Positions 1-64,000 of a stretch of DNA of 64,000 nucleotides are shown here, one piece after another. The DNA is from Streptomyces sp. NBC_00483 (lineage in GTDB: Bacteria; Actinomycetota; Actinomycetes; Streptomycetales; Streptomycetaceae), in NCBI RefSeq assembly GCF_036013745.1, contig NZ_CP107880.1, positions 4,960,001 through 5,024,000 of the forward strand, written 5' to 3'. How positions within the stretch are numbered: the stretch's first letter is position 1; each line of letters begins with the position of its first letter. Both the position numbers and the translations under genes were made by a program. The notes under the pieces were generated by a model. That model saw nothing but the letters and a program-made list of their open reading frames with translations, had not been told where the DNA came from and made no database searches.

Positions 1-1517
1 CGGGTGTCGAGCTTCTGCCCGGCCGGCGCCTGGAAGACGACGTCCAACTGAAGTGTCCCGCCCGCGACTTCGGTCGCCGCGCGCTGCGTGCGATGCGCGA
101 CGGACTCGACGCGCACGGCCTCCTCGGGGAGGCGCAGCCGGGTCAGCCGGTGCCGCGCGGACTCGACGACGACCACGTCCCCGTCGACGACGAGCGCGTC
201 GCTCGGTTCCCTCAAGTCCGTTGCCAGCGTGGTGACTTGACCCGTCGCCGGGTCGTAGCGCCGCAGGGCGTGGTTGTACGTGTCCGAGACCGCGACCGAG
301 CCGTCGGGCAGCGCGGTGACGCCCAACGGGTGCTGGAGCAGGGCCTGTTCGGCGTCACCGTCGCGGTGCCCGAAGTCGAAGAGCCCGGTGCCGACGGCGG
401 TGTGCACGGCGCCGTCCCCGTCCACGTACCGCAACGCGCTGGTCTCGGAGTCGGCGACCCACAGCCGCGTCCCGTCCGGGGAGACGGCGAGGCCGGAGGG
501 CTGGGCGAACCAGGCCTCGTCGCCGGGACCGTCCACCAGCCCTTCGTTCGTGGTCCCGGCCGCAACCGCGACCGTCCGCGTCTCGGGGTCGTACGTCCAC
601 AGCTGGTGCACGCCCGCCATGGCGATCCACACCTTGCCCCCGAAGACGGCGACGTCCCAGGGGGAGGAGAGGTCGACGTCCAGGGCCGGGCCGCTGGTCG
701 GGGAGCCCTGCCACCACTGCTTTCCGGTGCCGGCGAGGGTCGTGACGGAGCCGGTCCCGAGGTCCAGGGCGCGCAGCGCGTGGTTCACGGTGTCGGCGAC
801 GACGACGGTGTTCTCATCGAGAAGGGCAAGCCCCTGCGGCTCGTTGAAGGAGTCGGCCCCGAAGCCGCGCTCCCCGCTGCCGAGCCGCCTGACGACGCTC
901 TCCCCGTCGCCCTCCAGCTCCACCAGCTGATGCCGCGTCGTGTCGCTGACCAGGAAGTTCCCCGAGGGGAGCGCGATCGCCTTGCCGGGGAAGCGCAGGT
1001 CGGTCGCGACCGGTTCGGGCGCCACGTACGGCCCCTCGCCACGCCGCAGCGTGCCCTTCGCCGCGTGCTCCGCCTCCAACTCCTCGACCAGCGTCCCGAT
1101 CGCGTGCGCGTGCCCCTCACCGGCGTGCTGCGCGACGACATACCCCTCGGGGTCGATCACGACGAGCGTGGGCCAGGCGCGGACCGCGTACTGCTTCCAG
1201 GTGGCGAGCTCCGGGTCGTCGAGGACCGGGTGCTCGACTCCGTACCGCTCGACGGCGTCGACGACCGCCGCGTGCTCGGCCTCGTGCACGAACTTCGGCG
1301 AGTGCACCCCGATGATCACGACGGTGTCGCGGTGCTTCCCCTCCAGCTCACGCAGCTCGTCGAGGACGTGCAGGCAATTCACACAACAAAATGTCCAGAA
1401 ATCAACAATTACGATGCGGCCCCGCAGGTCCGCCAGGCCACTCAGCTTGCCGTCAGTGTTGATCCATCCACCCTTGCCCACCAGCTCAGGGGCCCGGACA
1501 CGTGCGCGCTTCGACAT
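1..1517 (-). CDS. Thioredoxin/TlpA-fold protein with NHL beta-propeller (3' end outside window)
   Basis: The reading frame starts at the ATG at 1517 (MSKRARVRAPELVG) and stays open to the window edge, so the C-terminus is missing. The N-terminus has a TlpA-like thioredoxin fold: VIVDFWTFCCVNCLHVLDEL gives a CVNC redox pair around residues 46-49, preceded by a beta strand. The remainder reads as repeated Gly/Asp-rich blades typical of NHL repeats. Family members are about 600 aa. No signal peptide is visible, so a cytoplasmic thiol-disulfide role is inferred; the substrate is unknown. The codons around the CVNC motif (about 1378-1415) are AT-rich (GTA, ATT, GTT, ACA, TTT, TGT), unlike the rest of the gene. 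The start lies only 29 bp after the stop of a serine recombinase on the same strand, and the contrast suggests that the 5' end was remodelled by integration. Confidence 0.85.
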   Translation of the reverse strand, partial: MSKRARVRAPELVGKGGWINTDGKLSGLADLRGRIVIVDFWTFCCVNCLHVLDELRELEGKHRDTVVIIGVHSPKFVHEAEHAAVVDAVERYGVEHPVLDDPELATWKQYAVRAWPTLVVIDPEGYVVAQHAGEGHAHAIGTLVEELEAEHAAKGTLRRGEGPYVAPEPVATDLRFPGKAIALPSGNFLVSDTTRHQLVELEGDGESVVRRLGSGERGFGADSFNEPQGLALLDENTVVVADTVNHALRALDLGTGSVTTLAGTGKQWWQGSPTSGPALDVDLSSPWDVAVFGGKVWIAMAGVHQLWTYDPETRTVAVAAGTTNEGLVDGPGDEAWFAQPSGLAVSPDGTRLWVADSETSALRYVDGDGAVHTAVGTGLFDFGHRDGDAEQALLQHPLGVTALPDGSVAVSDTYNHALRRYDPATGQVTTLATDLREPSDALVVDGDVVVVESARHRLTRLRLPEEAVRVESVAHRTQRAATEVAGGTLQLDVVFQAPAGQKLDT

Positions 1518-1546
1518 GTCTCAAGACAACCACGGCACCCTGTGTC

Positions 1547-2806
1547 TCATTCCGCGCCGCACTTCTCGGCCCATTCGATGCGAAGCCTCTTTGCGGGGTC
1601 GAACCGTCGACCGCGGCCGTCCGCCTTCGTCACCCAGATCCGGTCGACCTCCGTGCTGAGCAGACTCCTGCGCCCTGGCACATCGATGCGATCCCACTGA
1701 TTGACGATCGCCTTCGGTGCCCGGCCGAGAAACGCATCGACAACAGCCCTCTCGACCGGCGTCGCCATGGCGCGCGCCCCTGGGCACACATGGCCGAGAC
1801 GCACGCCGTGACACACGTAGGAATGGCCGCTCATGCTCATCCGTGTACCGCACCCTTCGACGGCGCAGTACAGCAGCCCGGTCAGCAGATGGGCCGGTTC
1901 CCGGACCGGGAATTTCACCCCGTCCGCCCTTGTACGCGTCCTCGACGCGAAAGCAGCCACGATCACGTCCTGCTCTTGCACGGTGACGATGCCTTCCCCC
2001 ACGTTCACCGGAGCCCCGGTCTCCGCATCGCGGTACGGCCTCACCACAGACGTGTACTTGAGGCGGCTTCTGGCCTCGTCCCAGACCATCTGGGTCTGAG
2101 GCAACAGCCCTGCGAACGCAGGAGCCCTCAGTAACTGGGACAGGGTCCCAACCTGCCACAGGCCGCCTCTCGGAGCAGGCACGCCGTGCTCGTTGAGCAT
2201 CCTCGCGATCCGCACCAATGGCGTGCCGGACAGGGCTTCGTCGGCGATCAGCCGCGCATACACGGATGTCTCGGAATCCGGTGCGAGTCGCCCCGTCTCC
2301 GAGTCGATGCGCAGTCCGTAGGGAGGCTGTCCCCCGATCCAGCGTCCCTGGCGGCGGAGAAACTGCTTGGCGTGCTGGATGCGCTGCCCTTGCGTCTCCG
2401 CTTCCTGACGCGCCCACTCCGACAAGGAGGAGATGGCCAGCCGAGCGCCCGGCGAAGTCGAGTCGAGACCGTCCATCACCGAGATCAGGCGCCCTCCGAC
2501 CTGATCAAACTCGTCCAGCAGTGGGCCGATCTCGCTGATTCCCTTGCGACTGAGCCTGTCCAGCTTCCAGACGATCAGTGTGCGAACGGCCCCCGAGACG
2601 ACCCCTGCTCTCGCCTTGTCGAAGCCTTCACGTACAACGTCCTTGTACCCGGACCTTCCTCTGTCGACGTGAACCATCCGGACCGCGAGCCCTTGATCGG
2701 CGGCCCAACGGCGGCAATCCATCTCTTGCCGCTCAATCGCGGTCTTGCCGTCCCGGTCGAGCGAGAGTCTCAAGTACAGATCCGCTTGGTTGTCACCCTG
2801 CCGCAT
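1547..2806 (-). CDS. Large serine recombinase (site-specific integrase), orphan
   Basis: The 419-aa protein starts MRQGDNQADLYLRLSLDRDG. Y11-L-R-L-S15 is the resolvase/invertase catalytic signature with Ser15 as the likely nucleophile. DRLSRKG near residue 100 is the conserved DRLxR block. Residues about 150-260 form the Recombinase domain (GGQPPYGLRID, GTPLVRIARMLNEHGVPAPRGG), and a zinc ribbon with Cys pairs (CAVEGC and CHG-CPG) follows at about 310-345. It is shorter than phage integrases such as phiC31 Int but typical of actinobacterial integrative elements. Codon GC is visibly lower than in its neighbours. No excisionase, replication or transfer genes accompany it, so this is probably the last remnant of an integrated element. 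It may still be functional, because no catalytic motif is missing. Confidence 0.9.
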   Translation of the reverse strand: MRQGDNQADLYLRLSLDRDGKTAIERQEMDCRRWAADQGLAVRMVHVDRGRSGYKDVVREGFDKARAGVVSGAVRTLIVWKLDRLSRKGISEIGPLLDEFDQVGGRLISVMDGLDSTSPGARLAISSLSEWARQEAETQGQRIQHAKQFLRRQGRWIGGQPPYGLRIDSETGRLAPDSETSVYARLIADEALSGTPLVRIARMLNEHGVPAPRGGLWQVGTLSQLLRAPAFAGLLPQTQMVWDEARSRLKYTSVVRPYRDAETGAPVNVGEGIVTVQEQDVIVAAFASRTRTRADGVKFPVREPAHLLTGLLYCAVEGCGTRMSMSGHSYVCHGVRLGHVCPGARAMATPVERAVVDAFLGRAPKAIVNQWDRIDVPGRRSLLSTEVDRIWVTKADGRGRRFDPAKRLRIEWAEKCGAE

Positions 2807-2872
2807 GTCCCCTCCCAGAGTTGCTTACTCTATGAACGAACAGCACGGTCAAGGGTCACCAACTCAGGCCGT

Positions 2873-3289
2873 TCAGCGCCCAGTCACCCCCAAGTTGTGT
2901 CCCGTCGTCGAGTCGACGTGGTCCGGTACGGGGTCGTGGGCGTCGCCCGTCGTGGGGGTGCCGGTGGGTTCCAGGAGGAGGATCGCGGTGCCGGGGGCCG
3001 CGTGCGGCTTGTGCCAGGTGCCGCGGGGGACGGTGAAGACCGAGCCGCGGGGGAGGACCACGGCCCGCTCCCCGTCCTTCTCGCGAAGGCCGATGGTGAG
3101 CTCGCCCTCGACGACCAGGAAGAACTCGTCCGTGTCCTCGTGGACGTGCCAGACGTGCTCGCCCTCGGCCTTCGCGAGGCGGACGTCGTAGTCGTTGACC
3201 GACGTGACGATGCGGGGGCTCCAGGTCTCGTCGAAGGTGGTCAGGGCCTGGGTGAGGGATACGGGTGCGGATGCGGATGCGGATTCCAT
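2873..3289 (-). CDS. Cupin domain protein
   Basis: The protein has 138 aa. The single cupin barrel shows HVWHVHEDTDEFFLVVEGEL (metal-binding motif 1, HxH-x-E) and a second motif with PRGTWHKPHA. This is a small mono-cupin usually annotated as cupin or mannose-6-phosphate isomerase-like; the substrate cannot be read from the sequence. The ATG at 3289 was chosen because the cupin fold begins just after it; the open frame continues upstream but into the divergent regulator. It is divergent from the GlxA-type gene with about 50 bp between starts, so the regulator may have controlled it. Confidence 0.8.
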   Translation of the reverse strand: MESASASAPVSLTQALTTFDETWSPRIVTSVNDYDVRLAKAEGEHVWHVHEDTDEFFLVVEGELTIGLREKDGERAVVLPRGSVFTVPRGTWHKPHAAPGTAILLLEPTGTPTTGDAHDPVPDHVDSTTGHNLGVTGR

Positions 3290-3340
3290 GCGGTCATCCT
3301 GGGCCTGCCGCCGCGGGCGTACGAGTGCTAGAAATCGCGC

Positions 3341-4353
3341 ATGGCGCAAGGATCCTCGCACCGTGTCCCGCACGTGGTCGTCCTCGTCGACGAGGGCGTC
3401 AACCCCTTCGAAGTCGGCGTCGCCACCGAGGTGTTCGGGCTGCCGCGGCCCGAACTCGGTGCACGGGGCCCGCTGTACACGCTGACGTTGTGCGCGCCGG
3501 AGCCCGACATCCGGATGAACCACGGGTTCTTCACGATGGCGGGGGCGGCGGGGCTCGAGGCCGTCGACCGCGCCGACACCCTGATCGTGCCGGGGCGCCC
3601 CGACAACGTCGTGCCGCGCACCGGGGCCGTCCTGGAGGCCATCCGGCGGACGCACGCGCGCGGTGCCAGGATCGCCGCCTTCTGCACCGGGGCGTTCGCG
3701 CTCGCCGAGGCCGGGCTGCTCGACGAGCGGCGGGCCACGACGCACTGGCGGTGGGCCGAGGAGTTCCGTGCGCTGCATCCGAAGGTGCTCCTGGAGCCGG
3801 ACGTGCTGTTCGTCGACGAGGGTGACGTACTGACCGCGGCGGGGAGTGCGGCCGCGCTCGATCTGGGGCTGTACCTCGTGCGGCGCGATCACGGCGCGGA
3901 GGTCGCCGCCTCGGTGTCCCGGCGGCTCGTCTTCGCGGCCCATCGGGACATGGGGTCTCCCCTGCTCGAGTTTGTTCGAGAGCTTGGGGAAGGGCAGCGG
4001 CGTTCATCGAGCAGCCCGTGCCCGTGGTGCCGGACGCCTCGCTCGCGCCGGTTCTCAGCTGGGCGCAGGAGCGGCTCGACGAACCGCTCACCGTCGCCGG
4101 CCTGGCCGCCCGCGCCGCCGTCAGCCCGGCCACCCTGCACCGCCGCTTCCGCGCCGAACTCGGTACGACGCCGCTGGCCTGGCTGCTGGGTGAACGCGTC
4201 GCCCTGGCCTGCCGGATCATCGAACGCGGCGAGCAGCGGATCGACGTCGTGGCGGCCGGGAGCGGCCTGGGCAGCGCCGCCAATCTGCGGACGCACCTGA
4301 AGCGGACGACGGGGCTGAGCCCGTCGGCGTACCGGAAGAGGTTCGGGGGGTAG
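3341..4353 (+). pseudogene. GlxA-type (DJ-1/PfpI + AraC HTH) regulator, frameshifted by a palindromic insertion
   Basis: From 3341 one frame encodes a DJ-1/PfpI-like domain (VVVLVDEGVNPFEVGVATEV, then AAFCTGAFALAEAGLL with the nucleophile-elbow Cys). After about residue 203 (LVFAAHRD) this frame turns to nonsense. The expected continuation, FIEQPVPVVPDASLAPVLSW and an AraC-type double helix-turn-helix ending LSPSAYRKRFGG, is in the +2 frame and ends at 4353. Between the two lies a GC-rich palindromic stretch (about 3950-3992). Intact relatives are single proteins of about 315-325 aa. The simplest reading is a pseudogene made by a small insertion of non-triplet length; two separately translated polypeptides or a sequencing error are less likely alternatives. 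It was probably an activator of, or responder for, the divergent cupin gene. Confidence 0.8.
3950..3992. repeat. Palindromic mini-element inserted in the GlxA-type gene
   Basis: The stretch contains the arms CCCCTGCTCGAG and TTCGAGAGCTTGGGG around a short loop, so it folds as an imperfect hairpin. It interrupts an otherwise conserved reading frame exactly where the frame changes. I recall similar C-rich/CTCGAG/G-rich palindromes as dispersed small repeats in Streptomyces genomes. A related copy sits in the pabA/trpG gene at 58645-58680. Edges are estimated from the point where protein similarity is lost and regained. Confidence 0.6.
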
Positions 4354-4414
4354 GGGCCGGAACCCGGTGTGGCAAGTGGGCGTCGGGCGGGGGTGTGAAC
4401 GACGCTGGGCAGCT

Positions 4415-5287
4415 ATGAGCGACAGCAGCGGACGCGTCACCCGTACCGTCCAGTGGGCCACCGGGCACGTCGAGTCCGTGCGGGAGCGGATTCCCTTCGT
4501 CACCCGCACGGCGCGGCAGATCGTTTCCGTGCGGCTGCTGGACTCGTCGACGCGGCTCGCCGCGCAGGCGTTCCTCACGGCGATCCCGGTGCTGTTCGTC
4601 ATCGCCGCGTTCGCGCCGTCGGCCGTGCGGGAGCAGCTGCTCGACTCCTCGCGCACCGCCATCGGGCTCAGCGACGGTTCGCTGGCCGAGGTCCGGCAGG
4701 TGTACGGCGTGAACGACTCGACCACGCGCGACACTTCGGGCGCGGTCGGTGTGCTGGTCACGCTGGTGTCCGCGACGGCGTGCAGTCGGGCGCTGCAACG
4801 GGTGTGCGAGCGGTCGTGGCAGCTGCCGCCCGCCGGGCTGCGGGTCGTGGCCTGGCGGTGGGCGGTGTGGCTGGGCGTGTGGCTGACCGCGGTCCTCGCG
4901 CAGGGCGTGCTGCGCGACGGGTTCGGCGTGGGCGCGTGGCTGGGGATTCCGCTGTCGTACGTGACGAGCGTGCTGCTGTGGTGGTGGACGCAGCATCTGC
5001 TGCTCGGGAGCCGGGTGGCGTGGCTGCCGCTGCTGCCGGGAGCCGTGCTCACCGGGATCGGCGTGGTCACGCTGTCGTGGGCCTCGCACCTGTACATGCC
5101 GCGCGTGCTGAACCGTTCGCTCGCCCAGTTCGGCCCGTTCGGGCTCGTGTTCACGCTGCTGTCGTGGCTGATCGTGCTGTTCACGGTGGTGTGCGCGGGG
5201 ATCTCGGTGGGCTATGTCGTCGCGCGGGAGCGGCCGGTGGCGCGGGTGTTGCGGATGCCTGAAGCCGGCCCTGAGACGGGTGCCTGA
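4415..5287 (+). CDS. YihY/BrkB-family integral membrane protein
   Basis: The protein has 290 aa from the ATG at 4415 (MSDSSGRVTR); an upstream in-frame start at 4367 lacks family similarity. About six hydrophobic segments are visible, including AFLTAIPVLFVIAAFA, GAVGVLVTLVSATACS, WRWAVWLGVWLTAVLA, YVTSVLLWWWTQHLL and LVFTLLSWLIVLFTVVCAGI. The conserved YihY-like SRALQRVCERSWQ block lies between them. The family was once called ribonuclease BN in error; its function is unknown. The last codons run into a 25-bp tandem repeat that contains the stop, so the C-terminal MPEAGPETGA is probably repeat-derived. Confidence 0.8.
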   Translation: MSDSSGRVTRTVQWATGHVESVRERIPFVTRTARQIVSVRLLDSSTRLAAQAFLTAIPVLFVIAAFAPSAVREQLLDSSRTAIGLSDGSLAEVRQVYGVNDSTTRDTSGAVGVLVTLVSATACSRALQRVCERSWQLPPAGLRVVAWRWAVWLGVWLTAVLAQGVLRDGFGVGAWLGIPLSYVTSVLLWWWTQHLLLGSRVAWLPLLPGAVLTGIGVVTLSWASHLYMPRVLNRSLAQFGPFGLVFTLLSWLIVLFTVVCAGISVGYVVARERPVARVLRMPEAGPETGA

Positions 5288-5331
5288 AGACGGTCCTGAG
5301 ACGGACGCCTGAAGTCGGCCCTGAGACGGGT
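5257..5331. repeat. Three 25-bp tandem repeats across the yihY-like stop codon
   Basis: The unit GCCTGAAG-CGG-CCTGAGACGG-- occurs at 5257-5281, 5282-5306 and 5307-5331 with two to four differences per unit, followed by a partial fourth (GCCTGAAAC). The stop codon of the upstream gene is in the second unit. The unit length is not a multiple of three. Confidence 0.85.
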
Positions 5332-5346
5332 GCCTGAAACGGCGTA

Positions 5347-5374
5347 GGGCCGCACCCCCGCGAGGGTGCGGCCC
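5347..5374. terminator. Bidirectional hairpin terminator
   Basis: Arms GGGCCGCACCC and GGGTGCGGCCC form a perfect 11-bp stem with a 6-nt loop, between the convergent YihY-like and FG-GAP genes. There is no strong T tract, which is usual for Streptomyces. Confidence 0.75.
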
Positions 5375-5390
5375 GTCCGTCCGTGCGTGG

Positions 5391-6932
5391 TCAGCGCAGC
5401 GGGTTGCCGAAGAGGGCCTTGGCGTCAGGGGCGCCGAGGTCCTTCGGGTTGATGGCGGTCGAGCCGGTGGCGGTGATGCCGGTGGCCGTGCCGGGGAAGG
5501 ACCAGGTCGCTCCGGCGGACGCGTTCTCGCCGGTCGCGGAGACCGCGAGGTCGCGCTTGCCGTCGCCGTTCGTGTCGAGCAGCTGGCAGCCCGAGCCGAA
5601 CGCGTCGTCCGACTCGGCGACGCCGGGCACGTCCGCCGTGTTCTGGTTGAGGACCTGGGAGCCCTCACCGGTCACGCCGTCCGCGGTGCCGTGCAGCAGT
5701 GCGACGGCGCCGGCGTCCGTCAGGCCGCTGAAGTCCTCGCCCGCGATGCCGAGGGCGACCTCGGCCTTGCCGTCGCCGTCCACGTCGGCCACGGAGACGC
5801 AGGAGCCGAGCTTGTCGCCGTCCTCCTGGGCACCGTAGAAGCCGGGCAGGGACTGGTCGAACTCCTGGGTGCGGTCGCCCTTCAGGCCGTCCTTCGTGCC
5901 GAACGCGACGGTGACCTTCTGGTTCGTCTCACCGATGTCGGACTCCTCGGGGTCGGAGCCGACGACCAGGTCGTCGATCCCGTCGCCGTTGATGTCACCG
6001 GAGGCCAGTTCCCCCTGGGTCTCCGGTGCCCAACCGCGCTTGAAGCCCGAACCGCTGCCGTACAGCACGGTGTTGTTCCACATGCCGTCGCCGTTGTACG
6101 AGCGCAGGGCCAGGTCGTCGCGGCCGTCGCCGTTGAGGTCGCCGACCGCGTTGAAGAACACGGGGCCCGTCGTCGAGTCCGGCCCGTCCACGCAGCCGTA
6201 CTGGTCGTCGACGCAGGTCGCGTCGGACTGGCCGTAGCCCCACCACTCGGACTTGTCCATGAAGTTCAGCTTCTGGGCCGGGGCGCCGGCCTTGGAGACG
6301 GGTCCCTTCCACAGGGCGGCGCCCTCGGTCTCGGGGTCGTCGCCGTAGCTGCCCATGTCGGCGAGCAGGGCCAGGTCGGCCTTGCCGTCGCCGTCGAAGT
6401 CGCCGATCTGCGGCGATCTTCCGTACGTGGCGATCTTCGTGCCGCCGGTCAGGCCTGAGGCCGAGCCCCAGACGATGACGCTGCCGGCGTCCTTGCTCTT
6501 GGAGCCGATGACGAGGTCGCTGTAGCCGTCGCCGTCCAGGTCCCCCTTGGTGAGGTACTGGCCGAACGCCTCCTTGGCCGCGGCGGAGCCCGGTATCCCG
6601 CTGGTGGAACGGGAGATCAGCTTCTTGTTCGCGGGGTCCAGCCCATTTGCCGAGCCGTACGTCACCGCGACGTAGCCGGCTCCCGCCTGGCCGGAGATCG
6701 TGCCTCCGGTCGCGGCGGTGACGAGGTCGGCGTACCCGTCGCCGTTGAAGTCATCGGCGGCGTCGGCCTGTCCCGCGGCCGCCTTTCCGGCGGTGGCGGT
6801 TCCGGTGGAGATTGCCCCGGTGGCCGCCTGGGCCGGGGCCAGTGACACGGCGGTCAGGCCGCCCGCGACGAGGGCCGCGGACAGCAGGCCGATCCGGGTC
6901 CTGCGGACACTGTGGGGTCGTGCGCGCAACAT
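5391..6932 (-). CDS. Secreted FG-GAP/VCBS repeat protein
   Basis: The protein has 513 aa. The N-terminus RRTRIGLLSAALVAGGL is followed by SLAPAQA-AT, a Sec signal peptide with likely cleavage near residue 36. The rest is a beta-propeller-like array of FG-GAP repeats. At least seven calcium-loop motifs are visible, such as DFNGDGYADLV, GDLDGDGYSDLVIGS, GDFDGDGKADLALLA, GDLNGDGRDDLALRS, GDINGDGIDDLVVGS, ADVDGDGKAEVALGI and LDTNGDGKRDLAVSA. It is predicted to be extracellular and calcium-binding, similar to the integrin alpha N-terminal fold. The ligand is unknown. The start has a plausible AAAGGA ribosome-binding site upstream. Confidence 0.88.
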   Translation of the reverse strand: MLRARPHSVRRTRIGLLSAALVAGGLTAVSLAPAQAATGAISTGTATAGKAAAGQADAADDFNGDGYADLVTAATGGTISGQAGAGYVAVTYGSANGLDPANKKLISRSTSGIPGSAAAKEAFGQYLTKGDLDGDGYSDLVIGSKSKDAGSVIVWGSASGLTGGTKIATYGRSPQIGDFDGDGKADLALLADMGSYGDDPETEGAALWKGPVSKAGAPAQKLNFMDKSEWWGYGQSDATCVDDQYGCVDGPDSTTGPVFFNAVGDLNGDGRDDLALRSYNGDGMWNNTVLYGSGSGFKRGWAPETQGELASGDINGDGIDDLVVGSDPEESDIGETNQKVTVAFGTKDGLKGDRTQEFDQSLPGFYGAQEDGDKLGSCVSVADVDGDGKAEVALGIAGEDFSGLTDAGAVALLHGTADGVTGEGSQVLNQNTADVPGVAESDDAFGSGCQLLDTNGDGKRDLAVSATGENASAGATWSFPGTATGITATGSTAINPKDLGAPDAKALFGNPLR

Positions 6933-7158
6933 GCGGTTCCTTTGGTCGTAAGGTCACGTCCACCTCATACGACCCATTAATCCCTCGAACGGTTGCACGC
7001 ACCATGTAACTGTATTGTCCCGAGGGCCCGTTGGGCGTCAACCGGAACCCCGGGCTCCCCCATGGATTCCTTTGCGCTTCCCTGCGAGTTCCCCCATCCG
7101 GTCCCGAAGGACGTCGCGACGGGGGTCCCCCGCGCGACTTTCGGGCACTGTTCGACGT

Positions 7159-7659
7159 ATGCGCTACGAAGTGAGAGAGCGGATCTTCGGGATCGGCGAG
7201 GACTACTGGATCGAGGACGAGCAGGGCAGCAAGGCCTTCCTCGTCGACGGCAAGGCGATGCGCCTTCGGGACACGTTCGAGATCAAGGGCCCTGACGGCC
7301 GGGTCCTCATCGACATCCACAAGAAGGTGTTCGCGCTGCGCGACACGATGGTCATCGAGCGCGGCGACGAGGAGCTGGCCAGAATCAAGCGCAAGCGGCT
7401 CTCCCTGCTGCGCAACCACTACCGCGTCCAGCTCGCCGACGGCGACACGGAGCTCGACGTCAGCGGCAAGATCCTGGACCGGGAGTTCGCCGTCGAGTAC
7501 GAGGGCGAGCTCCTCGCCGAGATCTCGCGGCGGTGGCTGCGGGTGCGGGACACCTACGGCGTCAACGTGGTCCGTGAGGACGCGGATCCGGCGCTGCTGA
7601 TCGCGGTGGCGGTGTGCGTGATCCACCTGGCGGAGAAGGAGCGGGGGGTGGTGGACTGA
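7159..7659 (+). CDS. LURP-one-related (Tubby-like) family protein
   Basis: The protein has 166 aa from MRYEVRERIFGIGEDYWIED. It is built of repeated beta hairpins (AFLVDGKAMRLRDTFEIKG, VLIDIHKKVFALRDTMVI, AEISRRWLRVRDTYGVNV), the pattern of the LURP-one/Scramblase-Tubby barrel fold. No catalytic residues are evident. The family is widespread in Streptomyces with no established role. The ATG at 7159 is preferred over upstream in-frame codons because similarity begins there. Confidence 0.82.
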   Translation: MRYEVRERIFGIGEDYWIEDEQGSKAFLVDGKAMRLRDTFEIKGPDGRVLIDIHKKVFALRDTMVIERGDEELARIKRKRLSLLRNHYRVQLADGDTELDVSGKILDREFAVEYEGELLAEISRRWLRVRDTYGVNVVREDADPALLIAVAVCVIHLAEKERGVVD

Positions 7660-7708
7660 GTCCCCGGCCGCCGGGTGCCGACGGCCGGGCCAGGGCCTGT
7701 CGTACGGC

Positions 7709-8542
7709 TCAGGCTCGGCGGGTCGGCTCGGCGAGCCCCAGTTGGCGGTCCTTCAGGGCCGGGAACTGCTCGCGCGTGACGCCGACCTTCGCCGGGTCGA
7801 ACTCCACCCGCAGCACCTCTTCCCCGGCCCCCGCCTCCGCGAGCACCGCGCCCCACGGGTCGACCACGATGCTGTGCCCCGCCTGCGGAACCCCCGCGTG
7901 CGTACCGGCACTTGCACACGCCAGCACGAACGCCTGGTTCTCCACGGCGCGGGCCTGCGCGAGCAGCGTCCAGTGCGAGCGGCGGCGCTCGGGCCAGCCC
8001 GCGGACACGATCAGCGTCTCGGCGCCGCGGTCGACCAGGCCCCGGTACAGCTCGGGGAACCGCAGGTCGTAGCAGGTGGTCACGCCCGCCACGGTCTCCG
8101 GCAGCCGCACCGTCACCAGTTCCTCGCCGGCGCCCATCAGCACGGCCTCGCCCTTGTCGAAGCCGAACCGGTGGATCTTCCGGTAGGTGGCGGCGAGTTC
8201 ACCGTCGGGGGAGAAGACGAGCGAGGTGTTGTAGAGGGGGCCCTCTCCGGCGGAGCCGCTGTCGGACGCTGCCCGCTCCGGGATCGATCCCGCGTGCAGC
8301 CACACCCCCGCGTCCCGCGCGGCCTTGGCCATCGCTTCGAAGGTCGGCCCCTCCAGGGGCTCGGCCTCCTCGGAGAACAGCTCGTAGGCGAAGGCCCCGG
8401 TCGTCCACAGCTCGGGTAGTACGACGAGGTCGGCGGCCCCCGCCTCCGCTCGTACCAGTGAACTCACGCGTTCCCGACGGGCGTTGACCGATTCGGTCGC
8501 CTTGTCGTCATTTACCGCGACCTGGATGAGCGAGGCGCGCAC
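7709..8542 (-). CDS. Carbon-nitrogen hydrolase (nitrilase superfamily amidase)
   Basis: The 277-aa protein has the complete nitrilase catalytic triad: Glu44 (LVVLPELWTTG), Lys122 (ATYRKIHRFGF) and Cys157 (GVTTCYDLRFPELYR). The family hydrolyses C-N bonds of amides or nitriles. The CYDLRFPELYR context resembles omega-amidase/Nit1-2-like enzymes that clear deaminated glutathione or alpha-ketoglutaramate; the exact substrate is an inference. It is cytoplasmic, with no signal peptide. Confidence 0.88.
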   Translation of the reverse strand: MRASLIQVAVNDDKATESVNARRERVSSLVRAEAGAADLVVLPELWTTGAFAYELFSEEAEPLEGPTFEAMAKAARDAGVWLHAGSIPERAASDSGSAGEGPLYNTSLVFSPDGELAATYRKIHRFGFDKGEAVLMGAGEELVTVRLPETVAGVTTCYDLRFPELYRGLVDRGAETLIVSAGWPERRRSHWTLLAQARAVENQAFVLACASAGTHAGVPQAGHSIVVDPWGAVLAEAGAGEEVLRVEFDPAKVGVTREQFPALKDRQLGLAEPTRRA

Positions 8543-8721
8543 ACTACCACCGTCCTGGCATTCGAGCCGTCGGCTCTACGTCAACAACAGCCCTACGTCC
8601 GTCACACCAAAGCACTGCCGGGGTGCCTACGGGCAGCGTAACTTAGCCTCTCAAGACACCCACGCCCGTGCCCGACGACTGTCTAAACGCCCGTGTACCA
8701 CCGCTCGAGGGGTCCCCTTCC

Positions 8722-9546
8722 GTGAGTCTCCACCCCAGCCTTCAGACCTACGCCGACGCCTGGACCCACTCCGTGGAAGCGATATCCGAGCTGGTCACAC
8801 CGCTCGCGGAGGGTGAGTGGAACCGGGCTACACCGTGTCCTGGCTGGTCGGTGCGCGACCTCGTCTCGCACGTGATCGGCGTCGACTGCGAGATGCTCGG
8901 CGACCCGCGGCCCATCCACACGCTGCCCCGCGACCTCTACCACGTGCAGACCGAGTCGCAGCGGTACCAGGAGATCCAGGTCGACATCCGCCGGCACCAC
9001 ACGGCACCCGAAATGGTCTCCGAGCTCGAGTACACGATCATCCGCCGCAACCGGCACCTGCGGAACGAGTCCCGCGAACCCTCGACCATCGTGCGCGGCC
9101 CGCGCGGCATCGAGGAGACCCTCGAATTCGCCATGCGCAGGCGGGCGTTCGACATCTGGGCGCACGAGCAGGACCTGCGCTGGTCCCTCGGCAAGCCCGG
9201 CAACCTCGACTCCCCGGGCGCGTACGTCACCCGTGACCTGCTGCTGTCGATCCTCCCGAAGATCGTCACGAAGGACGCGGGTGCTCCGGCGGACTCGGCC
9301 GTCGTGTTCGATGTGCACGGCCCCGTGGAGTTCCTGCGCACGGTACGCGTGGATGCCGATGGCAAGGGCACGATCGACGGCTCCCCGTCGCTCGGCCCGG
9401 CGGTGACGATCGCCCTGGACTGGGAGACGTACGTACGGCTGTCGTGTGGCCGGGTCACGGTGGACGCGGTGGCGGACCGGGTGAAGACGGACGGCGACGC
9501 GGATCTCGCGTCCGCGATCCTACCGGCCCTCAGGGTCACGCCCTGA
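8722..9546 (+). CDS. Maleylpyruvate isomerase/mycothiol-dependent enzyme family protein
   Basis: The protein has 274 aa from the GTG at 8722, preceded by GAGGGG about 10 nt upstream; an in-frame ATG at 8668 is further away and adds unconserved residues. The N-terminal DinB-like four-helix domain has ATPCPGWSVRDLVSHVIG (the mycothiol-dependent family signature), and RRRAFDIWAHEQDLRWSLG completes the metal-site region. A C-terminal SCP2-like domain (TIALDWETYVRLSCGRV) follows. Actinobacterial members use mycothiol as cofactor; the reaction for this one is not known. Confidence 0.82.
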   Translation: MSLHPSLQTYADAWTHSVEAISELVTPLAEGEWNRATPCPGWSVRDLVSHVIGVDCEMLGDPRPIHTLPRDLYHVQTESQRYQEIQVDIRRHHTAPEMVSELEYTIIRRNRHLRNESREPSTIVRGPRGIEETLEFAMRRRAFDIWAHEQDLRWSLGKPGNLDSPGAYVTRDLLLSILPKIVTKDAGAPADSAVVFDVHGPVEFLRTVRVDADGKGTIDGSPSLGPAVTIALDWETYVRLSCGRVTVDAVADRVKTDGDADLASAILPALRVTP

Positions 9547-9959
9547 CGCGACGAGCCGGCCCCCGTACCCCACGCCACGGGGCTCCGCCCCGGACCCCGC
9601 GCCTCAAACGCCGGCGGGGCTGAAAGAGATCGGCGCTCCGCCCCGGGCCCGCGGGTTCTCGCACCCGAGCGGGCCTCAAAGATCGGGGCTCCGCCCCGGA
9701 CCCCGCTGCTCAAACGCCGCAGGGGCTTGAATTGCCCACCCGGCCACGGCTCCCCACCCGTTACGGTCGCCCCCGCCCCCGCCTTGGGCAATCTGCCGCC
9801 TGGGGCGGCAGGGTGGGCAAGGCGGCGCCCGGTGCCGCGTAACAGGAACGTCAGGCGCCGACCCCGGCACAGCCAGGTCGACGGTGCGGGCCGCGCATCA
9901 CGAAGGCGTCCACCCCGGCGCAGCCAGGGCCACGGCGCAGGCCGCAGGCCCCCGCCCCG
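9547..9959. repeat. Gene-free stretch with GC-rich Streptomyces dispersed repeats
   Basis: Two copies of a repeat made of GGGGCTCCGCCCCGGACCCC followed by CTCAAACGCCG and a G-rich tail ending TGAA lie at 9579-9624 and 9685-9732, with a partial copy at 9632-9650. The GGGGCTCCGCCCC core is an inverted repeat. The same family is present in the other orientation at 12980-13026 and partly at 18325-18345. Open frames here are composition artefacts. Confidence 0.8.
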
Positions 9960-11273
9960 TCACACGGGAACGTGAACCGACGCCACCCGGGACGCGACCA
10001 ACCGCTCGCGCTCGGCCCGCGCCGCCCGCCCCCGCAACCGGAGGATCTGGCTCACGCCGAGCGCCTCCAACACGAACACCGCCGAGAACGCCACCCGGTA
10101 GTTGTCGCCGGTCGCATCGAGCAGCACCCCCACCGCGAGCAACGTCGTCATCGAGGCGATGAACCCGCCCATGTTGACGATCCCGGACGCCGTCCCCTGC
10201 CGCTCCGGCGGATTCGCAGGACGCGCGAAGTCGAACCCGATCATCGACGCCGGCCCGCACGCCCCCAGCACCACACACATCACCACGAGCAACGCCATCG
10301 GCGCCCGCCCCGGCCACACAATCGGCATCGCCCACAGCACCGCGGTCATCGCCACGGTCCCCAGCGCGAGCGGCAACCGCGCCGCATGGTGCCGCGCCAC
10401 GATCTGCCCGTACACCAGGCCGACCATCATGTTGGAGAGCACGACCAGGGTCAGCAGCTCCCCGGCCGTCCCCCGCGAGAGCCCCTGCGCCTCCACCAGG
10501 AACGGCAGCCCCCACAGCAACAGGAACACCATCGCGGGGAACTGCGTCGAGAAATGCACCCACAGCCCGAGCCGCGTCCCCGGCTCCCGCCACGTCGCCG
10601 CGATCTGCCCCCGCAGATACGCGGCGCCCTTGTGCGTACCGGCCGGCGGAGCGGGCTCGTACCCCTCGGGGTGGTCCTTGAGGAACAGCAGCATCAGCAC
10701 GAGCACCACGACACCCGCGAGCGCACTGCCCGCGAACGCGGCCGTCCACCCGATGCCGTGCAGCAGCCGCGCGATCACCAACGTAGAGACCAGATTGCCC
10801 GCCATCCCGACGAGCCCGGCCAGCTGCGCGACCAGCGGCCCGCGCCGCGCCGGGAACCACCGCGTGCCGAGCCGCAGCACGCTGATGAAGGTCATGGCGT
10901 CACCGCAGCCGAGCAGCGCGCGCGACACGAGCGCCATCGAGTACGAGGAGGAGAACGCGAAGCCGAGCTGTCCGACCGTGAACAGGACGACGCCGAAGGT
11001 CAGGACCTTCTTCGTGCCGAACCGGTCGACCATCAGGCCGACGGGTATCTGCATGCCCGCGTACACGAGCAGCTGGAGGATGGAGAAGGTGGACAGGGCC
11101 GAGGCGTTGATGTGGAAGCGTTCGACGGCGTCGAGACCCGCGACACCCAGCGACGTACGGAAGATGACGGCGACGAAGTAGACGGCGACGCCGATCGACC
11201 AGACGGCGACGGCCCGCCGCCCGCCGGGCGGATCGCCGGGCAGGGACATCGACGGGGAGGTGGCTGAGCTCAT
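9960..11273 (-). CDS. MFS transporter
   Basis: The protein has 437 aa with about 12 hydrophobic segments. The TM2-TM3 signature is present as VGLMVDRFGTKKVLTFGV, and a second cytoplasmic loop is rich in basic residues (YGQIVARHHAARLP). This is the nitrate/sugar-phosphate-like branch of the major facilitator superfamily; the substrate cannot be assigned. Its start overlaps the stop of the upstream gntR gene by 4 bp (ATGA), so the two are co-translated and the regulator probably senses the transported compound. Confidence 0.85.
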   Translation of the reverse strand: MSSATSPSMSLPGDPPGGRRAVAVWSIGVAVYFVAVIFRTSLGVAGLDAVERFHINASALSTFSILQLLVYAGMQIPVGLMVDRFGTKKVLTFGVVLFTVGQLGFAFSSSYSMALVSRALLGCGDAMTFISVLRLGTRWFPARRGPLVAQLAGLVGMAGNLVSTLVIARLLHGIGWTAAFAGSALAGVVVLVLMLLFLKDHPEGYEPAPPAGTHKGAAYLRGQIAATWREPGTRLGLWVHFSTQFPAMVFLLLWGLPFLVEAQGLSRGTAGELLTLVVLSNMMVGLVYGQIVARHHAARLPLALGTVAMTAVLWAMPIVWPGRAPMALLVVMCVVLGACGPASMIGFDFARPANPPERQGTASGIVNMGGFIASMTTLLAVGVLLDATGDNYRVAFSAVFVLEALGVSQILRLRGRAARAERERLVASRVASVHVPV

Positions 11274-11929
11274 CGCTCGTCACCCCGCGCCAGACCCCGC
11301 ACCCAGCTCACGTGCCGGCGCACGACGGCGACGGCGGCCTCCTCGTCCGCGGCCCGCAGGGCGTCGAGGATCTCGCTGTGCTCGGAGAGCGTCTTCGCGA
11401 TGCGGTCGGGGTGCGAGCGCATCACGGCGACGCCCATCCTCAGCTGCCGGTCGCGCAGCTGGTCGTAGAGGCGGGAGAGGATCTCGTTGCCCCCGCTGCG
11501 GACGATCTCCGCGTGGAAGCAGCGGTCGGTGGTGGCGGCCTCCGTGAACTGTCCGGCGGCGGCCTGCGCCCGCTGCTCCTCCAGGAGCTCCTCAAGGCGC
11601 GCGATGAGCTGCGGCCGCGCCGGCAGGGCCTTGCGCACCGCGTGCTCCTCGACGAGCAGCCGGGTCTCCACGACGTCCGCGATCTCCTGCGCGGAGACCG
11701 GCAGGACGAGGGCGCCCTTCTTCGGATAGAGCTTGAGCAGCCCCTCGACCTCCAGCTTGAGCAGCGCCTCCCGCACGGGCGTGCGGGAGACCCCCACGGC
11801 CTCGGCGAGCTCGCCCTCGGTGAGCAGCGTCCCACCCTCGTAGCGGCGCTCGAGAACGCCTCGTTTTACGTGGTCGTAGACGCGCTCGGCGGCGGGTGGT
11901 CGCTTTTCCGTGACAGCTGCTGCGGGCAT
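11270..11929 (-). CDS. GntR-family (FCD) transcriptional regulator
   Basis: The protein is 219 aa from the ATG at 11929 (MPAAAVTEKR). An N-terminal winged helix (VYDHVKRGVLERRY, EGELAEAVGVSRTPVREALLKLEVEGLL) is followed by a C-terminal helical FCD effector domain with metal-ligand-like ETRLLVEEHAV, DRCFHAEIVRSGG and EHSEILDAL. There is no ribosome-binding site, but TATGAT lies about 7 nt before the ATG, so the mRNA may be leaderless. A TTG ten codons further upstream extends the frame. It is first in an operon with the MFS transporter. Confidence 0.85.
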   Translation of the reverse strand: MPAAAVTEKRPPAAERVYDHVKRGVLERRYEGGTLLTEGELAEAVGVSRTPVREALLKLEVEGLLKLYPKKGALVLPVSAQEIADVVETRLLVEEHAVRKALPARPQLIARLEELLEEQRAQAAAGQFTEAATTDRCFHAEIVRSGGNEILSRLYDQLRDRQLRMGVAVMRSHPDRIAKTLSEHSEILDALRAADEEAAVAVVRRHVSWVRGLARGDER

Positions 11930-12081
11930 GCGCACATCATAGATACAACACGTACGCAAGCCGACGGGCGTCCATGATTCGGGACACCCGCCCCACGCAA
12001 CCGTCGGGGCTCCTCACGTGTCTCACACAACGCGGCCCCGCCCCAAGGGGCCCGATTCCAGGGACATTTGGAGCACTCGAC

Positions 12082-12960
12082 TTGAAAACTCGCATTGCGG
12101 GCGTAGCCGTTCTCGTCGCGGGATCCGTGATCACCAGCGGCGCGCTGGCCACCACCGCGCAGGCCGCCACGGCTCCGGCCAAGCCTTCGGTCGCCGCGGT
12201 CGGCGGCTATGTGATGAACAACGGGACGGGTTCGAGCCTGTACACGAAGGCCGCGGACACCCGTAGGTCCACCGGCTCCACCACCAAGATCATGACCGCC
12301 AAGGTGGTGCTGGCCCAGAAGAACCTGAACCTGGATTCCAAGGTCACGGTCCAGAAGGCGTACAGCGACTACATCGTCAAGAACACCGCGTCGTCGGCCC
12401 GCCTGATCGTCGGCGACAAGGTCACCGTCCGCCAGCTGCTGTACGGCCTGATGCTGCCCTCCGGCTGCGACGCGGCGTACGCGCTCGCGGACAAGTTCGG
12501 CTCGGGCTCGACCCGTTCGGCGCGCGTGAAGTCCTTCATCGGCAAGATGAACAAGTCCGCCACCGACATGGGCCTGAAGAACACCCACTTCGACTCGTTC
12601 GACGGCATCGGCAAGGGCGCCAACTACTCGACGCCGCGCGACCTCACGAAGATCGCGTCCTCGGCGATGAAGAGCTCGACCTTCCGCTCGGTCGTGAAGA
12701 CGAAGTCGACAAAGCAGAAGGTCACGGCGAAGTCCGGCGGCTACCGCAACATGTCGTGGTCCAACACGAACAGCCTGCTCGGTACGTACTCCGGCACCAT
12801 CGGCGTCAAGACGGGCTCCGGCCCGGAGGCGGGGTACTGCCTCGTCTTCGCGGCGACGCGGAGCGGGAAGACCGTGATCGGGACGGTGTTGAAGTCGTCG
12901 TCCGTGAGCGCGCGGACGTCCGACGCCAAGAAGCTGATGGACTACGGGTTCAAGAAGTAG
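12082..12960 (+). CDS. K15-type serine DD-transpeptidase/DD-carboxypeptidase (low-molecular-mass PBP)
   Basis: The protein has 292 aa from the TTG at 12082, with GGAG 8 nt upstream. This start gives a clean Sec signal peptide (KTRIAGVAVLVAGSVITSGA, cleaved near AQA-ATA), whereas the ATG at 11974 would bury it. The penicilloyl-serine-transferase motifs are STTK (GSTTKIMTAK), SGC (LMLPSGCDAAYALADKFGSG) and KTG (GVKTGSGPEAGYC). SGC instead of SxN is the hallmark of the crystallised Streptomyces K15 DD-transpeptidase, and the surrounding residues match that enzyme closely from memory. It acts on peptidoglycan stem peptides outside the membrane. Confidence 0.92.
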   Translation: MKTRIAGVAVLVAGSVITSGALATTAQAATAPAKPSVAAVGGYVMNNGTGSSLYTKAADTRRSTGSTTKIMTAKVVLAQKNLNLDSKVTVQKAYSDYIVKNTASSARLIVGDKVTVRQLLYGLMLPSGCDAAYALADKFGSGSTRSARVKSFIGKMNKSATDMGLKNTHFDSFDGIGKGANYSTPRDLTKIASSAMKSSTFRSVVKTKSTKQKVTAKSGGYRNMSWSNTNSLLGTYSGTIGVKTGSGPEAGYCLVFAATRSGKTVIGTVLKSSSVSARTSDAKKLMDYGFKK

Positions 12961-12979
12961 CCGTTGGCCATACGGCCGA

Positions 12980-13026
12980 TTCAAGCCCCTCCGGCGTTTG
13001 AGGAGCGGGGTCTGGGGCAGAGCCCC
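12980..13026 (-). repeat. Dispersed GC-rich repeat copy
   Basis: Inverted copy of the family at 9579-9732 (TTCAAGCCCCTCCGGCG, TTTGAGGAGCGGGGTC, then GGGGC-AGAGCCCC). It lies between the convergent DD-transpeptidase and bkdC genes and its GGGGCAGAGCCCC part may act as a terminator. Confidence 0.75.
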
Positions 13027-13060
13027 AGGTCCTCAGCCCCGGTGCCGGAGGGGCTTACGG

Positions 13061-14449
13061 TTACGCCCAGGTAATGAGCCGCTTCGGCCGCTCCAGGATC
13101 GCCGCCACATCGGCCAGCACCTTGGAGCCCAGCTCCCCGTCCACCAAACGGTGGTCGAAGGACAGCGCAAGCGTCGTCACCTGACGCGGCTTGACCTTGC
13201 CCTTGTGGACCCACGGCTGAAGCTTGATCGCTCCGACGGCGAGGATCGCCGACTCACCGGGGTTCAGGATCGGTGTACCGGTGTCGATGCCGAAGACGCC
13301 CACATTGGTGATGGTGACGGTCCCGCCCTGCATCGCGGCCGGGGACGTCTTGCCCTCACGCGCGGTGGACACCAGATCGCCCAGCGCGGACGCCAGTTCG
13401 GGCAGGGTCTTGGCCTGCGCGTCCTTGATGTTCGGCACGATCAACCCGCGCGGGGTGGCCGCGGCGATGCCCAGATTCACGTAGTGCTTCTGGACGATCT
13501 CCTGGTTCGCCTCGTCCCAGGCCGCGTTGACCTCGGGGTTGCGCTTGATCGCGACGAGCAGCGCCTTGGAGATGAGCAGCAGCGGGTTGACCCGCAGCCC
13601 CGCCATGTCCTTGTCGCCCTTGAGCTCCTCGACGAGCTTCATCGTGCGCGTGACGTCGATGGTCACGAACTCCGTGACGTGCGGCGCCGTGAACTTCGAG
13701 TTCACCATCGCCTGCGCGGTCGCCTTCCGCACACCCTTGATCGGGATCCGGGTCTCGCGAACGGAGTCGTACGAGGCGGGGGCGGCGGCCACCGGAGCCG
13801 GGGCCGGCGCCTGTGCGGGGGCCTCGGGCGCGGGCGCGACGGCCGCGTGCACGTCCTCGCGCGTGATGATCCCGTCGGAGCCGGAGGGAATCACGGTGGC
13901 GAGGTCGACCCCAAGATCCTTGGCAAGCTTCCGCACGGGCGGCTTGGCAAGCGGCCGGTCCAGGGCGGCCGTTCCATTGCCGTTGCCATTCACCGCCGCT
14001 GTGGGCAACTGTTCCGCAGGGGCGGAAGCGGTGGGCACAGCCCCCGGTGCAGCGTCCGACACCGAGGCCTCAACCCCGTTGGCCCCCTTGCGGGCCCGAC
14101 GCTTCGTAGAGGACTCGGCAACGCCGTATCCAACGAGCACGGGCTGGCGGCCACTCGGCGCCTCGGCCTCAGCAGCCTCCGGCTCAGCCGCCGCGGGCGC
14201 AGGCTCCTCCCCGGCCACGTCGACCGAAATGATCACCTGGCCGACATCAACCGTCGTCCCCTCGGGGAAGAGCAGCTCCCGCACCACCCCGTCGTACGGG
14301 ATCGGCAGCTCGACGGCCGCCTTCGCGGTCTCGACCTCGCACACGACCTGCCCGTCCTCGACGGAGTCGCCCGGCTGGACGTACCACTTGAGGATCTCGG
14401 CCTCGGTCAGGCCTTCGCCCACGTCGGGCATCTTGAACTCACGAGCCAT
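13061..14449 (-). CDS. bkdC: Branched-chain alpha-keto acid dehydrogenase E2 (dihydrolipoamide acyltransferase), cluster 1
   Basis: The protein has 462 aa. An N-terminal lipoyl domain carries Lys43 in EVETAKAAVELP. A flexible Ala/Pro linker follows, then a peripheral subunit-binding domain (VRKLAKDLGVDLATVIPSG, about residues 168-205). The C-terminal catalytic domain ends with the acyltransferase motif FDHRLVDGELG. It transfers isobutyryl, 2-methylbutyryl or isovaleryl groups to CoA within the BCKDH complex. It lies 14 bp after E1-beta in an E1-alpha, E1-beta, E2 operon. No E3 gene is in the cluster, so a shared lipoamide dehydrogenase is expected. It corresponds by position to S. coelicolor bkdC2. 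Confidence 0.93.
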   Translation of the reverse strand: MAREFKMPDVGEGLTEAEILKWYVQPGDSVEDGQVVCEVETAKAAVELPIPYDGVVRELLFPEGTTVDVGQVIISVDVAGEEPAPAAAEPEAAEAEAPSGRQPVLVGYGVAESSTKRRARKGANGVEASVSDAAPGAVPTASAPAEQLPTAAVNGNGNGTAALDRPLAKPPVRKLAKDLGVDLATVIPSGSDGIITREDVHAAVAPAPEAPAQAPAPAPVAAAPASYDSVRETRIPIKGVRKATAQAMVNSKFTAPHVTEFVTIDVTRTMKLVEELKGDKDMAGLRVNPLLLISKALLVAIKRNPEVNAAWDEANQEIVQKHYVNLGIAAATPRGLIVPNIKDAQAKTLPELASALGDLVSTAREGKTSPAAMQGGTVTITNVGVFGIDTGTPILNPGESAILAVGAIKLQPWVHKGKVKPRQVTTLALSFDHRLVDGELGSKVLADVAAILERPKRLITWA

Positions 14450-14463
14450 GATGCGGCCTCCTC

Positions 14464-15444
14464 TCAGTACGCAAGGGAACGGTCGACGGCATCGAGCACC
14501 CGGTCAAGACCTGGCAGGTACTCCTCCTCCAGGCGCGCCGGCGGATACGGCGCGTGGTACCCGCCGACCCGCAGCACGGGCGCCTCCAGGTGGTAGAAGC
14601 ACCGCTCGCTGATCCGGGCCGCCAGCTCCGCACCGGAGCCGAGGAAGACGGGCGCCTCGTGCACGATCACGAGGTGGCGCGTCCTCTCCACCGACTTCTG
14701 CACGGCGTCGAAGTCCATCGGCGAGATGGAGCGCAGGTCGAGGACCTCCAGGGACTTGCCCTCCTCCTCGGCGGCCGCGGCCGCCTCCAGGCAGACCTTC
14801 ACCATCGGCCCGTACGCGACGAGCGTCAGGTCGCTGCCCTCACGCGCGACGGCGGCCTTGTGCATGTCGCCGGGCACGGCCTCCGTGTCGACCTCGCCCT
14901 TGTCCCAGTAGCGGCGCTTGGGCTCGAAGAAGATCACCGGGTCGTCGCTCTGGATCGCCTGCTGGAGCATCCAGTACGCGTCACTGGAGTTCGAGGGCGA
15001 GACGACCTTCAGGCCCGGCACGTGCGCGAACAGCACCTCGGGCGACTCGCTGTGGTGCTCGACCGCGCCGATGCCGCCGCCGTACGGGATGCGGATGACG
15101 ACCGGCGTCTTGACCTTGCCGAGCGCGCGGGCGTGCATCTTCGCGAGCTGCGTGACGATCTGGTCGTACGCGGGGAAGACGAAACCGTCGAACTGGATCT
15201 CCACGACGGGCCGGTAGCCGCGCAGCGCGAGGCCGATCGCGGTGCCGACGATGCCGGACTCGGCGAGCGGGGTGTCGATGACCCGGTCCTCGCCGAAGTC
15301 CTTCTGCAGGCCGTCGGTGACGCGGAAGACGCCGCCCAGCTTGCCGACGTCCTCGCCCATGACGAGGACCTTCGGGTCATTGTCGAGCGCGGTGCGCAGC
15401 GACTCGTTGATCGCCTTGGCGATCGGAAGCTTCTGTACAGCCAT
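14464..15444 (-). CDS. bkdB: Branched-chain alpha-keto acid dehydrogenase E1-beta, cluster 1
   Basis: The protein has 326 aa. The N-terminal transketolase pyrimidine-binding domain (VLVMGEDVGKLGGVFRVTDG, DTPLAESGIVGTAIGLAL) has the Glu that activates thiamine diphosphate. The region FVFPAYDQIVTQLAKMHARA and IPYGGGIGAVEHHSESPE is highly conserved in E1-beta. A C-terminal transketolase domain follows (LVAYGPMVKVCLEAA, VHEAPVFLGSGAELAARI). With E1-alpha it forms the alpha2-beta2 decarboxylase. The start is 5 bp after the E1-alpha stop. Confidence 0.93.
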   Translation of the reverse strand: MAVQKLPIAKAINESLRTALDNDPKVLVMGEDVGKLGGVFRVTDGLQKDFGEDRVIDTPLAESGIVGTAIGLALRGYRPVVEIQFDGFVFPAYDQIVTQLAKMHARALGKVKTPVVIRIPYGGGIGAVEHHSESPEVLFAHVPGLKVVSPSNSSDAYWMLQQAIQSDDPVIFFEPKRRYWDKGEVDTEAVPGDMHKAAVAREGSDLTLVAYGPMVKVCLEAAAAAEEEGKSLEVLDLRSISPMDFDAVQKSVERTRHLVIVHEAPVFLGSGAELAARISERCFYHLEAPVLRVGGYHAPYPPARLEEEYLPGLDRVLDAVDRSLAY

Positions 15445-15449
15445 GACCG

Positions 15450-16691
15450 TCAGGCCTCCCCATCCGCGAACGACGCCTGGTAGGCGGCGAATTGTGCGCG
15501 CTCCTCATCGACGAGCGCGTGCCCGTCCGCGTACACGTTCTCGAAGATCGCCATGAGGTCCGGGTCCGGCATGGCCCGTACGACATCGCGTACTCGCTTG
15601 CCCAACGTCTCGCTCTCGGCGTCGAGTTCCGCGAAAAATCCCTCATCCGTGTCGGTTTGGGACTCCAGGTACGCGCGCAGGCGCAGGATCGGGTCCTTCG
15701 CCTCCCAGGACACGCGCTCGTCGTCGGACCGGTACTTCGACGGGTCGTCGGAGGTGGTGTGCGCGCCCATGCGGTACGTGAACGCCTCGATCAGCGCCGG
15801 TCCCTCGCCCTGGCGGGCCCGGTCGAGGGCCCAGCGCGTCACGGCGAGGCAGGCCAGCACGTCGTTGCCGTCGACGCGCACGCCGGGGAAGCCGAAGCCC
15901 TGCGCGCGCTGGTACAGCGGCACGCGCATCTGGCGCTCGGTGGGCTCGGAGATCGCCCACTGGTTGTTCTGGCAGAAGAACACCACGGGGGCGTTGTAGA
16001 CGGCCCCGAAGTTGAAGGCCTCCAGGACGTCGCCCTGGCTGCTCGCGCCGTCACCGAAGTACGCGATCACCGCGCTGTCCGCGCCGTCCTTGGCGACGCC
16101 CATGGCGTAGCCGGTGGCGTGCAGCGTCTGCGAGCCGATGACGATCGTGTACAGGTGGAAGTTGTTGCTGTTCGGGTCCCAGCCGCCGTGGTTCACGCCG
16201 CGGAACATGCCGAGCAGGTTCGTCGGGTCGACCCCGCGGCACCAGGCGACGCCGTGCTCGCGGTAGGTCGGGAAGACGTAGTCGTCCTCTCGGGTGGCCC
16301 GCCCAGAACCGATCTGGGCCGCCTCCTGCCCGAGCAGCGACGCCCACAGGCCCAGCTCGCCCTGGCGCTGAAGCGCGGTGGCCTCGGCGTCGAAGCGGCG
16401 GGTGAGAACCATGTCGCGGTACAGGGCGCGCAGCTCGTCGTCCGTGATGTCGGCGACGTACCGGTCGTACTCGGCGTTCTTGACCCGCTTGCCCTCAGGG
16501 GTCAGCAGCTGCACCAGGTCGCTCTGCGGCGCTCCGGCCTTGGCCGGCGTCTTCGCAGGCGCCTTGGCCGCGGTGGTCTTCGCGGGCGTCTTGCCGGGGG
16601 ACTTCTTCGCAGACTTCTTCGCAGCGGTCCGCTTGCGCGGCGGCTGTGCCTTCTGCGCTGCGGCAGTGCTGTCCGCACTGTCTACGGTCAC
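15450..16691 (-). CDS. bkdA: Branched-chain alpha-keto acid dehydrogenase E1-alpha, cluster 1, with basic Ala/Lys/Pro-rich tail
   Basis: The protein has 413 aa from the GTG at 16691, with GGAGGAG 6 nt upstream; the open frame beyond it is non-coding. The thiamine-diphosphate motif is GDGASSQGDVLEAFNF... ending CQNN. The phosphorylation-loop-like RMGAHTTSDDPSKYR is the usual E1-alpha segment. Residues about 15-55 are a low-complexity basic region (KRTAAKKSAKKSPGK, TPAKTTAAKAPAKTPAKAG) resembling histone H1/HU tails and absent from most E1-alpha proteins. It catalyses decarboxylation of the 2-keto acids of Val, Leu and Ile. It is first in the operon. Confidence 0.92.
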   Translation of the reverse strand: MTVDSADSTAAAQKAQPPRKRTAAKKSAKKSPGKTPAKTTAAKAPAKTPAKAGAPQSDLVQLLTPEGKRVKNAEYDRYVADITDDELRALYRDMVLTRRFDAEATALQRQGELGLWASLLGQEAAQIGSGRATREDDYVFPTYREHGVAWCRGVDPTNLLGMFRGVNHGGWDPNSNNFHLYTIVIGSQTLHATGYAMGVAKDGADSAVIAYFGDGASSQGDVLEAFNFGAVYNAPVVFFCQNNQWAISEPTERQMRVPLYQRAQGFGFPGVRVDGNDVLACLAVTRWALDRARQGEGPALIEAFTYRMGAHTTSDDPSKYRSDDERVSWEAKDPILRLRAYLESQTDTDEGFFAELDAESETLGKRVRDVVRAMPDPDLMAIFENVYADGHALVDEERAQFAAYQASFADGEA

Positions 16692-17072
16692 GTGTGCTCC
16701 TCCGTCGGTCCGGCCCCGGGATTGCCGGATGGCCAGTCGGCTCGGCTCGCCTGATCCGTCCACGCACGGGGTGGGTGCGAGGCGCCGGCAACAGGCGTGA
16801 CAAGTGCTCCGGCAAACACCCTTCACCCAGCACGTTACCCAGTGGGTCACACATCTGCGAAACCCCATCTGACCTGCGATTTTGCTTGGATTTCCAAGTA
16901 AGTGGTTGGTTGGATTTCCTAGTATCGCGAGGGAAGACGAAGCGTCGCAGGTCACAGCTGTGCGACGGGTCCTGGATCTCAGCCTGGCAGGGGGCCGGAA
17001 CACCGGCACGTTATCCCGGTCACCCCACGGTCATCTAGGGCGCGGCCAAGGTTCGTATGTGAGACTGATGCC
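16692..17072. promoter_or_regulatory. Divergent promoter region between bkdA (cluster 1) and the response regulator
   Basis: This 381-bp gene-free stretch holds two copies of a 13-bp direct repeat, TTGGATTTCCAAG (16886-16898) and TTGGATTTCCTAG (16910-16922), 24 bp apart. The first copy is itself an inverted repeat (CTTGGA-TT-TCCAAG). The island is AT-rich relative to its surroundings, and a TAGTAT hexamer (16920-16925) overlaps the second copy. The spacing suits a dimeric or oligomeric regulator; an Lrp/AsnC protein such as BkdR is a candidate but this is inference. Confidence 0.55.
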
Positions 17073-17729
17073 GTGCGCGAAGACGGAAAAATCCACGTAT
17101 TTCTGCTCGACGACCATGAAGTGGTCCGCCGCGGCGTCCACGAGCTGCTGTCCGTAGAGGACGACATCGAGGTGGTCGGAGAGGCCGGAACGGCCGCCGA
17201 CGCCCTGGTGCGCATCCCCGCGACCCGGCCCGACGTGGCGGTGCTCGACGTGCGCCTGCCGGACGGCAGCGGGGTGGAGGTGTGCCGGGAGATCCGCTCC
17301 CAGGACGAGTCGGTCAAGTGCCTGATGCTGACGTCGTTCGCGGACGACGAGGCGCTCTTCGACGCGATCATGGCCGGCGCCTCCGGATACGTACTGAAGG
17401 CGATCCGCGGCAATGAGCTGCTCACCGCCGTACGGGACGTCGCCGCCGGCAAGTCGCTGCTCGACCCGGTCGCCACGGCCCGCGTCCTGGAGCGGCTGCG
17501 CGACGGCGGCCGCAAGGGTGACGACAAGCTCTCCGGCCTCACCGACCAGGAGCGCAAGATCCTCGACCTGATCGGGGAGGGCCTGACGAACCGGGTCATC
17601 GGCGAGCGCCTGCACCTCGCCGAGAAGACGATCAAGAACTACGTGTCCAGCCTGCTGTCGAAGCTCGGCATGGAGCGCCGCTCCCAGGCGGCCGCGTACG
17701 TGGCCCGTATGCAGGCCGAGAAGCACTGA
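17073..17729 (+). CDS. NarL/FixJ-family response regulator, orphan (DevR-like)
   Basis: The protein has 218 aa from the GTG at 17073 (the ATG at 17068 is out of frame). The receiver domain has the acidic pocket Asp13-Asp14 (FLLDDHEVV), phospho-acceptor Asp59 ([13 protein letters not shown]), LMLTS and the GYVLKA lysine. The LuxR-type helix-turn-helix is [18 protein letters not shown] through [20 protein letters not shown]. It closely resembles mycobacterial DevR/DosR. No histidine kinase is adjacent. The S. coelicolor orthologue beside bkdA2 (SCO3818, from memory) is an orphan regulator reported to affect antibiotic production. Confidence 0.9.
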
Positions 17730-17839
17730 CGGCTCCCCCGTCCCCCTCCCGGGATGCCCGCCCGCACAGGACCTAGGTCACGCGTCCTGGGGGCGGGCTC
17801 CTCTGGTTTACGGATGAGCCTGCGGCGCAGAGTGGTGAC

Positions 17840-18319
17840 ATGCCCTCCGACCCGCAGAAAGACCCGCAGCAGGCGCCCCCGCAGCCGCCGCAGAAAGCGG
17901 CGGCCGGGCGGCAGGACCGGGACCTCGCCTTCGAACTGCTCGCCCGCGTGCCCTACGGCCGCGTCGCGACCAGCATGCGCGCCCTGCCCTTCCTCGCCTC
18001 CACCCGCCACATCGTGGCCGACGGACGGCTTCTGCTGCGCATGCACCGCGGCCTCGGCTACCACGAGGCGTGCATCGGCAGCGTCGTCGCCTACGGGGCG
18101 GACAACCTGGGGCAGGAGCGCCCCGAGGACGCGGGCCAGTGGTCCGTGCAGTGCGTCGGCACCTGCGAGCAGGTCGAGCCGACCACGGCCGACCTCGAAC
18201 TCTTCGGTCCCGCCCCGCACTACGCGGACGACGAGCCCTTCGACCCGGTCTACCTGCACGTCGCCCCGCAGTTCGTGACGGTGCACGAGCTGCGGGGCGG
18301 TTCGGCTCAGCGGAGCTGA
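17840..18319 (+). CDS. Pyridoxamine 5'-phosphate oxidase-like (split-barrel flavin-binding) protein
   Basis: The protein has 159 aa. After a Gln/Pro-rich N-terminus, the split-barrel core is recognisable: LLARVPYGRVATSMRALPFLASTRHIV, DGRLLLRMHRG and VAYGADNLGQ. Such small actinobacterial members bind FMN, F420 or haem; the cofactor is not decidable here. It stands alone, 110 bp after the response regulator on the same strand. Confidence 0.75.
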   Translation: MPSDPQKDPQQAPPQPPQKAAAGRQDRDLAFELLARVPYGRVATSMRALPFLASTRHIVADGRLLLRMHRGLGYHEACIGSVVAYGADNLGQERPEDAGQWSVQCVGTCEQVEPTTADLELFGPAPHYADDEPFDPVYLHVAPQFVTVHELRGGSAQRS

Positions 18320-18324
18320 TTCAG

Positions 18325-18345
18325 CGGGGTCCGGGGCGGAGCCCC
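18325..18345. repeat. Partial dispersed GC-rich repeat
   Basis: GGGGTCCGGGGCGGAGCCCC matches the core of the family seen at 9579-9732 and 12980-13026. Here it separates the convergent flavin-barrel and kinase genes. Confidence 0.65.
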
Positions 18346-18363
18346 GTGGTGTGGCCGGGCGGA

Positions 18364-19953
18364 CTACTCGGCGCTGTCGCCGCCGGTGTCGCCACCCGTG
18401 TCGCCGCCGGTGTCACCACCGATGATGCCGCCGTCGTCACCACCCGTGCCGCCGTTGCCGTCGTCGGGCTGCGAGGGCGTCGGAGTCGGGGTCGGCTTGG
18501 TCGCCGTCTGCGTCGGCGTCGGGTCCGCGCTGGTCGGGTCGCCCGTCGGCTCGTCGGACTGGGTCGGCGACGGGTTCGTCGTCGTGGGCTGCTGCGTCGG
18601 CGTATAGCCGGTGTCGCCGCCCGTGCTCGTACCCGGCTCCTCGGTCGCGTCGTCAGAGGCGTCGTCCGAGGCCGTCTCGCTGGGCTCCGAGCTCTTCTCG
18701 GACTTCGTAACGCTCGGCGACTTCTTGTCGCTGGGGGTCTTGTCCTTGCCGTCGCCACCGCTGAGCGCCCAGGCGACGCCCACCGCGATCGCGATGACCG
18801 CGAGCACGGCGACGATCCACAGCTTGCCGCGGCCGCCTCCCTTGCCCCCGTTCCCGTCGAAGCCGCCGTCGTCGCCGCCCGGCGGGCGCAGCATCGGCTG
18901 CTGGGCCGTGCCGGAGTCGCCGGGGTGCTGCATCGCCGTGGTGGCTGCGACACCCATCGCGGGCGTCGAGCCGCCCTCGTGGGAGTCGATGGGTCCGGTG
19001 TTCCAGGTGCCGGTGTGGCCACCCTGCTCGTACAGCATCTGCAGGCTGTACTGGACGAGCCCGCGCATCTCCTCTGCCGTCTGGAACCGGTCGTCCGGGT
19101 CCTTGGCGAGCGAGCGCATGACGAGGCCGTTCAGCTCCGGCGGCACCTCGTCCAGGACCTCGGACGGCAGCACGGGGGTGTCCTGGACATGCTGGTAGAC
19201 CACGGACAGCGGGGTCTCACCGGTGAACGGCGGGCGCAGCGCGAGAAGTTCGTAGAGCAGGCAGCCGACGGCGTACAGGTCGGAGCGGTGGTCGACGGCC
19301 TTGCCGAGGGCCTGCTCGGGCGAGAGGTACTGCGGGGTGCCCATGACCATGCCGGTCTGCGTCATGGTCGACTGCGCGCCGTGCAGGGCGCGCGCGATGC
19401 CGAAGTCCATCACCTTCACCGCGCCGGTGTTGGTGATGATCACGTTCGCGGGCTTGATGTCGCGGTGCACGATGCCGTGCTGGTGCGAATAGGCGAGCGC
19501 TTCCAGGACACCCGAGACGATGATCAGGGCCTGTTCGGCACCCGGAGCCTCCGCGCTGAGCAGGAGGTCGCGGATGGTGCGGCCCTCGACCAGCTCCATG
19601 ACGATGTACGGGACGGTGCTCCCGGCGACGACGTCCTCGCCGGAGTCGTAGACCGCCACGACCGCGTGGTGGTTGAGCCCCGCGACCGACTGTGCCTCGC
19701 GGGTGAAGCGGGCCTTGGAGACCGGGTCCTCGGCGAGATCGGAGCGGAGCAGCTTGACGGCGACCGTGCGCCCGAGGCGTACGTCCTCGGCCGCGAAGAC
19801 CTCCGCCATGCCACCCCGGCCGAGTCTGCCGGTCAGTCGATACCGACCGTCCCCGACGAGCCCGCCGTTACCCCACATCTCCGGCGCATCTGACATACCG
19901 CCGCCAGTCGCCTCGGGGTCGGACGGGCCCTGAGCGCGCTGCTGCTGTGCCAT
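18364..19953 (-). CDS. Membrane-anchored Ser/Thr protein kinase without PASTA domains
   Basis: The protein has 529 aa from the ATG at 19953, with GAGGA upstream. The kinase domain (about residues 38-300) has GRLGRGGMAEVFAAED (P-loop), VAVKLL (Lys), HRDIKPANV (catalytic loop), MDFGIAR (DFG) and GTPQYLSPEQ. A juxtamembrane linker leads to one TM helix (LWIVAVLAVIAIAVGVAWAL). The external tail is about 130 aa, Thr/Pro/Ser/Asp-rich, and ends in GGDTGGDTGGDTGGDS encoded by 12-bp repeats. This replaces the PASTA sensor of PknB, so a different extracytoplasmic signal, or cell-wall association of the tail, is inferred. The gene is monocistronic. Confidence 0.9.
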   Translation of the reverse strand: MAQQQRAQGPSDPEATGGGMSDAPEMWGNGGLVGDGRYRLTGRLGRGGMAEVFAAEDVRLGRTVAVKLLRSDLAEDPVSKARFTREAQSVAGLNHHAVVAVYDSGEDVVAGSTVPYIVMELVEGRTIRDLLLSAEAPGAEQALIIVSGVLEALAYSHQHGIVHRDIKPANVIITNTGAVKVMDFGIARALHGAQSTMTQTGMVMGTPQYLSPEQALGKAVDHRSDLYAVGCLLYELLALRPPFTGETPLSVVYQHVQDTPVLPSEVLDEVPPELNGLVMRSLAKDPDDRFQTAEEMRGLVQYSLQMLYEQGGHTGTWNTGPIDSHEGGSTPAMGVAATTAMQHPGDSGTAQQPMLRPPGGDDGGFDGNGGKGGGRGKLWIVAVLAVIAIAVGVAWALSGGDGKDKTPSDKKSPSVTKSEKSSEPSETASDDASDDATEEPGTSTGGDTGYTPTQQPTTTNPSPTQSDEPTGDPTSADPTPTQTATKPTPTPTPSQPDDGNGGTGGDDGGIIGGDTGGDTGGDTGGDSAE

Positions 19954-20199
19954 CAGTCCTCGCCGTCGTTTCTGTCCGTGCTGCCGGATCCATATCGGAG
20001 TACGCGCGGTTGCGAAATACCGACTCCGTCGGGCCACGCTACAGGCATCGGCCATGTCGCTGTTCCGAGATGGACCGGACATCCAACCCGTTGCCGTGCA
20101 GGCCTTGCAAATCGTGAGCAGGATATTTGTAGGCGGCCGATGACGAATTCGTGATCACTTGGGGCGATCGGCATCTGTCGTCCGGTGGCCAAGTTCACG
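19954..20199. promoter_or_regulatory. Upstream region of the Ser/Thr kinase gene
   Basis: With the adjacent terminator, this forms a 348-bp gene-free stretch between bpa and the kinase. It contains an AT-richer island (about 20105-20160) that probably carries the kinase promoter. I see no clear operator. Confidence 0.4.
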
Positions 20200-20240
20200 C
20201 ATACGTAGGGGCCCGTCTTGAAGACGGGCCCCTACGTATG
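20200..20240. terminator. Strong perfect hairpin downstream of bpa
   Basis: Arms CATACGTAGGGGCCCGTCT and AGACGGGCCCCTACGTATG form a perfect 19-bp stem with a 3-nt loop. It lies about 60 bp beyond the bpa stop and upstream of the kinase promoter, so it should insulate the two same-strand genes. Confidence 0.85.
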
Positions 20241-20301
20241 TGCACCTGTGTACTTGTTGACCTGGAGGTTGACCTGTCCGCCGGCCCACCTGTCCGCCGA
20301 C

Positions 20302-20847
20302 CTAGAGGTACGGACCGCCCGAGCGGCCGCCCGCGCGCGGGTCCTCGTCCTCTTCCTCGCCGCCGCCGACGCCGGGCGGCAGCGCCCGGCGCATCTGCTC
20401 GAGCTGGGCGCGCGCCGCCATCTGCTGGGCGAACAACGTCGTCTGGATCCCGTGGAAGAGCCCCTCGAGCCAGCCCACCAGCTGGGCCTGCGCGATGCGC
20501 AGCTCGGCGTCGCTCGGGGTCGCCTCCTCCGTGAAGGGCAGGGAGAGCCGCTCCAGTTCCTCGACAAGTTCGGGGGCGAGGCCGTCCTCGAGCTCCTTGA
20601 CCGAACTGGAATGGATCTCCTTGAGGCGCTGCCGGCTCGCTTCATCGAGGGGAGCCGCGCGCACCTCTTCGAGCAGCTGCTTGATCATGCTGCCGATGCG
20701 CATCACCTTGGCGGGCTGTTCCACCATGTCGGTCACCGGGATCTCGCGGGACTCGTCGCCGCCACCGCCGCCAAGCGCCATGCCGTCCTGGCCCACGACC
20801 AGGACCTGCGGGTTCTCCGGCGACTGTTCGTTCCTCGGCATCTCCAT
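20302..20847 (-). CDS. bpa: Bacterial proteasome activator (Bpa/PafE, DUF2587)
   Basis: The protein has 181 aa from MEMPRNEQSPENPQVLVVG. The helical core (PAKVMRIGSMIKQLLEEVR through AELRIAQAQLVGWLEGLFHG) matches the DUF2587 family, which forms a dodecameric ATP-independent ring. The C-terminus is GGPYL; mycobacterial PafE ends GQYL, the tail that docks on and opens the 20S proteasome. The Gly-x-Tyr-Leu pattern is therefore kept, with Pro at the variable position. The role inferred is degradation of unfolded proteins by the 20S core, which is encoded elsewhere. Two nearby ATGs make the exact start uncertain by two codons. Confidence 0.88.
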   Translation of the reverse strand: MEMPRNEQSPENPQVLVVGQDGMALGGGGGDESREIPVTDMVEQPAKVMRIGSMIKQLLEEVRAAPLDEASRQRLKEIHSSSVKELEDGLAPELVEELERLSLPFTEEATPSDAELRIAQAQLVGWLEGLFHGIQTTLFAQQMAARAQLEQMRRALPPGVGGGEEEDEDPRAGGRSGGPYL

Positions 20848-21008
20848 GCCGCCATTCTCTCGTACCTCGCTGTCACATCTCGGTGGTGCCCCCGTTCGGA
20901 GCTGATCCACCATGCCGGGCGGGACGAAATCCGGCGTGCCTGTTTTTTCCCGCTATGTGAGGCTTAGCGCAGGCATCTGGACGAACCGGGAGCGGAAGGG
21001 GGCTGGGA

Positions 21009-21467
21009 ATGCGACGGCTTCGGTGGGTGGCCGGGCTTCTCTTCTCCGCGCTGCTGTTCCTGGCGGCGCCCGTGTCCCTGTCGTACGCCGCCGGGTCCTC
21101 GTCTTACGCTGCCGGGTCCTCTTCGTACGCCGTCGAGGCTCGCTCGGGCGCCGCCGGGCCCCATGCGTACGTCGCCGAGCCCTCGCCGCACGGGTCCCTC
21201 GCGGGGAGCCGTGCGGGGGTGGGCCGGATCCCGCCGGGGCGCGAGCTGCCCACGCCTGACACCACCGGGGCCGTGCTGCCCCCGGCCCCCACCGAGCCGC
21301 CGCCCGCCGTGTCGCAGGAGCCGCGCCCCGAGCGGCCCACCGCCCCCGAAGGGCAGGCCGTCGGCGAGCCCGGGACCGGGCCCTTGGTGAACGTGCTGCC
21401 ACTGGGGGCAGGACTGCTGCTCACCGGGCTCGGCCTCGGGTTCCTGGCGCTGCGGCTGCGCCGGTGA
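21009..21467 (+). CDS. Small secreted/anchored Pro-rich protein of unknown function
   Basis: The protein has 152 aa. It has an N-terminal signal peptide (RRLRWVAGLLFSALLFLAAP), a low-complexity region with repeated SYAAGSSS, a Pro/Ala/Glu-rich stalk (PPAPTEPPPAVSQEP) and a C-terminal hydrophobic segment (LPLGAGLLLTGLGLGFLALR) ending in Arg residues. This layout is membrane-anchored at the C-terminus with an exposed stalk. There is no LPXTG/LAXTG sorting motif. I do not recognise the family. Confidence 0.65.
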   Translation: MRRLRWVAGLLFSALLFLAAPVSLSYAAGSSSYAAGSSSYAVEARSGAAGPHAYVAEPSPHGSLAGSRAGVGRIPPGRELPTPDTTGAVLPPAPTEPPPAVSQEPRPERPTAPEGQAVGEPGTGPLVNVLPLGAGLLLTGLGLGFLALRLRR

Positions 21468-21477
21468 CGCCTGCCGG

Positions 21478-22458
21478 CTACTGGTTGGTGAGCAGGACCT
21501 TGCCGATGTGACCCGACTCCTCCAGGACCCGGTGGCCCTGCGCGGCGTCGCTCATCGGAAGCGTCCGGTCCACGATCGGCCGCACATGGCCGCCCTCGAC
21601 CAGCGGCCACACGTGCTCGCGCACGGCAGCGACGACCGCCGCCTTCTCGGTCAGCGGGCGGGCCCGCAGCGTGGTCGCGGTGATGGCGCCGCGCTTGCCG
21701 AGCAGCGTGGCGATGTTCAGCTCGCCCTTCACCCCGCCCTGCATGCCGATGATGGCGAGCCGGCCGCTGGTGGCGAGGGCGTCGACGTTCCGGTTCAGGT
21801 ACTTGGCGCCCATGTTGTCGAGGATGACGTCGGCGCCCGCCCCGCCCGTGGCGTTCTTGATCTCTTCCACGAAGTCCTGCTCGCGGTAGTTGATCAGGAT
21901 GTCCGCGCCGAGCTCCCCGCAGAAGTCGAGCTTCTCCTTGGTGCCGGCCGTGACCGCGACCTTGGCGCCGACCGCCTTCGCGAGCTGGATCGCCATGGTG
22001 CCGATGCCGCTGGAGCCGCCGTGCACGAGGAAGGTCTCGCCGGGCCGCAGGTTGGCGATCATGAAGACGTTGGACCAGACGGTGCAGGTCACCTCGGGCA
22101 GCGCGGCGGCCGTGGCCAGGTCGAGGCCCCCCGGCACCGGGAGGAGCTGCCCCGCGGGGACGACGACCTTCTCGGCGTACCCGCCGCCCACGAGCAGCGC
22201 GCACACCTCGTCGCCTACCGACCAGCCGGAGACGCCGGTGCCGAGCTCGACGATCCGGCCGGAGCACTCCAGGCCGGGATAGGGGGAGGTGCCGGGCGGC
22301 GGGCTGTAGAAGCCCTGCCGCTGGAGCAGATCGGCGCGGTTGACGGCGCTGGAGACCACCTCGACCAGGACCTCGCCCTCGCCGGGTACGGGGTCGGGGA
22401 CCTCCGTCCAGACGAGCGCCTCGGGTCCGCCGGGTTCCGTGATCGTGATCGCATGCAT
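21478..22458 (-). CDS. Zinc-free quinone oxidoreductase (MDR superfamily, PIG3/QOR-like)
   Basis: The protein has 326 aa. The GroES-like N-terminal domain contains AVNRADLLQRQGFYSPPPG, typical of PIG3-type NADPH:quinone reductases. The Rossmann domain has the nucleotide-binding VHGGSSGIGTMAIQLAKAVGA. Catalytic zinc ligands are absent. It is expected to reduce quinones with NADPH in the cytoplasm. It lies convergent with the Pro-rich gene and 60 bp beyond the channel gene on the same strand. Confidence 0.88.
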   Translation of the reverse strand: MHAITITEPGGPEALVWTEVPDPVPGEGEVLVEVVSSAVNRADLLQRQGFYSPPPGTSPYPGLECSGRIVELGTGVSGWSVGDEVCALLVGGGYAEKVVVPAGQLLPVPGGLDLATAAALPEVTCTVWSNVFMIANLRPGETFLVHGGSSGIGTMAIQLAKAVGAKVAVTAGTKEKLDFCGELGADILINYREQDFVEEIKNATGGAGADVILDNMGAKYLNRNVDALATSGRLAIIGMQGGVKGELNIATLLGKRGAITATTLRARPLTEKAAVVAAVREHVWPLVEGGHVRPIVDRTLPMSDAAQGHRVLEESGHIGKVLLTNQ

Positions 22459-22518
22459 GGCCGCGAGGCTACTCCCGTGGATCAGCCGCGTGGAGAGGGT
22501 CGGCCCGTGCGGAGAGGA

Positions 22519-23616
22519 TCAGCTGCGCGGAGTGGGCTTCATGTCCGGTGCCAGCTGGGTCTTGGGCGTGACGCGGGTGATCGTGATGAGGCGGTCCGTC
22601 AGCTTGAGCGAGCCGACGGCCGAGTCGTCGTAGCCGAGTACCCGGTGCCCGCGGATGACGCTGACGACCAGGTCCTCCGTCTCCTTCGGCTGCAGGCCGA
22701 CCTCGGCCTTGGTGACCGGGCGTTCGACCATGTCGAGGCCGGAGCCCTTCTGGATGAGGTCCTCCATGACCATGCCCGCGTGCGGGCTGAGCACGGACAG
22801 GCCGAGCAGCCGCCCCGCCGCACTGGCGCTGGTGATGACGGCGTCGGCGCCGGACTGGCGCAGCAGCGGCGCGTTCTCCTCCTCGCGGACCGCGGCGACG
22901 ATCTTCGCCCCGCGGTTCAACTGCCGCGCGGTGAGCGTCACGAGGACCGCCGTGTCGTCGCGCTGCGTCGCGATGATGATCTTCCGCGCCCGCTGTACCT
23001 CAGCCTGCAACAGGACCGAGCTGCGCGTGGCATCGCCCGTCACGCCCGCGTATCCATGGGCGTTGGCGCTCTCGACGACCTTGGGGCTGGGGTCGACCAC
23101 GACGACCTGCTCGGGCTTCAGGCCACTCGCGCAGACGGTCTCCACGGCGCTACGACCCTTGGTTCCGAAGCCGACGACGACAGTGTGGTCACGCAAGGTG
23201 GACCTCCAGCGTTTCAGGCGCCATTCCTCCCGCGTCCGCTCGGTGAGGACTTCGAGCGTGGTGCCGACCAGGATGATCAGGAAGAGCACACGCAGCGGCG
23301 TGATGACGAAGATATTGGTGAGCCGCGCCGCGTCGCTGACCGGCGTGATGTCGCCGTATCCCGTGGTGGAGAGCGTGACGGTCGCGTAGTAGAACGAGTC
23401 GAGCAGGTCGACATGGCCATCTGAGTTGTCGTTGTAGCCGTCTCTGTCGATCCACACGATCAGTGCGGTGACGACGAGCACGGTGAGCGCTATCAGCACG
23501 CGCCGGGCCACTTGGAGGAGCGGACGCTCGACGACCTGCCGGGGAAGTTTCACCCGGTAGGTCGCGGTCCGCTCGTCCTCTTGGCGTGCGATGGCGTCAT
23601 CGCCGGCCAGTTTCAC
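22519..23616 (-). CDS. Two-TM potassium channel with RCK (TrkA-N/TrkA-C) domain
   Basis: The protein has 365 aa from the GTG at 23616; a longer open frame upstream is antisense noise over moeA. TM1 is RVLIALTVLVVTALIVWI. The pore helix and selectivity filter are SFYYATVTLSTTGYGDITP (TGYGD). TM2 is NIFVITPLRVLFLIILVGTT. A cytosolic RCK Rossmann domain (TVVVGFGTKGRSAVETVCASG) and a TrkA-C domain follow. It is a K+-selective, ligand-gated (MthK-like) channel. The start codon overlaps the moeA stop (GTGA), and a perfect parS palindrome covers this junction. Confidence 0.9.
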   Translation of the reverse strand: MKLAGDDAIARQEDERTATYRVKLPRQVVERPLLQVARRVLIALTVLVVTALIVWIDRDGYNDNSDGHVDLLDSFYYATVTLSTTGYGDITPVSDAARLTNIFVITPLRVLFLIILVGTTLEVLTERTREEWRLKRWRSTLRDHTVVVGFGTKGRSAVETVCASGLKPEQVVVVDPSPKVVESANAHGYAGVTGDATRSSVLLQAEVQRARKIIIATQRDDTAVLVTLTARQLNRGAKIVAAVREEENAPLLRQSGADAVITSASAAGRLLGLSVLSPHAGMVMEDLIQKGSGLDMVERPVTKAEVGLQPKETEDLVVSVIRGHRVLGYDDSAVGSLKLTDRLITITRVTPKTQLAPDMKPTPRS

Positions 23617-23623
23617 GTGAAAC
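23610..23623. other. parS: parS site (ParB-binding centromere), perfect 14-bp match
   Basis: GTTTCACGTGAAAC is a perfect palindrome identical to the Streptomyces parS consensus, and the flanks extend it to TGTTTCACGTGAAACA. It encodes the last codons and stop of moeA and the first codons of the potassium channel. In Streptomyces, ParB loads on about 20 parS sites clustered around oriC to organise chromosomes for sporulation. Confidence 0.93.
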
Positions 23624-25184
23624 ACCCTTCGTTTCCCGCCGGGTTGAGACCGGGCAGGCCAGGGTTCCACGACCACGGCAGGTCGAGGATCTCCACCTCC
23701 TGGCCCTCCGTGGCGCCGCCGGGCGGGATGACGGCGAGCCCATCGGCGGCTGCGATGCCGCGCAGCATGGCCGGACCGTTGTAGTGCAGCGGCACCGCCC
23801 ACTCGTGCCCACTGCCGTCGTCCTGCCGCAGCACGATGGGGATGAGGCGGGTGTCGTGAGGGTGACCGGGGGCGGGCGTGTGCAGGGGTGCGGTGTACGC
23901 GTCCGCGGTCCGGCCCCCGTCCAACTGCCGCTGCCCGCCGTGGGATTGGCGCTGCGCGGAGCTGTGCGTCTGGTCCTGCGCCCGGCCCGAGAGCACCCGG
24001 AGCAGCGGCTCGGCGAGCGTGAGCAGGCCGGAGACGGCGGCCAGCGGGTTGCCGGGGAGGCCGACGAGGTGCTGCCCCTCCTTGAGCCGGGCCAGCAGCA
24101 TCGGGTGGCCGGGGCGGACGGCGACCCCGTCGACGAGGAGTTCGGCGTCGAGGGCGCGCAGGGTGGGGTGCACGTGGTCGACGGGGCCGGACGCGGTGCC
24201 GCCGGTGGTCACGACCAGGTCGGTGCCGGCCTCCCGTACCGCCTTGAGCAGCGCTTTCGCGTCGTCGCCGAGCCTGCGTACGGCGATCACCTCGACGCCG
24301 AGCGCACGCAGCCAGTGCGGGAGCATCGGGCCGAGCGCGTCCCGGATGAGGCCGTCGCGGGGGAGACCGGCGGTGAGCAACTCGTCGCCGAGGATCAGGA
24401 CTTCGACCGTCGGTCGCGGGACGACGGTCAGGGTGTCGTAGCCCGCGGCGGCGGCGAGACCGAGGACGGCCGGGGTGACGAGGGCGCCTGCGGGCAGCAG
24501 CAGTTCGCCGCTGCGGCACTCCTGGCCGCGGGGGCGGATGTCCTGACCGTGGGCGACGGCGTGCAGCGCGTGCAACTGGCCGCCCGCGTCGAGGTGTCCG
24601 TGCTCGCTGCGGATGACGGCCGTGGCGTCCGAGGGCACGCGGGCGCCGGTCGCGATCGCCGCGGCCTCGCCGTCGGTCAGCGGGGCGGGCGGCTCGTGTC
24701 CGGCGAGCAGCCCTTCGCCGCCCACGGCCCAGGGGCCCGGGCCCGCGACGACCCAGCCGTCCATCGCCGAGGTGTCGAAGGAGGGCAGGTCCGTCAGGGC
24801 GGTCAGCGGGGCAGCGAGGACCAGGCCGAGCGCCTGGTCGAGCGGGACGCTGCGCGCTCCGCGGGGGCCGCGTTCGGCCCGTGCGGCGGTGCGGCGGGCC
24901 GTGGCCCAGGAGGTCGCGGCATGTCGGTGCGATGGGGCGGGGACCGGAGTCCCGGGTGTGGCGGAGTTCTGCGGGGTGGTCCGCTCGGTGGTCCGCTCGC
25001 CCTTGGGCTGTTCGTCGCGGCGCCGGTCGTCCTGGTGCGGTTCTCCGTGGCGTTGCTCTCCGTGGTGCCGGCCGCCGTGGGGGCGGTTGTCGTTGGCCAG
25101 GGCGAGTGCCTCGTCCACGTCGACGTCCATCGGATCGACGCCCACCGGGACGGCCTGCGGCGACCGCCCGTTGGGGGCGCTCAT
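23613..25184 (-). CDS. moeA: Molybdopterin molybdenumtransferase
   Basis: The protein has 523 aa, longer than typical MoeA (about 410) because of a disordered His/Arg/Glu/Pro-rich N-terminal extension (residues about 30-100). The core has LPSFDTSAMDGWVV, AIATGARVPSDATAVI, LILGDELL, VVTTGGTASGPVDHVHPTL (molybdopterin-binding MoCF domain) and LVGLPGNPLAAV. A second low-complexity insertion (AQDQTHSSAQRQSHGG) precedes domain IV. It inserts molybdate into adenylylated molybdopterin. It overlaps the mobA-like gene upstream and the channel gene downstream by 4 bp each. Confidence 0.9.
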   Translation of the reverse strand: MSAPNGRSPQAVPVGVDPMDVDVDEALALANDNRPHGGRHHGEQRHGEPHQDDRRRDEQPKGERTTERTTPQNSATPGTPVPAPSHRHAATSWATARRTAARAERGPRGARSVPLDQALGLVLAAPLTALTDLPSFDTSAMDGWVVAGPGPWAVGGEGLLAGHEPPAPLTDGEAAAIATGARVPSDATAVIRSEHGHLDAGGQLHALHAVAHGQDIRPRGQECRSGELLLPAGALVTPAVLGLAAAAGYDTLTVVPRPTVEVLILGDELLTAGLPRDGLIRDALGPMLPHWLRALGVEVIAVRRLGDDAKALLKAVREAGTDLVVTTGGTASGPVDHVHPTLRALDAELLVDGVAVRPGHPMLLARLKEGQHLVGLPGNPLAAVSGLLTLAEPLLRVLSGRAQDQTHSSAQRQSHGGQRQLDGGRTADAYTAPLHTPAPGHPHDTRLIPIVLRQDDGSGHEWAVPLHYNGPAMLRGIAAADGLAVIPPGGATEGQEVEILDLPWSWNPGLPGLNPAGNEGCFT

Positions 25185-26089
25185 CCCGCGTCGTCCGGCT
25201 TGGCCTCGGCCTCCTGCGCCCAGCGATTGGCGAGCTCGGCCGCCTTCGCCGCGGCGGACGCCACGGCTTCGGGGCCGCCTCCTGCCTGCGCCGCCGCGTA
25301 TCCGACGAGGAACGTCGTCAGCGGTGCCGCGGGGCGCGCGACGCCGTGCGCGGCGTCACGGGCGAGGTCGAGCAGGACGCCCGTGTCGACGTCCAGGTCG
25401 ATGCCCAGTTCGTTCTTGGCTGCGGTGATCCATTCGTCAAGCACTCGTCCATGCTCCCTGATACGTGACCGGGCGGCGGCGATGTCGTCCCAGGTGTCGC
25501 AGTCGAACGACGCGACGGGGTCGGTGATGCGGGTCAGCCTGAGGTTACGGGTGAACAGGCGCAGCGGAAGGCCCGAGAGGTCACCGTGTTGGGCCTTGAG
25601 TTCGCCGAGGACGCGTCGCAGTGCCGCGTACCGGTAGGCGGCGACGAGCGGCTGGTCACGGCCGTCGCCGTCGGCCAGCAGCGCGCCGTCGACCGCCTCG
25701 CCGGTCACGCCGTCGTTCGCGCCGCCGAGTTCGCTTTCGGCTTCGAGCGCGTCGAGAAGGCCTCGTACGGTGCGGTCGCCCAGGAACGGCAGATCGGCGG
25801 AGAGCACGAGGATGCTCTCCGCCACCCGTTCCGGTGCGGCCTCGAGTCCCCGAACCCCCGCCTCCAGAGCGGCGAGCGGCCCCCCGCCCGGCGGGTCCTC
25901 GCGGGCCCAGACGACGGGGCGCGCGGTGCGGCGCGGCTCGGCGACCACCACGGTGGCGCGGGCCCCGGCGCACGCGTGCAGGACCCGGTCGAGCAGCGCG
26001 CGACCGCCGACCCGCACACCCGGCTTGTCCGCGCCGCCGAGCCGGCGCGCGCCGCCCCCGGCGAGGACGATGGCGTCGTACGCGTTCAT
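25181..26089 (-). CDS. mobA: MobA-like NTP transferase fused to a DUF6457-type helical domain
   Basis: The protein has 302 aa. The N-terminal nucleotidyltransferase fold has the signature AIVLAGGGARRLGGADKPGV and ILVLSADLPFLG (metal-binding Asp), followed by FDCDTWDDIAAAR. This is MobA/MobA-like, which attaches GMP or CMP to molybdopterin. From about residue 215 a separate helical domain (LDEWITAAKNELGIDLD, FLVGYAAAQAGG) matches the actinobacterial domain annotated DUF6457. Coupling to moeA by an ATGA overlap supports a molybdenum-cofactor role. Confidence 0.85.
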   Translation of the reverse strand: MNAYDAIVLAGGGARRLGGADKPGVRVGGRALLDRVLHACAGARATVVVAEPRRTARPVVWAREDPPGGGPLAALEAGVRGLEAAPERVAESILVLSADLPFLGDRTVRGLLDALEAESELGGANDGVTGEAVDGALLADGDGRDQPLVAAYRYAALRRVLGELKAQHGDLSGLPLRLFTRNLRLTRITDPVASFDCDTWDDIAAARSRIREHGRVLDEWITAAKNELGIDLDVDTGVLLDLARDAAHGVARPAAPLTTFLVGYAAAQAGGGPEAVASAAAKAAELANRWAQEAEAKPDDAG

Positions 26090-26172
26090 CCCCCGAGTAT
26101 GGGCTCACGGGCGATCATTGCCACCAGGCGGGCGGGCGATCCTTGCCATGATCCTTGCCACCGGTCGGCCGG

Positions 26173-27633
26173 TCACAGGGTGCGCAGCAGCACCGCCGGT
26201 TGTTCCACGCAGTCCGCGACGTACCGGAGGAAGCCGCCCGCCGTGCCGCCGTCGCACACCCGGTGGTCGAAGGTGAGCGAGAGCTGTACGACCTGGCGGA
26301 CCGCCAACTCCCCTTCGTGCACCCAGGGCTTGGCGGCGATGCGGCCGACGCCGAGCATGGCCGCCTCGGGGTGGTTGATGATCGGCGTGGAGCCGTCGAC
26401 GCCGAACACCCCGTAGTTGTTCAGCGTGAAGGTGCCGCCGGTGAGTTGCGAGGGCGACAGCTTCCCGGACCGGGCCGCCTCGGTCAGCCGGGCGAACTCG
26501 GCGCTCAGCGACTCGGCACCGCGTGCGTGGGCGTCGCGTACGACGGGCACGACCAGGCCGCGGTCGGTCTGCGCGGCGAACCCGAGGTGCACCTCGTCGA
26601 GCCGGACTATCTCGCGCCGCTCGGTGTCCACCGTGGCGTTCAGCTCCGGGTAGCGGGCCAGGGCCGCGGTGCAGATGCGGGCGAGGAGCGCGAGCACGGA
26701 GATCTTGGGGCCCGCGGAGGGGCCGGTCGCGGAATTCATCGCCACGCGCGCGTGCATGAGTTCCGTGGCGTCGGCGTCCACCCAGCAGGTCGCGTCGGGT
26801 ATCTCGCGCCGGCTGCGGGACAGCTTGTCGGCCACGGCGCCGCGAATGCCGCGCAGGGGGGTGCGGTGCTCCTGCCGGGTGGCGGCCGGAGCGGGGGCGG
26901 GCGCAGGGGCGGCGGGCGCCTCGGTGGCGGCGCTCGCGGCGTTGGCCGTGCTCGTGGCGTCTGCCGTGCTGGCGGCGTTGGCCGCGTTTTCCACGTCTCC
27001 CCTGAGGATGAGCCCGTCGGGCCCCGACCCGGTCAGCTCTCTGAGGTCCACGCCGCGGTCGCGGGCGAGCTTGCGGACGAGCGGGGAGATCACGGGGACA
27101 GGCCCCTGGGCGCGCGGTGCGCTCTCCGGTGCGGCGGGCACGCTGTCCAGCGGCGCGGGCCGCACCCGCCTGCGCCGGGTCGGCGCGGTGGTGGTTCCGT
27201 ACCCCACCAGCACGTTCCCCGAGCCCTCGGCCTTCTGGGCCTTGTCCGCGTTCTCTGCCTTCTCGGCCTTCTCAGGAGCCCCCTGGGAAGCCTCCCGTTG
27301 CACCTCCTGGCGCGCCTTCGCGGGCTCTTCCGCGGCGGCCGAAGACGGTGCGGGAACGTCCGACAGCGGCACGTCCGACGACGACTTCGCGCCCACGGCC
27401 ACCATCAACAGCGGCGCCCCGACCGGCAGTTCGCTGCCCTCGTCACCGAAGCGGGCCGTGACCACACCGCCGTACGGGCACGGCACCTCGACCATCGCCT
27501 TGGCCGTCTCCACCTCGACGACGGGCTGGTCGACGGCGACGACGTCACCGACTCCCACCAGCCACTGCACGATCTCCGCCTCGGTGAGACCCTCCCCGAG
27601 GTCGGGCAGCTTGAACTCGAGCACCTGCGCCAT
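26173..27633 (-). CDS. bkdC: Branched-chain alpha-keto acid dehydrogenase E2, cluster 2
   Basis: The protein has 486 aa from the ATG at 27633 (MAQVLEFKLPDLGEGLTEAE), which matches the usual E2 N-terminus; the ATG at 27660 would overlap E1-beta. The lipoyl domain has Lys45 in VETAKAMVEV. A long Ala/Glu/Lys linker and a subunit-binding domain (VRKLARDRGVDLRELTGSG) lead to the catalytic domain ending FDHRVCDGGTAGG. The Ala/Thr-rich stretch AANAASTADATSTANAASAA before the core is low complexity. It corresponds to S. coelicolor bkdC1/S. avermitilis bkdH by position. Confidence 0.92.
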   Translation of the reverse strand: MAQVLEFKLPDLGEGLTEAEIVQWLVGVGDVVAVDQPVVEVETAKAMVEVPCPYGGVVTARFGDEGSELPVGAPLLMVAVGAKSSSDVPLSDVPAPSSAAAEEPAKARQEVQREASQGAPEKAEKAENADKAQKAEGSGNVLVGYGTTTAPTRRRRVRPAPLDSVPAAPESAPRAQGPVPVISPLVRKLARDRGVDLRELTGSGPDGLILRGDVENAANAASTADATSTANAASAATEAPAAPAPAPAPAATRQEHRTPLRGIRGAVADKLSRSRREIPDATCWVDADATELMHARVAMNSATGPSAGPKISVLALLARICTAALARYPELNATVDTERREIVRLDEVHLGFAAQTDRGLVVPVVRDAHARGAESLSAEFARLTEAARSGKLSPSQLTGGTFTLNNYGVFGVDGSTPIINHPEAAMLGVGRIAAKPWVHEGELAVRQVVQLSLTFDHRVCDGGTAGGFLRYVADCVEQPAVLLRTL

Positions 27634-27647
27634 TACCCCACCGTCCC

Positions 27648-28670
27648 TCACTGATCCCATTGCAGCCGAGCCACCGCATCCAGCACCCGGTCCACTCCGG
27701 GCAGATGGTGCCGCTCCAGCATGGGCGGCGGATACGGAATATCGAAACCGGCCACCCGCAGCACCGGCGCCTCCAAGTGGTGGAAGCAGCGCTCGGTCAC
27801 GCGCGCGGCGATCTCCCCGCCGGGCCCGCCGAAGCCACCCGACTCGTGCACGACGACCGCGCGTCCCGTGCGCCGGACGGACTCGGTGACCGTCGCGTCG
27901 TCGAACGGCACCAGCGAGCGCAGGTCGACCACTTCAAGATCCCACCCCTCCCCTCGGGCCGCCTCGGCCGCCTCCAGGCAGACGGGGACGGACGGTCCGT
28001 ACGTGAGCAGCGTGGCACTGGTGCCGGGGCGGCGAACCACTGCCGTACCTATCGGAAGAACGTCTTCCGGTGCCTCGGGGTTCCAGGAATCCCTCGTCCA
28101 GTAAAGGCGCTTGGGCTCCAGGAAGACGACCGGGTCGTCCGAGGCGATGGACTGCCTCAGCAGCCCGTACGCGTCCGCGACCGTGGCCGGCGTGACGACG
28201 GTCAGGCCCGGCGTCGCCATGTAGTACGCCTCGGAGGAGTCGCTGTGGTGCTCCACGCCGCCGATCCCGCCGCCGTACGGCACCCGCACGGTGATGGGCA
28301 GCGGCATGGCGCCGCGCGTGCGGTTGCGCATCCGCGCGACGTGCGAGATCAGCTGCTCGAAGGCGGGGTACGCGAACGCGTCGAACTGCATTTCCACGAC
28401 CGGGCGCAGACCGTACATCGCCATGCCCACGGCGGCGCCGAGGATGCCCGCCTCGGCGAGCGGGGTGTCCGTGCAGCGGTCCTCGCCGAACTCCTTCGCG
28501 AGCCCGTCGGTGATCCGGAAGACGCCGCCCAGGGTGCCCACGTCCTCGCCCATGACGTGCACGGACGGGTCCGCGGCCATGGAGTCGCGCAGCGCGCGGC
28601 CGAGGGCCTGCGCCATGGTGGCGGGCTTGGTCGCGGGCTTGCTCCTGGGCGGCCGGGCCACAGTCGTCAT
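27648..28670 (-). CDS. bkdB: Branched-chain alpha-keto acid dehydrogenase E1-beta, cluster 2
   Basis: The protein has 340 aa from the ATG at 28670, which overlaps the E1-alpha stop by 4 bp; a GGGGAG site precedes it. Conserved blocks are VHVMGEDVGTLGGVFRITDG, DTPLAEAGILGAAVGMAM, VPYGGGIGGVEHHSDSSEAY and VVHESGGFGGPGGEIAARV. It is clearly paralogous to the 14464-15444 gene but diverged in the linker and C-terminal domain. Confidence 0.93.
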   Translation of the reverse strand: MTTVARPPRSKPATKPATMAQALGRALRDSMAADPSVHVMGEDVGTLGGVFRITDGLAKEFGEDRCTDTPLAEAGILGAAVGMAMYGLRPVVEMQFDAFAYPAFEQLISHVARMRNRTRGAMPLPITVRVPYGGGIGGVEHHSDSSEAYYMATPGLTVVTPATVADAYGLLRQSIASDDPVVFLEPKRLYWTRDSWNPEAPEDVLPIGTAVVRRPGTSATLLTYGPSVPVCLEAAEAARGEGWDLEVVDLRSLVPFDDATVTESVRRTGRAVVVHESGGFGGPGGEIAARVTERCFHHLEAPVLRVAGFDIPYPPPMLERHHLPGVDRVLDAVARLQWDQ

Positions 28671-29809
28671 GCCTGCTCCCCTTCCGCCTCGGCGTCCAGC
28701 TCGGCACGCAACAGTGCCGCCTGCTCCCTCAGTTGGGGGGTCTGCTCCGCGTACACGTCGCCGAACAGGTCCATCGGATCGAGGGCGGGGTCCTGGTTCA
28801 TGCGCGCGCGCAGCTCGGCCGCCTGTTCCTCCGCGCCGTCGCGCACGGCCCGGATGCCGTCCTCGTCGATGAGCCCGCGCCCGGTCAACTCCCGCTCCAG
28901 GAGCAGGACCGGGTCGTGCGCGCGCCACATCTCGACCTCGGCTTCGGTGCGGTAGCGGGTCGCGTCGTCGGCGTTCGTGTGCGCGTCCATCCGGTACGTG
29001 ACGGCCTCGATCAGCGTCGGGCCACCGCCCTCACGCGCGCGGGAGACCGCGTCACTGAGCACCTCGTGCAGGGCCGCGGCGTCATTCCCGTCGACCAGGC
29101 GGCCCGGCATCCCGTACCCGACGGCCTTGTGGGCCAGGGACGGCGCCGCGGTCTGCTTGGCCAGCGGCACGGAGATGGCGAACCCGTTGTTCTGTACGAG
29201 GAAGACGACCGGTGCCTGCCACACGGCGGCGAAGTTCAGCGCCTCGTGGAAGTCGCCCTCACTGGTGCCGCCGTCGCCGACCATGGCGAGCGCCACCACA
29301 TCGTCGCCCTTTAGCTGCGCGGCATGTGCGAGGCCCACGGCGTGCGGGAGCTGCGTCGCGAGCGGGGTGCACAACGGCGCGATGCGGTGCTCGCGCGGGT
29401 CGTATCCGGTGTGCCAGTCGCCCCGCAGCAGCGTCAGGGCCTGTACGGGGTCGAGGCCGCGGGCGACGGCCGCGAGGGTGTCGCGGTAGCTGGGGAAGAG
29501 CCAGTCCCGCTCCTCGAGGACCAGCGCCGCGGCGACCTCGGCGGCCTCCTGGCCGGTCGTCGAGGGGTACACGGCGAGGCGGCCCTGCTTGGTCAGCGCG
29601 GTCGCCTGCGCGTTGTACCTGCGGCCGCGCACCACCTCCGTGTACAGGCGGCGCAGCAGCTCCGGGTCGACGCGGGCGGCGGCGTCGGTGCCCAGGACCC
29701 GGTGGGGCTCGGCGTCGGGCAGCAGCGGCGCGGGATCCGTGCGGGGCTGCCAGGCGGGCGGCGGGACGGGCCTGCCCTCGCGCGTGGCCCGCTGGTCCAT
29801 GACCGTCAT
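28667..29809 (-). CDS. bkdA: Branched-chain alpha-keto acid dehydrogenase E1-alpha, cluster 2
   Basis: The protein has 380 aa from the ATG at 29809 (MTVMDQRATREG), with GAGGAGGTG 6 nt upstream. The thiamine-diphosphate motif runs from GDGGTSEGDFHEALNFAA to VQNN. The loop RMDAHTNADDATRYR replaces RMGAHTTSDD of the first copy. It lacks the basic tail of cluster 1 and is first in a translationally coupled operon divergent from bkdR. Confidence 0.92.
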   Translation of the reverse strand: MTVMDQRATREGRPVPPPAWQPRTDPAPLLPDAEPHRVLGTDAAARVDPELLRRLYTEVVRGRRYNAQATALTKQGRLAVYPSTTGQEAAEVAAALVLEERDWLFPSYRDTLAAVARGLDPVQALTLLRGDWHTGYDPREHRIAPLCTPLATQLPHAVGLAHAAQLKGDDVVALAMVGDGGTSEGDFHEALNFAAVWQAPVVFLVQNNGFAISVPLAKQTAAPSLAHKAVGYGMPGRLVDGNDAAALHEVLSDAVSRAREGGGPTLIEAVTYRMDAHTNADDATRYRTEAEVEMWRAHDPVLLLERELTGRGLIDEDGIRAVRDGAEEQAAELRARMNQDPALDPMDLFGDVYAEQTPQLREQAALLRAELDAEAEGEQA

Positions 29810-29868
29810 GACGGCACCTCCTCGTGGGAGCGGCTCGGACGGCGCGTCGGATGTGATGCGCCTCACCT

Positions 29869-29882
29869 ACCGATTGTTCGGT
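29869..29882. promoter_or_regulatory. PaaR-type operator-like site in the bkdA-bkdR region
   Basis: ACCGATTGTTCGGT differs by one base from the operator ACCGATCGTTCGGT found at both paa promoters (32754-32767 and 37726-37739). It lies 60 bp before the bkdA start. Confidence 0.6.
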
Positions 29883-29912
29883 CGACGGCACATTTTGGCT
29901 ACAGGCACCTCC

Positions 29913-29942
29913 AGGCTGTGGACAATCGGTTCTCCACAGCCT
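29913..29942. promoter_or_regulatory. Inverted repeat, candidate BkdR operator
   Basis: AGGCTGTGGA and TCCACAGCCT form a perfect 10-bp inverted repeat with a 10-bp spacer, so the arms are about two helical turns apart. It sits 42 bp before the bkdR start in the divergent promoter region. The left arm overlaps a perfect DnaA-box sequence (TGTGGACAA, 29917-29925). Confidence 0.6.
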
Positions 29943-29983
29943 GAGATGAATGCAGTACGTCCATGGTAAGGAGGCGGGGGCGG

Positions 29984-30493
29984 ATGGCATCTGAACAAAT
30001 GGCCGAAGGCTCCGGGAGCCCGGTCCAGGGCCCCGCGGCCCGCCCGCTGGACGCCATCGACCGGGACATCCTGCAGCTGCTGCTGAAGGACGGGCGCGCG
30101 TCGATACGCTCCGTCGCCGAGCAGGTCCATGTGTCCCGGGCGAACGCCTACGCGCGGATCAACCGCCTCATCGAGGACCGCGTGATCCGAGGCTTCGGCG
30201 CCCGCGTCAACCACGAGCGGTCAGGCCAGGGCGCCTCCGCCTACATCACGCTCAAGATCGTCCAGAACACCTGGCGGACCGTGCGCGAGCAGCTGCGCCG
30301 GCTGCCGGAGGCCTCGCACATCGCACTGGTCAGCGGCGATTTCGACGTCCTGATCCTGGTGCACACGGAGGACAACCGCGCCCTGCGCGAACTGGTCCTC
30401 ACCAAGCTCCAGTCCATCCCCGAGGTGCTGAGCACGCGCACGCTGCTGGTCTTCGACGAGGAAGACCTCGAAGGGAGCTCGCCGGACTCCTGA
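29984..30493 (+). CDS. bkdR: Lrp/AsnC-family regulator BkdR
   Basis: The protein has 169 aa from the ATG at 29984, preceded by AAGGAGG 9 nt upstream. The N-terminal helix-turn-helix is LDAIDRDILQLLLKDGRASI through VHVSRANAYARINRLIEDRV. A C-terminal RAM/AsnC effector domain follows (GASAYITLKIVQ, EASHIALVSGDFDVLILVHT). It is divergent from the bkdABC operon and is the expected branched-chain amino acid-responsive regulator of that operon, as for BkdR in other bacteria. Confidence 0.9.
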   Translation: MASEQMAEGSGSPVQGPAARPLDAIDRDILQLLLKDGRASIRSVAEQVHVSRANAYARINRLIEDRVIRGFGARVNHERSGQGASAYITLKIVQNTWRTVREQLRRLPEASHIALVSGDFDVLILVHTEDNRALRELVLTKLQSIPEVLSTRTLLVFDEEDLEGSSPDS

Positions 30494-30537
30494 GGGGCCC
30501 GCGAGGGCCCTCAGTGCGCCCTCGCGGGCCCCTCAGG
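30489..30537. terminator. Bidirectional terminator between bkdR and paaR
   Basis: A perfect 20-bp stem (CCTGAGGGGCCCGCGAGGGC with its complement) and a 9-nt loop separates two convergent genes. The bkdR stop codon is inside the left arm. Confidence 0.88.
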
Positions 30538-30538
30538 G

Positions 30539-31147
30539 TCAGCCGGCCTTGCGCAGCCCCTGGAAGACCAGCTCGACCACGGCGTCCGCCACTTCACGGT
30601 CGCCGAGCCCGCCGCCGTCCGGCCGGTACCACTCCACGAGCGAGTTGATCATCCCGAAGACGAGCCGCGTGGCGAGCCGCACCTCGATGTCACCGCGTAC
30701 GTCCCCGTCGGCAGCGGCCGCCCTGAGCAGCTGGGCGACCTGGTGGTCGAACTCCCTGCGCCGCTCCATGGCCCACCGCTCGGTGTCGGTGTTGCCGCGC
30801 ACCCGCAACAGGAGGGTCACGTACGGCAGTTCACCGGTGAGCACCTCGACCATGCGCCGCGTGACGTACTCCAGGCGCTCGATCGCGCGTCCCGCGCGCG
30901 CGGGTTGCTCGTCGAGGATCCCGAAGAGACCGTCGAGCGCGCGGCTCACGGCGCGGCGCAGCAGCTCCTCCTTGCCCGTCACATGGTGGTAGATCGACGA
31001 CTTGGAGATGCCGGCCGCCTTGGAGAGGTGCTCCATGGAGGTGCCGTCGTAGCCACGCTCGTTGAAGACGGTGACCGCGACCGCGAGGAGGCTTTCGGGC
31101 GTGTAGGTGTCGCGGCGCGCGCCCGTGTCCCGTCGTGCGGTGGTCAT
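30539..31147 (-). CDS. paaR: TetR-family regulator, likely repressor of the phenylacetate regulon
   Basis: The protein has 202 aa from the ATG at 31147, which overlaps the paaH stop by 4 bp. The N-terminal helix-turn-helix has VFNERGYDGTSMEHLSKAAG and ISKSSIYHHVTGKEELLRRA. The C-terminal ligand domain is helical. Co-transcription with paaH and the presence of the same palindrome at both paa promoters identify it as PaaR, which in actinobacteria responds to phenylacetyl-CoA. The naming rests on context. Confidence 0.82.
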   Translation of the reverse strand: MTTARRDTGARRDTYTPESLLAVAVTVFNERGYDGTSMEHLSKAAGISKSSIYHHVTGKEELLRRAVSRALDGLFGILDEQPARAGRAIERLEYVTRRMVEVLTGELPYVTLLLRVRGNTDTERWAMERRREFDHQVAQLLRAAAADGDVRGDIEVRLATRLVFGMINSLVEWYRPDGGGLGDREVADAVVELVFQGLRKAG

Positions 31148-32652
31148 GCGGAGCCCTCCCACTTCTTGGGGGTGTACGAGTGCCGGAAGAGGGCCAGGGA
31201 CGGCGCGTGCCGCCCCGAGGGGTCGCGTTCGTGCAGTTCCTCGAGCAGCCCGCAGGCCCAGCCCCGGCCGAGCCTGCGATCCCACTCCAGGGGCCCCAGC
31301 GGGTAGTTGACGCCCAGGCGCATCGCGGTGTCGATGTCGCCCTCGGTGGCCACCCCGCGCGCGAGGGCGTCGTGCGCCAGGTCGATGATCCGCGCCACGG
31401 TGCGAGCCACGATCATGCCGGGCACGTCGCCGATGACGCTGACCTCCTTGCCGAGCGCCTGGAAGAGGCCGACGGCCTCGCCGATGGTGCGCGGGTTGCC
31501 TTCCTGGCTGGTGGCCAGGGCGATGCGGGTGGCCTTGCGGTAGTCGAAGGCGAGGTCGAAGTAGACGACGTCGCGGAACTCGACGGACGTCTGGCCGTCC
31601 GCCTGCACGAGCTGGCCGCCGCTGGGCAGCATGATGCGCGTGCCCTTGTCCTCGTCCTCCTGGACGACCTCGATGCCCGCCTCGCGCATCATCGGAATCA
31701 GCTCGCCCGCGGACTCCAGGTCGCCCTCGACGGTCACGCGCGCGGGCGGCCCGGCCGGCCCCGCGGTGTGCGGCTCGGGACGCTCGGGGTCCTCCCCGTA
31801 CGCGTACCAGCCCTGGCCCGACTTGCGGCCCAGGCGGCCGGCCTCCACCAGGCGGCGCTGGGCCAGCGAGGGCCGGAACTTCGCGTCCTGGAAGAAGCCG
31901 TCCCACACGGAGCGCGTCACGGCCTCGTTGACGTCCTGCCCGATCAGGTCGGTGAGTTCGAACGGCCCCATCCTGAAGCCGCCGCTCTCCCGCAGCACGG
32001 CGTCGATGGTGGCGGGGTCGGCGCCCTGCTCCTCGTACACGGCGAACGCCTCCGCGTAGAAGGGCCGCGCGATCCGGTTGACCAGGAAGCCGGGGGTGTC
32101 CGCACAGGCCACCGGGGTCTTGCCCCAGGCCCGGGCGGTCTCGTACGCGCGCGTGGCCGCGGTGACATCGGTGGCGGCGCCGGAGACGACCTCCACCAGC
32201 GGCATCAGGGGCGCCGGGTTGAAGAAGTGCAGCCCCACGAAGCGGCCCGGCCGGCGCAGCGCCCCGCCGATCGCCGTCACGGACAGGGACGAGGTGTTGG
32301 TCGCGAGCAGACAGTCCTCCGCGACGACGTCCTCCAGCTCGCGGAACAGGTCCTGCTTGACGTCGAGTCGCTCCAGGACGGCCTCGACCACGAGCGTCGC
32401 GGGCGCCAACTCGCCGAGCGTCTGCGCGGGTTCGAGCCGGGCGACGGCGACCGTCCGCTCGGCGGCGTCCAAGCGGCCCTTCTCGACGAGCCGGTCGAGG
32501 CGCGCGGCGATCGACTCGGCGGCGCTCCTCGCACGCCCTGGCACGGCGTCGTACAGCCGGACGGGATGCCCGGCGACGAGGGCGACCTGGGCGATGCCCT
32601 GCCCCATGGTGCCGGTGCCCACCACGCCGACGAGGCGGTCATGTGCTGTCAT
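31144..32652 (-). CDS. paaH: 3-hydroxyacyl-CoA dehydrogenase
   Basis: The protein has 502 aa. The N-terminal NAD-binding domain is VGVVGTGTMGQGIAQVALVAG. The catalytic region GRFVGLHFFNPAPLMPLVEVV holds the HFFNP His, and TPGFLVNRIARPFYAEA follows. A second C-terminal 3HCDH domain (DVPGMIVARTVARIIDLAHDA) makes it the two-domain PaaH type that oxidises 3-hydroxyadipyl-CoA. It is the first gene of the paaH-paaR operon, divergent from paaN across a PaaR operator. Confidence 0.9.
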   Translation of the reverse strand: MTAHDRLVGVVGTGTMGQGIAQVALVAGHPVRLYDAVPGRARSAAESIAARLDRLVEKGRLDAAERTVAVARLEPAQTLGELAPATLVVEAVLERLDVKQDLFRELEDVVAEDCLLATNTSSLSVTAIGGALRRPGRFVGLHFFNPAPLMPLVEVVSGAATDVTAATRAYETARAWGKTPVACADTPGFLVNRIARPFYAEAFAVYEEQGADPATIDAVLRESGGFRMGPFELTDLIGQDVNEAVTRSVWDGFFQDAKFRPSLAQRRLVEAGRLGRKSGQGWYAYGEDPERPEPHTAGPAGPPARVTVEGDLESAGELIPMMREAGIEVVQEDEDKGTRIMLPSGGQLVQADGQTSVEFRDVVYFDLAFDYRKATRIALATSQEGNPRTIGEAVGLFQALGKEVSVIGDVPGMIVARTVARIIDLAHDALARGVATEGDIDTAMRLGVNYPLGPLEWDRRLGRGWACGLLEELHERDPSGRHAPSLALFRHSYTPKKWEGSA

Positions 32653-32753
32653 GCACGTGATCCTCCCGTACCGGGCCGAGCCATGGGGTTCGGGGGCTCG
32701 TGCGGCCGATTTTCTCCGGCTTTTCCACAGCTTTTCCGCACCCCCTTGTCCCG

Positions 32754-32767
32754 ACCGATCGTTCGGT
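32754..32767. promoter_or_regulatory. PaaR-type operator at the paaH-paaN divergent promoter
   Basis: ACCGATCGTTCGGT fits the actinobacterial PaaR pattern ACCGNNCGNNCGGT (recalled from Corynebacterium). The same 14-mer in reverse complement occurs at 37726-37739 upstream of paaA, and the extended match is 18 bp. Confidence 0.82.
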
Positions 32768-32880
32768 TACTCTAACTCTGTTGGTTCGTTCCTGCCCAGA
32801 CCAGCCTGCTCAGTCCCGTCCAGTCCCGCCCAGCTCGCCGGCTCGACGAGGAGCCGCAGCCCAGGAGGAGTTGGTCCCCC

Positions 32881-34593
32881 ATGGCCGCCGCCGAACTCAC
32901 CGCGCACGACCTGATCGCCAAGCACCGGCCGACGCTCGACCAGGCGCTGGAGACGATCCGTACGCGCGCGTACTGGTCCCCGCACCCGGAGCACCCCAAG
33001 GCCTATGGGGAGAACGGGAGCCTGAGCATGCCCGAGGGCAAGGCAGCCTTCGACGCCCTGCTCGGCACCCGCCTCGACCTCGGCCAGCCCGGTACGGACG
33101 AGTTCGTGGGCGGTGAAGTGTCGCCGTACGGGATCGAGTTGGGTGTCACGTATCCGCACGCCGACATCGACGTGCTGCTTCCGGCCATGCGTGCGGGCAT
33201 GCGCGCGTGGCGCGAGGCGGGCGCCGAGGTGCGCGCGGTGACGTGCCTGGAGATCCTGGCCCGGATCGGCGCGCGGACGCACGAGTTCGCGCACGCGGTC
33301 ATGCACACCAGCGGCCAGGCCTTCATGATGGCGTTCCAGGCGGGCGGCCCGCACGCGCAGGACCGCGGCCTGGAGGCGGTGGCGTACGCGTACGAGGAGC
33401 AGGTGCGGACCCCGGGCGCCGCGGAGTGGTCCAAGCCCCAGGGCAAGCGCGATCCCCTGGTCCTGGACAAGGAGTTCACGCCGGTGGCGCGCGGCATCTC
33501 CCTGCTGGTCGGCTGCAACACGTTCCCTACGTGGAACGGGTATCCGGGCCTCTTCGCCTCCCTGGCCACAGGCAATCCGGTCCTGGTGAAGCCGCACCCG
33601 CGCGCGGTGCTGCCCCTCGCGCTCACCGTGCGGGTGGCCCGCGAGGTCCTCGCCGAGGCGGGCTTCGACCCGAACCTGGTGGCGCTGGCGGCCGAGCGGC
33701 CCGGAGAGGGCATCGCCAAGACCCTGGCCGTACGCCCCGAGATCAGGATCATCGACTACACGGGGTCCACGGCCTTCGGCGACTGGCTGGAGACGAACGC
33801 CCGGCAGGCGCAGGTCTACACGGAGAAGGCCGGCGTCAACACGGTGGTGATCGACTCGACCGACAACTACAAGGGCATGCTGGCGAACCTGGCGTTCTCG
33901 CTGTCCCTGTACAGCGGCCAGATGTGCACCACGCCGCAGAACCTCCTGGTGCCGCGCGAGGGCATCACCACGGACGAGGGCCCCAAGGCGTACGACGAGG
34001 TGGTGGCCGACCTCGCGAAGTCGGTCGGCGGCCTGCTCGGCGACGACGCCCGGGCGAACGGGGTGCTGGGCGCGCTGGTCAACCCGGACGTGAAGGCCCG
34101 GCTCGACGCGGCCCCCGGCATCGGCGAAGTCGCCCTGCCCTCACGGGAGATCAGCAACCCGGACTTCCCCGACGCCGTGGTCCGTACGCCGGTGATCGTG
34201 AAGCAGGACGGCGCGCGGAAGTACTGGGAGGGGGCGGACGCGGAAGCCGCCTACATGAGCGAGTGCTTCGGCCCGGTGTCCTTCGCGGTCTGCGTCGACT
34301 CGACCGGTGACGCGGTGGACCTCCTGCGCCGCACGGTGCGCGAGAAGGGCGCCATGACGGTCGGCGCGTACACCACCTCCGAAGAGGTGGCGCAGTCCGT
34401 CGAGGACGTCTGCCTGGAGGAGTGCGCGCAGCTCTCGCTCAACCTGACGGGCGGGGTGTACGTGAACCAGACCGCGGCGTTCTCCGACTTTCACGGCTCG
34501 GGCGGCAACCCCGCGGCGAACGCGGCCCTGTGCGACAGCGCCTTCGTGGCGAACCGCTTCCGGGTCGTGGAGGTACGACGGGAGGCCAGCTAA
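32881..34593 (+). CDS. paaN: Phenylacetic acid degradation protein PaaN (aldehyde dehydrogenase superfamily)
   Basis: The protein has 570 aa. It is an aldehyde dehydrogenase-fold enzyme with the TGSTAFG coenzyme loop and catalytic Cys in YSGQMCTTPQN. Unlike proteobacterial PaaZ it lacks the C-terminal MaoC hydratase, and its length and N-terminal extension fit the PaaN family of actinobacteria. It is inferred to oxidise the ring-opened semialdehyde intermediate; ring hydrolysis would need a separate hydratase not seen here. It is divergent from paaH across the shared operator. Confidence 0.88.
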   Translation: MAAAELTAHDLIAKHRPTLDQALETIRTRAYWSPHPEHPKAYGENGSLSMPEGKAAFDALLGTRLDLGQPGTDEFVGGEVSPYGIELGVTYPHADIDVLLPAMRAGMRAWREAGAEVRAVTCLEILARIGARTHEFAHAVMHTSGQAFMMAFQAGGPHAQDRGLEAVAYAYEEQVRTPGAAEWSKPQGKRDPLVLDKEFTPVARGISLLVGCNTFPTWNGYPGLFASLATGNPVLVKPHPRAVLPLALTVRVAREVLAEAGFDPNLVALAAERPGEGIAKTLAVRPEIRIIDYTGSTAFGDWLETNARQAQVYTEKAGVNTVVIDSTDNYKGMLANLAFSLSLYSGQMCTTPQNLLVPREGITTDEGPKAYDEVVADLAKSVGGLLGDDARANGVLGALVNPDVKARLDAAPGIGEVALPSREISNPDFPDAVVRTPVIVKQDGARKYWEGADAEAAYMSECFGPVSFAVCVDSTGDAVDLLRRTVREKGAMTVGAYTTSEEVAQSVEDVCLEECAQLSLNLTGGVYVNQTAAFSDFHGSGGNPAANAALCDSAFVANRFRVVEVRREAS

Positions 34594-35408
34594 GGGGCCT
34601 GGGTGCTGTGCGCGCTCCAGTGGAAGAGCGTCATGCCGACGCTGGTGGCCAGGTTGTAACTGGAGACCTGGGGCCGCATCGGCAGCGACACCAACTGGTC
34701 CGCACGCGCGCGTAGTTCGGAGGAGAGGCCGCTGCGCTCGGACCCGAAGGCGAGCAGGGCGTCGTCGGGCAGCTTCAGGCCGCGGATGTCCGCGCCTTCG
34801 GGGTCGAGCGCGTACAGCGGCCCGCTCGGCAGCTCGTCGACCGCGAGCCGCTCCACGGCGGTCGCGAAGTGCAGCCCCGCCCCGCCTCGTACGACGGTGG
34901 GGTGCCAGGGGTCGAGGTCGCCTGTGGTGACGACCCCGGTGGCGCCGTAGCCGGCGGCGAGGCGGATCACGGCGCCCGCGTTGCCGAGGTTGCGCGGGTT
35001 GTCGAGCACGACGACAGGGGTGGTGCGTGCCTGGCGCCCGAGGGCGGCCAGGTTGTCGGCCCGCGCGGGGCGCCCGGCGAGCGCGGCGACCCCGGTGGGG
35101 TGCAGCCGCGGCACGAGCCCCCGCAGCACCTCGTCCGGAACCTCCACGAGGAGCCCCGCCAGGTCCCGTACGACATCGGGGGCGAGCTCGTCGGCCAGGG
35201 CGAGCGCGGACGCACGGTCGACGGCGAGCGCGACCGGGACGTCGGCGCCGAAGCGTAGGGCGTGCTTGAGGGCGTGGAAACCGTCGAGCAGCACCGCGGA
35301 GTCCGCGAGCCGCCGCCAGGCGCGCACGGCGGCCTCCGCGCTCCGTGGGTCCTCGGGCCGCTCGTCCCGCATGCCGCCCGCGCCGTCCGCCGTACTCGTC
35401 CCGTTCAC
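34590..35408 (-). CDS. SpoU/TrmH-family RNA 2'-O-methyltransferase
   Basis: The protein has 272 aa from the GTG at 35408; an alternative ATG at 35372 is possible. The SPOUT knot motifs are VVLDNPRNLGNAGAVIRLAA (motif 1), LLAFGSERSGLSSELR (motif 2) and MRPQVSSYNLATSVGMTLFH (motif 3). It uses S-adenosylmethionine to methylate a ribose in tRNA or rRNA; the target is unknown. Its stop overlaps the convergent paaN stop by 4 bp. Confidence 0.88.
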   Translation of the reverse strand: MNGTSTADGAGGMRDERPEDPRSAEAAVRAWRRLADSAVLLDGFHALKHALRFGADVPVALAVDRASALALADELAPDVVRDLAGLLVEVPDEVLRGLVPRLHPTGVAALAGRPARADNLAALGRQARTTPVVVLDNPRNLGNAGAVIRLAAGYGATGVVTTGDLDPWHPTVVRGGAGLHFATAVERLAVDELPSGPLYALDPEGADIRGLKLPDDALLAFGSERSGLSSELRARADQLVSLPMRPQVSSYNLATSVGMTLFHWSAHSTQAP

Positions 35409-35418
35409 GGCAGGAAGC

Positions 35419-36633
35419 CTACGTGCGCACGGCCGACGGCTCCGCCGCCACCGGTTCGCCTTCGTCCTCCACGGGCCGTCCGGGCTCGGCCACATCCTTC
35501 GTAGGGGAGAAAACGCGACTACGCGCGCGTGCCACCCAGCCGCCGACGCGCACCAGGAAGGACGTCGGCAGGAACACCGCGTCCGCGGCGATCATCGCGA
35601 GCGAGAAGAAGGGCAGCCCGAGCACGACGGCGATGACCGCGTGCTCCAGCATCATGAACACCAACAGGACGTTCTTGAGGCGCCGGTTGAAGACGGTGAA
35701 CGGAAAGGCGACCTGGACGGCCACGGTCCCGTACGTCACGAGCAGCACCATCGGGCCGAACTGGGTCAGCAGGTCGCCCAGGGCGGGCCAGGGCGAGAAG
35801 TAGTCCAGATGGAGCGGGTAGTAGACCGCGGAGCCGTCCTGCCATCGGCTGCCCTGGATCTTGTACCAGCCCGCCGTCGCGTAGATCAGACATGCCTCGA
35901 CCATCACCACGAGCAGTCCGGCGTTGTGCAGCAGGTTGGCGACGACGTCGCACAGGAGGCGGGAATCGCCCTGTCGATCGCGGCGGTTCACGGACCACCA
36001 CACCGCTTGGGCCGCCCACATCCCCCAGAAGAACAGCAGCCAGCCGCCGCCGACCTTCCCCGTGAACGTGATCGCGGCGAGCACGAGCCCCATGACCCAC
36101 CACAGCACGATGCCGAACCGGTCCTCGGCCCCGCGCCGCAGCCTGCGGGCGTCCAGCGACCAGACCTGCCCGCACCGCGTGAAGACGAGGTAGATCGACA
36201 TGAGGTGGATGACGTTGTCGCCGCCGTCCCCCATGAAGACGCTGCGGTTCTGCAGGGACAGCACGCCGATCATGAAGACGACCGACATGGTGCGGGTGCG
36301 CCAGCCCAGCATCAGCAGCGCGGACGACACCACCGCCACTATGTAGACCAGCTCGAACCAGCCCTGCCCGTCGGACCACATGAGCGCGCTGAACGCGTGG
36401 TTGTCCTCGGTGAGCTGCTGCGCCATGCCCCAGCTCCACGGCCCGTCGGGGCCGTACATCTCCTGACGGTGCGGGAACTCGCGCAGCAGGAAGAGCAGCC
36501 AGGTCGCGGAGAACCCGATGCGGATCACGGCGCTCTGATAGGGGGCGAGCGCGGACGCGGTGACCCACTGGAGGCCGTCGCCCAGCCTCTGCTGCATGCG
36601 GTCCATGAGTCCCATGGAAGGTGCGCCGTTCAT
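35419..36633 (-). CDS. HTTM-domain integral membrane protein
   Basis: The protein has 404 aa with about nine TM segments. It contains the HTTM (vitamin K-dependent gamma-carboxylase-like) pattern: AVIRIGFSATWLLFLLREFPHRQ, MSVVFMIGVLSLQNRSVFMGDGGDNVIHLMSIYLVF and IYATAGWYKIQGSRWQDGSAVYYPLHLDYFSPWP (spread over the domain). The C-terminal tail is acidic and cytoplasmic. It is translationally coupled (4-bp overlap) to a DUF5819 protein. Whether it is a carboxylase is not known; no substrate propeptide is evident. Confidence 0.82.
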   Translation of the reverse strand: MNGAPSMGLMDRMQQRLGDGLQWVTASALAPYQSAVIRIGFSATWLLFLLREFPHRQEMYGPDGPWSWGMAQQLTEDNHAFSALMWSDGQGWFELVYIVAVVSSALLMLGWRTRTMSVVFMIGVLSLQNRSVFMGDGGDNVIHLMSIYLVFTRCGQVWSLDARRLRRGAEDRFGIVLWWVMGLVLAAITFTGKVGGGWLLFFWGMWAAQAVWWSVNRRDRQGDSRLLCDVVANLLHNAGLLVVMVEACLIYATAGWYKIQGSRWQDGSAVYYPLHLDYFSPWPALGDLLTQFGPMVLLVTYGTVAVQVAFPFTVFNRRLKNVLLVFMMLEHAVIAVVLGLPFFSLAMIAADAVFLPTSFLVRVGGWVARARSRVFSPTKDVAEPGRPVEDEGEPVAAEPSAVRT

Positions 36634-37508
36634 CGGTCACCGCCCGCCGAGTCCACCGACGACTGCACCCGCACGCGCGTGCCGCTGTCGAGCGGTGCGT
36701 CGCTGGAGGTGACCGTCCACCACGGCACCTGCCGGTACACCGGCTTCTGGTTCACCTTCTCGTCACTCCACTTCGGGGGCTCGACCATGGTCGTCTTCGA
36801 GCGGATCTGGACGCGCTCGACGGTCTCGCCCTTGCCCGCGGCCCCGAGCCGGTCGAGGCGCAGCACGAGGATGCGGCGCAGATACTGCTCGGAGAGGGTG
36901 CCGCGCAGACCGTTCGGCCGGTTCTGCGCGTCGTGGGTGCCCGTGTAGACGTCCCAGGCGCGGCGCAGCTCGTTCTGCTGGGTGTGGCTGGGCAGCAGGT
37001 TCCCGTCGATGGCGGCGCCGTCCTGCGCGGACATTCCGTACCAGTGGGTCGCACGCAGTTCGCCGTCGGGCGTGCGGACCTCGGCGCGGGCCTCCACCGC
37101 GATGTTCTGCTGCAGCGGGTTGGGCGCGAACAGCTTCCAGTTCTGCTCGAACTCCGGGTAGACCCACGCGCCGACCAGCTCACCGTGCTTCTTGGTGATC
37201 GTGTTCGACGGCGCGACGTGCAGGAACACCATCAGGATGTGCACGCAGGTGACGAGCGCGATGCCGATGAGCGCGAGGACGGCGGTCAGCTGATGACCGG
37301 GGGAGAGCGCCGCGAGCCCACGTCGCTCGGGTGTCCCGGACGGTCCCCCGCCCGATTCCGTACCCGACGGACCCGATGACCCTGATGGCCCGGACGACCC
37401 CGAGTGCCCCGATGGCCCCGATGGCTCGGGCAGGCGGGGTCGCGGCGGAGCCGACGGCTCCGTCGTGAGCCGCGCGCCCTCGTCCGCGGCGCCTGCTTCT
37501 GTCTCCAT
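36630..37508 (-). CDS. DUF5819-type single-pass membrane protein
   Basis: The protein has 292 aa from the ATG at 37508, with GGGGAG 6 nt upstream. The N-terminus is cytoplasmic and low complexity (PSGPSGHSGSSGPSGSSG, then TESGGGPSG). One TM segment (LTAVLALIGIALVTCVHILM) follows. A periplasm-side domain has NTITKKHGELVGAWVYPEFE and WKLFAPNPLQQNIAVEARAE, the latter diagnostic of the family paired with HTTM proteins. Function is unknown. It is first in the DUF5819-HTTM pair that interrupts the paa region. Confidence 0.8.
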   Translation of the reverse strand: METEAGAADEGARLTTEPSAPPRPRLPEPSGPSGHSGSSGPSGSSGPSGTESGGGPSGTPERRGLAALSPGHQLTAVLALIGIALVTCVHILMVFLHVAPSNTITKKHGELVGAWVYPEFEQNWKLFAPNPLQQNIAVEARAEVRTPDGELRATHWYGMSAQDGAAIDGNLLPSHTQQNELRRAWDVYTGTHDAQNRPNGLRGTLSEQYLRRILVLRLDRLGAAGKGETVERVQIRSKTTMVEPPKWSDEKVNQKPVYRQVPWWTVTSSDAPLDSGTRVRVQSSVDSAGGDR

Positions 37509-37658
37509 CGGTGCTCCCCGATCCCGATCCGGTGCTGCCGGTTCCCGGTCCATCCGCCGATCGGCGGCCCCGCGACGAACCGGTTCCGAGCCGTCGCCCC
37601 ACGGGACGACGCACCGGAACCGTACTGGGGAGCGCCCGCACGGCACAGACGTCCGAGG

Positions 37659-37667
37659 TTATCCACA
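37659..37667 (+). other. Isolated DnaA-box sequence
   Basis: TTATCCACA, a perfect E. coli-type DnaA box, lies in the intergenic region upstream of paaA. It may be fortuitous outside a cluster. Confidence 0.35.
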
Positions 37668-37725
37668 GGCCGACTGCACAGGGTTGACACCTTACGGCGC
37701 CTAGACCCACCATTGAATCCGACGA

Positions 37726-37739
37726 ACCGAACGATCGGT
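37726..37739. promoter_or_regulatory. PaaR-type operator upstream of paaABCDE
   Basis: ACCGAACGATCGGT is the exact reverse complement of the site at 32754-32767 and matches ACCGNNCGNNCGGT. It lies 60 bp before the paaA start, and a TTGACA hexamer (37684-37689) lies upstream of it. Confidence 0.82.
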
Positions 37740-37798
37740 CGGGAGCCGGTGAGGCCCCCGACCCGAGGTCGGGCACCCAAGGTCGAGGGGGACCGGGC

Positions 37799-38821
37799 AT
37801 GGCGACAGCAACCCCGCAGCACCGCGCGGCCGGAGCGCGGCCGGACACCACCGGCGGCACCGCCGAGCCGGGCGACGCCGCGTTCCAGGCCGTGTTCGAC
37901 GCGGCGGTGGCGGCGGAAGAGCGCATCGAGCCCCGCGACTGGATGCCCGACGCCTACCGCGCGACGCTCGTGCGCCAGATCGCCCAGCACGCCCACTCCG
38001 AGATCATCGGCATGCAGCCGGAGGCGAACTGGATCACGCGCGCCCCTTCGCTGCGCCGCAAGGCGATCCTGATGGCGAAGGTCCAGGACGAGGCGGGGCA
38101 CGGCCTCTACCTCTACGGCGCGGCGGAAACCCTCGGCACCGGCCGCGACGAGCTGCTCGACAAGCTGCACAGCGGTCGCCAGAAGTACTCCTCGATCTTC
38201 AACTACCCGACGCTGACCTGGGCCGACGTCGGAGCGATCGGCTGGCTCGTGGACGGCGCGGCGATCACCAACCAGGTGCCGCTGTGCCGCTGCTCCTACG
38301 GTCCGTACGCGCGGGCGATGGTGCGGATCTGCAAGGAGGAGTCCTTCCACCAGCGCCAGGGGTACGAGCTGCTGCTCGCGCTCAGCCGCGGCACCGAGGC
38401 CCAGCACGCGATGGCGCAGGACGCCGTGGACCGCTGGTGGTGGCCGTCCCTGATGATGTTCGGCCCGCCCGACGACGAGTCCGCGCACTCGGCCCAGTCG
38501 ATGGAGTGGAAGATCAAGCGGCACTCGAACGACGAGCTGCGCCAGCGCTTCGTGGACATCTGCGTCCCGCAGGCCGAGTCCCTCGGACTCACGCTCCCCG
38601 ACCCGGAGTTGAAGTGGAACGAGGAGCGGGGGCAGCACGACTTCGGACCGATCGACTGGTCGGAGTTCAAGGCGGTCCTCAAGGGCAACGGGCCGTGCAA
38701 CGAACAGCGCATCACCCAGCGCAGGCGCGCCCACGACGAGGGCGCGTGGGTGCGCGAGGCCGCCGCGGCCCACGCGGCCAAGCACTCCACCACGGCGACG
38801 CGAGAAGGCAGGGCGGCATGA
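37799..38821 (+). CDS. paaA: 1,2-phenylacetyl-CoA epoxidase catalytic subunit alpha
   Basis: The protein has 340 aa. This ferritin-like diiron oxygenase subunit has carboxylate/His ligands in [31 protein letters not shown] (ExxH) and [13 protein letters not shown] (second ExxH). It epoxidises the aromatic ring of phenylacetyl-CoA with PaaC, PaaB and the reductase PaaE. First gene of a five-gene operon in which every junction overlaps. Confidence 0.95.
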
Positions 38822-39129
38822 GCGACACCCCGAGCAGCGCCTCCGGCACCGCGGACTGGCCCCTGTGGGAGGTCTTCGTACGCTCCCGCCGCGGCCTCTC
38901 CCACACACACGCCGGCAGCCTGCACGCCCCGGACGCGGAGCTGGCACTGCGCAATGCGCGCGACCTCTACACCCGCCGCGGCGAGGGCATCTCCCTGTGG
39001 GTCGTGCCGTCGGCGGCGATCACCGCCTCGTCGCCGGACGAGAAGGACCCGTTCTTCGAGCCCGCCGCCGACAAGCCCTACCGGCACCCGACGTTCTACG
39101 AGATCCCGGAAGGGGTGAAGCACCTGTGA
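38818..39129 (+). CDS. paaB: 1,2-phenylacetyl-CoA epoxidase subunit B
   Basis: The protein has 103 aa and starts inside the paaA stop (ATGA). [20 protein letters not shown] and [19 protein letters not shown] are the conserved PaaB blocks. It bridges PaaAC dimers in the epoxidase complex. Confidence 0.93.
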
Positions 39130-39893
39130 CGCAGCCTGAAACGACGCAGCCCGATACGACGCGGCCCCGCACGCACGGCACGCCGGACACCGCGTCCGCC
39201 GCCCTGGCCCTCGGCGACGACGCCCTGGTGCTCTCGCACCGCCTGGGGGAGTGGGCGGGACACGCACCGGTCCTCGAAGAGGAGGTGGCCCTCGCGAACA
39301 TCGCGCTCGACCTGCTCGGCCAGGCCCGCGTCCTGCTGAGCCTGGTGGGCGACGAGGACGAGCTGGCGTACCTGCGCGAGGAGCGCGCCTTTCGCAACGT
39401 GCAACTGGTCGAGCAGCCGAACGGGGACTTCGCCCACACCATCGCCCGGCAGCTCTACTTCTCGACCTACCAGCAGCTCCTCTACGCCCAACTGGCCGGG
39501 ACCGGATCCGAGTTCGCTCCCCTGGCCGCCAAGGCGGTCAAGGAGGTCGTCTACCACCAGGACCACGCCCGGCAGTGGACACTGCGCCTCGGTGACGGCA
39601 CGGAGGAGAGCCACACGCGGATGCAGCGCGCGGTCGACTCGCTGTGGCGGTACACCGGCGAGATGTTCCAGCCGGTCCCCGGCCTGGACATCAACCCGCA
39701 GGGGCTGCAAGCGAGTTGGACCACGATTGTCGCCGACACGCTGCAAGAGGCGACGCTGACCGTGCCCGAGGGCCCGCAGCTCGGCGCATGGAGCGCGGGA
39801 GCCGGTCGGCAGGGCGTGCACACCGAGTCCTTCGGCCGGATGCTCGCGGAGATGCAGCATCTGCACCGCAGCCACCCGGGGGCGTCATGGTGA
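39126..39893 (+). CDS. paaC: 1,2-phenylacetyl-CoA epoxidase structural subunit C
   Basis: The protein has 255 aa from a GTG overlapping the paaB stop (GTGA). It has a ferritin-like fold (LSHRLGEWAGHAPVLEEEVA, NIALDLLGQARVLLSLVG, VKEVVYHQDHARQWTLRLGD) but without the full diiron ligand set, as expected for the structural partner of PaaA. Confidence 0.93.
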   Translation: MTQPETTQPDTTRPRTHGTPDTASAALALGDDALVLSHRLGEWAGHAPVLEEEVALANIALDLLGQARVLLSLVGDEDELAYLREERAFRNVQLVEQPNGDFAHTIARQLYFSTYQQLLYAQLAGTGSEFAPLAAKAVKEVVYHQDHARQWTLRLGDGTEESHTRMQRAVDSLWRYTGEMFQPVPGLDINPQGLQASWTTIVADTLQEATLTVPEGPQLGAWSAGAGRQGVHTESFGRMLAEMQHLHRSHPGASW

Positions 39894-40492
39894 CCACGGC
39901 GCGCACCCACGAAGACCAGCAGGACCGGCAGTCCCGGCAGGACCAGCAGTCCCGGACTCAGCAGGAGACCCCGCTCGAAGCCGAACTGCGCAGGCTGGCC
40001 GGGTCCGTGCCCGATCCCGAGCTGCCCGTCCTGAGCCTGGAGGAGCTGGGCGTGCTGCGTGCCGTGCACACGCGCGGGCCCGGCCGCGTGGAGGTCGAGC
40101 TGAGCCCGACGTACACCGGGTGCCCCGCGATCGAGGCGATGTCGGCCGACATCGAGCAGGTGCTGCACGAGCACGGCATCCCCGAGGTCACCGTCCGCCC
40201 GGTGCTCACCCCGGCCTGGTCGACGGACGACATCACGCCCGAAGGCCGCCGCAAGCTGCGGGAATTCGGCATAGCGCCGCCGCGCACCACCCACGCGTCG
40301 GCGGGCCCGGTCACGCTCTCCCTCGGCCCGACCCGGCACACCGCCGCCCCGGCCACCGCGGAGCCCATCGCCTGCCCGCACTGCGGATCGACGGAGACCG
40401 AGCTGCTGAGCCGGTTCTCCTCCACCGCCTGCAAGGCGCTGCGCCGCTGCCTGTCCTGCCGCGAGCCCTTCGACCACTTCAAGGAGTTGTGA
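39887..40492 (+). CDS. paaD: Phenylacetate epoxidase maturation protein PaaD (MIP18/SufT-like) with zinc ribbon
   Basis: The protein has 201 aa; its ATG overlaps the paaC stop by 7 bp. After a Gln-rich N-terminus, the MIP18 fold is evident (VPDPELPVLSLEELGVLR, VELSPTYTGCPAIEAMSADI). The C-terminus has a Cys4 ribbon (CPHCGSTETELL and CLSCREPF). It is thought to deliver the Fe-S cluster to PaaE. Confidence 0.92.
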   Translation: MVTTARTHEDQQDRQSRQDQQSRTQQETPLEAELRRLAGSVPDPELPVLSLEELGVLRAVHTRGPGRVEVELSPTYTGCPAIEAMSADIEQVLHEHGIPEVTVRPVLTPAWSTDDITPEGRRKLREFGIAPPRTTHASAGPVTLSLGPTRHTAAPATAEPIACPHCGSTETELLSRFSSTACKALRRCLSCREPFDHFKEL

Positions 40493-41619
40493 TGGCGCAC
40501 GAAGGGGGACGGGCCCGCTTCCACCGGCTCCGCGTCGCGGCGGTCGACCGGCTCACCGACGACTCCGTGGCACTGACCCTCGCCGTACCGCCCGAGCTGC
40601 GCGAGGCGTACCGCTTCACTCCGGGACAGCACCTCGCCCTGCGCCGCACCGTGGACGGAGCGGAGATCCGGCGCACGTACTCGATCTGCTCGACCGCCCC
40701 GGCGCACGAGGCACCGAGCAGCCTCAGGGTCGGCGTGCGCCTGGTCGACGACGGCGCCTTCTCCACGTACGCGCACAAGGAGATCGCCGTCGGCGACGAG
40801 CTGGAGGTGATGACCCCGGCCGGCCGCTTCACCCTCGACCCGAACCCCGCCGCCGACACCGCCGCCTCCGGCTCCGCACCCGCCCCCACCTCCGGCCACT
40901 ACGCCGCGGTGGTCGGCGGCAGCGGCATCACGCCCGTCCTGTCCATCGCCGGCACCCTCCTGGAGCAGGCGCCGGACGCCCGGTTCTGCCTGATACGCAG
41001 CGACCGCAGCACCGCGTCGACGATGTTCCTGGAGGAGGTCGCCGACCTGAAGGACCGGTACCCGGACCGGTTCCAGCTGGTCACCGTGCTCTCCCGGGAG
41101 GAACAGCAGGCGGGCCTGGCATCCGGCCGGCTCGACGAGGAGCGGCTCACCGCGCTCCTGCCCGCGCTGCTGCCGATGGAGCGCGTGGCGGGCTGGTACC
41201 TGTGCGGACCGTACGGGCTCGTGCAGAGCGCCGAGCGGGCGCTGCGCGCACTCGGCGTGCGGCGCGAGCGCGTCCACGAGGAGATCTTCCACGTCGACGA
41301 CGGCGGCCAGGACCGGGACCGGGTGGCCGCGCCGACGCCCGCGCACAGCACGGTGACGGCGCAGCTCGACGGCCGCTCGGGCAGCTGGCCCGTCCAGGAC
41401 GGCGAGTCCCTCCTGGAGGCCGTGCTGCGCAATCGTCCGGACGCGCCGTACGCCTGCAAGGGCGGCGTCTGCGGGACCTGCCGCGCGTTCCTGGTCTCCG
41501 GATCGATCCGCATGGACCGGAACTTCGCTCTGGAGGCCGAGGAGACCGAGGCGGGCTATGTGCTGGCCTGCCAGTCGCATCCGACCACGGAGAAGGTGGA
41601 GTTGGACTTCGACCGCTGA
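40492..41619 (+). CDS. paaE: Phenylacetyl-CoA epoxidase reductase PaaE (FAD + 2Fe-2S)
   Basis: The protein has 375 aa and starts in TGATG with the paaD stop, with AAGGAG 6 nt upstream. A ferredoxin-NADP reductase module (FTPGQHLALRR, RRTYSICSTAP, GGSGITPVLSI, WYLCGPYGLV) is followed by a plant-type ferredoxin with CKGGVCGTCRAFLVSG and a distal Cys in YVLACQSHP. It passes NADPH electrons to the PaaA diiron centre. There are no paaF, paaG, paaJ or paaK genes in the window. Confidence 0.94.
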   Translation: MAHEGGRARFHRLRVAAVDRLTDDSVALTLAVPPELREAYRFTPGQHLALRRTVDGAEIRRTYSICSTAPAHEAPSSLRVGVRLVDDGAFSTYAHKEIAVGDELEVMTPAGRFTLDPNPAADTAASGSAPAPTSGHYAAVVGGSGITPVLSIAGTLLEQAPDARFCLIRSDRSTASTMFLEEVADLKDRYPDRFQLVTVLSREEQQAGLASGRLDEERLTALLPALLPMERVAGWYLCGPYGLVQSAERALRALGVRRERVHEEIFHVDDGGQDRDRVAAPTPAHSTVTAQLDGRSGSWPVQDGESLLEAVLRNRPDAPYACKGGVCGTCRAFLVSGSIRMDRNFALEAEETEAGYVLACQSHPTTEKVELDFDR

Positions 41620-41656
41620 CCCCGGCGAACGCGTGGGGCCCACTGTTCCCTTCTCG

Positions 41657-41670
41657 TAGAACCTGTTCTA
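41657..41670. promoter_or_regulatory. KstR-like operator upstream of the acyl-CoA dehydrogenase gene
   Basis: TAGAACCTGTTCTA is a perfect inverted repeat (TAGAAC-CT-GTTCTA) and fits the mycobacterial KstR pattern TnnAACnnGTTnnA. It is 74 bp before the acyl-CoA dehydrogenase start. Confidence 0.7.
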
Positions 41671-41743
41671 TCTTGACGACCCGTCAGATCGCGGGCGCGG
41701 TACGGCAGGCACGGCAGGAATGGCGTAACGGGAGGAAAGGCCA

Positions 41744-42898
41744 GTGGACTTCACCTTCTCCGAGGAGCAACAGGCGGCCGTAGAGGCGGCGCAAGCGGTG
41801 TTCGGACCGGTCGCGCCGGACGGTGTGCCCAGCCCCTCACTCACCTCGGGCGCGGTCGCCGAGGACTTCGACCGGGCGCTGTGGGCGAAGGCCGCCGACG
41901 CCGATCTGCTCAGCCTGCTGATCGGGCCGGAACACGGCGGAGCGGGACTCGACGCCATCGCGCTCTGCCTGGTGCTGCGCGAATCGGCCAAGGTCCTCGC
42001 CCGGATCCCGCTGCTCGAACACAGCGCGGCCGCGACGGTCGTACAGGCATGCGGTGGGGACCAGCTGCGGCAGGAGATCCTCCCCCGCGCCGCACGCGGC
42101 GAGCTCGTGCTGACCGTCGCCTCCGCGGGCCACACCGGACACGACCCGGCCGAACTGGCGGTCACCGCGCGCAAGGAGGCCGGCGCGGGACCGGACACCT
42201 GGGTGCTCGACGGCGTACAGACGGCCGTGCCCTGGGCCTTCGGCGCCGACCTGATCCTCGTCCCGGCACACACCGGCGAGGGCGAAGCGGTGCTCGCGGT
42301 ACTCCCCGGGCCGTCCACCGACGTACCGGGGCTCACGTTCGCCGAGCAGATATCGACGACCGGCGAGCGCCAGGCCGAGCTGCGCCTGGACGGCGTGCGC
42401 GTCGAGGGGCCGCACCTCATCGAGGACGACACGGCCTGGTCCCGCCTGCACGACCTGCTCGCCACCGGCACCTGCGCGCTCGCGCTCGGTCTCGGGGAGG
42501 GCGTGCTCAAGATGACCAGCGACTACGCGGGCAAGCGCGAGCAGTTCGGCCACCCCATCGCCACGTTCCAGGCCGTGGCCGTGCAGGCCGCCGACCGCTA
42601 TATCGACCTGCGCGCCATGGAGGCCACCCTGTGGCAGGCGGCCTGGCGCATCAGCAGCAACGCGAGCGGCCCACTGCCGGTCGCGGGGGACGTGGCGGTC
42701 GCCAAGACCTGGGCGTCCGACGGCGTACGACGCGTCGTGCAGACCGCACAGCATCTGCACGGCGGCTTCGGCGCGGACACGGACTACCCGCTGCACCGCT
42801 ATCACGCGTGGGCCAAGCACCTGGAGCTCTCGCTCGGCCCGGCCGCCGCCCACGAGGAGGCACTCGGCGACCTGCTGGCGGCGCATCCCCTGGGGTGA
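41744..42898 (+). CDS. Acyl-CoA dehydrogenase family protein
   Basis: The protein has 384 aa from the GTG at 41744. It has the acyl-CoA dehydrogenase layout: helical N-terminal domain (EEQQAAVEAAQAVF, LLIGPEHGGAGLDAIALCLV), a beta domain (TWVLDGVQTAVPWAFGADLI) and a C-terminal four-helix bundle (YAGKREQFGHPIATFQAVAV, TAQHLHGGFGADTDYPLHRY). I do not see a clear catalytic Glu at the canonical position, which is common in the FadE subunits that act as heterotetramers on steroid or bulky acyl-CoAs. The KstR-like operator supports such a substrate; this is inference. Confidence 0.87.
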   Translation: MDFTFSEEQQAAVEAAQAVFGPVAPDGVPSPSLTSGAVAEDFDRALWAKAADADLLSLLIGPEHGGAGLDAIALCLVLRESAKVLARIPLLEHSAAATVVQACGGDQLRQEILPRAARGELVLTVASAGHTGHDPAELAVTARKEAGAGPDTWVLDGVQTAVPWAFGADLILVPAHTGEGEAVLAVLPGPSTDVPGLTFAEQISTTGERQAELRLDGVRVEGPHLIEDDTAWSRLHDLLATGTCALALGLGEGVLKMTSDYAGKREQFGHPIATFQAVAVQAADRYIDLRAMEATLWQAAWRISSNASGPLPVAGDVAVAKTWASDGVRRVVQTAQHLHGGFGADTDYPLHRYHAWAKHLELSLGPAAAHEEALGDLLAAHPLG

Positions 42899-42947
42899 TC
42901 AACCCCAAAAAGCAGATGTCAGGCCCCGAAAGCCGAAAAAACAGCTC

Positions 42948-43295
42948 TCAGGCCACCGCGCCCGGCTGCCCGTTGTCGTCCACGACGGCGCGGCCGGCCG
43001 CCTCCCAAGCCTGCATGCCCCCGTCGACGTTCACCGCGTCGACGCCCTGCTGCGCCAGGTACATCGTCACCTGGGCGGAGCGTCCGCCGGAGCGGCAGAT
43101 CACGTTGACGCGGCCGTCCTGCGGCGCCGCCTCCGTCAACTCGCCGTAGCGGGCGACGAATTCGCTCATCGGAATGTGCAGCGCACCCGCCGCGTGACCT
43201 GCCTGCCACTCGTCGTCCTCACGGACGTCGAGGAGGAAGTCCTCTTCCTTGAGCTCGTCGACAGCGACCGTGGGCACACCAGAACCGAAAACCAT
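42948..43295 (-). CDS. Single-domain rhodanese-like sulfurtransferase
   Basis: The protein has 115 aa. The rhodanese fold runs from DFLLDVREDDEWQAGHAAGA to the active-site loop NVICRSGGRSAQVTMYLAQQ, with Cys as the persulfide carrier and the loop CRSGGRS. It is cytoplasmic and probably relays sulfur in thiol metabolism. Confidence 0.87.
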   Translation of the reverse strand: MVFGSGVPTVAVDELKEEDFLLDVREDDEWQAGHAAGALHIPMSEFVARYGELTEAAPQDGRVNVICRSGGRSAQVTMYLAQQGVDAVNVDGGMQAWEAAGRAVVDDNGQPGAVA

Positions 43296-43327
43296 GCCCC
43301 CGACGCTACCCTCTCGGGCCCCGGAGC

Positions 43328-44218
43328 TCAGGAGGCGGTCAGCCGCTCCAGCTCCGCCTCCTGCTCGGCGACCTGCGCCAGCAGCTTCTCGGCGATCTCG
43401 TCGAGCAGGGTGTCCGGGTCGTCGGGAGCCATCTTCAGCATGGAGCCGATCGCGCTCTCCTCCAGCTCCTGCGCCACCGCCGTGAGCAGTTCCTTGCGCT
43501 GCGACAGCCACTCGAGGCGGGCGTACAGCTCCTCGCTCTCGCTCGGCTGCTGCTCGGGCGGCACCGGGCCCGCGTCCCACTCCTCGGCCAGCTCGCGCAG
43601 CAACGCCGCGTCACCCCGGCCGTACGCCGCGTTCACCCGTGCGATGAACTCGTCGCGGCGCTCCCGCTCGCGCTCGTCCTGCGCCAGGTCCGGGTGCGCC
43701 TTGCGGGCCAGCGCGCGGTAGAGCTTGCGCGCCTCCTCGCTGGGCCGCACCCGCTGCGGCGGCCGCACCGGCTGATCGGTCAGCATCGCGCTGGCCTCGG
43801 GGAACAGCCCGTCCCCGTCCATCCACCCGTGGAACAGCTCCTCGACGCCCGGCATCGGCATCACCCGCGCCCGCGCCTCGTCGGCCTTGCGGTGGTCCTC
43901 CGGATCACCGGTGCGGGCCGCCGTCGCCTCCGCGATCAGCGCCTCCAGCTCGTCGAGCCGGCTGTACATCGGCCCGAGCTTCTGGTGGTGCAGGCGCGAG
44001 AAGTTCTCCACCTCGACGCGGAAGGTCTCCACGGCGATCTCGAACTCGATCAACGCCTGCTCGGCGGCGCGCACGGCCCGCTCGAGGCGCGCCTCGGGCC
44101 GCTCCGCGCTCCGCTCTTGGGCCCGCTCGTTGAGGCGTTCCTTCAGGCGGTCCTTGAGGCGCTCCCGAGGTTGCTCCTCCGGCTGCCCTGCCACATCGTC
44201 GGTCTCCGGGGTCGTCAC
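43328..44218 (-). CDS. J-domain-containing coiled-coil protein
   Basis: The protein has 296 aa from a GTG at 44218 (start uncertain; a GTG at 44236 is also in frame). A long charged coiled coil (ERLKDRLKERLNERAQERSA; RAVRAAEQALIEFEIAVETF) precedes a degenerate J domain (EEARKLYRALARKAHPDLAQ) with the diagnostic HPD. A second coiled coil (LLDEIAEKLLAQVAEQEAEL) ends the protein. It probably recruits DnaK to a specific partner; the partner is unknown. Confidence 0.78.
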   Translation of the reverse strand: MTTPETDDVAGQPEEQPRERLKDRLKERLNERAQERSAERPEARLERAVRAAEQALIEFEIAVETFRVEVENFSRLHHQKLGPMYSRLDELEALIAEATAARTGDPEDHRKADEARARVMPMPGVEELFHGWMDGDGLFPEASAMLTDQPVRPPQRVRPSEEARKLYRALARKAHPDLAQDERERERRDEFIARVNAAYGRGDAALLRELAEEWDAGPVPPEQQPSESEELYARLEWLSQRKELLTAVAQELEESAIGSMLKMAPDDPDTLLDEIAEKLLAQVAEQEAELERLTAS

Positions 44219-44275
44219 ACGGCCAGCGTAGGGCACGGTGTTGACCGGACCGGAACGGCTGCGGCGCCCCGCTCC

Positions 44276-45724
44276 TCAGACGCCCGCCTCGGCCGCCACC
44301 CGCCCCTCGCGCACGGCCCGCACCAGTTCCCCGTGGTCGGCCTCGGTCCGGTCCGCGTAGGCGACGGCGAACGCGGCCACCGCCTCGTCCAGCTCCTCGT
44401 TCTTGCCGCAGTACCCGGCGACGAGCCGCGGGTCGGCGCTGTGCGCGTGGGCGCGGGCGAGCAGGGCGCCGGTCATCCGGGCGTAGTCGTCTATCTGGTC
44501 GGCGGCGAGGGCGGCCGGGTCGACGCTGCCCTTGCGGTTCCTGAACTGCCGCACCTGGAAAGGCCGCTCGTCGACCGTGGTCCACCCGAGCAGGATGTCG
44601 CTGACGACCTGCATCCGCTTCTGCCCGAGCACCACCCGCCGCCCCTCGTGCTCGACGGGCTCCGCCGCGAACCCGGCCGTCGGCAGGTGCGGAAGCAGCG
44701 CCGATGCCCGCGCCTCCTTCACCTGCAGCACGAGCGGCTCGCCCCGGTGGTCGAGGAGCAGCACCACGTAGGAGCGGGTGCCGACGCTGCCGGTGCCGAC
44801 GACGCGGAACGCCACGTCATGGATCGCGTACCGCCCGAGCAGCGGCAGCCGGTCCGCGGACAGGGTGTCCGGATAGGGGCCCAGCGCGCTCGCGACAGCC
44901 GCGGCCTCCTCGTCGGGCACCGAGCGCAGCACCGGCGGCGCGTCCACGAACCGCCGTCCACCGCCCTTGACGGCGACCGTGGACTTGGCCGCGAACCGTC
45001 CGCTGGTGTTCCTGCTGGCCTTCTCGGAGACCCGCTCCAGGGTGCCGAGCAGATCCCGGGCGTTCGCGTGGGAGACGAGCTCCTCGTCGGCGATCGCGTT
45101 CCACGCCTCCAGGGCGGGGAGTTTCGCGAGGAGGCGCATAGTGCGCCGGTAGGCACCGACGGTGTCGTGCGCCGCTTCCTTGCAGGTGTCCTCGTCGGCC
45201 CCCGCCTCCCGGCCGGCGAGCACGAGCGAGGTGGCGAGCCGCTTCAGGTCCCACTCCCAGGGGCCGTGCACCGTCTCGTCGAAGTCGTTCAGGTCGATGA
45301 CGAGGCCGCCGCGCGCGTCCGCGTACAGGCCGAAGTTGGCCGCGTGCGCGTCACCGCAGATCTGGGCGCCGATGCCGGTCACCGGGGTGCGCGCGAGGTC
45401 GTACGCCATCAGGCCCGCGGAGCCGCGCAGGAACGCGAAGGGGGTGGCGGCCATGCGCCCGACGCGTATCGGCGTGAGCTCGGGGATCCTGCCGCGGTTG
45501 GACTCCTCGACGGCGGCCGACCCGTCGGGCCTGTCCGGGTCCGCCGCGAAGTCCCGGTGCGCGGTCCGCGGCACCTTCTCGCGCAGCGCCTTGCCCGCAG
45601 CCTTCGGCGTGCTGCCCGAGCCTCCCGCAGCCTCAGCGAACCCCGGCACCCGCGGCAGCAACCGCGCCCCGGCCTCCGGCGCCCCGCCCTGCCTCGGCAC
45701 CGCCACGTGATCCGATCCGCCCAT
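44276..45724 (-). CDS. DUF2252 family protein
   Basis: The protein has 482 aa from the ATG at 45724, with GGGGGAGG about 11 nt upstream. Conserved DUF2252 blocks are RMAATPFAFLRGSAGLMAYD, ICGDAHAANFGLYADARG and DLNDFDETVHGPWEWDLKRL. The GDxHxxNFG and DFD motifs resemble the catalytic and metal-binding loops of aminoglycoside phosphotransferase/kinase-like folds. Function is not established; a small-molecule kinase-like activity is plausible. Confidence 0.85.
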   Translation of the reverse strand: MGGSDHVAVPRQGGAPEAGARLLPRVPGFAEAAGGSGSTPKAAGKALREKVPRTAHRDFAADPDRPDGSAAVEESNRGRIPELTPIRVGRMAATPFAFLRGSAGLMAYDLARTPVTGIGAQICGDAHAANFGLYADARGGLVIDLNDFDETVHGPWEWDLKRLATSLVLAGREAGADEDTCKEAAHDTVGAYRRTMRLLAKLPALEAWNAIADEELVSHANARDLLGTLERVSEKASRNTSGRFAAKSTVAVKGGGRRFVDAPPVLRSVPDEEAAAVASALGPYPDTLSADRLPLLGRYAIHDVAFRVVGTGSVGTRSYVVLLLDHRGEPLVLQVKEARASALLPHLPTAGFAAEPVEHEGRRVVLGQKRMQVVSDILLGWTTVDERPFQVRQFRNRKGSVDPAALAADQIDDYARMTGALLARAHAHSADPRLVAGYCGKNEELDEAVAAFAVAYADRTEADHGELVRAVREGRVAAEAGV

Positions 45725-45981
45725 GACCGACCGCCTCCCCCGCTCCCGTACGAACGTCACGCACGAGGCCGTCCCCGCACGTCGCGTGCAATCGGTCACG
45801 ACCGTACCGCCGGGCCGGAAAACCCGTCAGGGCCTGTGGAAAACCCTCAGCACGTGCACAACTCGCTCACTCCGCGAGCCCGTTGCTCCGGAACCTCTCC
45901 GGCCCCGTCACTCCGGGAAGCCTCCAGCGCCGTCCCCCAGGGCACCTCCACTCCCGTCACCCCGCGACGCCTCCGGCCCCG

Positions 45982-46371
45982 CTACTTCCGGAACTCCTCC
46001 GGACACGTCCCGCCCTCGGCCCCCAGATACTTCTCGGCCCAGTCCCCCAGCTCCCCCAGCGCCGGCTGCAACGCCGCGCCCGCCGCCGAGAGCCGGTACG
46101 AGACGCGCAGCGGCGGCCCCTCGTCGACCTGCCGCACGACGAGGCCGGCCGCGCCGAGCTCGGTCAGCCGGTCGGAGAGCATCCGCTCACTGATGCCCGG
46201 GATGGCCCTGCGCAGATCCGCGAAGTGTCTCGGGCCGCTCATCAGGACGGACACGATCAGCCCCGTCCAGCGCTTGCCCAGCAGTCCGAAGACGCGCGTC
46301 ATGCCGATGTCGACCGTCGAACACCTTTGGGGTTCGTGGGTCACGGCGCCTCCCGCACACGCCTCGCTCAT
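45982..46371 (-). CDS. HxlR-family (MarR-like) transcriptional regulator
   Basis: The protein has 129 aa from the ATG at 46371 (GGGGAAG 5 nt upstream); an ATG at 46392 has its GGAGG too close. The winged helix has VFGLLGKRWTGLIVSVLMSG, RHFADLRRAIPGISERMLSD and LRVSYRLSAAGAALQPALGE. HxlR proteins often sense quinones or aldehydes through cysteines; CSTVD and TCPEE contain the Cys residues here. It is divergent from the azoreductase gene it likely controls. Confidence 0.87.
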   Translation of the reverse strand: MSEACAGGAVTHEPQRCSTVDIGMTRVFGLLGKRWTGLIVSVLMSGPRHFADLRRAIPGISERMLSDRLTELGAAGLVVRQVDEGPPLRVSYRLSAAGAALQPALGELGDWAEKYLGAEGGTCPEEFRK

Positions 46372-46392
46372 GTCTTCCCCGTTGCCCACCAT

Positions 46393-46525
46393 GCCTCCAG
46401 GGTACTGCGTTCTCGTATGGGGGTGAAAAAAAGTAAGCCCCTGTGCTATTACTAGTTACATACTCAATTACCGCGCCCTCGGTCCCATCCTGACAGGGCG
46501 CCCTCAACCCTCACGGGAGAGAACC
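46393..46525. promoter_or_regulatory. AT-rich divergent promoter/operator between hxlR and azoR
   Basis: An unusually AT-rich island (about 46425-46470) contains TATTACTAGTTACATACTC and TCAATTACC, with TTAC/GTTAC repeats of the kind bound by HxlR regulators. The -10 elements of both genes probably lie here. The exact operator is not resolvable by eye. Confidence 0.5.
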
Positions 46526-47179
46526 ATGGCCACCCTGCTCCACATCGACTCCTCCGTCTTCGACGGCCAGGCCTCCGCGTCCCGTGCCGTCACGGACGCC
46601 TTCCGCAAGGCCTGGGAGGAGCAGCACCCGGAGGGCACCGTCGTCTACCGCGACCTGGCCGCGAACCCGGTGCCCCACATCACCGCCGACGCCCACGTGG
46701 CCGGCTTCGTCCCCGCCGACGCGCACACGCCGGAGCAGGCCGCCGCCTTCGCCGAGCGCGTCAAGCTCATCGAGGAGCTGGAGCAGGCGGACGCCATCCT
46801 GATCGGCGCCCCGATGTACAACTTCTCGATCCCCTCCACGCTGAAGGCGTGGCTGGACAACGTGATCCTCATGGGCCGCACCTCGGGCCCCGAGACCCAG
46901 TCCGCCAAGGGCACCCCGGTCACCGTCGTCGCCAGCCGCGGCGGCTCCTACGCGCCGGGCACCCCGCGCGAGGGCTTCGAGTACGTGCAGAACTTCCTGG
47001 GTGCCGCCCTGCGCGACGGCCTCGGTCTCGACCTGGACTTCATCGTCCCGGAGCTGACCATGGCCCCGCAGAACCCGGCGATGTCCGAGCTGATCCCGCT
47101 CTTCGAGGCCTCCCGCACCAAGGCTCTCGCGGACGCCGAGGAGAAGGGCAAGGCGCTCGCCTCCCGCTTCGCCGCCTGA
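46526..47179 (+). CDS. azoR: FMN-dependent NADH:quinone oxidoreductase/azoreductase
   Basis: The protein has 217 aa with GGGAGAG upstream. Flavodoxin-like AzoR fold: LLHIDSSVFDGQASASRAVT (phosphate-binding loop), LIGAPMYNFSIPSTLKAWLD and ASRGGSYAPGTPREGFEY. It performs two-electron reduction of quinones and azo compounds. Control by the divergent HxlR regulator suggests quinone or electrophile stress response. Confidence 0.92.
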   Translation: MATLLHIDSSVFDGQASASRAVTDAFRKAWEEQHPEGTVVYRDLAANPVPHITADAHVAGFVPADAHTPEQAAAFAERVKLIEELEQADAILIGAPMYNFSIPSTLKAWLDNVILMGRTSGPETQSAKGTPVTVVASRGGSYAPGTPREGFEYVQNFLGAALRDGLGLDLDFIVPELTMAPQNPAMSELIPLFEASRTKALADAEEKGKALASRFAA

Positions 47180-47253
47180 GGACGCGTACCTACCTGAGCA
47201 AGCGCACGCACCTGAGCACGCGCGCGTCACGCGCGCGTAGCGACGTGACATAA

Positions 47254-47295
47254 CCCACAGGGCCCCACGACCAGTCGGTCATGGGGCCCTGTGGG
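47254..47295. terminator. Hairpin terminator after azoR
   Basis: CCCACAGGGCCCC pairs perfectly with GGGGCCCTGTGGG, and ACGACC/CGGTCAT extends the stem imperfectly around a short loop. Confidence 0.8.
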
Positions 47296-47324
47296 TATGC
47301 GCACCCGCCAACTGCGGGCAACGC

Positions 47325-47360
47325 AAAAGCCCCGCAGATCCGAAGATCTGCGGGGCTTTT
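47325..47360. terminator. Bidirectional intrinsic terminator (tRNA-Leu side)
   Basis: AAAAGCCCCGCAGATC and GATCTGCGGGGCTTTT form a perfect 16-bp stem with a CGAA tetraloop. The T tract at 47357-47360 and its mirror A tract allow termination on both strands; on the minus strand it directly follows tRNA-Leu. Confidence 0.9.
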
Positions 47361-47365
47361 CACTG

Positions 47366-47448
47366 TGCGCGAGGGGGGATTTGAACCCCCACGTCCCGAA
47401 GGACACTGGCACCTGAAGCCAGCGCGTCTGCCGTTCCGCCACTCGCGC
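47366..47448 (-). tRNA. tRNA-Leu (CAG)
   Basis: The 83-nt cloverleaf on the minus strand has acceptor arms GCGCGAG and CTCGCGC, anticodon stem CTGGC/GCCAG around TTCAGGT (anticodon CAG), a long variable arm (GTGTCCTTCGGGACGT) as in class II tRNAs, and the T-loop GGTTCAAATCC. CCA is not encoded. Confidence 0.95.
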
Positions 47449-47782
47449 AATCGAGTGTGTCTTCCGAACCCTGTGCCCTTGCGGGCCCTGTGCCTTCCGA
47501 CGAACAAAACATTAGCACGCTGCGAAGGGTGGATTCACATCCGTTCCTGGGGGCTCTCGGCGGGCACCCGGGGCCTGGATCGCCCACGGTCCACAGCCGC
47601 GTACGGGACACTGTGTGGAGGCCACCTCTACGATCCCCAGACAAGGGGCCCGCGTGAGGGGCTGTGAGCGTCGACACTCATCGAGCAGGCGGACAGGGGG
47701 AACCAGCCGATTTCCCGACGCGTGGATACGATCAGTAAGCAGTACCAAGTAGGCAGGACGGCAAAGAAGGAGGAGGTGCCCC
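47449..47782. promoter_or_regulatory. Upstream region of the fhaA operon and tRNA-Leu
   Basis: This 334-bp stretch has no gene. It must carry the tRNA promoter on the minus strand and the promoter of fhaA on the plus strand. TACGAT (47727-47732) is a possible -10 for fhaA. GGAAC at 47699-47703 resembles an ECF -35, but its partner is weak. Confidence 0.4.
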
Positions 47783-48664
47783 ATGGGAGTCCTGAAGAAG
47801 TTTGAACAGCGCCTGGAGGGGCTGGTCAACGGCACCTTCGCCAAGGTCTTCAAGTCCGAGGTGCAGCCCGTCGAGATCGCCGGAGCGCTGCAGCGCGAGT
47901 GCGACAACAACGCCACGATCTGGAATCGCGACCGGACCGTCGTCCCCAATGACTTCATCGTGGAGCTCAGCGCGCCCGACTACGAGCGGCTGAGCCCCTA
48001 CTCGGGCCAGCTCGGTGACGAGCTGTCCGGCATGGTGCGCGACTACGCGAAGCAGCAGCGCTACAGCTTCATGGGCCCCATCAAGGTGCACCTGGAGAAG
48101 GCGGACGACCTGGACACGGGTCTGTACCGCGTACGCAGCCGCACCCTCGCGTCCTCCACCAGCCAGGACCGGCCCCAGCAACAGCAGCGCCCCGCCCCGG
48201 CCGCCCGGCCGAACCAGGCGAGCCAGGCGCCCGGTGGCTACGGATACCCGGGGCCCACCGCGGCCCCGCCGATGCCCGCGGCCCCGCCGCCGGGCCGTCC
48301 GGCGCAGGCACCGCAGCATGCACCGCAGTCGGCGCCCGCGGCACAGGGACAGCAGCCCGATGCGGGCCCGCTGCCCGGTGCCCGCGTGCGCCACTGGATC
48401 GAGATCAATGGCACACGCCACCAGATCTCTCGCGCCACCCTCGTGCTCGGCCGGTCCACCGAGGCCGACGTGCGGATCGACGACCCCGGCGTATCGCGCC
48501 GGCACTGCGAGATCCGGACCGGAACGCCCTCGACGATCCAGGATCTCGGATCCACCAACGGCATCGTGGTGGACGGGCAGCACACCACCCGCGCTACGCT
48601 CCGCGACGGCTCGCGGATCGTCGTGGGCCAAACCACCATCGTTTACCGGCAAGCCGAAGGGTGA
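47783..48664 (+). CDS. fhaA: FhaA: DUF3662 + FHA domain protein
   Basis: The protein has 293 aa with AAGGAGGAGG upstream. The N-terminal DUF3662 domain (GVLKKFEQRLEGLVNGTFAK, VQPVEIAGALQRECDNNATI) is followed by a Gln/Pro/Ala-rich linker and a C-terminal FHA domain (LVLGRSTEADVRIDDPGVSR, RHCEIRTG, DLGSTNGIVVDG). FHA domains bind phosphothreonine; the mycobacterial orthologue binds the MurJ pseudokinase and PbpA. First gene of the fhaA-fhaB-pstP-rodA-pbpA operon. Confidence 0.95.
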   Translation: MGVLKKFEQRLEGLVNGTFAKVFKSEVQPVEIAGALQRECDNNATIWNRDRTVVPNDFIVELSAPDYERLSPYSGQLGDELSGMVRDYAKQQRYSFMGPIKVHLEKADDLDTGLYRVRSRTLASSTSQDRPQQQQRPAPAARPNQASQAPGGYGYPGPTAAPPMPAAPPPGRPAQAPQHAPQSAPAAQGQQPDAGPLPGARVRHWIEINGTRHQISRATLVLGRSTEADVRIDDPGVSRRHCEIRTGTPSTIQDLGSTNGIVVDGQHTTRATLRDGSRIVVGQTTIVYRQAEG

Positions 48665-48674
48665 AGCGGGGGCA

Positions 48675-49196
48675 ATGTCAGAGCTGACCCTGACGGTCAT
48701 GCGGCTGGGTTTCCTGGCCGTTCTGTGGCTGTTCGTGATCGTGGCCGTCCAGGTCATCCGCAGCGACCTGTTCGGTACGCGCGTCACCGCACGCGGCTCG
48801 CGCCGTGAAAGCGGGCGCACGCAACAGGCCGCACGACAGGCCGCTGCGCCTCCGCAGCAGCGGCAGCAGCAGCAAGGGGGCGGTGGCCGCCAGCGGCGCG
48901 GTGCCCCCACCAAGCTGGTCGTCTCCGAAGGCACGCTCACCGGAACCACGGTGGCGCTGCAGGGGCAGACGATCACGCTCGGCCGTGCGCACGACAGCAC
49001 GATCGTGCTCGACGACGACTACGCGTCGAGTCGGCATGCCAGGATCTACCCGGACCGGGACGGTCAGTGGATCGTCGAGGATCTCGGGTCCACCAACGGC
49101 ACATATCTCGACCGGACCCGCCTCACGACGCCCCAGCCGATTCCGCTGGGTGCGCCGATCCGCATCGGCAAGACCGTCATCGAGCTGCGGAAGTAG
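48675..49196 (+). CDS. fhaB: FhaB/FipA-like membrane FHA protein
   Basis: The protein has 173 aa, 10 bp after fhaA. One N-terminal TM helix (LGFLAVLWLFVIVAVQVI), a Gln/Arg-rich linker and a C-terminal FHA domain (ITLGRAHDSTIVLDDDYASS, RHARIY, DLGSTNGTYLDRTRL) are visible. It is a phosphothreonine-binding partner of the kinase/division machinery at the membrane. Confidence 0.94.
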   Translation: MSELTLTVMRLGFLAVLWLFVIVAVQVIRSDLFGTRVTARGSRRESGRTQQAARQAAAPPQQRQQQQGGGGRQRRGAPTKLVVSEGTLTGTTVALQGQTITLGRAHDSTIVLDDDYASSRHARIYPDRDGQWIVEDLGSTNGTYLDRTRLTTPQPIPLGAPIRIGKTVIELRK

Positions 49197-49300
49197 TGCT
49201 ACGTCATGAATGAGCGCGAGCGGAGCGAGCGGGCCGACGCGGACGTCCGGGCCCTTGCTGCCCCGGACACCGGCGCGCTCCCGACCGGAGGGTGGGCAGT

Positions 49301-50884
49301 GTGGTTCGACACGACCGGCTGTACCCGGAGTCTGAGCCAGCTGGGCAGGTGCGCATGAGTCTGTCACTGCGCTTCGCCGCCGGATCACACAAAGGCATGA
49401 TCCGCGAGGGCAACGAGGACTCCGGCTACGCCGGCCCCCGGCTGCTCGCGATCGCCGACGGAATGGGCGGCCAGGCCGCCGGTGAGGTCGCCTCGTCCGA
49501 GGTGATCTCCACCATCGTCGCGCTCGACGACGACGTGCCCGGTTCGGACATCCTGACCTCGCTCGGCACCGCCGTGCAGCGGGCCAACGACCAGCTCCGG
49601 ATGATGGTCGAGGAGGACCCCCAGCTCGAGGGCATGGGGACCACCCTGACCGCACTGCTGTGGACGGGCCAGCGACTCGGCCTCGTACACGTGGGCGACT
49701 CGCGCGCGTATCTGCTGCGCGACGGCGTGCTGACGCAGATCACCCAGGACCACACGTGGGTGCAGCGCCTCGTCGACGAGGGCCGCATCACGGAAGAGGA
49801 AGCCACCACGCACCCGCAGCGCTCGCTGCTCATGCGCGCGCTGGGCAGCGGCGACCACGTCGAGCCCGACCTCTCCATCCGTGAGGTCCGGGCCGGCGAC
49901 CGGTACCTGATCTGCTCCGACGGCCTGTCCGGCGTCGTCTCCCACCAGACGATGGAGGAGACGCTCGCCAGCTACCAGGGCCCGCAGGAGACGGTCCAGG
50001 ACCTGATCCAGCTGGCGCTGCGCGGCGGCGGACCCGACAACATCACCGTGATCGTCGCGGACGTCCTGGACATCGACAGCGGGGACACCCTCGCCGGTCA
50101 TCTCTCGGACGCACCCGTCATCGTCGGCGCGGTCGCCGAGAACCAGCAGGCGCTGCACGAAGGCAGCGCGATGGAGACGCCCGCGGGCCGCGCCGCCGGA
50201 CTCGGCCGCCAGGCCCCCGGTGGATCCGCCGGCGGGGGCGGCGAGTTCGGCCCGCCCGACAGCGGCGCCGTGGAGGGCTTCTCCTACTCGGACGAGGACT
50301 TCGTGAAGCCGCGGCCCCGCCTGAGGTGGCTCAAGAGATCCCTCTACACGGTGCTCGCGCTTGCCGTCATCGGCGGCGGACTCTACGGCGGCTATCGCTG
50401 GACGCAGACGCAGTACTACGTCGGCACCAACGAGGCGCACGTGGCGCTGTACCGCGGCATCAGTCAGGACCTCGCCTGGGTGAGCCTGTCCGACGTCGAG
50501 AAGGACCACCCGGAGATCGAGCTCAAGTACCTGCCGCCGTACCAGCGCAAGCAGGTCGACGCGACCATCGCCGAAGGCGACCTGGCGGCCGCCCAGGACA
50601 AGATCCAGGAACTCTCCGCGCAGGCCACCGCATGCGAGAAGCAGGCCGCACGGGACAAGGCCGAGAACGAGAAGAACGCGAAGACCGGCGAGGGCGAAGC
50701 CGGCGGAACCTCCACGGGGGGCACGACGTCAAAGGCGTCGTACCGCGTCGCGGAAACCGCCACACCCACGCCGAACCCGTCGGAGTCCTCGTCCGGCAAG
50801 TCCAAGACCTCTCCCAAGCCCACCCCTGGCCCCACTCTCTCCGACGAAGAGCAGCAGCTGGCCAAGGCGTGCGCGCAGCAGTAG
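49301..50884 (+). CDS. pstP: PP2C-family Ser/Thr phosphatase PstP
   Basis: The protein is 527 aa from the GTG at 49301, which has GGAGGG 8 nt upstream; the ATG at 49355 (MSLSLRFAAGS) gives the conserved core start and is the alternative. PP2C metal-binding motifs are REGNEDSGY, LLAIADGMGGQAAGEVASSE, HVGDSRAYLLRDG, LICSDGLSGVV and GGGPDNITVIV. A cytoplasmic linker, one TM (LYTVLALAVIGGGLYGGY) and a charged Ser/Thr/Pro-rich external tail follow. It dephosphorylates PknB and its substrates. Confidence 0.94.
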   Translation: MVRHDRLYPESEPAGQVRMSLSLRFAAGSHKGMIREGNEDSGYAGPRLLAIADGMGGQAAGEVASSEVISTIVALDDDVPGSDILTSLGTAVQRANDQLRMMVEEDPQLEGMGTTLTALLWTGQRLGLVHVGDSRAYLLRDGVLTQITQDHTWVQRLVDEGRITEEEATTHPQRSLLMRALGSGDHVEPDLSIREVRAGDRYLICSDGLSGVVSHQTMEETLASYQGPQETVQDLIQLALRGGGPDNITVIVADVLDIDSGDTLAGHLSDAPVIVGAVAENQQALHEGSAMETPAGRAAGLGRQAPGGSAGGGGEFGPPDSGAVEGFSYSDEDFVKPRPRLRWLKRSLYTVLALAVIGGGLYGGYRWTQTQYYVGTNEAHVALYRGISQDLAWVSLSDVEKDHPEIELKYLPPYQRKQVDATIAEGDLAAAQDKIQELSAQATACEKQAARDKAENEKNAKTGEGEAGGTSTGGTTSKASYRVAETATPTPNPSESSSGKSKTSPKPTPGPTLSDEEQQLAKACAQQ

Positions 50885-50909
50885 AAGCCGTTGGGGGCCC
50901 CAGCACGCC

Positions 50910-52337
50910 ATGAGTAGTAACTCCACGACCCATACGTCGACCATTGGAGCGATCGGAGCACCCAGCCGGCGCAACACCGAGCTCGCGCTCCTGGTGTTCG
51001 CCGTGATCATCCCGGTGTTCGCGTACGCCAATGTCGGCCTCGCCCTCGACGGCGAGGTCCCCACGGGCCTGCTCGGCTACGGTCTCGGCCTCGGCCTGCT
51101 CGCGGGCGTCGCCCACATCGTCGTACGGAAGTTCGCGGCGTACGCGGACCCCCTGATGCTGCCGCTGGCCACGCTGCTCAACGGGCTCGGCCTGGTGGTC
51201 ATCTGGCGACTCGACCAGTCGAAGCTGCTGCAGTCGATCGACCAGGCGGGCAGCGCCGCGCCGAAGCAGCTGATGTACACGGCCATGGGCATCGCGCTGT
51301 TCATCGTGGTCCTGATCTTCCTCAAGGACCACCGCGCCCTGCAGCGCTACACCTACATCTCCATGCTCGGCGCCGTCGTCCTGCTGCTGCTCCCGCTGGT
51401 TCCGGGCCTCGGCCAGAACATCTACGGCGCCAAGATCTGGATCCACGTCGGCGGTTTCTCCATCCAGCCCGGTGAGTTCGCGAAGATCGTTCTCGCGATC
51501 TTCTTCGCCGGCTATCTGATGGTGAAGCGGGACGCCCTGGCGCTGGCCTCGCGCCGCTTCATGGGCCTGTACCTGCCGCGCGGCCGCGACCTCGGCCCGA
51601 TCCTCGTCGTCTGGGGAATCTCGATCCTCATCCTGGTCTTCGAGACCGACCTCGGTACGTCGCTGCTGTTCTTCGGAATGTTCGTCATCATGCTGTACGT
51701 CGCCACGGAGCGGACCAGCTGGATCGTCTTCGGTCTGATGATGTCCGCGGTCGGCGCCGTCGGTGTGGCCACGTTCGAGCCGCACATCCAGCAGCGCGTC
51801 GACGCCTGGCTCGACCCGATGAAGGAGTACATGCTCAGCCGGCAGGGCGTGCCGGGCCACTCCGAGCAGGCGATGCAGGCGCTGTGGGCCTTCGGTTCGG
51901 GCGGCACCCTCGGCACCGGCTGGGGCCAGGGTCACTCCGAACTGATCCGCTTCGCAGCGAACTCCGACTTCATCCTCGCCACCTTCGGTGAGGAGCTGGG
52001 CCTGGCAGGCCTGATGGCGCTGCTGCTGATCTACGCACTGATCGTGGAGCGCGGCGTGCGCACCGCCCTCGCGGCCCGCGACCCCTTCGGCAAGCTGCTC
52101 GCCGTCGGCCTGTCCGGCGCCTTCGCGCTGCAGGTCTTCGTCGTCGCGGGCGGTGTCATGGGGCTCATCCCGCTGACCGGTATGACGATGCCCTTCCTCG
52201 CGTACGGCGGTTCCTCCGTCATCGCCAACTGGGCGCTCATCGGCATCCTGATCCGCATCAGCGACACCGCGCGGCGGCCCGCTCCGAGCCCCACGCCAAG
52301 TCCCGACGCCGAGATGACCCAGGTGGTCCGACCGTGA
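50910..52337 (+). CDS. rodA: RodA/FtsW-type SEDS peptidoglycan glycosyltransferase
   Basis: The protein has 475 aa with about ten or more TM segments. SEDS hallmarks include ARIWIHVGGFSIQPGEFAKI-like spacing (here KIWIHVGGFSIQPGEFAKIV), FETDLGTSLLFFGMFVIML and IPLTGMTMPFLAYGGSSVIA. It polymerises lipid II with its cognate class B PBP, encoded immediately downstream with a 4-bp overlap. Confidence 0.95.
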   Translation: MSSNSTTHTSTIGAIGAPSRRNTELALLVFAVIIPVFAYANVGLALDGEVPTGLLGYGLGLGLLAGVAHIVVRKFAAYADPLMLPLATLLNGLGLVVIWRLDQSKLLQSIDQAGSAAPKQLMYTAMGIALFIVVLIFLKDHRALQRYTYISMLGAVVLLLLPLVPGLGQNIYGAKIWIHVGGFSIQPGEFAKIVLAIFFAGYLMVKRDALALASRRFMGLYLPRGRDLGPILVVWGISILILVFETDLGTSLLFFGMFVIMLYVATERTSWIVFGLMMSAVGAVGVATFEPHIQQRVDAWLDPMKEYMLSRQGVPGHSEQAMQALWAFGSGGTLGTGWGQGHSELIRFAANSDFILATFGEELGLAGLMALLLIYALIVERGVRTALAARDPFGKLLAVGLSGAFALQVFVVAGGVMGLIPLTGMTMPFLAYGGSSVIANWALIGILIRISDTARRPAPSPTPSPDAEMTQVVRP

Positions 52338-53794
52338 ACAAGCCCCTGCGCCGTATCGCGATCTTCTGCGGCCTCCTGGTCCTGGGCCTCCTGATCCGGG
52401 ACAACTGGCTCCAGTACGTGAAGGCCGACTCGCTCGCCTCCGACAAGGAGAACCGTCGCGTCGCCATCGAGCGGTACTCGACGCCGCGCGGCGACATCAT
52501 CGTCGACGGCAAGTCGGTCACCGGCTCCAAGGCGACCACCGGCACCGACCTCAAGTACAAGCGCACCTGGAAGGACGGGCCCATGTGGTCGCCCGTCACC
52601 GGCTACGCCTCGCAGGTCGTCGGCGCCAGCCAGATCGAGAACCTCGAGGACGGCATCCTCAGCGGCAACGACGACCGCCTCTTCTTCCGCAACACCCTCG
52701 ACATGATCACGGGCAAGCAGAAGGAGGGTGGCAACGTCGTCACCACCCTCAACGCCGACGCGCAGAAGGCCGCCTACGACGGCCTGAAGAACCGCGGCAA
52801 GGGTGCCGTCGCCGCCATCGAGCCGTCCACCGGCAAGATCCTCGCGCTCGCGTCCACGCCGTCGTACGACCCCTCGTCCTTCGCGGGGAACTCCACCGAC
52901 GACAGCCAGACGTTCACGCGGCTCGACAAGGACAAGGACAAGCCGCTCCTGAACCGCGCGCTGCGCGAGACGTACCCGCCCGGTTCGACGTTCAAGCTGG
53001 TGACGGCCGCGGCCGCGCTGGAGAGCGGGAACTACGACCCGGACCAGAAGACCGACACCCCGCTGCCGTGGACGATGCCGGGCACCACGACGCCGCTACC
53101 GAACGAGGGCAACATCCCTTGTAAGAACGCGACGCTGCGGGTCGCCCTGAAGGTCTCCTGCAACACCGTCTTCGGCAAGATCGGCTCGGACCTCGGCGTC
53201 GACGCGATGCGTGAGGAAGCCGACAAGTTCGGCTTCAACAAGGAGCAGTTCATCCCGGTCCGCTCGAACAAGTCGAACTTCGACAAGGACATGAACAAGT
53301 CGGAGACCGCGCTCTCCTCGATCGGCCAGTTCAACACCGCCACGACTCCGCTGCAGATGGCCATGGTCGCCTCCGCGGTCGCCAACGACGGCAAGCTCAT
53401 GGAGCCGTACATGGTGGACGAGTTGAAGGCCCCGAACCTCGACACGATCGAGAAGACGGACCCGAAGGAGATGAGCCGGCCGCTCTCCAAGGTGAACGCG
53501 CAGAAGCTCCAGTCGATGATGGAGACGGTCGTCAACGACGGCACCGGCGCCAACGCCAAGATCCCCGGCGTCACCGTCGGCGGCAAGACCGGTACCGCGC
53601 AGCACGGTGTCGACAACAGCGAGAAGCCGTACGCCTGGTTCGTCTCCTACGCCAAGACCGACTCCGGTTCGCCGGTCGCGGTGGCCGTCGTCGTCGAGGA
53701 CAGCGCCGCCAGCCGTCAGGACGTCTCCGGTGGCGGTCTGGCCGCGCCCATCGCGCGGGACGTGATGAAGGCGGTCGTGGACAGCAAGGAATGA
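52334..53794 (+). CDS. pbpA: Class B penicillin-binding protein PbpA
   Basis: The protein has 486 aa from the GTG at 52334, overlapping the rodA stop (GTGA). It has an N-terminal TM anchor (IAIFCGLLVLGLLIRDNWL), a dimerisation domain (ERYSTPRGDIIVDGK) and a transpeptidase domain with SxxK (PPGSTFKLVTAAAAL), SxN (KVSCNTVFGKIG) and KTG (VGGKTGTAQHG). It crosslinks the glycan made by RodA. Confidence 0.95.
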   Translation: MNKPLRRIAIFCGLLVLGLLIRDNWLQYVKADSLASDKENRRVAIERYSTPRGDIIVDGKSVTGSKATTGTDLKYKRTWKDGPMWSPVTGYASQVVGASQIENLEDGILSGNDDRLFFRNTLDMITGKQKEGGNVVTTLNADAQKAAYDGLKNRGKGAVAAIEPSTGKILALASTPSYDPSSFAGNSTDDSQTFTRLDKDKDKPLLNRALRETYPPGSTFKLVTAAAALESGNYDPDQKTDTPLPWTMPGTTTPLPNEGNIPCKNATLRVALKVSCNTVFGKIGSDLGVDAMREEADKFGFNKEQFIPVRSNKSNFDKDMNKSETALSSIGQFNTATTPLQMAMVASAVANDGKLMEPYMVDELKAPNLDTIEKTDPKEMSRPLSKVNAQKLQSMMETVVNDGTGANAKIPGVTVGGKTGTAQHGVDNSEKPYAWFVSYAKTDSGSPVAVAVVVEDSAASRQDVSGGGLAAPIARDVMKAVVDSKE

Positions 53795-53993
53795 CGCGAC
53801 GGAACTCGGCTTCACTGCGCCTTGTGAGCCCGGTCACTCGTTGTTCACATAGATGCACGTGGCGATACCGGTCCTGTCACGGGTCACGGTGGTGGCCAGG
53901 TCACGCTGGGCAAGCCGGGTACGGTATGCCCGGACAGCACACCGCCCGACCCCGCACGGGACGGTCGGGACCGACGGAGAGGGCTGGTAGGTA

Positions 53994-55985
<1,992 letters not shown>

Positions 55986-55995
55986 TGCCCCGCCG

Positions 55996-56046
55996 CAACG
56001 CACTGCGCCCGCTGTACGGAGTCCGTACAGCGGGCGCAGTGCGTTG
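55996..56046. terminator. Strong bidirectional terminator between pknB and srtE
   Basis: A perfect 24-bp stem with a 3-nt loop (arms begin CAACGCACTGCGCCC and end GGGCGCAGTGCGTTG) separates the convergent pknB and sortase genes. Confidence 0.9.
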
Positions 56047-56073
56047 GTCAGCGCAGTTGGTGGGCGCAGCCGG

Positions 56074-56814
56074 TCAGCGCAGTTCCTTCGGCGGCGTCCG
56101 GTCGCTGTCCACCTTGTCGACCCGCTCCAGCTCGCCCCACACCACGTACCGGTACGTGGACGTGTAGACCGGCGTGCACGTCGTCAGCGTGATGTACTTC
56201 CCGGCCTTCTTCTTCCCCGACTCCTCGGGCACCCGGTCCAGGACGTCCACGTTGTACTTCGAGGTCTCCGGGAGGGTGTTGTAGACCTTGTAGACGTACC
56301 AGTCGTCCTTCGTCTCGAAGACGATCGAGTCACCCTTCTCGATCTTGTCGATGTTGTGGAACTTGGCGCCGTGCCCGTCCCGGTGCGCGGCCAGCGAGAA
56401 GTTGCCGTTCTTCCCGTTCGTCGGCAGCGCCGACTTCACGGGGTCCGTGTAGTAGCCGGCGACACCGTCGTTGAGGATCTTGGTGTCGGTGCCCTTCTCG
56501 ACCAGCACCTCGCCCTTGCTCATCGCGGGCACGTGCAGGAAGCCGATGCCGTTCTTGGTGTCCAGGGCGCCGGGGCCGCTGCTGCCCTTCCACTGGTCGC
56601 GAACCTTGTCGCCCTGCTTGCCCGCCGCACGATCGGCGACGACGTTCGTCCACCACAGTGAATAGGCGACGAAGAGACCGAGGATCACGCCCGCGGTGAT
56701 GAGCAGTTCACCGAAGACGCTGACGGCGGTCGCGATCCGGCCGCGCCGGGGTGAGGGCGAATGCGAGGGGCCCTTCGGTGCGGCTTCTTCCCCATGGTCG
56801 GTCGTCGCTGCCAC
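56074..56814 (-). CDS. srtE: Class E sortase (SrtE2-like)
   Basis: The protein has 246 aa. A short cytoplasmic N-terminus and a TM anchor (ELLITAGVILGLFVAYSLWW) precede the sortase barrel. The catalytic His is in SLAAHRDGHGAKF, Cys in ITLTTCTPVYTST and Arg in TYRYVVWG. Class E sortases cleave LAXTG motifs; in Streptomyces they anchor long chaplins. Last gene of the sortase block, 61 bp after the next one. By position it corresponds to S. coelicolor SrtE2. Confidence 0.92.
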   Translation of the reverse strand: MAATTDHGEEAAPKGPSHSPSPRRGRIATAVSVFGELLITAGVILGLFVAYSLWWTNVVADRAAGKQGDKVRDQWKGSSGPGALDTKNGIGFLHVPAMSKGEVLVEKGTDTKILNDGVAGYYTDPVKSALPTNGKNGNFSLAAHRDGHGAKFHNIDKIEKGDSIVFETKDDWYVYKVYNTLPETSKYNVDVLDRVPEESGKKKAGKYITLTTCTPVYTSTYRYVVWGELERVDKVDSDRTPPKELR

Positions 56815-56875
56815 TGCGTCATGCCCCGTCTCTGTGCGCCGTACTGCCCGATGCCTGGTGCCCGGTGGTCCCCGG

Positions 56876-58144
56876 TTATTCGACGAGCGCGTCCGGCTTG
56901 CCCTTGCTCCGCGGACGCTCCTCGACCATCTTGCCCCAGACGATCATTCGATACGTACTGGTGAATTCCGGAGTGCACGTCGTCAGAGTGATGTAGCGGC
57001 CCGGCTTGGTGAACCCGGAGCCCGCCGGGATCTGGTTGAGCACGGACGTGTTCGACGGCGGTGTCTGCGGCAGGATGCTCGCCATCTTGTACACGTAGTA
57101 CTTGTCCTGCGTCTCGACCACGATCGGGTCGCCCGGTTCGAGACGGTTGATGAAGCGGAACGGCTCACCATGGGTGTTGCGGTGTCCCGCGACCGCGAAG
57201 TTCCCCTTCTTCGCGTCCGGCATCGCGGTCGGAATGCTGTCCTTGTCGTAGTGCCCGACCATGCCCTTGTCGAGGACCTGGGGCTTGCTGATGCCCTCGG
57301 CGATCGGCACGACGACGTCCAGCTTCGGGATGTAGAGGATCGCGAAACCCTGCCCCGGCTCGAACGCGCCGGGCTTGCGCTTGCCGTTGGCCCAGTCGTC
57401 CTCGAGGCTGTGCCGGGCGCTGCCGGCGATGTTGTTTGCCCTTATGTTCGACCACCAGAGCTGGTAGGTGACGAACAGCAGCATCAACACCCCGATGCTG
57501 ATGAAGACTTCGCCGACCGCCCGGCTCGCGATCACCCCGGCACCCGGCTTGGCCGCACGCGCCGCGGCGCGCGCCTCGACGCGGGACAGCGGTTTGCCGT
57601 CCGCTCCCGCCTCCGGCTCCTGCTCGGTGGCGGGCGCCGCCGAGTGCCGTCCGCCGCCCCGCTTGGCGGCCTTCCTGCGCGCGGCCCGGCCACCGGTGGG
57701 CGGCGCGGTCTCGACTATTCGCCGGGTGTCCGCGGTGCGCAGGGCGACGGTCTCGTCGTCCCGCACCGGCTCGACGGGCTCGGGCTCCGGTTCTTCCTGT
57801 ACGGGGGCGTAGGCGGGCTCAGGGGCCTGCTCCGGGGTGTGTTGCGCGGTTACGGGCGCGGCCGGTTCCGGGGCCTGCTCACGCCCGCCCCCGTACCAGT
57901 TCTGGGCGTACCCCTGCGGGTCGTACCACTCGGGCTCCGGCTCGGGGCGGCGCTTCGCCTCCGCGGCCGGCCGCTGCTCCTGCTGGGGCTCCGGCTGTGG
58001 GTCCTGCTCCTGCGCTCCCGACGGCCGGAACCACGGCGACGGGTGCTGCCCCGGCAACGGGTCGTTCAGCGGGTCGTCGAGGCGACGCACGGCGTCCTCG
58101 AACCCGCCGGCCTCACCGTCCTGCTCGGGGCGCAACGCGGTCAC
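56876..58144 (-). CDS. srtE: Class E sortase with long disordered cytoplasmic N-terminus (SrtE1-like)
   Basis: The protein has 422 aa from a GTG overlapping the pabA stop (GTGA). Residues about 1-205 are acidic/Pro/Gln/Glu-rich (EPEPEPVEPVRDDETVALRT) with an Arg/Lys patch before the TM (VFISIGVLMLLFVTYQLWW). The catalytic residues are His in AVAGHRNTHGEPF, Cys in ITLTTCTPEFTST and Arg in TYRMIVWG. By position it corresponds to S. coelicolor SrtE1. Confidence 0.92.
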   Translation of the reverse strand: MTALRPEQDGEAGGFEDAVRRLDDPLNDPLPGQHPSPWFRPSGAQEQDPQPEPQQEQRPAAEAKRRPEPEPEWYDPQGYAQNWYGGGREQAPEPAAPVTAQHTPEQAPEPAYAPVQEEPEPEPVEPVRDDETVALRTADTRRIVETAPPTGGRAARRKAAKRGGGRHSAAPATEQEPEAGADGKPLSRVEARAAARAAKPGAGVIASRAVGEVFISIGVLMLLFVTYQLWWSNIRANNIAGSARHSLEDDWANGKRKPGAFEPGQGFAILYIPKLDVVVPIAEGISKPQVLDKGMVGHYDKDSIPTAMPDAKKGNFAVAGHRNTHGEPFRFINRLEPGDPIVVETQDKYYVYKMASILPQTPPSNTSVLNQIPAGSGFTKPGRYITLTTCTPEFTSTYRMIVWGKMVEERPRSKGKPDALVE

Positions 58145-58815
58145 GCCGAGGCCCTGCCCACGACCGGCGCGAGCCCGGCCGATCTGGCCACCGCGTCCTT
58201 GTCCCCGCACTCGACGAGCCAGTTCGCGAGCATCAGGTGCCCGTGCTCGGTGAGCACCGACTCGGGGTGGAACTGCACGCCCTCGACGGGCAGTTCACGG
58301 TGGCGCAGGCCCATGATGATGCCGTCCTCGGTGCGCGCCGTGACCTCAAGCTCCTCCGGTACGGTGCCGGGCTCCGCGGCCAGCGAGTGGTAGCGGGTGG
58401 CCGTGAACGGGTCGGGGAGGCCCGCGAAGACGCCCTTGCCCCCGTGGCCGACGAGCGAGGTCTTGCCGTGCAGCAGCTCGGGCGCGCGGTCCACGACGCC
58501 GCCGTACGCCACCTGCATCGACTGCATGCCGAGGCAGACACCGAAGACGGGCACACCGGTCGCCGCGCAGTGCCGCACCATCTCGATGCAGACACCGGCC
58601 TGTTCGGGGGCGCCGGGACCCGGGCTGAGCAGCACGCCGTCGAACCCTCCCCCACTCTTCGAGCGGGAGGTGCCCCCTAGCGCGTGCGAGGTCGTCACCT
58701 CGTCGTTGCGCACCACCTCGCACTCGGCACCCAGCTGGTACAGGTACTGGACGAGGTTGAAGACGAAGCTGTCGTAGTTGTCGACGACGAGAATGCGGGT
58801 CTTTCGGGTGCTCAC
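58141..58815 (-). CDS. pabA: Glutamine amidotransferase component II of aminodeoxychorismate/anthranilate synthase
   Basis: The protein has 224 aa. Class I glutamine amidotransferase: ILVVDNYDSFVFNLVQYLYQ, VLLSPGPGAPEQAG, catalytic Cys in PVFGVCLGMQSM and His-Glu in VQFHPESVLTEHG. It supplies ammonia for p-aminobenzoate or anthranilate synthesis. An insertion LGGTSRSKSGGG between the NDEVTTSHA and GFDGVLLSPGPG segments is not found in typical members and is encoded by a palindromic repeat. It overlaps its neighbours on both sides by 4 bp. Confidence 0.9.
   Translation of the reverse strand: MSTRKTRILVVDNYDSFVFNLVQYLYQLGAECEVVRNDEVTTSHALGGTSRSKSGGGFDGVLLSPGPGAPEQAGVCIEMVRHCAATGVPVFGVCLGMQSMQVAYGGVVDRAPELLHGKTSLVGHGGKGVFAGLPDPFTATRYHSLAAEPGTVPEELEVTARTEDGIIMGLRHRELPVEGVQFHPESVLTEHGHLMLANWLVECGDKDAVARSAGLAPVVGRASA
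58645..58680. repeat. Palindromic mini-element inserted in frame in pabA
   Basis: CCTCCCCCACTC-TTC-GAGCGGGAGG plus GTGCCCCCTAG forms an imperfect hairpin. It adds about 36 bp (12 codons) to a conserved loop and keeps the frame. It resembles the insertion at 3950-3992. Confidence 0.6.
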
Positions 58816-58973
58816 TGGCCGTTCACCGTCACATCGTTGAAGGGCAGCAGCGGCTCGGCCCAGGGGAAGATGTACTGGAAGAGGACATACACGACCGCCA
58901 GGATCAGCAGGACCGAGATCCCCGCCCTCGCCCAGGTGTTCCCCGGCAGATGCCGCCAGATCCAGCCGTACAT
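58812..58973 (-). CDS. 53-aa single-pass membrane protein in the sortase cluster
   Basis: It starts MYGWIWRHLPGNTWARAG with GGGGAG 7 nt upstream, has one TM helix (ISVLLILAVVYVLFQYIFPW) and ends EPLLPFNDVTVNGQ. The stop overlaps the pabA start by 4 bp, which supports translation. The product is unrecognised, but its position between sortase genes and strict coupling suggest a conserved small protein. Confidence 0.75.
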   Translation of the reverse strand: MYGWIWRHLPGNTWARAGISVLLILAVVYVLFQYIFPWAEPLLPFNDVTVNGQ

Positions 58974-59014
58974 GCCGGGCTCCCCTTCCACCGTTCTGCG
59001 ATTACGGCACCAGA

Positions 59015-59710
59015 CTAACGGCGTAGCGCTTTCGGTTTGCCTGCCTCCACAGGCTGAGTGGCATCGAGATGCGCCCAGACGATCAGACGGTGACTGTGGC
59101 CCCACTCCGGCTCACACGTCGTCAGCGTCAGATAGCGCCCCGGCTCCTGGTAACCGGACTTGCGCGGCACCGGGTCGATCACTCCGACATCGCTGGGCAG
59201 CGTCTTGTACGGCTTGGTGTCGATGACGTACGTGAACCACGTGGTCCCGTCGGTGAGCACCACCGGGTCACCCGGCCTGAGCTTGGGGAAGTCCTTGAAC
59301 GGGTCGCCGTACGTGCGCCGATGGCCGGCGACCGCGAAGTTCCCCTTCTCCCCGAGCCGGGCCGTGCCGGCGTAGTGCCCGAGCCCCTTCTTGAGGGTGT
59401 CGACCTTCGTGTTCTGGAGGACGGGCTTGTTCCACGTGAAACCAAGCCGCGGGATGTACATCACACCGAAGGGCTTGCCGTCCTTGTACGGGCCCTGCTC
59501 CGGCGGCGCCGCACTGGTCCGGTCATCGGGCGCCGCACTGGCCACCGGCCGCTTCGCCCACTGGTCCTGGAGGTCGTCGATCTGGCTGCCCATGGCGCTG
59601 TCAGCCTTCACACCGGTCCAGAACAGCACATACGCGACGAACAGCACGATCAAGGCGCCGACGGTGATACAGAGTTCGCTGAATGTCCTGATGGCGACAC
59701 GTACCGACAC
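59015..59710 (-). CDS. srtE: Class E sortase, third copy
   Basis: The protein has 231 aa from a GTG at 59710. The TM anchor is ELCITVGALIVLFVAYVLFW. The catalytic His is in FAVAGHRRTYGDPF, Cys in LTLTTCEPEWGHS and Arg in SHRLIVWAHL. It is diverged from the other two around the active site (CEPEWGHSHR instead of CTPxxTSTYR). A near-perfect parS lies inside the coding sequence (59429-59442). Confidence 0.9.
   Translation of the reverse strand: MSVRVAIRTFSELCITVGALIVLFVAYVLFWTGVKADSAMGSQIDDLQDQWAKRPVASAAPDDRTSAAPPEQGPYKDGKPFGVMYIPRLGFTWNKPVLQNTKVDTLKKGLGHYAGTARLGEKGNFAVAGHRRTYGDPFKDFPKLRPGDPVVLTDGTTWFTYVIDTKPYKTLPSDVGVIDPVPRKSGYQEPGRYLTLTTCEPEWGHSHRLIVWAHLDATQPVEAGKPKALRR
59429..59442. other. 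parS: parS-like site, 13 of 14 matches
   Basis: GTTCCACGTGAAAC differs from GTTTCACGTGAAAC at one position. It lies within the third sortase gene. Degenerate parS sites with this substitution are known in Streptomyces. Confidence 0.65.
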
Positions 59711-59740
59711 AGGCCCCCCAGTACGGCGGCTACTCCATGG

Positions 59741-60508
59741 CTAGTTCACGGGCTTCGCGTAGTGGAGATCCACTGTGCCCGAGTAACCGGGAAGAGTCAT
59801 CGCCCCGTCGTCCTCCACTTTCCAGCCGAGCCCGTACGCGTTGACGTACAGCATGTAGTTCTGGATCTCGGGCGAGGCCGCGACCGCCTGCTTCAGCTTC
59901 TCCGGGTCCCCGACTGCGGTGATCTTGTACGGGGGCGAGTAGACCCGGCCCTGGAGGATCAGGGTGTTGCCGACGCAGCGGACGGCGGACGTGGAGATGA
60001 GGCGCTGGTCCATGACCTTGATGCCCTTGGCGCCGCCGTGCCACAGGGCGTTCACCACGGCCTGCAGGTCCTGCTGGTGGATGACCAGGTCGTTGGGCTG
60101 GGGGTCGGGGTAGCCGGGGAGCTTGGGGGCGGCGTTCGGCGGGGCGTCGTCGAGTGTGACGGAGATCGCCTCACCCTTCAGCTTCTTCGTCCCGGACGCC
60201 TTCTCCAGGGCGTCCACCTTCTCGTCGTCGGCCTTGGTGGAGCCGTTGTCGCGCTCGGCGAGGCGCTCGACGTCGCCGCGGACCCCGCCGTTGACCGCTT
60301 CCAGGTCCTTGTTCTTGCGGCTGCGCTCCTGGATGAGGTCCGAGAGCTTCAGCAGGGACCCGTCCGTCCGGATATTGGTGCCCTTGGCCGTATTGAAACT
60401 GGTGAAAAAGATGAGGCCGGCGAGCGCGAAAACGCCAATGGTGAGCAACCGCACGGGCCGCAGGCGCCCACGGGCGGAACTCTTGGCAGGGTCGACGGAA
60501 TTGCTCAA
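59741..60508 (-). CDS. DUF881 family membrane protein
   Basis: The protein has 255 aa from a TTG at 60508 with AAGGAGA upstream. One TM helix (LLTIGVFALAGLIFFTSFNT), a coiled-coil segment (SDLIQERSRKNKDLEAVNGG) and the DUF881 domain (HQQDLQAVVNALWHGGAKGI, VYSPPYKITAVGDPEKLKQA) are visible. The family sits near division genes in actinobacteria and Firmicutes. It is divergent from crgA, again suggesting a septation role. Confidence 0.88.
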   Translation of the reverse strand: MSNSVDPAKSSARGRLRPVRLLTIGVFALAGLIFFTSFNTAKGTNIRTDGSLLKLSDLIQERSRKNKDLEAVNGGVRGDVERLAERDNGSTKADDEKVDALEKASGTKKLKGEAISVTLDDAPPNAAPKLPGYPDPQPNDLVIHQQDLQAVVNALWHGGAKGIKVMDQRLISTSAVRCVGNTLILQGRVYSPPYKITAVGDPEKLKQAVAASPEIQNYMLYVNAYGLGWKVEDDGAMTLPGYSGTVDLHYAKPVN

Positions 60509-60661
60509 CGTACCCTTATCTCCTTCGACGCCACGGAAGCACTACGCTAACGGACGCCCGGAGGAGCACGGGGAATCCCCACAACTTCCCCTTGTACGCT
60601 GCTCCGGAGCCAGCCCACGTACTCTGCGCGGCCACGCAGCGCATCGACAGGAGAGACCCTC

Positions 60662-60919
60662 GTGCCGAAGTCACGTATCCGCAAGAAGGCCGACTACACG
60701 CCGCCGACGGCGTCGAAGCAGGCAGCCAATATCAAGCTGACCAACCGCGGTTGGGTGGCACCGGTAATGCTGGCGCTGTTCCTCATCGGGCTCGTCTGGA
60801 TCGTCATCTTCTACGTGGCCGACGGCACGCTGCCCATCAAGGCGCTCGGCAACTGGAACATCGTCGTGGGCTTCGGCTTCATCGCCGGAGGCTTCGGCGT
60901 CTCCACCCAGTGGAAGTAG
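60662..60919 (+). CDS. crgA: Cell division protein CrgA
   Basis: The protein has 85 aa from the GTG at 60662. It is the small two-TM CrgA protein: [22 protein letters not shown]1 [20 protein letters not shown] and TM2 [20 protein letters not shown]. CrgA coordinates growth and septation through FtsZ in Streptomyces aerial hyphae. Confidence 0.95.
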
Positions 60920-60955
60920 CCCTGCCGCGGCTGTGGAAGTAGCCGTGGAAGTAGC
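60910..60955. repeat. Triplicated 11-bp end of crgA
   Basis: GTGGAAGTAGC occurs at 60910-60920 (the crgA terminus), 60933-60943 and 60945-60955. Confidence 0.75.
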
Positions 60956-60978
60956 TCTGCCCTGAGCTATCCACTGAG

Positions 60979-61211
60979 TTATCCACAGACTTTCGGCGAT
61001 TTTCCACAGCCGTGGAAAAGGTCGCATGATCTGTGGATAACCCACTGAGTGTTGACGCCGGTGTGACTGGATCGACTCCAGTCGACCACCTGTTCGCCCC
61101 TTGTCCCTCCTGGTCAAACCCGGGTTGACGACGAGGGGCACAGCTGTTCCCCACAGGATGCACAAGATCCGGCACACGCTGTGGACAACCCCGGTCATCA
61201 TCCGTGGACAA
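60979..61211. other. DnaA-box cluster in the crgA-rhomboid intergenic region
   Basis: TTATCCACA at 60979-60987 (+), TGTGGATAA at 61032-61040 (-), TGTGGACAA at 61180-61188 (-) and CGTGGACAA at 61203-61211 (-, one mismatch) fit the TTGTCCACA/TTATCCACA DnaA-box consensus. Imperfect boxes lie at 61001-61009 and 61147-61155. The 298-bp gene-free region around them has no coding potential and is less GC-rich than its flanks. It is not oriC itself. Confidence 0.72.
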
Positions 61212-61217
61212 CCGGGC

Positions 61218-62117
61218 TCAGGTGAGCTGCGCGGTCCTGACGACGACGGTGACCAGCACGGCGATCAGAACCAGCGCACAGGTCCCGTACTGCACGAGCG
61301 CCCGACGCTCTCGCGGGGCGTGGACCATGGCGTAGCCGACGATCAGACCGCCGACGAGGCCGCCGATGTGCGCCTGCCAGGCGATGTTGAAGGCCGGGTT
61401 GAACGTGAAGATCAGGTTGATCACGAGCAGCGCGATGACCGGCCGCAGATCGTAGTTGAGGCGCCGCATCAGGATCGCCGTCGCGCCGAACAGACCGAAG
61501 ATCGCTCCCGAGGCGCCGAGCGAGGGCTGGTTCTGCGCGGAGAGCAGATAGGTCAGGGCGCTGCCCGCCAGACCCGAGACCAGATACAGCGCGATGTAGC
61601 GGGCGCGGCCGAGGGCCGCCTCCAGCGGGCCGCCGATCCACCACAGGCTGAGCATGTTGAAGGCGATGTGGACATAGGAGCCGTGCAGGAACATCGCGGT
61701 GAGCAGCCGGTACCACTGCCCCTCCGCCACGCCTTCGAGGCCGCCGAGGTCGGGCACCCAGGCGAGTCCGAGCATCTCGAACCGCTCGGTGAACCGCTCG
61801 CCGACCGTCATCTGCACCACGAACACGGCCACGCAGAGCCCGAGCAGCACCTTGGTGACCAGACGCGGATCGGAGGTGATCGTGCCGCCCGCCATGGTCC
61901 TCGGCTGGTTCGCGCTCGGCGCGTGCCCGGTCCCCGAGCCGCTGCGCACACACTCCGGGCACTGGAATCCGACGGACGCGCTGACCATGCACTCGGGGCA
62001 GATGGGCCGCTCGCAGCGGGTGCAGCTGATGGCGGTCGGGCGGTCCGGGTGCCGGTAGCAGCCGGGCAGGCCCTCGGCGTCCTTCGGTTCCTGCGGGCTG
62101 CCGGGCGCCTGGTCCAT
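61218..62117 (-). CDS. Rhomboid-family intramembrane serine protease with N-terminal zinc finger
   Basis: The protein has 299 aa from the ATG at 62117. The N-terminus carries a Cys-rich B-box-like zinc finger (CYRHPDRPTAISCTRCERPI, CPEC, FQCPEC). Six TM segments follow with rhomboid motifs: HIAFNMLSLWWIGGPLE, the catalytic Ser in GASGAIFGLFGA and the catalytic His in AHIGGLVGGLI. The substrate is unknown. Confidence 0.9.
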   Translation of the reverse strand: MDQAPGSPQEPKDAEGLPGCYRHPDRPTAISCTRCERPICPECMVSASVGFQCPECVRSGSGTGHAPSANQPRTMAGGTITSDPRLVTKVLLGLCVAVFVVQMTVGERFTERFEMLGLAWVPDLGGLEGVAEGQWYRLLTAMFLHGSYVHIAFNMLSLWWIGGPLEAALGRARYIALYLVSGLAGSALTYLLSAQNQPSLGASGAIFGLFGATAILMRRLNYDLRPVIALLVINLIFTFNPAFNIAWQAHIGGLVGGLIVGYAMVHAPRERRALVQYGTCALVLIAVLVTVVVRTAQLT

Positions 62118-62130
62118 GGCGGTCGTCCCC

Positions 62131-62165
62131 TCGGGTCTCAGGTCTCGGGTCTCGGGTCTCGGATC
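62131..62165. repeat. Heptamer tandem repeat upstream of the rhomboid gene
   Basis: Five heptamers with consensus TCGGGTC (variants TCAGGTC and TCGGATC) end 14 bp before the rhomboid start codon. Confidence 0.8.
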
Positions 62166-62275
62166 GAGTGATCGGATGCGGTGACGTCGGCGCCGCGCGG
62201 CTGCGCAACGCACCGCCCCGCCCCCGTGCCTACGAACAGGCGACGGACGGCGGGGCGTATTGGTTCCCTGCGGGA

Positions 62276-62803
62276 CTACCGGGTCTCTACGGAGACGGCC
62301 TCGATGACCACGTCGTTGACCGGCCGGTCGGTGCGCGGGTTGGTCTGCGTACCGGCGATCGCGTCGACGATCTTCTGGCTGGCCTCGTCGACGACCTCAC
62401 CGAAGATCGTGTGCTTGCGGGTCAGCCAGGCGGTGGGCGAGACGGTGATGAAGAACTGCGAACCGTTCGTACCGGGCCCCGCGTTGGCCATCGCCAGCAG
62501 GTACGGCTTGGTGAAGGCCAGGTCGGGGTGGAACTCGTCCTCGAACTGGTAGCCCGGGCCGCCCGTGCCGTTGCCCAGCGGGTCGCCGCCCTGGATCATG
62601 AAGCCGCCGATGACGCGGTGGAAGATCGTGCCGTCGTAGAGGGGTGCCGTGGACTTCTCCCCGGTCTCCGGGTTGGTCCATTCACGCTCGCCCTTGGCGA
62701 GCTCCACGAAGTTCTTGACCGTCTTGGGAGTGTGGTTCGGCAGCAGCCGGACCTCGATGTCGCCCTGGTTGGTCCTGAGAGTGGCGTACAGCTGCTCGGC
62801 CAC
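62276..62803 (-). CDS. ppiA: Cyclophilin-type peptidyl-prolyl cis-trans isomerase
   Basis: The protein has 175 aa from the GTG at 62803 (VAEQLYATLRTNQGDIEVRL), with GGAAGG 7 nt upstream. Cyclophilin motifs: FHRVIGGFMIQGGDP, YLLAMANAGPGTNGSQFFIT and HTIFGEVV. It is the Streptomyces cytosolic cyclophilin A type and has no signal peptide. The active-site Trp of human CypA is Trp here too (SPTAWLTRKH), compatible with cyclosporin binding. Confidence 0.93.
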   Translation of the reverse strand: MAEQLYATLRTNQGDIEVRLLPNHTPKTVKNFVELAKGEREWTNPETGEKSTAPLYDGTIFHRVIGGFMIQGGDPLGNGTGGPGYQFEDEFHPDLAFTKPYLLAMANAGPGTNGSQFFITVSPTAWLTRKHTIFGEVVDEASQKIVDAIAGTQTNPRTDRPVNDVVIEAVSVETR

Positions 62804-63085
62804 GATCTGCCTTCCGTTGACATTTGTGCCCCCCGATCCTCGCACGACGCACCCCCGACGGCCCCGGACGGACTTGTCAGGGTTGTGCGTGGGGTTTCAG
62901 CAGCCGAAAACCGGTCTACTCGTAGTCGAAGAGGCGCGCCCCGCCGCGATCCGTGGCATTGTCGTCGCCAAGTCCCTTTATCAAGCCGTACCAAGCCTTA
63001 CCACCGCATTGACACTCCTGGCAGGCATGATCCGCGAAAGGGTGGAAAGGTGAAAAACCTGTACGCCACCGAGGAGGAGGATCCC

Positions 63086-63784
63086 GTGACCCGCATCGAC
63101 AGCGTGCGTGCCGCGACCGGCTCGGCGAAGGACAGCGTGCTGCATGCCGCGGAAGTGGTGGCGCCCTACGCCGAGTCGGCCAAGGACCGGGCCACGACGT
63201 ACGCGCAGGAGGCGCGCGTCGCGCTCGGGCCCAAGGTTTCGCAGGCCGCGCACCAGGCGCGCGCCCAGTACGACACGCACCTCGCTCCGCGCCTCGAGCA
63301 GGCACGGACGCATGTCCCGCCGAAGCTCGACCAGGCCGCGCACGACGCGGCGACCCGCACCCGTGAGGCTGCCCGGCAGGCCGCGGCGTATTCCAAGCCG
63401 CGCATCGAGCAGGCGGTGGCCGCGTCCGAGCCCGCCCGCAAGGAGGCCGTGGCCCGCAGCAGCGCGGCCTACTCAGGACTCCGCGGCGAGGTCTCGCCGA
63501 AGGAGATCCGCAAGCTGGTGCGCAAGCACGAGCGCCGCGCCCGCTCCGGCCGTATCGCCAAGCGTCTCGTCGTACTCGGCATCCTCGCGGGCGGCGCGTT
63601 CGCCGCGTGGAAGTGGTGGGACAAGCAGGCCAACCCGGACTGGCTGGTGGAGCCGCCGGCCGCCACCGAGGTCCCCGACAGCGCTCCGCTGACCTCCGTC
63701 GACGGCAGCGGTCGGGACGTCCTCGACCCGGAAGTAGAGGCGAAGCAGGCCGAGGCGGACACGTCTGTGCAGGACGAGCGCTGA
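63086..63784 (+). CDS. DUF5324 family membrane-associated protein
   Basis: The protein has 232 aa from the GTG at 63086 (MTRIDSVRAATGSAKDSVLH), which has GGAGGAGGA 6 nt upstream; an in-frame GTG at 63050 also has a purine-rich site. Amphipathic Ala/Arg/Glu repeats (AAHQARAQYDTHLAPRLEQA) fill the first 150 residues like an apolipoprotein/LEA-type helix. A single TM (RLVVLGILAGGAFAAWKWW) and the conserved DKQANPDWLVEPP follow. The family is actinobacterial with unknown function. Confidence 0.8.
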   Translation: MTRIDSVRAATGSAKDSVLHAAEVVAPYAESAKDRATTYAQEARVALGPKVSQAAHQARAQYDTHLAPRLEQARTHVPPKLDQAAHDAATRTREAARQAAAYSKPRIEQAVAASEPARKEAVARSSAAYSGLRGEVSPKEIRKLVRKHERRARSGRIAKRLVVLGILAGGAFAAWKWWDKQANPDWLVEPPAATEVPDSAPLTSVDGSGRDVLDPEVEAKQAEADTSVQDER

Positions 63785-63798
63785 CGCCAGATACGGCG

Positions 63799-63841
63799 AA
63801 AGCCCCTCCGACCAGGGAGAACCTGACCGGAGGGGCTTTTT
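63799..63841. terminator. Intrinsic terminator after the DUF5324 gene
   Basis: AAAGCCCCTCCG pairs with CGGAGGGGCTTT across a loop of about 17 nt and is followed by a T tract. The mirrored A tract also suits termination of the minus-strand tRNA-Ala transcript. Confidence 0.88.
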
Positions 63842-63845
63842 GCTG

Positions 63846-63918
63846 TGGAGCCTAGGGGAGTCGAACCCCTGACATCTGCCATGCAAAGACAGCGCTCTAC
63901 CAACTGAGCTAAGGCCCC
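63846..63918 (-). tRNA. tRNA-Ala (TGC)
   Basis: The 73-nt cloverleaf on the minus strand has acceptor GGGGCCT/AGGCTCC with the G3:U70 identity pair, D-arm AGCTCAGTTGGTAGAGC, anticodon loop TTTGCAT (anticodon TGC) and T-arm GGGGTTCGACTCCCC. CCA is not encoded. Confidence 0.96.
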
Positions 63919-64000
63919 GAAAACGATGCGTCCCACCGGAATGTTCATGCTCCGGTTCGGCACCGCAGACCAGAGTACCGGGTCACCCCCTGAATCCTGC

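Follow-up and report, generated by a model that had tools for sequence, protein, structure and literature searches.

The junction between a moeA-type gene and an ion-channel gene in Streptomyces sp. NBC_00483 contains a perfect 14-bp parS palindrome, GTTTCACGTGAAAC, that forms both the end of the first gene and the start of the second. It lies at positions 23610-23623 of the window, the whole stretch of 64,000 nucleotides that was analysed (Table 1). This copy most probably is an authentic outlying parS that serves as a ParB loading site in the oriC-region centromere and that arose once inside an existing, translationally coupled junction. In itself the site is an ordinary parS; what is unusual is its setting, which is deeply conserved. 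A centromere site would thus have evolved inside two overlapping genes, and it is kept in 155 of the 194 scorable genomes of the genus (154 with a perfect copy, one with a single mismatch). Natural controls exist in which either role has been lost without the other. With this arrangement one can test why certain parS copies cannot be replaced although the chromosome has 16 of them, and whether the layout of the ParB zone, not the number of parS sites, is under selection. It is also a warning that a conserved sequence at such a junction need not imply regulation of the downstream gene.

Table 1. Features at and around the moeA/channel junction, in window coordinates
Feature	Coordinates	Strand	Remarks
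parS GTTTCACGTGAAAC	23610..23623	.	Palindrome match; kept at the junction in 154/199 genus genomes
moeA-type gene	23613..25184	-	MoeA_N, MoCF_biosynth, MoeA_C; TGA stop (23615-23613) and last codons inside parS
Ion-channel gene	22519..23616	-	Ion_trans_2 and TrkA_N/RCK; start GTG (23616-23614) inside parS
GTGA stop/start overlap	23613..23616	-	Centre of parS
Shine-Dalgarno-like GAAGGG	23625..23630	-	8-nt spacer to channel GTG
mobA-like NTP transferase + DUF6457 gene	25181..26089	-	Upstream of moeA, 4-nt overlap with moeA; same order in relatives
Zinc-binding-dehydrogenase-type (quinone oxidoreductase-like) gene	21478..22458	-	Downstream of channel

Both genes lie on the minus strand, which the initial annotation had not specified. 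Read on that strand, the 14-mer spells the last moeA codons, the TGA stop and the GTG-AAA start of the channel gene. The C terminus of MoeA is Gly-Cys-Phe-Thr-stop, and the four nucleotides GTGA are common to both reading frames. The initial annotation had described a perfect Streptomyces parS consensus enclosing the moeA stop, the overlap and the channel start, and each element of that description holds, with 0 mismatches to the palindrome in a pattern scan of the window. The channel start is assigned to the GTG, as homology reaches residue 1 in relatives, and variation downstream of it falls mainly in third codon positions. The translated channel contains a TTGYGD filter motif, which we take to be typical of K+ channels, and its family predicts potassium as the ion that is carried.

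The junction combines the GTGA overlap (23616-23613) with the ribosome-binding-like GAAGGG (23630-23625), as a translationally coupled gene pair does. Because of the position of GAAGGG, the left half of the parS occupies most of the 8-nt spacer before the GTG. Ribosomes would end moeA and restart on the channel gene by way of the same bases. In mechanical gene calls over 224 kb of the genome, this GTGA is one of 23 such overlaps (13 GTGA and 10 ATGA). The junction resembles ordinary ATGA and GTGA gene pairs in its 4-nt overlap, its Shine-Dalgarno-like stretch and its presumed translational coupling, but differs from them in having the overlap inside a palindrome that, to judge from its match to parS, binds a protein. 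Two of the codons that the palindrome forces are uncommon in the same 224 kb: AAA accounts for 36 of 1841 Lys codons (2.0%), and TGT for 50 of 431 Cys codons (11.6%). In B. subtilis, the spo0J gene carries a chromosomal parS, which is likewise a centromere site overlapping coding sequence. The spo0J site lies inside one reading frame, whereas the junction parS makes up the ends of two genes that overlap by 4 nt.

A scan of the 10.24-Mb Streptomyces chromosome finds 16 perfect parS copies and five with one mismatch, all within C1:4953063-5149201. The cluster of perfect copies is 196 kb long, contains 16 of 16 and spans dnaA (5040636-5041121) and the ParB gene (G000:C1:5047577-5048560; ParB_N, HTH_ParB and ParB_C domains). 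About 57 kb separate the junction copy from dnaA. A control with the reversed pattern gives 0 matches in the genome, and an order-2 Markov model trained on 224 kb of the same genome predicts 0.0042 perfect copies per genome and 0.00003 per 64 kb. Chance occurrence is therefore ruled out, with about 0.004 copies expected per genome and 16 seen. Each of the 199 genus genomes has at least one perfect parS (5 to 69 per genome), and the reversed pattern is found 0 times in each. By mechanical gene calls, the kind used everywhere outside the window, 11 of the 16 perfect copies in the window's genome are intergenic. One of the one-mismatch copies, GTTCCACGTGAAAC, is found at 59429-59442 of the window, inside a mechanically called gene.

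We take the palindromic consensus GTTTCACGTGAAAC to be the Streptomyces parS, an assignment supported by its recurrence and clustering in the genome. The methods of one study give a slightly different string, GTTTCACCTGAAAC (PMC4852455, available in part). The junction site has the consensus, clusters with others in the oriC region, has a ParB gene nearby and is conserved beyond the needs of the overlapping genes. The chromosomal parS sites of S. coelicolor and S. venezuelae share the same palindrome and the same clustering over about 200 kb around oriC, and the 16 perfect copies found here equal the number reported for S. venezuelae in the available part of PMC4852455. In contrast to other Streptomyces parS sites, the junction copy itself supplies one gene with its stop and the next with its start.

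In S. venezuelae, ChIP-seq reportedly places ParB at 16 parS sites and one further site, with spreading over 2.5-3 kb (excerpt of PMC12511625), and nearly all ParB peaks are said to correspond to parS (excerpt of PMC4852455). SMC binding is described as much reduced without ParB (excerpt of PMC8410768). ParB would presumably occupy the junction copy in the same manner, nucleating there as at other parS sites, sliding outward and recruiting SMC. Because its closest perfect neighbours lie at distances of 30.5 kb and 62.6 kb, the junction parS would seed a ParB island of its own.

The initial annotation had proposed a search of genomes for parS at the moeA-channel junction, and the site proves to be widespread. 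Among 199 genus genomes, the orthologous junction carries a perfect parS in 154, a one-mismatch parS in one (G017, where it lies at the moeA stop) and none in 39; the remaining five are not scorable (G001, G050, G120, G168 and G183; G and L numbers denote genomes and loci). The 154 comprise 153 scored by script and G102, which was read from its channel contig (L132). Script assignment of the moeA stop fails in a few genomes (G045, G059), and these were inspected by eye. Of the 153 script-scored junctions, 127 have one copy in exactly the arrangement of the window; the moeA stop falls inside a parS in 146 of the 153 and the channel start in 137. The channel or its pore half is co-directional with moeA in 138 genomes, and all of these but G010 start it within a parS. 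In G010, the copy at the start has decayed, alongside two perfect ones.

None of the 22 genomes that represent other genera in the family has a perfect parS at the junction, including the 16 with moeA and the channel gene co-directional. Two of these 22, G211 and G247, have a two-mismatch parS-like match near the end of moeA (loci L267 and L268, both from another genus of the family). A separate set of 43 named loci was picked by closeness to the query and kept out of the counts for the genus sample, with which it may overlap. A perfect parS lies close to the channel start in 38 of its 40 Streptomyces loci, the exceptions being L049 and L051.

Within the parS, every column is invariant (1.00) over 128 junctions, a value that is partly built in because having the perfect site was the criterion by which these junctions (127 from the genus sample, plus G250) were selected. 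The second codon of the channel gene is AAA in parS junctions and AAG in 16 of 18 overlaps that lack parS. Matches of at least 4 nt to an extended Shine-Dalgarno string are present in 119 of the 128 parS junctions, compared with 45% of shuffled stretches, and in 17 of the 18 parS-less overlaps, where the match is mostly GGAGG.

On a tree of MoeA with 216 tips, the presence of the junction parS changes state once, separating 156 tips that have it from 60 that do not, including the 22 from other genera. The tree was built from residues 101-510 so that the last codons were excluded, and G017 and G102 were set positive by hand. A tree of MoeA and the channel together likewise has one change of state. 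The branch that unites the parS-bearing genomes has SH-aLRT values of 77 in the first tree and 22 in the second, and therefore more than one gain or some losses would be possible. One gain, with no loss seen, is the simplest reading of these trees, although it is unproven on a branch with weak to moderate support.

The surrounding gene order is older than the junction parS. This order, which includes bkd genes, mobA, moeA, the channel and the dehydrogenase, recurs over the 19 kb examined in most of 16 parS-less genomes of the genus and in some of four outgroup genomes. Among the 39 parS-less genomes, a 4-nt overlap is present in 18 (17 GTGA and one ATGA), and 16 of these 18 have GTGAAG. The ancestral junction probably resembled GGAGG-N(6-7)-GTGAAG, with a 4-nt overlap, a Shine-Dalgarno sequence and a Val/Met-Lys start. 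Because one half of parS, the right, is already matched by the CGTGAA of a parS-less overlap, the palindrome needs only a few spacer changes and a synonymous change from AAG to AAA, and it could have formed at little cost to either protein. These comparisons suggest that the parS grew out of the pre-existing overlap.

The two roles of the site come apart in both directions. A perfect parS is found beside moeA in 15 genomes that have no co-directional intact channel: in 11 the neighbour is an inverted channel relative, and in four (G026, G117, G144 and G169) no intact channel is close by. The moeA stop is still inside the parS in 12 of these 15, and G169 retains a 38-residue channel-like remnant that starts in the parS. 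Conversely, the 18 overlaps without parS have the geometry of coupling without the palindrome. Together, the 15 genomes with parS but no proper channel and the 18 overlaps with no parS make ParB loading look like the selected function and translation like a tenant. Comparison of sequences thus suggests that the site is kept for the sake of the chromosome.

Several other rearrangements were observed at these loci. An inverted channel relative adjoins moeA in 15 genus genomes (L239 and similar loci), and most of these relatives are followed by a remnant of the original channel that has only the RCK part; the stop of the inverted channel in L239 lies in a second parS. In L249 and L250, the channel is split at about residue 137, between the pore and RCK domains, by inserts of about 2.2-2.6 kb, and the pore half keeps its start in the parS.

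Copy number at the junction also varies. Twelve genomes have 2-5 perfect junction copies. In the six multi-copy genomes (2-3 copies) whose channel starts in a parS, the first copy contains the moeA stop and the last contains the channel start. In G040 (CTTCACATGA), the moeA stop lies in an apparently decayed copy, and the copy at the channel start is perfect; G024 (CTTCGTCTGA) is similar, although decay of its moeA-stop copy is less clear. Over the 19 kb examined in 16 parS-less genomes, four have 2-5 copies about 3.2 kb downstream and a fifth has one, at +1.2 kb; the other 11 lack any perfect parS within 9.5 kb. The arrays at four parS-less loci (L334, L335, L341 and L342) are located about 3.2 kb downstream of the channel start and upstream of a match to the window's proteasome-activator (BPA) gene. 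G191 and G090 have downstream parS arrays too. A generic need for parS does not explain why no loss of one outlying copy is seen, as some parS-less lineages have arrays 3.2 kb away and 11 of 16 have none within 9.5 kb.

One possible answer is translational lock-in, in which a parS with a stop codon, a start codon and a ribosome-binding-site spacer built into it outlasts intergenic parS copies because most mutations hit more than one function. We regard this as a doubtful account of the junction. Evidence for it comes from a second perfect parS (G000:C1:5101853-5101866), which lies beyond dnaA and outside the window. An ABC transporter gene (ABC_membrane, ABC_tran) has its GTG start at the centre of that palindrome. 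This parS has the same register as that of the channel in 26 of 30 chosen genomes, comprising all 20 that have the moeA site and six of the 10 that do not; in the other four, the gene begins with ATG. By comparison, a stop-embedded parS at an MFS gene (5060897) keeps its register in only one of 30 genomes, and 13 of the 30 have a perfect parS within 500 bp. The survey covers start- and stop-embedded parS sites and no intergenic ones, so the comparison is thin. Lock-in is also at odds with the parS-less group, in which start and stop function without the palindrome, and with duplications that separate the roles, after which moeA-end copies have seemingly decayed (G040 and, less clearly, G024).

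Taken with the channel start, the 26 of 30 ABC transporter starts indicate that a start codon inside a parS is a repeated, long-lived arrangement and not a single curiosity. It is conceivable, if rather speculative, that outlying parS sites in start codons on both sides of oriC (the channel and the ABC transporter) are translation-locked centromere sites, seeded by ordinary RTGAAR starts and kept because ParB loading and two reading frames need the same bases. Such sites would have fixed the layout of the outer ParB zone throughout the evolution of much of the genus.

Control of the channel by ParB is improbable. According to this proposal, which was put forward in the initial annotation, ParB that is bound or has spread at the junction blocks transcription into the channel gene and so places ion flux under sporulation-stage control. 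In its favour, the parS lies between both reading frames in most genomes of the genus, and effects of ParB on nearby genes have been reported elsewhere. The available part of a review (PMC7022226) describes repression at the promoter-adjacent parS3 and parS4 of P. aeruginosa and an effect of ParB1 on some genes near parS in Vibrio cholerae, and the accessible discussion in PMC4852455 raises an effect of ParB on transcription in the region of the complex as one possibility. However, the same portion of the review reports that loss of Spo0J in B. subtilis has no effect on genes adjacent to parS (PMC7022226). Spreading over 2.5-3 kb (excerpt of PMC12511625) would cover moeA, the channel and neighbouring genes alike, so that nothing singles out the channel.

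The junction is like parS3 and parS4 of P. aeruginosa in having a parS beside a gene start, the setting in which ParB repression is reported (PMC7022226, in part). Those sites are described as intergenic in the same text, whereas the junction parS has no intergenic gap, and a scan confined to promoters of the sigma-70 type finds 0 matches in 23300-24000. Further, the channel has been lost or inverted in other genomes of the genus without loss of the parS, so the site is not tied to the channel. Against the proposal stands a double dissociation: a perfect parS is retained in the 15 genomes without a co-directional intact channel, and junctions that lack the palindrome and have unchanged coupling, which the initial annotation had named as evidence against its proposal, are found in 18 genomes. 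Control of the channel is therefore rejected as the main account, and an effect of ParB on channel expression is conceivable but unproven. The related idea that one palindrome serves two roles fares better, in that the same bases are parS, stop, overlap and start, and both roles look real; the part that falls is that the site exists to control the channel.

It is very improbable that the palindrome is kept for an RNA hairpin or a start context and resembles parS incidentally; although the 14-mer can fold into a 5-bp hairpin with a 4-base loop that overlaps the GTG start, this hairpin is worth merely -2.3 kcal/mol, folding of the whole junction is unexceptional (z -1.02, with 25 of 200 shuffles as good), and the 14-mer has 16 occurrences, all of them in the oriC region, and persists where no channel start follows.

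In the literature searched, titles and the openings of abstracts give no account of a parS at the boundary between moeA and a channel gene, or of one that serves as a start codon. The moeA-type protein adjoining a membrane protein also recalls the Glp/GlpR pair of corynebacteria, in which the MoeA-like Glp reportedly belongs to the divisome and has a membrane receptor (PMC10522489, available in part).
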